From NCBI GenBank assembly GCA_029227215.1, contig JAQXZM010000126.1, positions 1 through 40,183 on the forward strand: DNA of 40,183 nt, read 5' to 3'. The stretch comes from Bifidobacteriaceae bacterium (GTDB lineage Bacteria > Actinomycetota > Actinomycetes > Actinomycetales > Bifidobacteriaceae). How positions within the stretch are numbered: position 1 is the stretch's first letter; each line of letters opens with the position of its first letter. The notes under the pieces were generated by a model. It was given only the letters and a program-made list of their open reading frames with translations. It ran no database searches and had not been told where the DNA came from. The position numbers and the translations under genes are program-made. Below, piece after piece: positions 1 through 40,183 of the stretch.

Positions 1-294
1 GCCATCTCGCACGGCGAGGGCCGCTTCGTGGCCTCCGACGACGTGCTCGCCTCCCTCAAGGCGAACGGGCAGATCGCCACGCAGTACGTGGGCGAGGACG
101 GCGTGCCGAGCATGGACCTCGACGTGAACCCGAACGGCTCGCTGCTCTCCATCGAGGGCATCACGAGCCCCGACGGCCGCGTGCTGGGCAAGATGGGCCA
201 CTCCGAGCGCACCGGCGAGAACGTGTACCGCAATGTGCCCGGCGACAAGTTCCAGCCGCTGTTCGAAGGCGGCGTGGAGTACTTCACCGCCTAG
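1..294 (+). CDS. purL: Phosphoribosylformylglycinamidine synthase, C-terminal fragment (5' truncated by window)
   Basis: Open frame from base 1, AISHGEGRFV...GRVLGKMGHSERTGENVYRN, typical of the PurL glutaminase C-terminus; stop at 292-294. Confidence 0.9.
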   Translation, partial: AISHGEGRFVASDDVLASLKANGQIATQYVGEDGVPSMDLDVNPNGSLLSIEGITSPDGRVLGKMGHSERTGENVYRNVPGDKFQPLFEGGVEYFTA

Positions 295-309
295 CGATAG
301 CGCTACACA

Positions 310-341
310 GGTATTGCTGGCTCTTGCCAGTCAGCAATACC
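310..341. terminator. Hairpin downstream of purL (GGTATTGCTG...CAGCAATACC)
   Basis: 10-bp perfect inverted repeat between convergent genes; no strong T-tract. Confidence 0.45.
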
Positions 342-414
342 GCCAACTTGGGGTTTTGGCCAGCATTGTGCGGTTTCCCGTGCCGGATGCCGGCTGAAAC
401 CCCAAGTTCGGCGG
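341..414. repeat. Palindromic intergenic repeat, copy 1
   Basis: CGCCAACTTGGGGTTTTGGCCAGCA ... TGCCGGCTGAAACCCCAAGTTCGGCG; same layout as the copies near 25.6-26.1 kb. Confidence 0.7.
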
Positions 415-418
415 ATGG

Positions 419-1705
419 TTATTCGCTGCTGCTGGCGCTGGCAGTGCTGCTGGCGCTATCGCTGTCGCTGGCACTGTCGGAGAGAAGCAGCACGTCCACG
501 CTGCTCGTGCCGTCGTTGTTCGCCACTGTGAGCGTGTAGCCATCTTTGGAAGCGAAGGTGGTGGAGCCGTCCGCCGCGCTCTCCACCGTCCAACCCATGT
601 CTTTGCACTGGGAGACGTAGGCATCGTAGACGCTGTCGTCATCGGTCTTGACGATGGAGAACGCCATGCCCTCGTCGGTTTCCCTCACGTTGTAATACAC
701 CTGCGACGATGCGGGCTCGGGGATGCGAGCGGAGATATCATCGCTGGGCCAGCCGCCGATGGTGCTTTCCGTGGTTTCGGTGGCGGAGTTCGAGGTGAAC
801 GAATAAGCGTAGTCATCGATGTGGCCGGCACTCGTGTCCACGCTGGTGAGGCTCAGGGAGATCGGGCGGAATGCGTCCATCTGGCTCACATCGGTCAATT
901 CGTAGCCGCCCAGCACGCAGGTGGCGGTTTGACCCTCCGCGCCGGATGCGGAGTATGAGGTTCCCGTGCATCCGATCTGCCATGTGGCGAGTTCGGTGTC
1001 GTCAATGTCGCTGCTGATGCTGCCGCCGCTCGCAGTAATGGCCGCTTTCACGTCGCTTGCGGACGCGGAGCTCTTGAGTGAATAGATGACCGAGAAGCTT
1101 TTGATTGGCACGCCCATCGAGTTGGTGTAGCGCAGCGCAAGCTTGCCATTGGTGGAGACGGCGGACCACGCAATCGACTGGCTGTTGCCAAAGTCCGCGG
1201 TGCCGTTCGTGCCATCCAGCTGATAAGTGGCGCCCACACGTTCCAAGGTGGCGCTGGAAGTGCCGGATGGCGCGTCGGACGGTGTGGACCAATCGGTGGA
1301 ATACGCGGATTCGTCCTCGCTGGCAGACGTGCGCGATGCAAGGAATACGATGATGCCAATGACCGCCGCGACGAGCAAAATCCCCAGCACGACGCCCACC
1401 GCCTGAGCGACCTTGACATTGCGCGGGGTGTCCGTGGTCTTGGCGGCACCGGACTTGGTAGCGCTGGTCTTCGTCATGGTGGTTTTGGATTCGGTGGATT
1501 TCACGGCCTTTGTCTTCTTCCTGGAGTTATTGAAGACATCAGTTTCTTCCGATCCGTCTTGTTTGCCGGACTCGTCGGCCTTGCCAGGCTTCACGAGGTC
1601 CTCTGTTTTCTCGGAGTTATCAGAGTTGCCAGAATTACCAGTTGCAAGGGCATCCGCCTCACCGGATTCCTCACCGTGGTCGTCACTGTGGCGAAACAGC
1701 GCCAT
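419..1705 (-). CDS. Single-TM membrane protein with acidic/Ser/Thr-rich N-terminus and Ser-Ala-Asp-rich C-terminal tail
   Basis: ORF with start ATG at 1705 preceded by AGGGAGGAAACG; TM segment VGVVLGILLVAAVIGIIVFLA; tail DSASDSDSASSTASASSSE. Confidence 0.8.
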   Translation of the reverse strand: MALFRHSDDHGEESGEADALATGNSGNSDNSEKTEDLVKPGKADESGKQDGSEETDVFNNSRKKTKAVKSTESKTTMTKTSATKSGAAKTTDTPRNVKVAQAVGVVLGILLVAAVIGIIVFLASRTSASEDESAYSTDWSTPSDAPSGTSSATLERVGATYQLDGTNGTADFGNSQSIAWSAVSTNGKLALRYTNSMGVPIKSFSVIYSLKSSASASDVKAAITASGGSISSDIDDTELATWQIGCTGTSYSASGAEGQTATCVLGGYELTDVSQMDAFRPISLSLTSVDTSAGHIDDYAYSFTSNSATETTESTIGGWPSDDISARIPEPASSQVYYNVRETDEGMAFSIVKTDDDSVYDAYVSQCKDMGWTVESAADGSTTFASKDGYTLTVANNDGTSSVDVLLLSDSASDSDSASSTASASSSE

Positions 1706-1756
1706 CGTTTCCTCCCTTGGGATCAGCGTTTGCACTCACACAAGCGTCCGTGAACC

Positions 1757-4700
1757 TCATTGTGCATTCCTACACCGTGCATTCCTACACCGTGCATTCC
1801 TACGCAAGCATAGCCACCTTAACGCAAACCGAGAACCATGATTGCCTCTCATTCTGCCCATATCCGCATGTTTCCCAGTGACTTGCCAATGCTCCACGGC
1901 CCACCCGCATCCAGGCATTCGACCGCTTTCGTCGTCACCGCGCTTGCGACGCATCATGCGGCTTGCAAGGGCCGTGCACGAGGGGACGCCGATTGCAACG
2001 GCAAGCGCTGCAGCCAAGAACAACGAGCCGCTCCCCTGATATGTGGTTGCGCCATCAGATGACGGGGCTGCGCCTCCGGGCAGCATCCAGCCTCGCTGCA
2101 CCGCTTGGACATTCGCCTGCGCTTCCGCGATGTTCCCGGCCTTGTCGGTAGCGATGACGCGCACGTCGTGGGTCCTGCCGTCCTGGGGCAGACCCGCCGA
2201 AGCGCCATCGGCATCGTCGGCGGTATCCGCCTCCCATTGCTTCGCCGTGGTGCCATCGACGCGCAGCTCCACATGATCCATTGCCATCGCATCATACACA
2301 TGGATGGTGCCTGCCGCTCCCACATGCGCCTGAGGTGGCGTGGAGTCCACCGCGAAGGTCAGTTCGGCGGATGCCGTGGCATCGCCATCATGCACAGCCC
2401 CGAGGCGGGCATTGTCGGAATGGTTGCCCGCCTCATCGGTGGAAGCGACCAGTACCCGATACCACCCATCCTGCGCGAAAGCATCAGCGGGTATCACATA
2501 ACGTGTGAGACTCCATCCACCGCTCTCGCCCACGACCGTCTCGTACTCACCGGTTTCAAGCATGCGCACGGAGTCTCCGCACGCCACGCGGATGTTCGTG
2601 GAGCCAGATTTCAAGCCGGATGCATTGATCTCATCAATCTCCATCTGCCTCCCTGCGCGCAGGAAGGTGCCGTTCGCCGCTTGTGTGCCAGGCGGGAAGG
2701 CATAGGTGGAACCGAATCGGTTGATGGAGAACCGCACTCGCCGGCTCGTGGCATTCCCGGCACGATCATGTGCCGACACCTGCAACTCGTACACGTCATC
2801 ATGAGCGCGGTCGTGCACGAAGTCCTCGAATGTGAGCGTCTCGCCGGTGCTGCTGGGCGCCACGTCGACCCGTGGGGTCACGTCGCCACGTCGCACACCC
2901 ACGAGACCCCAGTCAACACCGCCGTCGAGCAGCGGCTCGTCCACGCGGATCGTCACACGCACGTCACCCGCATACGCATGGGAGTCCTCCACACCACCGA
3001 TGCTGATCACCGGTGCCGTGGAGTCAAGGGTGAATCGGGGTATCGAGGCCGGCATGGCGGAATTGTCCGCTTTGTCTATCGCTTCCAAGTGCATCGAATA
3101 GGTGCCCTCCCTCGACCAGGAAAATGTGGCGCTCCACTGCCCGTCCGTGGTATGCGTCCATGCGAGCGTCGGTGACTCATGTACGGGAACGCCCGATGGA
3201 TCGCGTCCATCGACGATGAGCTGCGCAATGCCCGCTTGCGGGTTGCGTTCCGTGCATCCGACGAGCACCTGCACGCTGCCCGAGATGTACACCGTGGTGC
3301 CGTTCGCGATGCTGTTCACGATTCCGTGATTGGTTCCCATCGGTCCGTGATCGGTTCCCGTAGGCGGGCTGAGCAAGGTCATCGTCAATTGGGGCGCATG
3401 CGTATCCACCACGAAACTCACATGGCTGGCATTCGCCGGGGCATCCGTTGAGGAATACGCAGAGGAATCCACTGAGGATTCTGCCGAGGATCCCGCCGAG
3501 GAATTTGTAGGAGAACCTGGAGCCCCTGGCAATGGACTCGCCCATGCTGTGACATCCCATTGACCATCACCCTCGGCAACGAACGCATAGGTGCCGGTGA
3601 CGCCCACGCACATGGTGGAAACGGAACCACCGCCTCGCCCGCTTGGAGCACAAGAGAGTTGCAAATCCCGTGCCAGCACATTGTGCACTACACGCCCGTC
3701 GATCACTGCCACGGCGACCACACGCCCCGGATCGGCACGCTGGATGATGTCCAGCGTCGCGTCTCGCATCTGCACCACCACGCGCGGCGCCCGTGAGCAA
3801 TACCCGGCAGCGGTGCCGCACTCCTCATGCCTCACGCTGACGGAAGGAGCGTTGGTCTGCATGACAATGCCGTTCACATCTGTGAGTGCGGAACCGCCCT
3901 CAGCCCGCCTATCATCAGCGCCATCAGTGCCATCAGTACCATCAGTACCAGGCGTCGCATCTGCTGCATTCGATCGGGCAAGCGCATCGGCAAGCGTCAC
4001 GGTGGTGGCATTCCCCGCCTTGTCACGCACGCGGATGCCGAGATGCGTCGCATCCCAGCGGTGCTCCCCTGCGGCGAAGCTCACGGTCAGCGTACTTCGC
4101 CCCGATGTGATGTCAGTGCTACGCGACTCCATTGATCGCGACTCCATTGATCGCGGCTCTACCGATGCACTTCCGCCAACGAGCGCAGCGCCCGTTGCGA
4201 GCACCTCACCGTCTGCCGCCATGCCGCCTACAGACGTATCGTCTACAGGCATTGTGTCTACATACGCTGTGCCGTCCGCACCGCATTCGTTCGCCTCCGC
4301 ACATACCAGCCGCGCATCCAGCAGGCCGGATCTTGCATCCGCTACATCGCTGACAATGATTCGGAATCCTGGCCGCACGCGCAGCCAGTCACCCAACCGC
4401 CCATAGTCGCCTTCGAGATGAATGGCTCCAATCATCGGCGGTGTGACATCGATGACGAACTCACACGCTGGCATATCACCCTTCACCTCATGGCAGGCAT
4501 GCACAGCGTTGCGATCGCCCAGCAAGCCCTGGTACTCCGCCGTGTAGCGGTATGTTCCTTCATGCACATGCAGAGCCGTGGCGTTCATGGCAGCGGCTGA
4601 TGTGCCAGATGAATCATCAGTCGACTCACCAGATGGATCATCAGACGGCGCTTCGTCCAACCGGCATTCAGCCACCCATACGTCGGATATCTGTTCCCCG

Positions 4701-6436
4701 GATATCTGTGACTCAGGCAGCTGCGAATCAGACACCTGTGCATCGGGCGCAGACGTATCGGGCATCTGCGCATCACGCGAATCCGAATCATTGGAGCCAA
4801 GCGTACCGGCGGAGCCAAGCGTGTCGGCGGAATCCTGGAGATGGTCGGCATCCACGGAACCCTCGGTACCAGCAACGGACGCACGAGTCCACTCGCTCCA
4901 TGTGCACCGCTTCGTCCAATCGGATTCCCGCGCCGAATCCGCACCTTCCGACAGACCTTTCAGAATCTGCGGAGCGTGAGCGGTTTGCTGCATGGTGTGA
5001 GCAGTCTGGTAGAAGGCGAACCATCGGTCGGTCACCTCAAGACCAATCTTCACTGGCGTTGAGAAGTAGTATCCGGATTCTTGCTGCGCCGCATCAATAG
5101 CCCCATCAGCAGACTCATCAGCAATAGCAGACGCCGCACTCTCGTCGTCATTCATCCGAGTGACGCTCACGGCGAGTCCCCTATGCGGAGTCCCGCCCTG
5201 GTCGAGAATCACGGCATCGCCATCTGGCTTTGCATGGGAATCCTTCAATACCTGCGTAAGCGGCTGCGTGATCTGCTGCGTCTGCGACTGCTCTTGCTTA
5301 TTGGTGTCCGTATCCTGCTTGGTGTCCGTATCCTGCGTGTAGTTGGTTTCCGTCTGGTTGGTATCCGTGTGATCAGCATCCTCCTGGTCAGTATCCGTCT
5401 GCTGAATTGCCTCCCGCGAAGCGTCAGCCTTCGCCGCGATAATCTCCACCGAGAAGTCTGACCAAAAGTACATGCCTTCCGCCGTGATGGTGAATGTCGC
5501 CGAATCACTATCAGCGAGCGAAGCTTCCAACACGGTTGCCTTACCAATCACATTACCGTCCAGATCCTTGGGAGCCGGAACGTGCAATCGCGCAATCATC
5601 GGCTTGCTACTCGTCGCATTGCCCGATTCCCGCCCGTTATCAGTCTGATCCGTATCGCCGCTCTGATCCGTATCGCCGCTGTTCCGCTGCGTATTATCAT
5701 CGTTCCGCGTCGTATCGCCGCTATCTTGCTGCGCATAGCCACCAGGCTGACTGTCGATGCCGGACGCCCTATCGATACCGGAATGACCCGTATCATTGCT
5801 GACGTGCCCCGCATCGGTCCCCGCATGCCCCGCATCTTCGGAGGTTGCATCAGACGCATCGACCGTCGTCGATACCGTGATGCGCAGTTGTGCGGGCGCG
5901 CCATCCTTGCCGAAAGCGGTCACCTTCCGACCTTGAAACGCCACCGGTCCTGTCTGGTATCCCGTGCCTTCCACCCAGGCATGCACGGCGAAGTCCGCAT
6001 CCATACCCGTACCCGTCGTATCCGAGCCACCGCGGGTATCGGTACCCGTAGAGACGGAAGGATGTGTACCTGCATCAGCGGAAGACGGCCCATCGGATGG
6101 CGTTGCATCAGAGGGAGATGCAGTGGACACCAATGAATCAGAGGCAGCATCCTGCGCATGCGACCGCGGCGATGCCATGCCGATTGCCAGCCATGCGATG
6201 CCAAGCATCGCTGCGATGAACACCACCGCGAGCGCACCATGCACAGTGCGGCGAGCCGCTGCCCCTTGCGCTTGCTTCCGCGCAACCATGCGAGCGCCAA
6301 ACCTGCCGCCGTGTTTTATCACGCCATTCTTGTCGGCATCCGGCCAGCTGGCATCCGCCCTGTTGTCATCCTGCCTACTGACCTCCGACTTGACGGCATC
6401 CGCCTTGATGCCGATCTGTCTGATGATGTTCTTCAT
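1757..6436 (-). CDS. Very large (1559 aa) surface-exposed protein with repeated Ig-like segments, N-terminal TM and C-terminal TM
   Basis: Recurrent VDSTAPxIxI / VDTHAPQLTM / VDSTPPQAHV motifs with following DKAGN motifs typical of bacterial Ig-like domains; TM near both ends; ATGA overlap with upstream ORF. Confidence 0.85.
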   Translation of the reverse strand: MKNIIRQIGIKADAVKSEVSRQDDNRADASWPDADKNGVIKHGGRFGARMVARKQAQGAAARRTVHGALAVVFIAAMLGIAWLAIGMASPRSHAQDAASDSLVSTASPSDATPSDGPSSADAGTHPSVSTGTDTRGGSDTTGTGMDADFAVHAWVEGTGYQTGPVAFQGRKVTAFGKDGAPAQLRITVSTTVDASDATSEDAGHAGTDAGHVSNDTGHSGIDRASGIDSQPGGYAQQDSGDTTRNDDNTQRNSGDTDQSGDTDQTDNGRESGNATSSKPMIARLHVPAPKDLDGNVIGKATVLEASLADSDSATFTITAEGMYFWSDFSVEIIAAKADASREAIQQTDTDQEDADHTDTNQTETNYTQDTDTKQDTDTNKQEQSQTQQITQPLTQVLKDSHAKPDGDAVILDQGGTPHRGLAVSVTRMNDDESAASAIADESADGAIDAAQQESGYYFSTPVKIGLEVTDRWFAFYQTAHTMQQTAHAPQILKGLSEGADSARESDWTKRCTWSEWTRASVAGTEGSVDADHLQDSADTLGSAGTLGSNDSDSRDAQMPDTSAPDAQVSDSQLPESQISGEQISDVWVAECRLDEAPSDDPSGESTDDSSGTSAAAMNATALHVHEGTYRYTAEYQGLLGDRNAVHACHEVKGDMPACEFVIDVTPPMIGAIHLEGDYGRLGDWLRVRPGFRIIVSDVADARSGLLDARLVCAEANECGADGTAYVDTMPVDDTSVGGMAADGEVLATGAALVGGSASVEPRSMESRSMESRSTDITSGRSTLTVSFAAGEHRWDATHLGIRVRDKAGNATTVTLADALARSNAADATPGTDGTDGTDGADDRRAEGGSALTDVNGIVMQTNAPSVSVRHEECGTAAGYCSRAPRVVVQMRDATLDIIQRADPGRVVAVAVIDGRVVHNVLARDLQLSCAPSGRGGGSVSTMCVGVTGTYAFVAEGDGQWDVTAWASPLPGAPGSPTNSSAGSSAESSVDSSAYSSTDAPANASHVSFVVDTHAPQLTMTLLSPPTGTDHGPMGTNHGIVNSIANGTTVYISGSVQVLVGCTERNPQAGIAQLIVDGRDPSGVPVHESPTLAWTHTTDGQWSATFSWSREGTYSMHLEAIDKADNSAMPASIPRFTLDSTAPVISIGGVEDSHAYAGDVRVTIRVDEPLLDGGVDWGLVGVRRGDVTPRVDVAPSSTGETLTFEDFVHDRAHDDVYELQVSAHDRAGNATSRRVRFSINRFGSTYAFPPGTQAANGTFLRAGRQMEIDEINASGLKSGSTNIRVACGDSVRMLETGEYETVVGESGGWSLTRYVIPADAFAQDGWYRVLVASTDEAGNHSDNARLGAVHDGDATASAELTFAVDSTPPQAHVGAAGTIHVYDAMAMDHVELRVDGTTAKQWEADTADDADGASAGLPQDGRTHDVRVIATDKAGNIAEAQANVQAVQRGWMLPGGAAPSSDGATTYQGSGSLFLAAALAVAIGVPSCTALASRMMRRKRGDDESGRMPGCGWAVEHWQVTGKHADMGRMRGNHGSRFALRWLCLRRNARCRNARCRNAQ
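1762..1806. repeat. 3 x 15-bp in-frame tandem repeat at the extreme C-terminus of the Ig-like protein
   Basis: GTGCATTCCTACACC x2 + GTGCATTCCTACGCA; encodes RNARCRNARCRNAQ. Confidence 0.9.
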
Positions 6437-7341
6437 GGCATGTTCCTTTCCATTGCTGTGCCATTCCGCGAAGCGCTATCTGCCAATGCGGCTCTAGCGT
6501 GATGAGCTGCCACCGTGTCATCGCCCGATGTGCCATCACTCGCCGCGTCATTACCCGCCGCGTCTTCGCTCGCCGCACTTTCATTCGGTGTACTTTCACC
6601 CACTGCACCATCACCCACTACTCCATCACACTGGTGTTGTTCCTTCCATCGTTCGCTTTCCACCAGTCGCCTCACCGAAGGCGACAGCACCGTGACATCG
6701 CAGTGTGCACCGCCACAGACCGTGACATCGCACAGCGCATCAGCACAAACCGTGGCGTCATCACATTCCGTCGCATCATCACGAACCGTCGTGGCGGACA
6801 CCGTCGCGTTGCAATCCGCTATTTCGCGATTCGCTGCATCATGACGCGCGGCATTCTCGACCTCAGAATCCATCCGTTCGGAATCCGCTACTTGTTCAGA
6901 ATCCAGTTGCATTGAATGCGATAGCCGTGGTTGCATTGCTTTCGGCTGCCACAGCAGTGATTTGCTATGCGGAGCGCTGACGCCCTCTCGATGACTGCGT
7001 TGGTACGCCTGCACCTCATTGCGCTGCTGCGTGCCGTTCAACGCGGCGCGCGTCGCATGGATGTCCCACGTCACATACATCACCGACGCGCACACGCTGA
7101 TGATGAATCCCACCGCAAGCGCACCCCATGACATCATGAGCCAAGCTTGCGCCATGGTGATCTCCGTCGAGAAGATGTGCAATGAACGAACCTGTGTCTC
7201 TGGGATCTGCACCTCTGAGATCTGTGTCACTGGGATCTGTGTCACTGGGATCTGTGCCGCAGAGTGAATTGGTACCAATACCGCAAACCCCTGACCGGCA
7301 AACCGACCTGACGCAATCCGCGTCATCAACCTCATCATCAT
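6433..7341 (-). CDS. 302-aa single-TM protein of unknown function
   Basis: ATGA 4-bp overlaps with both the kinase (7338-7341) and the large Ig protein (6433-6436); one TM segment SWGALAVGFIISVCASVMYV. Confidence 0.75.
   Translation of the reverse strand: MMMRLMTRIASGRFAGQGFAVLVPIHSAAQIPVTQIPVTQISEVQIPETQVRSLHIFSTEITMAQAWLMMSWGALAVGFIISVCASVMYVTWDIHATRAALNGTQQRNEVQAYQRSHREGVSAPHSKSLLWQPKAMQPRLSHSMQLDSEQVADSERMDSEVENAARHDAANREIADCNATVSATTVRDDATECDDATVCADALCDVTVCGGAHCDVTVLSPSVRRLVESERWKEQHQCDGVVGDGAVGESTPNESAASEDAAGNDAASDGTSGDDTVAAHHARAALADSASRNGTAMERNMP
7201..7260. repeat. 4 x 15-bp in-frame tandem repeat in the 302-aa protein
   Basis: TGGGATCTGCACCTC / TGAGATCTGTGTCAC / TGGGATCTGTGTCAC / TGGGATCTGTGCCGC; encodes (Q-I-P-V-T)-like pentapeptides. 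Confidence 0.85.
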
Positions 7342-9464
7342 GAAACACCTCCTGCCGGTTCCTTGCTCTGCACGAATCCGGTCCCCTCTACGAACGCACT
7401 GCCCTGAGGCGCCGCCCCGTCACCCTGCGCCGTCTTATCACCCTGCGCTGCCTTATCACCCTGCGCCGCCTCATTACCCTGTGCCGCCTCGTCACCTGCG
7501 CCTGGGTCGGCGAATGCCTGTTCCACGGCTCGGTGTGCGTCATCCGCGGCACACAGCACGCGCTGTTTCATGTCAATCTGCTTGATTCCGATCGCCTCTG
7601 TGCGCACCGCCAACTGCGTGGCACTCGACTCCAATCCCTCCATGCGCTCCTGTGCGATGCCGTCGTAGCGGAAATGACGCGGGTACACCTGGAGCGCCAT
7701 GCCCGCCTGGCCCGCCGCCGTGAGCGCAACGACCGGATTCGCCTCGTTCCCCGCAGCGTCAATGAGCCGCTCCAGGTTCGCGAAATACCGCGCGTACAAA
7801 CCGCGGTCCGTGCCTTCGTTGACCCGTTGCACGATGCTGGTGGAGAAATCCGCAAGATCCGCATACACCTGTGCCGTGCCCACATCGGCAAAGCCACCTG
7901 CCTGCACCGCCTGCTTCATCCATAACGCGGCGCTTGCCATCGCATGCCCGCGCGGAGAGGATGCGCCGCCACCATCACTGCTTACATCATCACTGCTCGC
8001 GTCATCATTGCCGCCGATACCGCCGACACCACTCGCATCCGCGTAGTACCAATACAGCACGCCCATGTCGTAGCACAGCTGGCCCCAGCCATCATGTCCA
8101 CGCGCCAGTTCCTGCCCGTGGGCAGTCAATGCATCGGTGAGCGATGCCTCCTCCTGGGAGTCCAGCACACCGTCCGCTTTCGCCAGACGGATCATGCCTT
8201 CGTAAGGCTCCGTCTTCGCCGGCGATATATCGATGGCACGCTGGTAGGCCTGCCACGCCGCCGACGTGCTGGCAGCGAGCTCGGCGGTCATCATCCACTG
8301 TGAGTAATCGCTTGCCTGCGCTTGCTGAGCCGCCACCGCGCAGCAGGGCGACGCGCCCAGAGCAAGAGCCGCCGCGAGCGCGGTGATGCCGAACCCCTTC
8401 CACCGTTTGCGCAACGTTGCCTGATAGTCACCGTCATCGCAATGCGCGAGCGCATACGCCACATGAGCGCATGACGCGAAACGGTCACATGGGTTCGTCT
8501 CCATGCACCGCTCCACCACGTCGCGCAACCCCGGCGGGCATGCCACGCCATTCCAATCGATGCCGCGGCTTGGATGCCGCCCGGTGAGCGCCGCATACAT
8601 CGTGGCGCTCAGCGCATACACATCCACCCGCGGATCGTCCGCTGCACCACCTTCCTCGAATTGCTCAGGCGCACTGAACCCTGGCGTGCCTTTTCCGTTG
8701 AGCTGCGCCATCGATGCAGTATGCGCAATGCCAAAATCGATGAGGCGCACCCTGCCCTCGGGCGTGACCATGATGTTGCCGGGTTTGATGTCGCGATGCA
8801 CCACGGGAGGGGTCCTGCCATGCAGGTATTCGAGCACATCGCACAGTTGCAACGCCCAGTCCGTGACCGTTTCTGCCGATTGAGGCCCCGATCTCGCAAG
8901 CGCATCACGCAGCGTCATTCCCTCCACATAGTCCATGACCACATAGAGGAAACCACCATCCTCCACGAAATCCACGATGCGCGGAATGCATGGATGGTCG
9001 AAGCGCTTGATAAACGCGGCCTCCTCACGAAAGGCTTCCCGCATCTGGGACCCCGCATCATCAGCCGCATCATCAGCCATATCACCGGCAGCACCTGTCG
9101 TTGCACCGACCGCCGCGCGGCCGCCATTGGGATTGCTCCCGTCATCTCGCGCACGGCATTGCTTGACCGCCCACAGCTTGTTGAGCGTCACGTCACGCGC
9201 CGCGTACACGGTCGACATGCCGCCACGCCCCACGACCGACAGCAAGACGTACCGCCCGCCAATGATCCGCGCTCCATCGTGCGTGCCTGTGTGCATGCCC
9301 GTGTGCGTCTGCGTCACCTGTGTCTGCGACGCCACAGCATCCGACGCAGCCTCGTCTGGCGCCACAGCGCTCGACACAGCTGCGCACGACACAGCCCCGT
9401 CCGATATCACGGAACCCGAGACTGATCCACCCATTCCTCTGCTCGCTTTACTCGACGCGGTCAT
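7338..9464 (-). CDS. PknB-type serine/threonine protein kinase with C-terminal extension after a TM segment
   Basis: VGRGGMSTVYAARD, VVMDYVEG, VVHRDIKPGNIMV, LIDFGIAH, GTPGFSAPEQ kinase motifs. Confidence 0.95.
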   Translation of the reverse strand: MTASSKASRGMGGSVSGSVISDGAVSCAAVSSAVAPDEAASDAVASQTQVTQTHTGMHTGTHDGARIIGGRYVLLSVVGRGGMSTVYAARDVTLNKLWAVKQCRARDDGSNPNGGRAAVGATTGAAGDMADDAADDAGSQMREAFREEAAFIKRFDHPCIPRIVDFVEDGGFLYVVMDYVEGMTLRDALARSGPQSAETVTDWALQLCDVLEYLHGRTPPVVHRDIKPGNIMVTPEGRVRLIDFGIAHTASMAQLNGKGTPGFSAPEQFEEGGAADDPRVDVYALSATMYAALTGRHPSRGIDWNGVACPPGLRDVVERCMETNPCDRFASCAHVAYALAHCDDGDYQATLRKRWKGFGITALAAALALGASPCCAVAAQQAQASDYSQWMMTAELAASTSAAWQAYQRAIDISPAKTEPYEGMIRLAKADGVLDSQEEASLTDALTAHGQELARGHDGWGQLCYDMGVLYWYYADASGVGGIGGNDDASSDDVSSDGGGASSPRGHAMASAALWMKQAVQAGGFADVGTAQVYADLADFSTSIVQRVNEGTDRGLYARYFANLERLIDAAGNEANPVVALTAAGQAGMALQVYPRHFRYDGIAQERMEGLESSATQLAVRTEAIGIKQIDMKQRVLCAADDAHRAVEQAFADPGAGDEAAQGNEAAQGDKAAQGDKTAQGDGAAPQGSAFVEGTGFVQSKEPAGGVS
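7422..7493. repeat. 4 x 18-bp in-frame tandem repeat in the kinase C-terminus
   Basis: ACCCTGCGCCGTCTTATC-type units; encodes (E/K)AAQG(D/N) hexapeptides. Confidence 0.85.
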
Positions 9465-10106
9465 GGAACCTCACGGTCCTCTCATGTTGTGCCACTTCCG
9501 CGTGGTACACGGGGGTTCCCGCGTCGCGTCTATACCCTGCATGGCGGCAACCACGCAAGGCAATCCCACAATCAAAAATCCAACAAGTCAGAAATCAACA
9601 AGTCAGAAATCCAGAAAATCAATACATCTAGAAAACCAGAAATCCGCAATCACAATCCAGAAAGCCACATGCAACAGCCGATTCGCACGCCACCTGGCGC
9701 CTCACCGCGATTCATAGGAAGCATGATTCCAAAGAATCGCAACCACAAGGCGTGCGAGCCACTGCCGCTCATTCAACTCGTGGCTACGAGCCTACCGCAT
9801 CGAAGGCCGACGCGGGCCGATTGTGGAAAACTTTCTTCCAAAAATCCACCCGGTCGGGCAACCGCAACGCCTCGCTCGGCGTGTCCACCATCGCCAAGTT
9901 ATCCACAGTCCCGATTCCCTCGAACGCGGATACAAAACAAACACACTTCCCATGGCGTGCGCCGCCCCGACCGCGCGCCGCGCGCCATGCCGGCTCCGTT
10001 CGCGCCTAGCGTGACGCGGCGTTGCATGTAGCCTCCGATTGCTAAGGTGTCTGCGTAACGAGTAACGGCGCTGGGCGTCCGCCACCTCCCTCACCAGGTG
10101 CGCGAA

Positions 10107-10202
10107 ACGCAGGAATCCGCACAGGAATTCGCAAGGGAATCCACACAGGATCCTGCCAAGAATCCACGCAGGAATCCGCGCAGCAATCACGCAGGGATCA
10201 GC
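10107..10202. repeat. Degenerate ~12-bp tandem repeat (about 8 units) in the purF leader
   Basis: ACGCAGGAATCC GCACAGGAATTC GCAAGGGAATCC ACACAGGATCCT GCCAAGAATCCA CGCAGGAATCCG CGCAGCAATCAC. Confidence 0.7.
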
Positions 10203-10291
10203 CCGCCCGCACACCCACGCGATCCGTCTACCCACCAACCGAACAACCAACCGAAACATCCGGAAGAACAGCAACAAGCTAAGGAGTGCGC

Positions 10292-11851
10292 ATGTCTGCT
10301 GAGCTCGAAGGTCTGCATGAAGAGTGCGGCATTTTTGGCGTCTGGGGTCATCCCGATGCCGCCAAACTCACGTATTTCGGATTGCACGCGCTTCAACACC
10401 GCGGCCAGGAGGGCGCCGGCATCGTCTCCAGCGGCGACGGCCACCTCACCGGCTACCGTGGGCTGGGCCTGCTCAGCCAGGTGTTCGAGGACGAGCGCTC
10501 CTTGGAGCGCCTGACCGGCGACAAGGCGATCGGCCACGTGCGCTACGCCACGAGCGGCTCGGGCTCCCTGAGCAACATCCAGCCGTTCATCTTCCGCTTC
10601 CATGACGGCGACGTGGCCCTGTGCCACAACGGCAACTTGACGAACTGCCCCACGCTGCGCCGCCAGCTGGAAGACGAAGGCGCCATCTTCCACTCCAATT
10701 CCGACACCGAGGTGCTCATGCACCTCATCCGCCGCTCCAAGCAGCCCAACTTCGTCGAGAAGCTCAAGGAATCCCTGAACATCGTGCACGGCGGCTTCGC
10801 CTACCTGCTCATGACCGAGGACGCCATGATCGGCGCGCTCGACCCCAACGGCTTCCGCCCGCTGTCGATCGGCCAGCTGCAGAACGGCGCCTATGTGCTC
10901 GCTTCCGAGACCTGCGCGCTCGACACAGTGGGCGCCGAGTTCATCCGCGACATCGAGCCCGGCGAGATCGTGATCGTGGACGACTCCGGCTACCGCATCG
11001 AGAAGTACACCGAGCACACGCAGAAGGCCATCTGCTCGATGGAGTTCATCTACTTCGCCCGCCCCGATTCCAACATCGATGGCGTGAATGTGCACTCCGC
11101 CCGCAAGCGCGCCGGCGCACGCCTCGCCCAGGAGGCCCCGGTGGACGCCGACATGGTGGTCGCTGTGCCGAACTCCTCGCTCTCCGCCGCATCCGGCTAC
11201 TCCGAGGCGAGCGGCATCCCCAACGAGATGGGCCTGGTGAAGAACCAGTACGTCGCCCGCACGTTCATCCAGCCCACGCAGGAGCTGCGCGAGCAGGGCG
11301 TGCGCATGAAGCTTTCCGCCGTGCGCGGCGTGGTCAAGGGCAAGCGCGTCATCGTCATCGACGACTCGATCGTGCGCGGCACCACCTCCAAGCGCATCGT
11401 GCAGCTGCTGCGCGAAGCCGGCGCCTCCGAGGTGCACATGCGCATCGCCTCCCCGCCGCTGCGCTACCCGTGCTACTACGGCATCGACATCTCCCGTACG
11501 TCCGAGCTCATCGCCGCCCACAAGTCCGTGGAGGAGATCCGCGAATACATCGGCGCCGATTCGCTCGCGTTCCTCTCCGTCGAAGGCCTGGTGGAGACGA
11601 TCGGCCTCAACGCCGACGCCCCGTATGGCGGTCTGTGCGTCGCGTACTTCAACGGCGACTACCCCACAAGCCTCGATGACTACGAGCAGGAGTTCCTGGC
11701 GAGCATCTCCCCCGAGGACCGCGCCCGCCTCACCCGCTTCGCCCGTGAGGATTCCAACTACGTGGGCAACGAGTTCAGCTCCTCCGCCCTCGCCTACGCG
11801 CGCACCATCGATGACGCCGAGACGAACGCGAAGGTCTCCACCGTCGAGTGA
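10292..11851 (+). CDS. purF: Amidophosphoribosyltransferase
   Basis: [20 protein letters not shown] (N-terminal Cys nucleophile after processing), [22 protein letters not shown] motif; RBS AAGGAG. Confidence 0.97.
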
Positions 11852-11987
11852 ATCCCGCCGCTTTGCCCCACAGCAAACGCCATTCCACGCCGCAACCGAT
11901 TTGCGGATAAACTACCAAGTGGAAGCGGTGCGCCGACCAAGCCAAACGCCTGCGCCTGCACCACCTAAGAACACCACAGGAGTATCC

Positions 11988-13034
11988 ATGCCCACAGCAT
12001 ATGAAAACGCCGGAGTCAGCGTCGAAGCAGGCTACGAAGTCGTCAAGCGCATCAAGTCCCACGTGGCCCGCACCAACCGCCCCGGAGTCATGGGCGGCAT
12101 CGGCGGCTTCGGCGGCCTGTTCGACTTCGCCTCCCTCGGTTACAAGGAGCCCGTGCTCATCTCCGGCACGGACGGCGTGGGCACCAAGCTCATGGTCGCC
12201 AAGATGGCGGGCAAGCACGATACGATCGGCATCGACTGCGTCGCCATGTGCGTCAACGACATCGCGGCGTGCGGCGCCCAGCCGCTCTTCTTCCTCGACT
12301 ACATCGCCTGCGGCAAAAACGACCCGGCGCTGCTCGAGAAGGTCGTCTCCGGCGTCGCCGATGGCTGCGTGCAGTCCGATGCCGCGCTCGTGGGCGGCGA
12401 GACCGCCGAGATGCCGGGCATGTATGACCCGGACGAGTACGATCTGGCAGGCTTCGCCGTAGGCGCCGTCGAGAAAAGCAAGATCGTCGATGGCTCCACC
12501 ATCACCGAGGGCGACACGCTCATCGGCCTGCCCTCCACCGGCGTGCATTCCAATGGCTTCTCGCTCGTGCGCAAGGCGCTGTTCGAGCAAGCCGGCTATT
12601 CTGTCGACACGAAGCTCGATGAGCTGGGCGGCAAGACGCTCGGCGACGTGTTGCTCGAGCCCACGAAAATCTACGTGAAGACGCTGCGCCCGCTGTTCGA
12701 AGCCGGCGTGGTCAAGGGCGTCGCCCACATCACCGGCGGCGGCTTCATCGAGAACATCCCGCGCATGATTCCGCAGGGCCTCGCCGCCCACATCGATCTG
12801 GGCACCTGGCCGGTGCTGCCGATCTTCAACGTCATCGAGAAGGCGGGCGCCATCGACCACATGGAGATGTACAACATCTTCAACATGGGCCTGGGCATGG
12901 TGCTCGCCGTCGATGCCGCCCGCGCCGACGAAACGCTCGACATCCTGCGCGAGCATGGTGAGACCGGTTACAAGGTCGGTTCCATCGAACGCCAGGCAGG
13001 CGACGACCGAGTCACATTCTCCACCAAGCAATAA
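11988..13034 (+). CDS. purM: Phosphoribosylformylglycinamidine cyclo-ligase
   Basis: [50 protein letters not shown]. Confidence 0.96.
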
Positions 13035-13076
13035 CCGTCACAGCAATCGATGCCGTGGCGGTTCCCGAACGAACCG

Positions 13077-13106
13077 ATCCCGGCATCACACGATGTCGGG
13101 ATTTTT
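13077..13106 (+). terminator. Rho-independent-like terminator between purM and purD
   Basis: ATCCCGGCATC-acac-GATGTCGGGAT followed by TTTT. Confidence 0.7.
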
Positions 13107-13133
13107 CATTCCCGAAGAAAGGCACACCACACC

Positions 13134-14426
13134 ATGGGTCTCAAGGTTCTGGTCATCGGGTCCGGTGCACGTGAACACGCCATCGCCCACACGCTTCTCA
13201 AAGGCGCCAGCGTCGAGAAGGTCTTCGTAGCCCCCGGCAACCCGGGCATGGCGGAAGACGGCATCACCATCGTGCAGCTCGCACAGCACAATCAGGCCGC
13301 TCTCATCGACTTCGCCAAGGAGAACGCGATCGACTTCGTGTTCATCGGGCCGGAAGCCCCGCTGATCGACGGCATCGTCGACGCGTTCGAAGCCGAAGGC
13401 ATCAAGACCTTCGGCCCCAACAAGGCGGCGGCGCAGATCGAAGGCTCCAAGACCTTCGCCAAGGAGCTCATGGCGCGCCACAACATCCCCACCGCGCAGT
13501 ACCGCGCCTTCTCGTCGTATGACGAGGCGAAGGCCTACGTCGCCGAGCACGGCGCCCCGATCGTCATCAAGGCCGACGGCCTCGCCGCTGGCAAGGGCGT
13601 GACCGTCGCGATGGACGAAGCCACCGCCTACGATGCGCTCGAGCAGATCTTCGTGGACCACCGCTTCGGCGCGGCTGGCTCGTCCGTCGTGATCGAGGAT
13701 TACCTGGAGGGCCAGGAGTTCTCGCTCATGAGCTTCGTGCGCGGCAAGGAATTCTGGCCGATGCCGATCTCGCAGGACCACAAGCGCGCCCACGATGGCG
13801 ACGAAGGCCCGAACACCGGTGGCATGGGTGCCTACTCCCCCGTGCCGCAGATCCCGCAATCCGTCATCCAGGAGTCCATCGACAAGATCGTGCGCCCCGT
13901 GACCGCCGCGATGGTGGACGAGGGCACGCCGTTCAACGGCATCCTGTACGCCGGCCTCATCGCCACGAAGGACGGCCCGAAGGTCATCGAATTCAACGCG
14001 CGCTTCGGTGACCCGGAGACCGAGGTCGTGCTGCCCAAGCTCACGAGCGACCTGGGCGAAGCCCTCATGGCGATCCTCGACGGCGGCACGCCGACCTTCA
14101 CCTGGGACGAGCACCGCACCACCCTCGGCGTGGTGCTGGCCTCCAACGGCTACCCGATCAAGCCGCAGACCGGCTTCGCGGTGCCAAGGTTCGACCTTTC
14201 CGGCGACCCTGACGCGCACGTGTACTACGCCGGCGTGAAGAGCACCGAGGACGGCCTCGTCTCCGACGGCGGCCGCGTGCTGCTCGTCGAGACCACCGGC
14301 GACAGCATCGCCGACGCGCAGCGCAAGGTCTACTCGATCATCGACGCCACCCCGACGACCGGCTACTTCTACCGTCACGACATCGGTGCCAAGGGCCTGC
14401 CCGCCGAGCAGGCTGCCCAGGCCTAG
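13134..14426 (+). CDS. purD: Phosphoribosylamine--glycine ligase
   Basis: MGLKVLVIGSGAREHAIAHTLL, APIVIKADGLAAGKGV, FNARFGDPETEVVLPKL. Confidence 0.97.
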   Translation: MGLKVLVIGSGAREHAIAHTLLKGASVEKVFVAPGNPGMAEDGITIVQLAQHNQAALIDFAKENAIDFVFIGPEAPLIDGIVDAFEAEGIKTFGPNKAAAQIEGSKTFAKELMARHNIPTAQYRAFSSYDEAKAYVAEHGAPIVIKADGLAAGKGVTVAMDEATAYDALEQIFVDHRFGAAGSSVVIEDYLEGQEFSLMSFVRGKEFWPMPISQDHKRAHDGDEGPNTGGMGAYSPVPQIPQSVIQESIDKIVRPVTAAMVDEGTPFNGILYAGLIATKDGPKVIEFNARFGDPETEVVLPKLTSDLGEALMAILDGGTPTFTWDEHRTTLGVVLASNGYPIKPQTGFAVPRFDLSGDPDAHVYYAGVKSTEDGLVSDGGRVLLVETTGDSIADAQRKVYSIIDATPTTGYFYRHDIGAKGLPAEQAAQA

Positions 14427-14485
14427 GCAGTGGCTGCAACGCAGCCGGCCGTCCTTGGCGATGGTGGCGGGCTGCTTGCGAGCCC

Positions 14486-14517
14486 AGTGGCGGAGCTTTC
14501 GGGCTCCGCCACTTTTC
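14486..14517 (+). terminator. Terminator after purD
   Basis: AGTGGCGGAGC-tttcgg-GCTCCGCCACT-TTT. Confidence 0.8.
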
Positions 14518-14602
14518 TATGCCCGTGTGCGTGCCGTGCGTGCCGTGCCCCGCCCATGCCAGGCCCGCCGCCGCCCACGCCACGCCGTGTCCAAAGGTCA
14601 TG

Positions 14603-14637
14603 TACAATGAATATCGTTATTGAGAACGTTTATCAAT
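14603..14637 (+). promoter_or_regulatory. Promoter -10 (TACAAT, 14603-14608) plus candidate Zur/Fur-type operator (14619-14637)
   Basis: ATTGAGAACGTTTATCAAT is an imperfect palindrome, 14/19 positions self-complementary, overlapping the predicted +1 of the metal-binding lipoprotein gene. Confidence 0.6.
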
Positions 14638-14710
14638 TACCGATAATCGAATCCGCTCCATTCGGATTCCCCACCGTCACCTCGAATTAGAGATTAGTTA
14701 AGGAGACCTC

Positions 14711-15733
14711 ATGGCACACCGCCATCACATCCTTGCGCCCGTAGCGGCACTCGCCGCCCTCGCGCTTGCCATCGCCCCGCTCGCCGCTTGCGGCAGCTCG
14801 TCGGGCACCGCGTCGTCCTCCGCATCGCAGGACTCGTCCAAAATCACCGTCGCCGCCAGCATCAGCCAGTGGGGCTCGTTCGCCTCGAAGATCGGCGGGG
14901 ACGACGTGAACGTGAACAACATCGTGTCGAGCACCTCCAGCACCTCGTCGCACGAGTACGAGCCCACCGCCACCGACATCTCCAGTCTCACGGACGCGAA
15001 GATCGCCATCGTCAACGGCGCCGGCTACGACACCTGGGCGACGGACGCACTCGCCAACGACACCGACACCACCGTCATCAACGTCGCCGACCTCACCGGC
15101 ACCAAGGACGGCGCCAACCCGCACCTGTGGTTCTCCACCGACGCTCGCACCAAGACCGCGCAGGCCGTGCACGACGCGCTCGTGAAGGCCGATCCGGACC
15201 ACCAGGCGGATTATGACAAGAACTTCACGAGCTGGCAGTCCGCCGAGAAGAAGCTCGACAGCGCGATGGACGAAATCAAGGAACAGGTGAAGGGCGACAC
15301 CTACGTCGCCACCGAGAGCGTGGCCCAGTACATGCTCGATGACCTCGGCATGACCGACAAGACGCCGTCCGGCTACAAGAACGCGATGGCGAACGAGAGC
15401 GAGCCATCCGCGCAGGACGTGGACGAGATCACCAAGCTCATCACGAACAAGCAGGTGGACGCGCTCGTCGTCAACGACCAGGAGTCCAACACCACCACCG
15501 AGAACCTCGTGACCGCCGCCAACAACGCGAAGATCGCGGTGTTCCATGTGACCGAGTCCATGCCCGCCGAGACGACGAACGTGCTCGACTGGATGAACTA
15601 CCTGTGCAACTCGCTTCTGATGATCGTGCCGACGAACGGTTCCGCGAGCGCCTCGGCGTCGGATTCGGCGTCGGCGTCGGATTCCGGCTCGGCAAGTGCG
15701 TCCGATTCCAGCTCCAGCTCGTCCAGCAACTGA
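14711..15733 (+). CDS. Metal ABC transporter substrate-binding lipoprotein (ZnuA/PsaA family) with Ser-rich C-terminal tail
   Basis: Lipobox-like LAACGSS, HEYEPTATDI, NPHLWFSTD, VNDQES, tail SASASDSASASDSGSASASDSSSSSSSN. Confidence 0.9.
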   Translation: MAHRHHILAPVAALAALALAIAPLAACGSSSGTASSSASQDSSKITVAASISQWGSFASKIGGDDVNVNNIVSSTSSTSSHEYEPTATDISSLTDAKIAIVNGAGYDTWATDALANDTDTTVINVADLTGTKDGANPHLWFSTDARTKTAQAVHDALVKADPDHQADYDKNFTSWQSAEKKLDSAMDEIKEQVKGDTYVATESVAQYMLDDLGMTDKTPSGYKNAMANESEPSAQDVDEITKLITNKQVDALVVNDQESNTTTENLVTAANNAKIAVFHVTESMPAETTNVLDWMNYLCNSLLMIVPTNGSASASASDSASASDSGSASASDSSSSSSSN

Positions 15734-15796
15734 GCGGGCGGCAGCTGAGCGGTCGGTGACTGACTCTTCGCCAGCTCAATCCAACACAGCGCATCA

Positions 15797-15843
15797 ACAC
15801 AGCGGGCTCTTTCCACCATCGCGATGGAAAGAGCCCGCTGTGT
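15797..15843. terminator. Bidirectional terminator, 19-bp perfect stem
   Basis: ACACAGCGGGCTCTTTCCA-ccatcgcga-TGGAAAGAGCCCGCTGTGT between convergent genes. Confidence 0.85.
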
Positions 15844-15953
15844 ATTTGGCTGGATGGCCGGATATGTGACCGGACGTTCGGCCGTGCCTTCTCCTGCGCT
15901 ATCCTTGCACTTTCTCCTGCGCCCCTGCCATGCCCTCCTCTAGGCGCCGTGCG

Positions 15954-16400
15954 TTACGCCTTCTGCTGCGCCTTGATTGCTGCGGCCTGCTTCTTCTCCT
16001 GAGCCCGTTTCTTCTGGCAATCGCTGCACAGGCCGAACACCTCGAGCACGTGGCGTGAGATCGTGAAACCGTTCTCGGCGGCGATGGACCGCAGCCAATC
16101 GCCGTCCGGCGGCTCGATCTCCACGGTCTTGCCGCAGCCTTCGCACACGAGGTGATGGTGGTGCTTGGGCGTCTCCACGCACAGGCGGTACAGCTGCCGC
16201 CCGCCCATCGAGATGGTGTCGGCGGAGCCGGATTGCGCGAGGGAATTGAGCTGGCGGTACACCGTGGCGAGCCCCACGGCGTGGTGATGCTCCCTCAGGT
16301 AGGCATACAGGTCGGCAGCGGAGATGAAGTCATCCGCCTGCCGCAGCGCCTCCACGATGGCGTCTTTCTGCTCGGTGTGCCGGCTTTTGCCCGCTGCCAT
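15954..16400 (-). CDS. Fur-family metal-responsive regulator (probably Zur-like)
   Basis: ATVYRQLNSLAQSG, HHHHLVCEGCG, CSDC motifs; convergent with the metal SBP gene. Confidence 0.9.
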   Translation of the reverse strand: MAAGKSRHTEQKDAIVEALRQADDFISAADLYAYLREHHHAVGLATVYRQLNSLAQSGSADTISMGGRQLYRLCVETPKHHHHLVCEGCGKTVEIEPPDGDWLRSIAAENGFTISRHVLEVFGLCSDCQKKRAQEKKQAAAIKAQQKA

Positions 16401-16418
16401 GTGATTCCTCCGGATTGG

Positions 16419-16474
16419 TACGTTCGGACTATTGCGTTCGGACTATTGCGTTCGAATGGATATGTTCGATGGTG
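16419..16474. repeat. 4 x 14-bp tandem repeat immediately upstream of the Fur-family gene
   Basis: TACGTTCGGACTAT TGCGTTCGGACTAT TGCGTTCGAATGGA TATGTTCGATGGTG. Confidence 0.85.
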
Positions 16475-16557
16475 CTGACCGCGTGGGTGCGCGCCTATTG
16501 GTCGCCCTTACTGGTGTCTCCACGTGGTACCCCTACCTGGTGTTCCCGCTTCGGCTC

Positions 16558-16605
16558 GCGCCTACCTGAGACAGCGCCTACTTGAGATAGCGTCTACTTG
16601 AGGTC
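16558..16605. repeat. 3 x 16-bp tandem repeat spanning the purK stop codon
   Basis: GCGCCTACCTGAGACA GCGCCTACTTGAGATA GCGTCTACTTGAGGTC. Confidence 0.85.
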
Positions 16606-17802
16606 GTCCCAGCAGCCGGTCGCTTCCAGTTCCTGGGCGGTGCGCGCCGTGTCGTCGGTGAGCACCGTGATGTGGCCCATCTTGCGGTCATGCTTGACCT
16701 CGGCCTTGCCGTAATCGTGCACGAACCATTCGGGGTGCGTGCCGATGAGCGCACGGGTGGGCGCCACATGCTGGCCGAGCACGTTGACCATCACGGCGTG
16801 GCTGAGCAGCTTGGGTTCGGGCAGCGGCCAGCCGGCGATGCCGCGCACATGCGCCTCGAACTGGTCCATCGAGCATGCCTCGATGGTGTAATGGCCGGAA
16901 TTGTGCGGGCGCGGGGCGAGCTCGTTGACGAGCACGCCACCGTCCTTGAGCACGAACAGTTCGATGCCCAGCGTGCCGGCGAGCTTGAAGCCCGCGGCGA
17001 GGCGCAGCGCGAGGTCGCGTGCGGCAGTGGCGAGCGGAGAGTCCGGATCGGCGGCATGCTCGGCGGGGGCAATCGTCATGTGGAGGATGTTGTGGCGGTG
17101 CACGTTGCGCACCACGGGGAACGTGACGTACTGCTTGCCATTGCCGCTCACGAGGATGGATGCCTCGTAGGCGAAGTCCACGAAACCTTCGAGGATGGAC
17201 GGCGCGAAACCGCCGTTCGCCGCCTCTTCCTCAGGGGTGCCGGCCTCCAGGCCGTGGCCGGTGCCATCCCACGGCTTGGTGTGCGCCACCTGCTCCACGT
17301 CGGCCTGCGTGCGCAGCACGAACTGGCCGTGGCCGTCGTAACCGCCGCGCGTGGTCTTGAGCACTGCAGGCAGGCCGATCTCGGCGACGGCGGCGCGCAG
17401 CTCGTCCATGGTGTTGACAGCGCGCCACGGCGCGGTGCCGATGCCATGCTTGTTGATGAACGTCTTCTCGTTGATGCGGTCCTGGGTGACACGCAGCAGG
17501 TCGGTGCCCTGCGGAATCTCGGTCACATCACGCACGGAATCGAGGGCGTCGGCGTCCACGTTCTCGAACTCGTAGGTGAGCACGTCGCTGCGTTCGGCGA
17601 GCTGGCGGATGGCGGCCTTGTCGTCGTATTCCGCCACGATCTGCCAGTCCCCCACCTGGCCGGCGGGGCAATCCGGCGTGGGATCGAGCACGCCGACGCG
17701 GAAGCCCATGTACTTGGCGGAAAGCGCCATCATCTGACCGAGCTGACCGCCTCCCACGATTCCAATGGTCGAACCTGGTTGCAGCAACTTCGTTTCGCTC
17801 AT
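16594..17802 (-). CDS. purK: N5-carboxyaminoimidazole ribonucleotide synthase
   Basis: GSTIGIVGGGQLGQMMALSAKYMGFRVGVLDP, NELAPRPHNSGHYTIEAC. Confidence 0.96.
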   Translation of the reverse strand: MSETKLLQPGSTIGIVGGGQLGQMMALSAKYMGFRVGVLDPTPDCPAGQVGDWQIVAEYDDKAAIRQLAERSDVLTYEFENVDADALDSVRDVTEIPQGTDLLRVTQDRINEKTFINKHGIGTAPWRAVNTMDELRAAVAEIGLPAVLKTTRGGYDGHGQFVLRTQADVEQVAHTKPWDGTGHGLEAGTPEEEAANGGFAPSILEGFVDFAYEASILVSGNGKQYVTFPVVRNVHRHNILHMTIAPAEHAADPDSPLATAARDLALRLAAGFKLAGTLGIELFVLKDGGVLVNELAPRPHNSGHYTIEACSMDQFEAHVRGIAGWPLPEPKLLSHAVMVNVLGQHVAPTRALIGTHPEWFVHDYGKAEVKHDRKMGHITVLTDDTARTAQELEATGCWDDLK

Positions 17803-18155
17803 CGCGCTTCCTTCACACATCAGTTCACGACCTGGCCCGCCCATGGTTGAATTCCTTCACAACCAGGCCGGCCACGATCGAATTGTGGGCACATTATCAG
17901 CAGACGCGCGTGCATGCGGGGCTGCAGGGATCCATGTGGGACTGCAGGAATCATGGAAAATCCTGATTCCGCAGGCACCCATCCGGATGCCGCCGACCAG
18001 CCACCGGCGCCCGGCGCGTGCCGCGGTTACATACTACCGTCGCCCGCCCACGACGACGCACGGCATGCCACGTGAGTTTGCTCACGCAACATGCCGTGGC
18101 GGAAAATTCATATTTCCGGAACTCTGGGGACTTCTTCAGTCGGCAATCGGCTTGC

Positions 18156-18668
18156 TCAGACCAGCTCAGCGTTGGACTGCGCGACCTTCTCCTTGAGCTC
18201 GTTGCGGTAGTCCTCGAGGGCCTTGGCGAGGCACTCGTCGGTGGTGGAGAGGATCTGCACGGCGAGCAGGCCGGCGTTCGTGGCGCCGGAATTGCCCACG
18301 GCGGTGGTCGCCACCGGGATGCCGCCGGGCATCTGCACGATGGAGAGCAGGGAATCCCAGCCGGAGAGCGCATGCGAGCGCACCGGCACGCCGATGACGG
18401 GCAGCGTGGTCTGCGCGGCGATCATGCCCGGCAGGTGGGCGGCACCGCCAGCGCCGGCGATGATGACGTGGAGGCCGTTGCCGCGCGCCTCATGCGCGAA
18501 CTGCGCCATGAGCTCCGGCGTGCGGTGCGCCGAGATGACCTGCTTCATGTAGGGCACCTCGAAACGGTCGAGGATCTCGCACGCGTGCTTCATCGTTTCC
18601 CAATCGCTCGACGAACCCATCACGACGGCGACGATCGGCTTGGTATCAGCCGGCTTGGTATCTGTCAT
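18156..18668 (-). CDS. purE: N5-carboxyaminoimidazole ribonucleotide mutase
   Basis: [48 protein letters not shown]. Confidence 0.96.
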
Positions 18669-18901
18669 AATTCCTCCAACGCCACGGCCCGCAGCCTTTG
18701 CAGGCGACTACCCGTCCAGTTTACGCGACGGTGCGGAACGGGTGGCCGCAGCGCGGTGGCGGCGGCGCGGCAGGCGATATACGGCGGCGCGGTGCGAGGT
18801 ACAGCGCCAGAAGGTCAGCGCGGCAGCTGCGCGAATGGTGCACGATACGGCGGCGATGTTGCTACAATGCTTCGTGGACGTGCGCGGGTGCGCATGGCCA
18901 T

Positions 18902-18975
18902 GCCCCAGTAGCTCAGTTGGATAGAGCAACGTCCTTCTAAGTCGGAGGTCGCCGGTTCGAATCCGGCCTGGGGCA
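18902..18975 (+). tRNA. tRNA-Arg (anticodon TCT)
   Basis: GCCCCAG...CTGGGGC acceptor, D-arm GCTCAGTTGGATAGAGC, anticodon loop CTTCTAA, T-arm GCCGGTTCGAATCCGGC. Confidence 0.92.
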
Positions 18976-19218
18976 CTGTGTTGCAGTGTTCTGCGGAGCT
19001 ATTCAGTGCGGTCGCATGCATCATGCGCTGCATGGCGGATTCGGCGTATATCCATAGGAATTCGACCAATACGCATGAATCAGATGCGCTAGGATTCCCT
19101 CAAAGATCGAGACCCCAGCAGTGCTCCACTATCATCCTGCCTATTCTGTTCGAATCGATTCCTCTCATGAGTTGTCATGATCCCCGATCATCAGGGACTC
19201 CCGCACCAGCCTGTGCCA

Positions 19219-19416
19219 TCATCTCTGATTTTGTTCCTCGATTTTGAATCGTCAGGGATTTTGGTCTCGAAATCGGTGTCATTTGCTCTGATTCTTTGCG
19301 AAATGGGTGCCATAAGCTCGAGGAATCGAAAACGCATCCACAGAGTCAGACAATCCGGCACTGCGTTGGTGCCGATACCTCTGACGATCTCGCCAGCAAG
19401 AAAACCGGCAGGGATT
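19219..19416 (+). repeat. Dispersed ~200-bp repeat, copy A (possible ORF remnant)
   Basis: Translates to SSLILFLDFESSGILVSKSVSFALILCEMGAISSRNRKRIHRVRQSGTALVPIPLT; aligns without gaps to copy B on the opposite strand. Confidence 0.6.
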
Positions 19417-19585
19417 CCGACCATCGCCAGGTACCAAAACCTCTGACAGACCGGTGGGGTGAGAGACCCTCAGAGGTACATGGCCCTGTGTGCAACACGC
19501 CACGCGCAGCTCCTGCGCCCGCCATGCCACGCCCCACGGCCTTGTGCGCCACGCCCCGGGCGCTCCCCGCCCCGACACACCGCCG

Positions 19586-21631
19586 CTACCGCACGCCGTT
19601 GTTGAATACGAAGTCCTGGATCTGCTGGCGCTGCTGCTCGAGCGCGGAAATCTCGGCGAGCTTGCGGAACTTCGCCTCCCCCTCGGGCAACGCCTTCATT
19701 TCGGCGCGGATCTGCGCGATGCGGCGCACGCAGCTGGCATCGAGCAGGTTCACGAGCAACTGCTGGGCGTACACGCGCTCCTGCCCGCTCGCAGCCCGCA
19801 GCGGCGCATCCGGCCCCGCCTCGCGCTGCTGTTCGATCACCTGCTGGTCGGCGACCACTGGCAGGGGCATCGCCGCAAGCTGCTCGACCACAGGGGCGAG
19901 CATCGGTCCCGCCATCTGCACCAGCGACGTCACCCATGCGGCGGCGCTCATCGGGCTGCCCTCGGGCGGCAACCCGCCCACCGCCTGCACCACGTCGAAC
20001 ACATCGCGGAACACGGGGATGCGGAAACTGGCCTCGTTGAGGTTGCCGAACTGCACGGGGTCGAACGCCCGCGGCACCTGCACCACCATGCCCATGAGCT
20101 GCTGCTCGGTGCTGAACACCGCATCGTCCACGCGGTAATAGTTCTGGTTGAGCGCGTCCCCGCGCACGATGGCGTGGCGGGCGGCTGCGTCAAGCTGCTG
20201 CGGCTCGCGTGACATCGGCGCACGCTGCGGATCGGGAGCGTAGATGTCTTCGGCGCGCACGCCCTGGCGACGGCGCTCGGCGAGCACATCCTGCTGCAAC
20301 GAGGCGACGTCCACGCCAATGCGCCCCGCCGCCTTGCGCGTGTAGGCGTTGACGAGCGACCGGTCGCGGATGCGCGCCAGGATCGGCGCCACGGCGCGCG
20401 CCGCGCCCACCTGCCCGGTGGTGTATTGCGTGTCGAAGCGGTCGATGATCGTGTCGATCACGAAATCATAGAGCGGCCGGGCGTCCTTGATGAGCGCGCG
20501 CACCGCGGCATCGCCGTCGTTGATGCGCAGATCGCACGGGTCCAGCCCGTCATGCGCCACCGCCACGAACGTCTGGGTGAGGAAGCGCCCGTCGAACTGG
20601 AAGGCGCGCAGCGCGGCCTTCTGCCCTGCCGAATCGCCATCGAACGTGAACACCACGCGCGAGCCCTGCGTGGGCCCGATGAGCTGGATGGCGCCCAGCT
20701 TCTCGTCGGCGATGAGCCGGCGCACGATCTTCGCGTGCTCCTCGCCGAACGCGGTGCCGCACGTCGCCACCGCAGTGGTGACGCCCGCCAGGTGGCATGC
20801 CATCACGTCGGTGTAGCCTTCCACAATCACGATCTGGTGCGTCTTGCGCACGGTCTCCTTCGCCATGTCGATGCCGTAAAGCACCTGGTTCTTGTGGTAG
20901 AGCTTCGTGTCGGGCGTGTTGATGTACTTGGCGGCGATGCGATCGTCGTCATACAGCTTGCGCGCGCCGAAGCCGAGCGTGCGGCCGGTGGTGTCACGGA
21001 TGGGCCACGTGACCCTGCCGCGGAAGTAGTCATAGGCGCCGCTCGGTCCCTTGCGGGCGAGGCCCGCCTCCACCATCTCCTCGATGGTGAAGCCTTTGGC
21101 GGAGAGGTGCCGCACGAGCTCATGCCCGCCCAGCGGCGCGTAGCCGCAGCCGAAGCGTTCGCAATCGGCGCGCTGGAACTTGCGCCCCGCAAGCAATTGC
21201 CGCGCCGGCAGCGCCTCTTTCGAAGCCAGCTGGGCGGCGAAGAAGTTCTGCGCCTCGGAGCATGCCTCGAGCAGCCTCACGCGCGTAACGCCCTTGGGCT
21301 GCTGCATACCGCCCTGCCCCCTGCTGGGCTGCTCGTAATGCAGCTCGTAGTGGTAGCGATCCGCGAGGATCTCCAGCGCCTCGCGGAAGTCCACGCCCTC
21401 GCGTTCCTCCACGTAGGCGAACACATCGCCGCTTTTGCCACAGCCGAAGCAATGCCAGTAGCCGTTGGTGGGGTTGACGGAGAAGCTCGGCGTCTTCTCG
21501 TCATGGAACGGGCACAGGCCCATGTATTGCGAGCCGCTGGGCTTGAGCGTCACGTCATCGGAGATCACGTCGTACAGGTTCGCCATGCTGCGAATCTTGT
21601 CGATGTCTTCCTTCACGACGAACCCGGCCAT
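19586..21631 (-). CDS. dnaG: DNA primase
   Basis: YMGLCPFHDEKTPSFSVNPTNGYWHCFGCGKSGDVF, VIVEGYTDVMACHLAG, FTFDGDSAGQKAA. Confidence 0.97.
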   Translation of the reverse strand: MAGFVVKEDIDKIRSMANLYDVISDDVTLKPSGSQYMGLCPFHDEKTPSFSVNPTNGYWHCFGCGKSGDVFAYVEEREGVDFREALEILADRYHYELHYEQPSRGQGGMQQPKGVTRVRLLEACSEAQNFFAAQLASKEALPARQLLAGRKFQRADCERFGCGYAPLGGHELVRHLSAKGFTIEEMVEAGLARKGPSGAYDYFRGRVTWPIRDTTGRTLGFGARKLYDDDRIAAKYINTPDTKLYHKNQVLYGIDMAKETVRKTHQIVIVEGYTDVMACHLAGVTTAVATCGTAFGEEHAKIVRRLIADEKLGAIQLIGPTQGSRVVFTFDGDSAGQKAALRAFQFDGRFLTQTFVAVAHDGLDPCDLRINDGDAAVRALIKDARPLYDFVIDTIIDRFDTQYTTGQVGAARAVAPILARIRDRSLVNAYTRKAAGRIGVDVASLQQDVLAERRRQGVRAEDIYAPDPQRAPMSREPQQLDAAARHAIVRGDALNQNYYRVDDAVFSTEQQLMGMVVQVPRAFDPVQFGNLNEASFRIPVFRDVFDVVQAVGGLPPEGSPMSAAAWVTSLVQMAGPMLAPVVEQLAAMPLPVVADQQVIEQQREAGPDAPLRAASGQERVYAQQLLVNLLDASCVRRIAQIRAEMKALPEGEAKFRKLAEISALEQQRQQIQDFVFNNGVR

Positions 21632-21660
21632 GTCCCCTCCTGTTCCGTTGATTCCGCTGG

Positions 21661-21762
21661 GCGATTGCTGGTGCGATTGCTGGCATGATCGCTGGTGCGG
21701 TTGCCTGCGCAGTGATGGTTGTGCAGTGATGCCAGCACAGTGATGCCAGTGCGCTGATACTT
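21661..21762. repeat. Compound tandem repeat upstream of dnaG (12-bp then 14-bp units)
   Basis: GCGATTGCTGGT GCGATTGCTGGC ATGATCGCTGGT GCGGTTGCCTGC, then GTGCAGTGATGCCA GCACAGTGATGCCA GTGCGCTGATACTT. Confidence 0.75.
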
Positions 21763-21813
21763 GTGCATTGACAGTTTACCGTGGCCGAATGCCCCGCGGC
21801 GTCGAGATTGCTT

Positions 21814-23283
21814 TCAGCCAAACAGCACGCTGTGGAGCGTGATGGCGCGCACGTCGGTGAGGCTCGCCACCTGGTCGATCGCCACGCGCAGCCGTTCACC
21901 GTCGTTGGCGGCGCGGAGCCAATCCTCTACGAACACCGGGTCGAGGGCGCTGCTGGGGCGCGGCGCGTCTTGCATGAGCACGCCCACCAGGTCGGCGACG
22001 ATGCGCCGCTGCTTGGTGTGGAACGGCTCCTTGCTGCGCGGGATCATCACATAGTGCGCGGCGATGCCCTTGAGCGCGGTGATCTCGTAGCGGGTGGCCT
22101 GCGGCACGATGACGTTCGCAGCGTACCGCGTGAGCCTGCCCGGCCCGTGCACGGCGCGGGTGGCTTCCTCCACGGAGGCGGCGAACCTGCCGATCAGGTC
22201 GGATGTGACGTTTTTCAGATGCGCGAGGCTGCGGCGCGAGCCGTCGAAATCCTCCACGAAGGCGCCGGCTGCGTGCAGACGCAGCAGCGCCGCTTCCAAT
22301 TCGTCGGCATCCCATTGCGCGCCGCACCAGCTGCGCGTGGATTCCACCACCGCCTCCACCTCGTGCGGGTCCGCCATCGCGGCGGGGTCGAACGCGCCGG
22401 TCGCCACGGCATCCTCCACGTCGTGCACGCTATAGGCGATGTCGTCAGACAGGTCCATGACCTGCGCCTCGACGGGCAGCGTCATCGGAGGCGCCCCGCG
22501 CTTGAGCCACGCGAACACCTCGCGGTCCTGCGGGTAGACGCAGAATTTCTTGGTGCCACGGCGCTGCGCTTCATCGAAATCCCAAGGGTATTTGACGGCG
22601 GCGTCAAGGCACGCGCGGGTGAGGTTGAGCCCCGCGGAGCGCCCGGCGAGCGGGCTGAGTGCGGTGGCGGCGGTGCTGCCACTGCCCATGCCGCTGACTC
22701 TTTTGGATTCGCCGCCGCTTGTGCCGGCGCCGCCGCCCGTGCCGGCACCGCCGCGACCTCCACGGAAATCGCCGTCAACATCGCCGCGGAAATCATCCGG
22801 GAAGAACACCTTGGGTTCGAGCCGGGTGAGCAGACGCAATGTCTGCGCGTTGCCTTCGAACCCGCCGATGCCTTGCGCCAGGCGGGCGAGCTCCGCCTCC
22901 CCGTTGTGCCCGAACGGCGGATGGCCAAGGTCGTGGGCGAGGCACGCGCAGTCCACCACGTCCGGATCGCAACCGAGCACGGTGGCGATCTGCCTGCCGA
23001 TCTGCGCCACTTCGAGCGTGTGGGTGAGGCGGGTGCGGGCGAAGTCATCGGTACCGGCGACGAGCACCTGGGTCTTGGCACCCAGGCGGCGCAGGGCACT
23101 GGAGTGGGTGAGCCGCGCGCGGTCGCGCTGGAAGGCGGTGCGCCGCTGGGATTTGCGGGATTCAGGCGCCCACCGTTCCATGTCGTGCACGTCGTAGCCA
23201 CGGCCGGCGGGGATCACTTCCCCGTCGCGGCCGATCATGCCTTCGAAGGCGTCCGTGAACGCCGACGCCCCGCCGTTCGCCAT
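21814..23283 (-). CDS. dgt: Deoxyguanosinetriphosphate triphosphohydrolase-like protein (HD domain)
   Basis: RDRARLTHSSALRRLGAKTQV, RTRLTHTLEVAQIGR, CLAHDLGHPPFGHNGE. Confidence 0.92.
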   Translation of the reverse strand: MANGGASAFTDAFEGMIGRDGEVIPAGRGYDVHDMERWAPESRKSQRRTAFQRDRARLTHSSALRRLGAKTQVLVAGTDDFARTRLTHTLEVAQIGRQIATVLGCDPDVVDCACLAHDLGHPPFGHNGEAELARLAQGIGGFEGNAQTLRLLTRLEPKVFFPDDFRGDVDGDFRGGRGGAGTGGGAGTSGGESKRVSGMGSGSTAATALSPLAGRSAGLNLTRACLDAAVKYPWDFDEAQRRGTKKFCVYPQDREVFAWLKRGAPPMTLPVEAQVMDLSDDIAYSVHDVEDAVATGAFDPAAMADPHEVEAVVESTRSWCGAQWDADELEAALLRLHAAGAFVEDFDGSRRSLAHLKNVTSDLIGRFAASVEEATRAVHGPGRLTRYAANVIVPQATRYEITALKGIAAHYVMIPRSKEPFHTKQRRIVADLVGVLMQDAPRPSSALDPVFVEDWLRAANDGERLRVAIDQVASLTDVRAITLHSVLFG

Positions 23284-23343
23284 GATTCCGCCCTCCTTGA
23301 ATGGAATCGGGTGCCGGCTCGTGCGGCACCCGTTGGAATTCGT

Positions 23344-24699
23344 TTACAGCAGCGTGTTCGGATCGAGCATCGCGCGGTCAGCCTCGGGCAGCACGTCGGC
23401 GTTGAGGTACAGGCGCGGAATGCGGTTGCGCAGGCAGGTGAAGATCTCGTAGCTGATCGTGTCCGCCGCGCGGGCCCAATCGTCGGCAGTGGGCTCCACG
23501 AAGCCGTCGCCGCGACCGGGGCCGAACAGCACCACGGTGTCGCCCTCCTGCACGCCCAGGTCGGCGGCGCGGCCCTTCAAATCAATGATGAACTGGTCCA
23601 TGCACACGCGGCCGCTCACGCGGTACAGACGCGGACCGTCGTTCGTCATCACGCGCACCGGGCCGCCGAGCTTGAGCTCGTGCTTGGCGCCCTGCGGGTC
23701 GAAGCCGGAGGCGGAGCGGTGGATGCCGTCCGCGTAGCCGAGCGGCACGATGGCGGTGCTCGTGTCTTGCGGGGTCAGGTAGGTGCGGCCGTAGGAGATG
23801 CCGTGGCCGGCCTCCACGTCCTTGACGGTGCCCAGCTGCGCCTGCAGCGTCATCGCCGGGGTGAGGCCCCAGTCGCGCGGCGTGCCCATCTCGGGGTCGG
23901 GCTCGTAGCCATACAGGCCCACGCCGGGGCGCGTGAGCTCGAAATGGATCTCCGGGCGGTTGAGCGTGGCGGCGGTGTTCGCCAGGTGGCGCATGCGCGG
24001 CGGGATGCCCGCGGCCTCCATGCGGCGGGTGAAGTCGTTGAAATTGCGCACCTGCTGGTCGGTCGCCGCCACGAAGTCCGGTGTGGACGGGGCGTCCGCC
24101 ACCGCGAGATGGCTCCACTGCCCCACGATGTCGAGCACGCCCTCCTTGGCGAGCGGCACGAGCTTGGCGAGCGCGGCGTCGAAGCCCTGCGGGGTGAAGC
24201 CGTTGCGGCCGAAGCCGGAATCCACCTTCACATGCACGCGGGCGGGCCTGCCCAGGCGCCGTGCGGCGGCAGCCACGCCATCGATGCCAGGCAAGGAGCC
24301 GACGGAGATGTCGATGTCGTTCTCGATCAGCTCGTCGAACGGCACTTCGGCGCCGGAGTAAACCCAGGTGAGGATGTGCGCGCGGTCCGGGCCGATGCCG
24401 GCCTTGCGCAGCAGCAGGGCCTCGTGGGACTGCGCGGTGCCCAGCCAGGTGGCGCCGCCTGCGAGCGCGGCGAGCGCCGCGGGGATGAGGCCGTGGCCAT
24501 AAGCGTCCGCCTTCACCACGCCCATGACCTCCGTGCCGGAGTGCGCGCCGCCGCACACGTCGACCAGGTGCGCCATGTTGTCGCGCAGGGCTTTCAGGTC
24601 CACGATCGCCTGCGCAGGGTACTGCCTGCGAGCGCGATCATAGTTTGCTTTGCCGGTTTCACTGGAGAAGGCCCACTGGGGCGCTGCACTCAAAGTCAT
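23344..24699 (-). CDS. alr: Alanine racemase
   Basis: GVVKADAYGHGLIPAALAAL PLP-lysine motif, RPGVGLYGYEPDP, GRVCMDQFIIDL. Confidence 0.95.
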   Translation of the reverse strand: MTLSAAPQWAFSSETGKANYDRARRQYPAQAIVDLKALRDNMAHLVDVCGGAHSGTEVMGVVKADAYGHGLIPAALAALAGGATWLGTAQSHEALLLRKAGIGPDRAHILTWVYSGAEVPFDELIENDIDISVGSLPGIDGVAAAARRLGRPARVHVKVDSGFGRNGFTPQGFDAALAKLVPLAKEGVLDIVGQWSHLAVADAPSTPDFVAATDQQVRNFNDFTRRMEAAGIPPRMRHLANTAATLNRPEIHFELTRPGVGLYGYEPDPEMGTPRDWGLTPAMTLQAQLGTVKDVEAGHGISYGRTYLTPQDTSTAIVPLGYADGIHRSASGFDPQGAKHELKLGGPVRVMTNDGPRLYRVSGRVCMDQFIIDLKGRAADLGVQEGDTVVLFGPGRGDGFVEPTADDWARAADTISYEIFTCLRNRIPRLYLNADVLPEADRAMLDPNTLL

Positions 24700-24782
24700 G
24701 CCTCTATTGTGCCCCGACCATGCGCCAAGCGTGTGCGCGTTGCGCATTTCGGTCGGGGCGTTTCTATCAGGCAATTGCTCTC

Positions 24783-24812
24783 GAAAAAGCCGGTTGGATT
24801 GCCCAACCGGCT
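24783..24812 (-). terminator. Terminator downstream of luxS
   Basis: Minus strand AGCCGGTTGG-gcaat-CCAACCGGCT-TTTTC. Confidence 0.8.
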
Positions 24813-24921
24813 ATGTGGTGACGAAGAATCGCCGATGCGTGCCGTACGACGCTGCGCCATGCGGCGTGCGAAAGTGGTGTCCCCGCAGCGGTCTGCGCGT
24901 GCCGCGCGACTCCACGCCATG

Positions 24922-24951
24922 CAGCGCCGATCAGCGCCGATCAGCGCCGAT
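24922..24951. repeat. 3 x 10-bp tandem repeat abutting the luxS stop codon
   Basis: CAGCGCCGAT x3; minus strand CTGATCGGCG units, the first containing the luxS TGA. Confidence 0.85.
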
Positions 24952-25496
24952 CAGACGATCTTGCTGCGGTCCCAGGCATCCGAGCTGATGCCTTCGTCCA
25001 GGATCTTCTTCGCCCATTCCTTGGCGGTGAACAGCGAATGATCGCGGTAGTTGCCGCAGCTCTTGATGTCGTGCGCCGGCACGTCGTCCCACGTGGCCTC
25101 GTAGGCGATGAACTCGAGGGACTCCTTGAGCGCCACCGCCACGTCGTGCGTGCTGTGACGGCCCCAGGCGAGCAGGTGGAAACCGGTGCGGCAGCCGAAC
25201 GGCGAGCAGTCGATGTAACCGGGGATGCGTTCACGCAGCGTCACGGCGATCGTGTGTTCGATGGTGTGCAGGCCGCCGGTGGGGATGGCGTTCTCGTTGG
25301 GCTGCACGAGACGCAGGTCGAAGTTCGAGATCTCGTCGCCCTTGGGTCCCTGCTCCACGTCGATGAGGCGCACATACGGCGCCTTGACGGTGGTGTGGTC
25401 GAGCGTGAAGCTCTCGACCACGGGCTTGCCGGTCTTGCTTTCTGCGGTGTTCGCGGCGGTCTGCGCGTTCTGTGCGCTTGCGGTGTTTTCTGCCAT
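24951..25496 (-). CDS. luxS: S-ribosylhomocysteine lyase
   Basis: [51 protein letters not shown]. Confidence 0.97.
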
Positions 25497-25637
25497 GTTT
25501 CCTCCTTGTGCCAGGCGATGATGCCAAATCCAGATAATGAATTCGTAAGGCTGACTCCCATTATCGTGCACACCACGCTCCACACGCCGCCCCGGCTATC
25601 GCTTGCACTTATGGCAGGCTACCGCGCCACCCATTCC

Positions 25638-25741
25638 GCCCAACTTACGGTTCCGACCAGCATTCCTAGCAAATCCAAGCGAAATGCTGGCCAACACCCC
25701 AAGTTCGCGGAAAAATGAATCGCCCAGCTTGAGATTCTGAC
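25638..25741. repeat. Palindromic intergenic repeat, copy 2, plus following half-element
   Basis: CGCCCAACTTACGGTTCCGACCAGCATT...AAATGCTGGCCAACACCCCAAGTTCGCGG then ATCGCCCAGCTTGAGATTCTGAC. Confidence 0.8.
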
Positions 25742-25758
25742 TTCCCTCTGCCCCGCCG

Positions 25759-25956
25759 CACCTCTGAGGATTCCCCGCCCTGCCGCATCGTCAGAGGTCC
25801 CGGCACCACCGCGGTACCAGAATCCCTGACCCTGCGAACGCATTTTCGACCCTCAGAGACAATGACACCCGATTCGCGGATTGTCAGAGGGAATGACACA
25901 AATTTCAAGACCAAAACCTCTGACAATTCAAAATCCAAAAGCAAAGTCAGCGATTC
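25759..25956 (-). repeat. Dispersed ~200-bp repeat, copy B (inverted relative to copy A)
   Basis: Minus strand translates to ESLTLLLDFELSEVLVLKFVSFPLTIRESGVIVSEGRKCVRRVRDSGTAVVPGPLT. Confidence 0.6.
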
Positions 25957-25971
25957 CAGCACCAGCCCCCA

Positions 25972-26044
25972 CGCCCAACTTACGGTTCCGGCCAGCATTC
26001 CAAGCAAATCCAAGCGAAATGCTGACCAACACCTCAAGTTCGCG
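25972..26044. repeat. Palindromic intergenic repeat, copy 3
   Basis: CGCCCAACTTACGGTTCCGGCCAGCATT...AAATGCTGACCAACACCTCAAGTTCGCG. Confidence 0.8.
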
Positions 26045-26055
26045 ACAGAAAGCAT

Positions 26056-26129
26056 CGCCCAGCTTGGGCTGACGGCCAGCATCATGCCCGCCGCACCGCC
26101 CAATGCTGCACACAACCCCAAGCTCGGCG
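26056..26129. repeat. Palindromic intergenic repeat, copy 4
   Basis: CGCCCAGCTTGGGCTGACGGCCAGCAT...AATGCTGCACACAACCCCAAGCTCGGCG. Confidence 0.75.
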
Positions 26130-26149
26130 AACTCCCCTGCGCCGCATGG

Positions 26150-27328
26150 CTACAGTTCGAGGGAGGCGAGGTCTTGGAGGCGCAGCACCCTGCCGTGACG
26201 GGTGTCGAAACTGTCGGCGCCGCTGTAGACAAGGAGGCGGTGCTCGGTATCCACGCCCATGCTATCGGCCATTTTGTCAATGGTCGCCCATGCATGCACA
26301 TCGTAGGTACTGCTTGCCTTCACTTCGATGACGTACTGCGGTTTTCCCGATTTCTCGATGACAAAGTCGATCTCCATGCCCCTGTTGTCACGCCAGTAAT
26401 ACAGCCGCGGCTCACGCCCGTGCATGTAATACTGCTTAATAATCTCCACGACAACCGCGTTCTCGAACAGATTGCCCCACGCATCCCCTCCACGCAGCTG
26501 CATAGGGCTCTCGATGCCTTGCAGATTGCACGCAAGACCCGTGTCGTAGAAATACAGTTTCGGCATCTTGACAAGCCGCTTTCCGTAATTCTTGTAATAC
26601 GGCAGCATGCGAAACGCAACGAAGCTGGACTCCAGAATCGACATCCAATCGTTGACGGTAATCCTGCTAACCCCGCACTCATTGGCAAAGTCCGAGGCAA
26701 CGTAGGATTTGCCGCATTGGTGCGCCGCATACTTCACGAACCGCGTGTAATCGGTGAGCTTGCGCACGCCAAGCTCCTTCCTTACATCACGCTCCACATA
26801 CGTGCGCAAGTAATCCTCATAGAAATTGACAGTGCGAATGGTACTGCCACCATAGAGTCTCGGATACCCGCCGCGAAACACCCACTCCTCGATGGAGTCG
26901 GGCCTTTCCGTATCCGCATCCGACGCGAGCACCTCGGAATACGACAACGGGAGCAGATGCCGGACCGCCACACGACCGGCGAGCGTTTGCGAAATCGTGT
27001 CGAGCAGCAGGAAATTCTGCGAACCCGTGAGCACGAACTGCCCTGGTTCGTTCGTTTCATCCACCACCTGTTGCAGATACGAGAAGAGCTGCGGCGTGCG
27101 CTGCGCCTCATCGAAGATGATGTGACGGTGGTACCGGCTCAAGAAATACCGGGGATCGTCATTGAAGGCACGGCGCGTATCAGGGTTCTCCATGCTCACA
27201 TATTCAAAGTCTGGGAAACACGCCTTGGCAAGGGTCGTCTTCCCGCTCTGCCGCGGTCCAGTGAGAGCGATGACAGGAAGTTCCGACGCTGAGAGGTGCA
27301 ACTCACGGGTCAATGCTCTTGGAATCAT
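26150..27328 (-). CDS. AAA_14/DUF4143-type ATPase (ATPase 1)
   Basis: Walker A GPRQSGKTTLA, Walker B HIIFDEAQR, LTGSQNFLLL, C-terminal MEIDFVIEKSGKPQYVIEVKAS. Confidence 0.9.
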   Translation of the reverse strand: MIPRALTRELHLSASELPVIALTGPRQSGKTTLAKACFPDFEYVSMENPDTRRAFNDDPRYFLSRYHRHIIFDEAQRTPQLFSYLQQVVDETNEPGQFVLTGSQNFLLLDTISQTLAGRVAVRHLLPLSYSEVLASDADTERPDSIEEWVFRGGYPRLYGGSTIRTVNFYEDYLRTYVERDVRKELGVRKLTDYTRFVKYAAHQCGKSYVASDFANECGVSRITVNDWMSILESSFVAFRMLPYYKNYGKRLVKMPKLYFYDTGLACNLQGIESPMQLRGGDAWGNLFENAVVVEIIKQYYMHGREPRLYYWRDNRGMEIDFVIEKSGKPQYVIEVKASSTYDVHAWATIDKMADSMGVDTEHRLLVYSGADSFDTRHGRVLRLQDLASLEL

Positions 27329-27336
27329 GCAATCCT

Positions 27337-27432
27337 CTACTATACAAATTCCACCAACATTACTATACAAATTGTACGGCTTCTACTATACATTTTGCAC
27401 TATCTCTACTATACAAATCGTACGTTATTCTA
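27337..27432. repeat. Tandem array, exact 23-bp period, 4 units plus a degenerate fifth, upstream of ATPase 1
   Basis: ACTATACAAATT/ACTATACATTTT/ACTATACAAATC starts at 27339, 27362, 27385 and 27408. Confidence 0.92.
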
Positions 27433-27445
27433 CGATGCACCATGC

Positions 27446-29572
27446 TCAGCTGCGGTCGGCGAAGGAGGCGATCGCCTGCATGAAGCGGTCGCCGTAGGCC
27501 TCGAGCTTGCGCTCGCCCACGCCGCTGATCGCGAGGAAGGCATCGGGCGTGGTCGGCTTGTCGCGCACCATCTGGCGCAGCGTGCGGTCGTTGAACACCA
27601 TGTAGGGCGGGCGGCCCTCCTCGCGGGCGATCTCGGTGCGCACGCGGCGCAGCTCGTCGAAAAGCTCGGCGTCATCGGTCGAGTCGAACGTGAGGTCGGC
27701 CCTTGTGCCAGCGCCACCACGGGAGCCCGCACCATACGTGCCATTGCCAGCGCCGGCACCGGCCGCACCGCCCGCTCCCCTGCCTGCGCCACCGCTCAGG
27801 TTGCGCGACGCTTCGCGCTTGACCAGGTAGCGGAACCCGCGATGCGTGGTCTCCTCCATGCGCGGCCCGAAAAGCACCACGGGGAAGCGCCCTTCCGCAA
27901 TGACGAGGAAGCCTTCCGACACCATCTGCGTGATGAGGTCCTTGATGCCAGCGATCGGCAATGCCGAGAGCGAGCCGTACATCTTGTTGCCCGCAAGTCC
28001 GCTGCCCACGATCGCCTCGGACTTGGAACCGTGGAGCATGTCGGCGAGCTTGGACTTGCCCACGCCAAAACCGCCGTTTTGCAAGGTGTAGAAGACCCCA
28101 CGCATCACGCAGATGGCTGCGGCGGTCATGTCGATCGTCTCGAACGTGCCCTCGCAGTTGAGGCAATTGCCGCATTGTTCCGATGCCGGCGTCTCGCCGA
28201 AATAGCGCAGGATCACGGCTCGCAGGCACTGCGTGGTGCGGCAGTAGCCCGCCATCGCGTTGAGCTGCGCGCGCTTGGAAGCGATGAGCGCCTCCTGCTG
28301 GGAGATCTGTTGGCCGAACTGCTGCGGAGCTGCCTGCGAAGCTCGCGATTCCGCCCCGCCTCCCGGATTCACATCACCCGGCTCAGCACCATCGGCGCCA
28401 CCCGCACCCGCGTCGCCTGCACCCTCCGCAAACCCCGCACCGCCGAAGCCGCCATCATCCCCGCCGGCGCCGCCGCCCACGCCGAGCGCCGCGGCGTCCT
28501 GGTTGATGAAGCGCGTGCGCAGGTTGATGTCCGCATCGTTCCACAGCAGCATGCACCGGCCCGGGTCGCCGTCGCGCCCGGCGCGCCCCGCCTCCTGGTA
28601 GTAGGCCTCCATGCTGCCGGGCATGTTGTGGTGGATCACATAGCGCACGTCGGGCTTGTCGATGCCCATGCCGAATGCATTGGTCGCCACGATCACGCGC
28701 ACGCGATCCGCCACGAAATCCTCCTGCACCCGGCGCCGCGTGTCGGAATCCATGCCCGCATGGTAGCCGCGTGCGTTCGTGCCCGCGGCGCGCAGCGATT
28801 CCGCGAGCTCGTCCACTTCCCTGCGGCTCGCGCAGTACACGATGCCCGCGTCATCGGGATGCCCGGTCACATACTGGCGGATCCACTGGTCTTTCTCGGA
28901 GCGCGACATCCGCCGTGTGCCGAACCACAGGTTCGGCCGGTCGAAGCTCGTCTGGATCACCTGCGGGTCGCGCAGCCCCAGCACGCGCACGATGTCGTCC
29001 TTGACACGGGGCGTGGCGGTGGCGGTGAACGCCGCAAGCCGCGGACGGCGCGGCAGACCCGCCACGAATCCGCCGATCATCGAGTATTCCGGGCGGAAGT
29101 CATGCCCCCATTGGCTCACGCAATGCGCTTCGTCCACCGCCACGAGCGCGATGTCAAGACTGGCCGCAAGATCGCGAAAATCCCGTCGTGACAAGCGTTC
29201 CGGCGCGCAATACAGCAGCACTACCTCACCGGCGCGCACGCGGTCCATCACGTCACGCTGCTCGTCAGAGCTCAGCGATGAATTGAGATAGGCCGAGGGC
29301 ACGCCCGCCGCCTCCAGCGCCGCCACTTGGTCGTGCATGAGCGCGATGAGCGGCGAGATGACGAGCGTCACGCCCTCGAACAGCAAGCTGGGCACTTGGT
29401 AGCACAGGGATTTGCCGGCGCCGGTGGGCATGATGGCGAGCGTGTCGCGGCCCGACAGGATCGCTTCGATCGCCTGCTGCTGGCCGGGGCGGAACGATTC
29501 GTAGCCGAAGTACCGCTTGAGCGCAGCCTGGGCATCCGCCATCGCCGCGCCCGTTCCGTTACTCGTCGTCAT
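27446..29572 (-). CDS. recQ: ATP-dependent DNA helicase RecQ, with HRDC-like C-terminus
   Basis: FGYESFRPGQQQAIEAILSGRDTLAIMPTGAGKSLCYQVPSLL, VAVDEAHCVSQWGHDFRPEY, YYQEAGRAGRDGDP. Confidence 0.96.
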   Translation of the reverse strand: MTTSNGTGAAMADAQAALKRYFGYESFRPGQQQAIEAILSGRDTLAIMPTGAGKSLCYQVPSLLFEGVTLVISPLIALMHDQVAALEAAGVPSAYLNSSLSSDEQRDVMDRVRAGEVVLLYCAPERLSRRDFRDLAASLDIALVAVDEAHCVSQWGHDFRPEYSMIGGFVAGLPRRPRLAAFTATATPRVKDDIVRVLGLRDPQVIQTSFDRPNLWFGTRRMSRSEKDQWIRQYVTGHPDDAGIVYCASRREVDELAESLRAAGTNARGYHAGMDSDTRRRVQEDFVADRVRVIVATNAFGMGIDKPDVRYVIHHNMPGSMEAYYQEAGRAGRDGDPGRCMLLWNDADINLRTRFINQDAAALGVGGGAGGDDGGFGGAGFAEGAGDAGAGGADGAEPGDVNPGGGAESRASQAAPQQFGQQISQQEALIASKRAQLNAMAGYCRTTQCLRAVILRYFGETPASEQCGNCLNCEGTFETIDMTAAAICVMRGVFYTLQNGGFGVGKSKLADMLHGSKSEAIVGSGLAGNKMYGSLSALPIAGIKDLITQMVSEGFLVIAEGRFPVVLFGPRMEETTHRGFRYLVKREASRNLSGGAGRGAGGAAGAGAGNGTYGAGSRGGAGTRADLTFDSTDDAELFDELRRVRTEIAREEGRPPYMVFNDRTLRQMVRDKPTTPDAFLAISGVGERKLEAYGDRFMQAIASFADRS

Positions 29573-29637
29573 CGCGTTCCTCCCCTGCCAAAGTCCGAGT
29601 CAGAGCCAAAACCGCCACCGGCCTCGGCAAAAACAAA

Positions 29638-29673
29638 CCGCCGTCTGCCATTGTATGAAATGACAGGCGGCGG
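29638..29673 (-). terminator. Terminator downstream of metB-like gene
   Basis: Minus strand CCGCCGCCTGTCATT-tcatac-AATGGCAGACGGCGG-TTTGTTTTT. Confidence 0.7.
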
Positions 29674-29792
29674 CGCTATTTTCACACCCTCGGAACACGC
29701 GCGGACGTGTTCAGATCGTCAGAGGTTTTGGCACGCTGGCATGCCCGTTCCGGCATGCCAGAGATCGCGCCAGAGGTTGTGCGATATGCCTT

Positions 29793-30989
29793 TCAGATCC
29801 TCACCGCGGCGTTCGCCGTGGCGAGCGCCTGGTCGAGGTCGGCGATGAGGTCGTTCACATCCTCGATGCCCACGGAGATGCGCACGAGGTTCTCCGGCAC
29901 GGCGTTCGAGGTGCCGGCGACGGAAGCGTGCGTCATCGCGGCGGGGTGCTCGATGAGGGATTCCACGCCGCCGAGCGATTCGGCGAGCGAGAACAGCCTC
30001 GTGGACTCGGCGAACTTGAGCGCCGCCTCCTTGCCGCCCGCGAGCTGCACGGAGATCATGCCGCCGAAGCCGCCGTGCATCTGGCGCTTGGCGATGTCGT
30101 GGCCCGGGTGCGATTCAAGGCCGGGGTACCACACCTTCTCGATGCCCTCGGCGCCCTCGAGATGCTGGGCGATGGCGAGCGCGTTCTCGCTGTGGCGCTG
30201 CATGCGCAGCGGCAGGGTCTTGAGGCCGCGGATCTGGATCCAGGAGTCGAAGGGGCTGGGCACGGCGCCGGCGGAGTTCTGCAGGAAGCCGAACTTCTCG
30301 GCGAGTTCGTCGTCATCCACCACGAGGGCGCCGCCCACCACGTCGGAGTGGCCGCCGATGTACTTGGTGGTGGAGTACGCCACCACGTCGGCGCCCAGCT
30401 CGAGCGGATGCTGCAGCGCCGGGGAGGCGAATGTGTTGTCGACCACCACGGTCAGGCCGTGCTCATGGGCGATGGCGGCGGTCGCCTCGATGTCGGTGAT
30501 GGCGAGCAGCGGGTTGGACGGCGTCTCGATCCAGATGAGCGCGAAGCTCTCGGTGTTGAGCGCCTTGTTGACGGCGGCAAGGTCGGAGACGTCCACCGTG
30601 GTGATCTTGATGCCCCACGGCACGAACACCTTGGAAAGCAGGCGGTAGGTGCCGCCGTACACGTCGTTGCCGAGCATCACGCGGTCGCCGGGCTTGAGCA
30701 CGGAGCGCAGCAGCACGTCGATGGCGGCGAGGCCGGACGAGAACGCGAGCGCGTGCTTGGCGCCTTCGATGGCGGCGAGCTGCTCGTCGAACACGTTGCG
30801 CGTGGGGTTGATGGAGCGGCTGTAGTCGTAGCCGTTGATCGGTTGGCCCACATGCGGCTGGCGGAACGTGCTCGTCATGTAGATGGGCGGCACGACGGCG
30901 CCGGTGGTGGGGTCGGGCTCCTGCCCGGCGTGGATGGCGCGGGTGGCGATGGCGTCGTTGCTGAAGTCCTGTGCGGTGGTGTTGGTCAT
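29793..30989 (-). CDS. metB: Cystathionine gamma-synthase/lyase (Cys/Met metabolism PLP enzyme)
   Basis: IHAGQEPDPTTGAVVPPIYMTSTF, YDYSRSINPTRNVFDEQLAAIEGAKHALAFSSG, YSTTKYIGGHSDVVGGA. Confidence 0.92.
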   Translation of the reverse strand: MTNTTAQDFSNDAIATRAIHAGQEPDPTTGAVVPPIYMTSTFRQPHVGQPINGYDYSRSINPTRNVFDEQLAAIEGAKHALAFSSGLAAIDVLLRSVLKPGDRVMLGNDVYGGTYRLLSKVFVPWGIKITTVDVSDLAAVNKALNTESFALIWIETPSNPLLAITDIEATAAIAHEHGLTVVVDNTFASPALQHPLELGADVVAYSTTKYIGGHSDVVGGALVVDDDELAEKFGFLQNSAGAVPSPFDSWIQIRGLKTLPLRMQRHSENALAIAQHLEGAEGIEKVWYPGLESHPGHDIAKRQMHGGFGGMISVQLAGGKEAALKFAESTRLFSLAESLGGVESLIEHPAAMTHASVAGTSNAVPENLVRISVGIEDVNDLIADLDQALATANAAVRI

Positions 30990-31087
30990 GATGTGGTCCT
31001 CTATATATGCGTCTTGTTGATTGGTTGATCGTGTTTGTGGATTGTGTGCTATGGATTATCGATGATTGAGAATCAGGAGGGACGGTC

Positions 31088-31139
31088 GGCCCTGCGATTC
31101 GCGGCCCTGCGATTCGGCCCTGCGATTCAGCGGCCCTGC
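31088..31139. repeat. Tandem ~13-15-bp repeat spanning the cysK-like stop codon
   Basis: GGCCCTGCGATTC at 31088, 31103 and 31116, then GGCCCTGC at 31132. Confidence 0.85.
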
Positions 31140-32203
31140 TCGGCGGCCTTGGCGTTCGCGTCGGACTGCACGGCGGCGATAGCGTCGTCGATGGTCTTCT
31201 GGGCGGTGGAGTCGCCGCGGGCGGCGGCTTCATCTTCCAAGATCTTGCCGAAACCGTTGTCGGCGAGCCACTGGTCGTTGAAGATCGTGGACATGTAGCT
31301 GCGGCCGGAATCCGGCAAAAGCACGACCACGAGGTCATCCTTGGTGAGCTTCTCGGCCTTCGCCATCTTGATGGCGCCGGCGACCGCCATGCCACTGGAG
31401 CCGCCCACGAGCAGGCCTTCCTCACGGGAGAGGCGGCGTGCCATGGCGAACGCCTCGAGGTCGGAGACGTGGTAGAAGCCGTCGACGAGCTTGGGGTCGT
31501 AGATGCCTGGGTAGAAGTCCTCGCCCACGCCTTCGACCTTGTAGCCGTGCACATCGTGGGGGTTCGAGAAGATGGAGCCGTCCGGGTCGGCGCCGATGGC
31601 GCGCACCGCGCCGTTCGAGACCTCCTTGAGGTAGCGGCTCACGCCCATCATGGTGCCGCAGGTGCCCATGCCGGCGACGAAGTGGGTGACCTTGCCGTCC
31701 GTGTCGCGCCAGATTTCGGGGCCGGTGGTGCGGTAGTGGCTTTCGGGGCCGTTGACGTTGAAGTACTGGTTGGGCTTGTAGCCGCCCGGGATCGTCTCGG
31801 CGAGGCGGTCGGAGATGTTGTAGTAGGAGCGCGGGTCGTCTGGCTCCACGTTGGGGGCCACCACCACGGTGGCGCCGTAGGAGCGCAGCACCGCGCGCTT
31901 GGCTTCGTTGACCTTCTCGGGTACCACGAACACGGCGTTGTAGCCGCGCTGCTGCGCCACGAGAGCGAGGCCGACGCCGGTGTTGCCGCTCGTGGGCTCC
32001 ACGATGGTGCCGCCGGGCTTGAGCTGGCCGTCGCGCTCGGCGGCGTCGATGATGCGTTCAGCGATGCGGTCCTTACTGGAGCCGCCGGGGTTGAAGTACT
32101 CCACCTTCACCGCGATCGTGGCGTCGATGCCGGCGGTCACGCGATGGAGCTTGACGAGAGGGGTGTTGCCGATGAGGTCCGTGATCTGGTCTGCGATCTT
32201 CAT
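31127..32203 (-). CDS. Cysteine synthase / cystathionine beta-synthase-type PLP enzyme lacking CBS domains
   Basis: LIGNTPLVKLHRV, EYFNPGGSSKDRIAERII, EPTSGNTGVGLALVA, GMGTCGTMMGVSRYLKE. Confidence 0.92.
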   Translation of the reverse strand: MKIADQITDLIGNTPLVKLHRVTAGIDATIAVKVEYFNPGGSSKDRIAERIIDAAERDGQLKPGGTIVEPTSGNTGVGLALVAQQRGYNAVFVVPEKVNEAKRAVLRSYGATVVVAPNVEPDDPRSYYNISDRLAETIPGGYKPNQYFNVNGPESHYRTTGPEIWRDTDGKVTHFVAGMGTCGTMMGVSRYLKEVSNGAVRAIGADPDGSIFSNPHDVHGYKVEGVGEDFYPGIYDPKLVDGFYHVSDLEAFAMARRLSREEGLLVGGSSGMAVAGAIKMAKAEKLTKDDLVVVLLPDSGRSYMSTIFNDQWLADNGFGKILEDEAAARGDSTAQKTIDDAIAAVQSDANAKAAEQGR

Positions 32204-32621
32204 AATGTGTGCCTTACTGTGCTGGTTTCGTTGTTTTCCGTTGTTTTCGAAGTGCGAACAAGTTTCGTTCGACGGTTGCAGGCGTAAGGCTGGGAGTCGC
32301 TGCGCATGGTGATTGCTGCTGAATCCAACGGTTTGTTTGGTGGAATCCGATTGCAATCCGATTGGTGATGAAGCCCTGTGGGCGAGACATCGTTCAATTC
32401 TGGTATGCGTCAAGCGACGCACAGCCACTGGCTGGCGTCGTTAGCGACAACAACACGACGAATTGAACTTCATGCTTGTGACTATAGCACGCGGTTTTCG
32501 GAGCCTCGTTCACATGACCGCAACATGGGCGCGAAACAGGGCGGATCCCAACGCCTCCCCTGGCGTGTCGCATCCATGACGCGCTTCTCGCCATGTTTCG
32601 ATTGTTGCATCCTGCAATGTG

Positions 32622-32759
32622 TGGTTAGGATTATCATGACCTTCACTACCGAATTAACATGACTCTCACTACCAGATTTGCATAGACTCCACTACCAGAT
32701 TTGCATACGATAGACTGCCACATTAACATGAGCATCACTACCGGATTTGCATAACCATC
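32622..32759. repeat. Tandem array, exact 23-bp period, 5 clear units plus one degenerate unit, upstream of ATPase 2
   Basis: Units at 32645, 32668, 32691, 32714 and 32737: ACTACCGAATTAACATGACTCTC / ACTACCAGATTTGCATAGACTCC / ACTACCAGATTTGCATACGATAG / ACTGCCACATTAACATGAGCATC / ACTACCGGATTTGCATAACCATC; degenerate in-register unit at 32622. Confidence 0.92.
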
Positions 32760-32853
32760 AATGCCAACACACCACCAACGCGCCGTCGCCACCACCCGCG
32801 TAAGGCACCCTAAAGCCTTGCAAACACACGCAACCAAGCCAGAAAGCCGTATC

Positions 32854-34014
32854 ATGATCCCTCGTATCATCTCGCCCATCACCCAGAAAATGGCATCATG
32901 GTTCCCGGTCGTCGCCGTCACCGGACCACGCCAAAGCGGCAAGTCCACGCTACTCAAATCCGTATTCCCCGATTACACGTATCTCAACCTCGAAACCCGC
33001 AATCTGCGCACCAGCGCCCAGGCCGATCCGGTGGGATTCATTCACTCGCGCCCTGCGCATCTGTTCATCGACGAAGCGCAATACGCGCCGGACATCTTCG
33101 CCGAGATCCAGGCGGCGAGCGACGAGCGCGGCGAGATGGGCCAATACGTGCTGTCCGGTTCGCAGAACTTCCTGCTGCTCCACGGCATCGACGAATCGCT
33201 CGCCGGCCGCGTGGGCTTGCTGCAATTGCTCCCGCTGAGCTATGCCGAGGCCACGCAGTCGGATCCCAGCCTCAGCGTGGACGCGTTCATGCTGCGCGGC
33301 GGGTACCCACACCTGTATGACGTGGCGGTGCCGCTCAACATCTACTTCCAAAGCTATATCTCCACCTACATCGAACGCGACGTCGCCGGCATCGTAAGCC
33401 CCGAGAACCTCGAGCAGTTCCGCACGTTCCTGCGGCTATGCGCCGACAGCGCCGGTCAGTTGCTCAATGTCACCCACCTGGCCGCCGAGGCGGACGTGGC
33501 GTTCAAGACCGCCCGTGCCTGGCTGTCGCTGCTGCAATCGAGCTACATCGTGTTTCTGCTCAAGCCTTATGCCTCGAACATCCGCAAGCGGCTGACCAAG
33601 ACGCCCAAGCTTTACTTCCACGACACCGGCCTGCTATGCCATCTGCTGGGCATCGACACGCTCGAATCGCTGCTCACCAGCCCCAAGCGCGGCGAGGTGT
33701 TCGAGAACCTCGTCGTCGAAGAAACGCTCAAGCACCACCTCAATGCCGCCCGCACGCCGGATCTCTACTTCTACCGCGATTCCAACGACGTGGAGGTGGA
33801 TCTCATGGACATGACCATCGCAAGCGCACCCCGCCTCATCGAGGTCAAGTCCGGGCAGACCGCGCGGCTAGGCTTTGCGAAGAACGTGGCGAGCGTCGGC
33901 GAACTGCTCCATGTGCCGCCCGCGCAGCGCCTGGTCGCCTACCGCGGCGACGAGGCGTTCCAATCCCCCAACGCCGCGTTCACCCCGATCACGGACTATC
34001 TGCGCTTCGAATGA
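32854..34014 (+). CDS. AAA_14/DUF4143-type ATPase (ATPase 2)
   Basis: MIPRIISPITQKMASWFPVVAVTGPRQSGKSTLLKSVFPD, HLFIDEAQYAPD, LSGSQNFLLL, VEVDLMDMTIASAPRLIEVKSGQ; an alternative ATG at 32761 abuts the array. Confidence 0.9.
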   Translation: MIPRIISPITQKMASWFPVVAVTGPRQSGKSTLLKSVFPDYTYLNLETRNLRTSAQADPVGFIHSRPAHLFIDEAQYAPDIFAEIQAASDERGEMGQYVLSGSQNFLLLHGIDESLAGRVGLLQLLPLSYAEATQSDPSLSVDAFMLRGGYPHLYDVAVPLNIYFQSYISTYIERDVAGIVSPENLEQFRTFLRLCADSAGQLLNVTHLAAEADVAFKTARAWLSLLQSSYIVFLLKPYASNIRKRLTKTPKLYFHDTGLLCHLLGIDTLESLLTSPKRGEVFENLVVEETLKHHLNAARTPDLYFYRDSNDVEVDLMDMTIASAPRLIEVKSGQTARLGFAKNVASVGELLHVPPAQRLVAYRGDEAFQSPNAAFTPITDYLRFE

Positions 34015-34075
34015 CTGTCGTTTGCCCAATGCGCTCGCCCCAGCCAGGCCGTCCCGCGCGCAGGTGTCGCAGCGG

Positions 34076-35452
34076 TCAGCTGAGTTCGAGGTCGGAGCCG
34101 GATTGGAGGAACTCCATGAGGTTCAGGTGGCGCACGCCATCGCGTTGCACGGGAAGCGGATCGAGGGAGAACAGGTAGCGCGGGTAGGCGTCGCGGATCT
34201 GCAGGAACGGACGGAACTCACGTTCCTCCACCGAGGGGTCTTGCACGCTCATCGAGACCTGCACATAGGCGTATTGGTTCGCTTTCTTCACGATGAAGTC
34301 GCATTCGAGCTTGCCGATGATGCCCACGCTCACCTCGTAGCCGAGCGAGCGCAGATACAGGTACAGCGCGTTTTCGAGCGCCGGCCCGTAGCTGATGCGC
34401 GTGTCGGTGCTGCGGGCGAAGCGGATGCCGAAATCCGCCAGGTAGTACTTCTCCCCTCCCCGCAGGGACTTGCGGGTGCGCAGGTCAAACCGCGGGCATT
34501 TGTAGAGCACCTTCGCATTCTCCAGCACCCGCACATAGGTCGCGAGGGTCTCGCGCTTGATGCCGACGCTCTCCGCGGTGTTGAGGTAGCGTGCGATGGA
34601 CGAGAGGTTCGTGGGCGAGGCGATGTTGTTGATGAGGTAGTCCTGCACCCGCTCGAACGTGTCGCGATGGCGGATGGCGCGGCGGGCTGTGATGTCTTTA
34701 TCGAAGATCTGGCCGATGACGTCTTGGATGTACAGCGCCTTCGCGTCCGGCTCATCGTAGTCCAGGGACTTGGGGAAACCGCCGTAGGTCAGGTAGTCGC
34801 GGAACGCCTGGGTGGGCGCGATGTTGGGCTTGCCGAGGAACGAGCGCATGCCGAGGTATTCCTGGAACGAGAGCGTGAACATCTCCAGCTCCACATACCT
34901 GCCGGTGAGTTTCGTGGCGAGCTCGCCGGAGAGCAGGTATGAGTTCGAACCGGTGATGAAGATCGAGACATCCCCTTCTTCGCGCCATGCATTGATGACT
35001 TTCTCGAAGCCCTTCACGTTCTGCACCTCGTCGATGAACAGGTAGCGCAACAGGCGGGAGACTTGGGGTGATCCTGCGGGGTCGCCCGTGCCTAATGCGG
35101 CCTGCGCGAAGGCGCGTTCGATGGCGGTGTCGAGCTGCTTGGGGCTCGTGACATCCTGGTACTCGCGCCGGTCGAGGTTGATGTACACGATGCGGCTGGG
35201 GTCCACGCCACCCTCCCGCAGCTCCTCCATCACCGTGAGCATGAGGCTTGACTTGCCGCAACGCCTGATGCCGGTGATGACCTTGATGAGGTCGGCATCA
35301 CGGTAGAAGGGGCGCAGTTTCGCCAGATAGCGTTCACGCCGGTACAGATGCGGCGCAACGCCAGTGCTGGCTGCGCTGCCGCCCGCATCCTGCATGCCTT
35401 CCTGAACGTCTTCCCGAACGCCTTCAGTCATCGCAGCCTCCCCGATAGTCAT
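34076..35452 (-). CDS. AAA_14/DUF4143-type ATPase (ATPase 3, divergent subfamily)
   Basis: RRERYLAKLRPFYRDADLIKVITGIRRCGKSSLML, YLFIDEVQNVKGFEKVI, FITGSNSYLLSGELATKLTGRYVELEMFTLSFQEYLG. Confidence 0.9.
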   Translation of the reverse strand: MTIGEAAMTEGVREDVQEGMQDAGGSAASTGVAPHLYRRERYLAKLRPFYRDADLIKVITGIRRCGKSSLMLTVMEELREGGVDPSRIVYINLDRREYQDVTSPKQLDTAIERAFAQAALGTGDPAGSPQVSRLLRYLFIDEVQNVKGFEKVINAWREEGDVSIFITGSNSYLLSGELATKLTGRYVELEMFTLSFQEYLGMRSFLGKPNIAPTQAFRDYLTYGGFPKSLDYDEPDAKALYIQDVIGQIFDKDITARRAIRHRDTFERVQDYLINNIASPTNLSSIARYLNTAESVGIKRETLATYVRVLENAKVLYKCPRFDLRTRKSLRGGEKYYLADFGIRFARSTDTRISYGPALENALYLYLRSLGYEVSVGIIGKLECDFIVKKANQYAYVQVSMSVQDPSVEEREFRPFLQIRDAYPRYLFSLDPLPVQRDGVRHLNLMEFLQSGSDLELS

Positions 35453-35491
35453 GGAATCCCTTGTGAATCGCCTTCCTCGGTGCGTGGCGAC

Positions 35492-35520
35492 ATTGTATCG
35501 CGAAAATTCCTAACGGACAA
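35492..35520 (-). promoter_or_regulatory. Predicted promoter of ATPase 3 (-10 TACAAT, -35 TTGTCC, 17-bp spacer)
   Basis: Minus strand TTGTCC-GTTAGGAATTTTCGCGA-TACAAT; the -35 lies inside palindrome 1. Confidence 0.55.
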
Positions 35521-35555
35521 AGTTGTGATTTTTGCCAACTTTGTCCGTTAGGAAT
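35506..35555. repeat. Perfect 20-10-20 palindrome, copy 1
   Basis: ATTCCTAACGGACAAAGTTG-tgatttttgc-CAACTTTGTCCGTTAGGAAT. Confidence 0.97.
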
Positions 35556-35692
35556 GGATGGCGGGAGCCGCTGAGATGGCAGGGTGTGCCGATGTGGATT
35601 CTCAGTCGAAAAACGTTGAGATATCGCGGTTCTTGCATGCCCGCGAACTGATGGACAGTGATTAGGATCGATTGATTCCGCAGGTCCGCAGA

Positions 35693-35742
35693 ATTCCTAA
35701 CGGACAAAGTTGCGATTTTTGCCAACTTTGTCCGTTAGGAAT
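35693..35742. repeat. Perfect 20-10-20 palindrome, copy 2
   Basis: ATTCCTAACGGACAAAGTTG-cgatttttgc-CAACTTTGTCCGTTAGGAAT; one mismatch to copy 1, in the spacer. Confidence 0.97.
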
Positions 35743-35754
35743 GCTTGATGTATC

Positions 35755-36555
35755 TCACAGCGTGGCGGCGGCGATGAGGCGGCGGGTGTAAGGGTCGTGC
35801 GGATGGGTGAGCACCCGGGCGACCGTGCCACGCTCCACGACCTCGCCGTGGTGCATCACGATCACGTCGTCCGCGAGGCGCTGGGCGACGCCCAGGTCAT
35901 GGAGTACTACAAGCATCGCGACCTTGCCGCGCAGGGCGCCGAGCACGTCGAGAATCTGCAAGCGTGCCGTCACATCGAGCGCGCTCATTGGTTCGTCGGC
36001 GAGCAGCAGGCGCGGGCGCACCACGAGCGCGCGGGCGATCGCCACGCGCTGTGCCTGGCCGCCGGACAGGTCCATCGGCAAGCGCACGCCATACACGCGT
36101 GGATCCAGCCCCACCGATTGCAAGGCTTGCGCCGCCTGGCGCTCCGCCTCGGTGCGTGAAATGCCGCGGGCTCGCTGTGCTCTACCGCGGGCAAGCAGTG
36201 GCTCGGCAACGCTGCGCAGCGCGCTCCACCGTGGGTCGAGGGATGCGAACGGGTCTTGGTGCACGATGCCGGATTCACGGCGCAGGCGGAGCAACGCTGC
36301 GGGATCTTCGAAAATCGAAGTGCTGCCAGAATCCTCCGCGCCACCGCAATACTCCACGCTGCCGGCATCAGGTCTCAGCAGCCCCAGTGCAATCGACGTG
36401 AGCGTCGTCTTGCCGGAACCGGATTCGCCGATGACCGCCAGCGAGCGCCCGCGCCGCAGCGTGAAGCTCACATCGCGCACCGCAGGCACGCCGCGGTAAC
36501 ACTTGGTGACGTGGCTCACGCGCAGGATTGCATCGGATTTACCGTTGTCACTCAT
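35755..36555 (-). CDS. Peptide ABC transporter ATP-binding protein (DppF/OppF type)
   Basis: GESGSGKTTLTSIALGLL, MDLSGGQAQRVAIARALV, LLADEPMSALDVTARLQIL. Confidence 0.93.
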   Translation of the reverse strand: MSDNGKSDAILRVSHVTKCYRGVPAVRDVSFTLRRGRSLAVIGESGSGKTTLTSIALGLLRPDAGSVEYCGGAEDSGSTSIFEDPAALLRLRRESGIVHQDPFASLDPRWSALRSVAEPLLARGRAQRARGISRTEAERQAAQALQSVGLDPRVYGVRLPMDLSGGQAQRVAIARALVVRPRLLLADEPMSALDVTARLQILDVLGALRGKVAMLVVLHDLGVAQRLADDVIVMHHGEVVERGTVARVLTHPHDPYTRRLIAAATL

Positions 36556-37438
36556 GATTCGCCTCGCCCTCCGCATCGCCACTCTCCGCGCCGCCGTGCA
36601 GCGTGAGCTGCTCCGCCGCATTCACGAGTGCCTTGCCGATCTCCGTTTGCGGCGTGCGCATGAGTGCCTCGGTCTCGCCGGATTCGGCGATGGCGCCATG
36701 CTCCATCACATAGCAGCGCGTGGTGGCGCGGCGCAGCACCACGAAATCATGGGTGATGAACAGCAGCGACGCGCCGAGCCCGTCGACGAGGCGCACGAGC
36801 AGGTCCACCACGTCGCGCTGCACCACGGCGTCGAGCGCAGTGGTCGGTTCGTCGGCGATGATGAGGCGAGGCGACGTGATGAGCGCGGCGGCGATGGCGA
36901 CGCGCTGCCGCTGCCCGCCGGAGAGTTCATGCGGGTAGGCGCCGGCGAGCGAGCGCGGCAGGTCCACCGCGTCCATCTGAGCGAGCACGCGATCGTGCAC
37001 CTCGTCGCGGTTCACGTCGTAATGCAAGGTCAGGGGCAGACCGATCGTGTGGGCGATCGTGTGCACGGGGTCGAGCGCGGAGCCAGGGTTCTGGAACACG
37101 GCGCTCACGAAACGACCACGCAGGTCGGCGAGCTGGGCATCAGGCGCACCGATGACCTCGGTGCCACCGAGCTTGATGGACCCGCTGGATTCCAGCGATG
37201 AGGGCAGAATGCCCAGGATGGCGCGGGAAATCATCGATTTGCCCGCGCCGGAGGGGCCAATGAGTCCCACGCGCTCCCCTGGCGCAATGTCAAGGCTCAC
37301 GCCTTTGACAATCGCATTGGGAGCGATCGGCGCGGCGGCACCCGACGTGGCAGCACCCGACGCAGCGGCCGCAGCGCGGCGCTTCGCGGAATGGGCATGC
37401 GCGGGTCCAATCACGAGGTTGCGAACATGAAGCACCAT
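36548..37438 (-). CDS. Peptide ABC transporter ATP-binding protein (DppD/OppD type)
   Basis: GPSGAGKSMISRAILGILP, HELSGGQRQRVAIAAALI, LIIADEPTTALDAVVQ. Confidence 0.93.
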   Translation of the reverse strand: MVLHVRNLVIGPAHAHSAKRRAAAAASGAATSGAAAPIAPNAIVKGVSLDIAPGERVGLIGPSGAGKSMISRAILGILPSSLESSGSIKLGGTEVIGAPDAQLADLRGRFVSAVFQNPGSALDPVHTIAHTIGLPLTLHYDVNRDEVHDRVLAQMDAVDLPRSLAGAYPHELSGGQRQRVAIAAALITSPRLIIADEPTTALDAVVQRDVVDLLVRLVDGLGASLLFITHDFVVLRRATTRCYVMEHGAIAESGETEALMRTPQTEIGKALVNAAEQLTLHGGAESGDAEGEANHE

Positions 37439-38520
37439 CAGGATTCCTCCTTTGCTGATACAGCAACCGATATATCGGATGGATCCGCAGCATCAGGAAC
37501 ATCTGCCGCGCCAAATGCGCCAGCAATGCCAGCGGCATCAGCCGCCCTATCGTCCTCATCGCCCTCATCGCCCTTATCGTCCAGCACATCCGCCGCCTCG
37601 TACCCCGCGCGGCGCAGCTCGGCGTTGACGAGCGGATCGGCGCAGTCACGCAGCGCGTCGCCCAAGAGGTTCAGTGCCACCACCACAGCGGTGATGAGCA
37701 GTCCCGGCCAGATGACGGTGAGCGTATGCACGGTGATGAGCTTGGCGCAGGGAGCGAGGCTTCTGCCCCACGAAGGCACACCCGCGGGCACGCCGATGCC
37801 CAGGTAGGTGAGCCCGGATTCGGCGAGGATGGCGGTGCCGGCGCTCATGCTCAGCTGCACCGCCATCGTGGGAGCGATGGCGGGCACCACATGGGTGAAG
37901 AACACACGCGCCTCACCCACGCCGTACGATCGCGATGCCGCCACATAGGGCGATGCCGCCGCAAGCTGCGCCACCGGGCGCGTGACACGCACCATGCTCA
38001 GCGAATACGCGAACGAGCACGCGAGCACCACCACGGCGATGGACGAGCCGAGCGGCACGCTCACGAGCATCGCGACGAGCACGGTGGGCACGGCGATGAG
38101 CGTGTCGACGCACACCATCCAGATGCGCGCCCCGCGCCCCGCACCTGCGTGAGCGCCAAGCGACGCCCATACGCCGAGCAATCCCAGCACCGCCGTGCAC
38201 GCGACCACGAGCGCCACGATGCCCAGCTGGGTGAGGGAACCCTTCATGAGCCAGGTGAGAAGGTCGTGCCCCGCGCCGTCCGCGCCCAGCGGGTGCGCCA
38301 TGCTCGGCCCCGCCCAGACGTTGCGCCCGTCGGAGTAGAGCAGCTTGTAGGGTGTCCAAATTGCCGAGACGATGCACACGGCGAGCCACAGCCCGAGCAC
38401 CGTGAGCGCGTAGGCGCCGTCCGCGCGACGCCACATCGAGCGCAGCACGATGCCGACGCGGCGCCATGCCAAGCGCCAGGCGGATTGCGACGATGCGCGA
38501 TTCACAGGTGCGTTTTTCAT
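37438..38520 (-). CDS. Peptide ABC transporter permease (DppC type) with acidic/Ala-rich C-terminal extension
   Basis: HPLGADGAGHDLLTWLMKGS, GLTYLGIGVPAGVPSWG, NLLGDALRDCADP; tail DDKGDEGDEDDRAADAAG... Confidence 0.92.
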   Translation of the reverse strand: MKNAPVNRASSQSAWRLAWRRVGIVLRSMWRRADGAYALTVLGLWLAVCIVSAIWTPYKLLYSDGRNVWAGPSMAHPLGADGAGHDLLTWLMKGSLTQLGIVALVVACTAVLGLLGVWASLGAHAGAGRGARIWMVCVDTLIAVPTVLVAMLVSVPLGSSIAVVVLACSFAYSLSMVRVTRPVAQLAAASPYVAASRSYGVGEARVFFTHVVPAIAPTMAVQLSMSAGTAILAESGLTYLGIGVPAGVPSWGRSLAPCAKLITVHTLTVIWPGLLITAVVVALNLLGDALRDCADPLVNAELRRAGYEAADVLDDKGDEGDEDDRAADAAGIAGAFGAADVPDAADPSDISVAVSAKEES

Positions 38521-39569
38521 GCCCGTTCCCCTTTCGCCGCCGCCTTGAGCCGCGGATCGAGCGCGTGGTGAAGCAGATCCACCACAAGGCCCATCACCAG
38601 GAACAGCGCGGAGAGCAGCAGCAGCTCGGATTGCACGGCGAGGAAGTCGCGGCCCTTCAAGTCATTCATGAGCAGCGTGGCGAAGCCAGGCAAGGCGAAG
38701 AGGTTCTCGACCACCACCACGCCGGTCATCATCGAAGCAAACGCCAGGCCCGCCACCGACACGACCTGCGGCGCGGCAAGGCGCAAGCCCACGCGGCGCA
38801 CCGCCTGGGCGCGGGTCATGCCCGCCACCATCGCCTGCGCGATGTAGTCGGATTCGCTCACGTCCACGAGCGCGCTGCGCACATAGCGCAGGAACTCGGC
38901 GCCGGTGATGATGCCGATCGACAGCGCCGGCAGCACGAGCGACGCCAGCGCACGCCCCGGCTCACGCCACCCGGCGCTTGGAAAGCCCTGCGAGGGCAGC
39001 ACGCCCACGAGTCCCACTCCCCTGCCGAAGAGCAGCACGAGCAGCAATCCGCCCCACAGCGCCGGGATGGAACCGGCGATGATGGAGGCGATCTGCAACC
39101 CGCGCCGCACATGCGCGGAACGGGACGTGACCGCGAGCACGCCGAGCGGCACGCCGATGGCGAGCGCCACGGCGAGCCCCATGAGCGCGAGCGGCAGCGT
39201 GACCGCCATGCGCGCGCCCACTTGGGAGCCCACCGGGACGCCGGTGAGCTGCGAGACACCGAGGTTGCCATGAAGCACGTCGCGCAGCCAGGAGAGGTAT
39301 TGCACCGGGTAAGACCGGTCGAGGCCCATGTGCGCACGCAGGCGGGCGGTCTGCTCCGGCGTGGACGTGGTGCCGCCCAGCACCATCGCCGCATCGCCCG
39401 GCAACATGCGCAGGAATGCGAAAATCACCACGGATTGCACGAGCAGCGCGACCACGAACACCGCAAGCCGCCGCACAAGGTATGGCACGCGGAACCGCGT
39501 GCCGGCATCCCGTTGCGCCGATGGCTTCTCCGCCGCGCCATCTGCGACCACGTCTGAACGTGTTGGCAT
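38517..39569 (-). CDS. Peptide ABC transporter permease (DppB type)
   Basis: LRMLPGDAAMVLGGTTSTPEQTARLRAHMGLDRSYPVQYLSWLRDVLHGNLGVS; ATGA overlap with dppC-type gene. Confidence 0.93.
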   Translation of the reverse strand: MPTRSDVVADGAAEKPSAQRDAGTRFRVPYLVRRLAVFVVALLVQSVVIFAFLRMLPGDAAMVLGGTTSTPEQTARLRAHMGLDRSYPVQYLSWLRDVLHGNLGVSQLTGVPVGSQVGARMAVTLPLALMGLAVALAIGVPLGVLAVTSRSAHVRRGLQIASIIAGSIPALWGGLLLVLLFGRGVGLVGVLPSQGFPSAGWREPGRALASLVLPALSIGIITGAEFLRYVRSALVDVSESDYIAQAMVAGMTRAQAVRRVGLRLAAPQVVSVAGLAFASMMTGVVVVENLFALPGFATLLMNDLKGRDFLAVQSELLLLSALFLVMGLVVDLLHHALDPRLKAAAKGERA

Positions 39570-39583
39570 TCGTCACCTGCTTT

Positions 39584-39663
39584 CTGCTGTATTCTGCTTT
39601 ATCCCGCTGTATTCCGCTGTTTTCCGCTGTATTCCGCTGTTTCCCGCTGTATTCCGCTGTTCC
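39584..39663. repeat. 8 x 10-bp tandem repeat between the substrate-binding protein gene and dppB-type gene
   Basis: CTGTATTCCG-type decamers, alternating CCGCTGTATT / CCGCTGTTTY, in exact 10-bp register. Confidence 0.92.
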
Positions 39664-39701
39664 CAACGGCCTTCCACCGCTTTGCCGCTGCTTTGCTTTC
39701 C

Positions 39702-40183
39702 CTACGCCAGGCTGATCTGCCACAGGGGCAGGTACGACTGGTTCATGGCGACCGGGAAGTTCTTCACCGCGCTGCTCCACGCGGAGACGACGCGGAAGTT
39801 GAACAGCCAGTCGGCGGCGGCGTCCTGCGAGACCTGCTTGGCGGCCTGGGCGAGCAGTTTCTCGGCCTCGCTCTCGTCGGTGCTTGCCATCGCCTGCTGG
39901 TAGAGCTGCTGCACGGTGGCGTTGCTATAGCCGAAGTAGTAATCAGGGTTCGCCCACGACGCGAAGTCATGGCTTTCGTTATGGTCCACGAGCGAAAGGT
40001 CGTAGTCATGATTCGTGTACACGTCGGAGAGCCACGTGCTGAACTCCACGCGGTTCACGGTGAGCTCGATGCCTGCCTCGGCGAGCTGGCTCGTGAGTTG
40101 GTCGCCCAGTTCAGTGGAGTAGATGTTCGCGTAGGTGAGCGTCAGCTTCAGCGGGTTGGATTCGCTGTAGCCGGCGTCGGCAA
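39702..40183 (-). CDS. Peptide ABC transporter substrate-binding protein, C-terminal fragment (truncated by window edge)
   Basis: Open frame to window edge: LKLTLTYANIYSTELGDQLTSQLAEAGIELTVNRVEFSTW...FNFRVVSAWSSAVKNFPVAMNQSYLPLWQISLA, typical SBP family 5 C-terminus. Confidence 0.88.
   Translation of the reverse strand, partial: ADAGYSESNPLKLTLTYANIYSTELGDQLTSQLAEAGIELTVNRVEFSTWLSDVYTNHDYDLSLVDHNESHDFASWANPDYYFGYSNATVQQLYQQAMASTDESEAEKLLAQAAKQVSQDAAADWLFNFRVVSAWSSAVKNFPVAMNQSYLPLWQISLA

Follow-up and report, generated by a model that had tools for sequence, protein, structure and literature searches.

The stretch of DNA analysed here (the window; 40,183 nucleotides from a Bifidobacteriaceae bacterium) encodes three ATPases that combine an AAA_14 domain with a DUF4143 domain. 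ATPase 1 (26150..27322) and ATPase 3 (34076..35452) lie on the minus strand and ATPase 2 (32761..34014) on the plus strand. All three are matched by the PADLOC models of PDC-S01 (E = 1e-133, 4e-100 and 8e-94), the first of these values being that of ATPase 3, over residues 22-451. PDC-S01 is a phage defence candidate consisting of a single gene, whose product joins an AAA ATPase to a domain of the PD-(D/E)XK type. It reportedly ranks fourth in frequency among the defence systems of prokaryotes, at 39,480 counted; most PDCs await experimental validation, and the status of PDC-S01 is that of a candidate (PMC12988326).

ATPase 3, a protein of 458 aa, matches PF13173 (5e-32) and PF13635 (1e-13), its Walker A motif reads TGIRRCGKSS, and its predicted structure (model m0b0857953215; mean pLDDT 85.5) is composed of an AAA core, a winged helix and a DUF4143 domain. 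The winged-helix region, placed at residues ~263-323 (34484..34666, minus strand) by the secondary structure of this model, alignment and Foldseek, is the proposed DNA reader. The best solved fold match found by Foldseek is the archaeal ATPase SSO1545 (PDB 2fna), followed by the DNA-binding Cdc6/Orc1, and STAND-like AAA fold neighbours, CED-4 and resistosomes, are also returned. A sequence search of the PDB gave spurious pentatricopeptide matches only, and an NCBIfam search gave no match. ATPases 1 and 2 retain the PD-(D/E)XK motif (E-x-D...IEVK), which is described for the PDC-S01 group and not required by its HMM. The motif is absent from ATPase 3, which reads ECDFIVKK...VQVS, the ExK part including its lysine being replaced; a nuclease output is therefore unlikely for ATPase 3.

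ATPases 2 and 3 lie, together with their cis-elements, in a segment (32539..35753, without strand; left edge approximate) that is missing at the same site in three congeneric genomes, where cbs is directly followed by oppF and the sequence becomes homologous again 11 bp past the distal of the two palindromes described below. The two genes thus form a presence/absence segment, a pattern anticipated for defence genes that also gives some scope to a mobile-element interpretation. The orthologues of ATPase 3 share no further conserved gene among those neighbours in the window that were tested. Elsewhere in the window, ~85 nt upstream of cbs (32388-32475; ACATCGTTCAATTCTGGTATGCGTCAAGCGACGCACAGCCACTGGCTGGCGTCGTTAGCGACAACAACACGACGAATTGAAC) are almost identical in three congeners while the flanks diverge; this stretch, which has no Rfam match, is a candidate for an element regulating the sulfur genes metB-cbs. 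A 10-bp unit (CTGTATTCCG-like) is repeated in tandem some eight times at 39567-39676, immediately before the opp operon's first permease gene, and an inverted repeat (168 nt, 74%) and a tandem pair (139 nt, 80%) are found at 19221-19388 and 25624-26097.

The region upstream of ATPase 3 contains two 50-bp palindromes of the structure ATTCCTAACGGACAAAGTTG-N10-CAACTTTGTCCGTTAGGAAT, with perfect 20-bp arms around a 10-bp spacer. The proximal one (35506..35555) has an arm that includes the TTGTCC -35-like hexamer of the ATPase 3 promoter; the distal copy (35693..35742), in equal orientation, is located 12 bp past the oppF stop codon, and neither is assigned a strand. Their start-to-start distance is 187 bp, their sole difference is one spacer base (TGATTTTTGC vs CGATTTTTGC), and their identity covers 52 bp, one flanking base per side included, and ends there. 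The chance of even one perfect 20-bp arm pair with a loop of 0-30 in 40 kb is ~1e-6. Coordinates and sequence agree with the initial annotation of this pair, which had named a dispersed element unlinked to these ATPases as the finding that would speak against it. In pattern searches, on which its exclusivity is based, the full element occurs exactly twice in the 2-Mb genome, is absent from 188 other Bifidobacteriaceae genomes, and is absent from a scan of the GTDB contig collection, from which the genome of the window itself was possibly left out. The half-site of ATPase 3 (17 bases, up to 3 mismatches) is found in the 2-Mb genome only in the four arms of these two palindromes, so the element is not a dispersed one and its linkage to the ATPase is supported. 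A dispersed repeat of the REP/MITE type was rejected on the grounds that genome-wide pattern searches return two copies and no unlinked ones. An Rfam scan gave no family matching the palindrome, and a PLSDB megablast of the region returned nothing but short matches within the ABC transporter and promoter-distal sequence.

The promoter-like sequence of ATPase 3, TTGTCC-17 bp-TACAAT (35492..35520, minus strand), is a consensus match only and the sole such match within 35440-35800. The proximal arm covers its TTGTCC, and the previously claimed overlap with the -35 box is correct at this locus; as a conserved trait it fails, since the promoters of orthologues vary. A TAAAAT-like -10, read by eye, is located ~8 bp upstream of the palindrome at the orthologous loci L006, L008, L010 and L013. 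At L024, L025, L039, L045 and L053, as in the window, the likely promoter, also identified by eye, is downstream of it. A conserved -35 overlap was rejected because the promoter precedes the palindrome in several orthologues and follows it in others; the overlap is particular to this locus, and the conserved trait is a position at the promoter or 5' end. The distal copy had been suggested to double as a hairpin. It does fold as a strong predicted hairpin (-34 kcal/mol, z -7.1), but it has no T tract and terminator scoring does not call it, and a hairpin or terminator role finds no specific support.

Nearly all orthologues of ATPase 3 in other Bifidobacteriaceae (62-76% identity) carry a 45-50-bp palindrome of different arm sequence on the gene's 5' side (TTTAACGGGGTCAAAGTTG, CTTCCGGGGGGCAAAGTTG, GTTATCGTGGCAAAAATTG), and relatives at 47-54% identity in Clostridia, Bacilli and Atopobiaceae have the palindromes GTTAAGGGGG...CCCCCTTAAC or GTTATGGGGACA...TGTCCCCATAAC. 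A wide palindrome score of at least 11 is reached upstream of 16/20 orthologues vs 27/159 control genes (p=2e-8), and many of the matches at control genes are probably terminators of the preceding gene. At L039, L045 and L053 an extra half-site is present ~20 bp further, between the -35 and the -10. Across 13 orthologue-bearing genomes, half-sites of the two main classes adjoin the ATPase, with one exception, which has 2 mismatches. When 27 palindromes are compared over their outer 14 positions, 338 of the 378 cells are paired, a count that leans toward pairing because the palindromes were hand-trimmed, and arm positions 4-6 are occupied by three or four different Watson-Crick pairs. The mismatches show no G-U bias (4 G-U vs 5 A-C), which argues for symmetric change at the DNA level, as expected of a DNA and not an RNA element. 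Orthologues keep the architecture and not the exact sequence, both arms being substituted symmetrically. A recognition-helix residue within RETLAxYV is K/R in 7/8 of the TTCCGGGGG orthologues and S/T/N in the TTAACGGGG ones; this difference between the operator classes of close orthologues is suggestive only, and co-variation of operator and protein comes partly from common descent.

Second copies of the palindrome are common. They are located further upstream in L006, L008 and the window, and just past the stop codon in L009, L014, L019, L024, L025 and L045. In the close genomes of L024 and L025, the spacer within the promoter palindrome has opposite orientations, as if the loop had been flipped. 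Of the near-identical genomes G035 and G036 (L008 and L009), G035 carries one more palindrome, together with its flanking sequence, directly after the stop codon of the ATPase, which would reflect a recent local gain or loss of a copy.

The two other ATPases of the window are preceded by repeats of another kind. A 23-bp-period array (32644..32753, plus strand) with three near-exact copies of CACTACCRGATTTGCATA lies upstream of ATPase 2, and elsewhere in the genome this unit has no copy with fewer than 3 mismatches. Upstream of ATPase 1 there is a private 23-bp-period array of TACRATTTGTATAGTA (27338..27422, minus strand), near-exact copies of which occur in the genome only at this gene. The initial annotation, which gave each ATPase a repeated cis-element of a different kind, is right for the window, and its claim holds far beyond it. 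Most of 40 paralogues read have their own upstream repeat, for example ATCAGTTATAACTGAT x3, TTTGGAAGTAGACTTCCAA x3 and GTCAACAGACTGACA x4. Repeat scores have a median of 18 at ATPase genes vs 10 at controls in Bifidobacteriaceae (p=2.5e-8) and of 14.5 vs 10 in distant phyla and archaea (p=1.5e-6). For other orders, paralogues of ten named genomes were used. At the sensitivity reached here, the rule does not cover the whole family, since ~60% of the tested family members have no periodic direct repeat at threshold, some having a palindrome only and some nothing obvious.

The spacing of these repeats follows the protein. Direct-repeat spacings in 94 ATPase upstreams are concentrated at 32-33 and 39-40 bp, as well as at 80; the expected number per spacing there is ~0.1-0.2. 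One of the spacings 32, 33, 39 and 40 is present in 30/94 ATPase upstreams vs 3/210 control genes (p=3e-14; this and the other p-values given here are optimistic because related loci are not independent). Clustering of the repeat units gives 12 and 11 groups without relation to one another, and the excess is therefore not one repeat family counted many times. As these spacings had been chosen from the set of 94, a held-out test was run on 37 previously unused paralogue upstreams, 14 of which have one of them (0.25 expected); the commonest held-out spacings are 32, 33 and 64, then 23, 46 and 34, and the 23-bp class recurs. When 50 labelled members are placed on a protein tree, 3 changes of spacing class are counted, compared with a mean of 19.6 after shuffling; the exact count of changes is rough, since this tree was built quickly with FastTree and some of its branches are long. 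The 39-40-bp class forms a single clade with support of 100, and ATPase 3 is inside it. Judged from these comparisons, the spacing (23, 32-33 or 39-40 bp) is inherited with the protein clade while the units are unrelated, and DUF4143 ATPase genes often carry private promoter repeats, with a spacing set per subfamily and a sequence set per gene. Such a combination suggests that each ATPase recognizes and controls its own gene.

Based on the above data, we propose that the palindromes are probably a private autoregulatory operator of ATPase 3, bound by its own winged helix as an oligomer that represses its own promoter. Several traits of such an operator come together at this locus: the site is at the promoter, its architecture is kept with symmetric substitution, and the adjoining gene encodes a predicted DNA-binding domain. 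In the proposed mechanism, ATPase 3 would bind the palindromes through its winged helix as an oligomer spanning several sites, the geometry of which would set the half-site spacing, and occupancy would repress its own promoter. ATP may play a part, and the second palindrome copy may raise local occupancy or permit looping. Each family member would have diverged to its own operator sequence while inheriting its spacing with the clade; private operator sequences would therefore allow many paralogues to coexist in one genome without cross-talk. It is worth noting that the extra downstream copies (in six orthologous loci, as listed above) are not explained by simple promoter blocking, and that the reader could be another DNA-binding protein.

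Dosage control is a simple answer to why a defence-type ATPase should address itself; a self-anchored sensor, which we put forward as a proposal, is the more novel one. The array would then be a self-docking or sensing site, on which the ATPase rests on its own DNA until phage activity releases or activates it, autoregulation being a by-product. In favour of this reading, the sites belong to this one gene and define no regulon, copies also occur downstream of it, and the family is a defence candidate consisting of a single gene (PMC12988326) whose AAA fold has STAND-like neighbours (CED-4, resistosomes). We nonetheless regard it as unlikely, given that nearly all arrays coincide with a promoter or start codon, a position from which they would most simply repress, and that ATPase 3 has lost the PD-(D/E)XK lysine. 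In its most general form, which we offer as a speculation with little chance of being right, the PDC-S01/COG1373 ATPases would be self-addressed DNA-binding machines, in which a private array of clade-set spacing and freely diverging sequence keeps an immune ATPase switched off until the complex is perturbed by infection, the array thereby marking self in an immune switch made of one gene. The autoregulatory operator that we prefer must also be weighed against the action of another regulator, the ATPase being the proposed reader. That a different protein reads these elements is very improbable: the spacing tracks the ATPase tree in archaea and across several phyla of bacteria, the units tested are each confined to their own ATPase gene, and the orthologues share no other conserved neighbour among the window genes tested.

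The palindromes might alternatively belong to a small mobile element that includes the ATPase, as its termini or its sites of recombination. Such an element would account for the joint absence of ATPases 2 and 3 in the three congeners, with homology back 11 bp past the distal palindrome, for the bracketing of the gene by palindromes in L009, L014, L019, L024 and L025, and for the local copy turnover between G035 and G036. We consider this explanation improbable, since the two palindromes of the window are found on a single side of the gene and arrays at other loci are tied to promoters; most orthologues have upstream copies only, neither target duplication nor multicopy dispersal was seen, the exact 23/32/40-bp spacing is unlike a transposon-end pattern, and no recombinase is linked within the window. 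Action in RNA, as 5'-UTR hairpins or bidirectional terminators, is about as improbable, and a terminator or RNA hairpin as the main function was rejected. The very stable predicted hairpin, the position of the distal copy after the oppF stop, and the fact that the palindrome would fall within the 5' UTR in some orthologues all speak for it. It is at odds with the missing T tract and the lack of G-U bias among mismatches, with a likely promoter downstream of the palindrome in the window and the five orthologous loci named above, and with the many paralogues that have direct repeats and not hairpins.

Returning to the private operator, in the passages returned by literature term searches on DUF4143, COG1373 and PDC-S01 we found no description of upstream repeats, no earlier report of private clade-spaced repeats at PDC-S01 genes, and neither a DNA target nor a regulatory mode described for this abundant family. 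A private, gene-adjacent array of fixed spacing provides a ready candidate DNA ligand for most subfamilies and predicts the oligomer geometry, and the question of what PDC-S01 ATPases touch becomes approachable with a known oligonucleotide, by gel shift or structure. Sequence diversity at constant spacing would moreover constitute a putative natural set of insulated regulator-operator pairs.

With PDC-S01, ATPase 3 has in common the HMM match, AAA_14 with its Walker A motif and DUF4143, and differs by the loss of the ExK part of the PD-(D/E)XK motif. Its AAA plus winged-helix layout resembles that of its closest solved folds, SSO1545 (PDB 2fna) and Cdc6/Orc1, although the TM-scores to the query are only 0.3-0.5 and no origin function is indicated. 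Orc1/Cdc6 binds repeats, often near its own gene; the repeats of the ATPase family differ in that they vary per paralogue and sit at the gene's own promoter. Classical autoregulatory operators, such as those of toxin-antitoxin and TetR-type systems, are likewise palindromes or iterons overlapping the promoter of a winged-helix or HTH gene, whereas here the proposed reader is an AAA+ ATPase, the spacing of 2-4 helical turns is fixed by clade, and the sequence is private to each paralogue.
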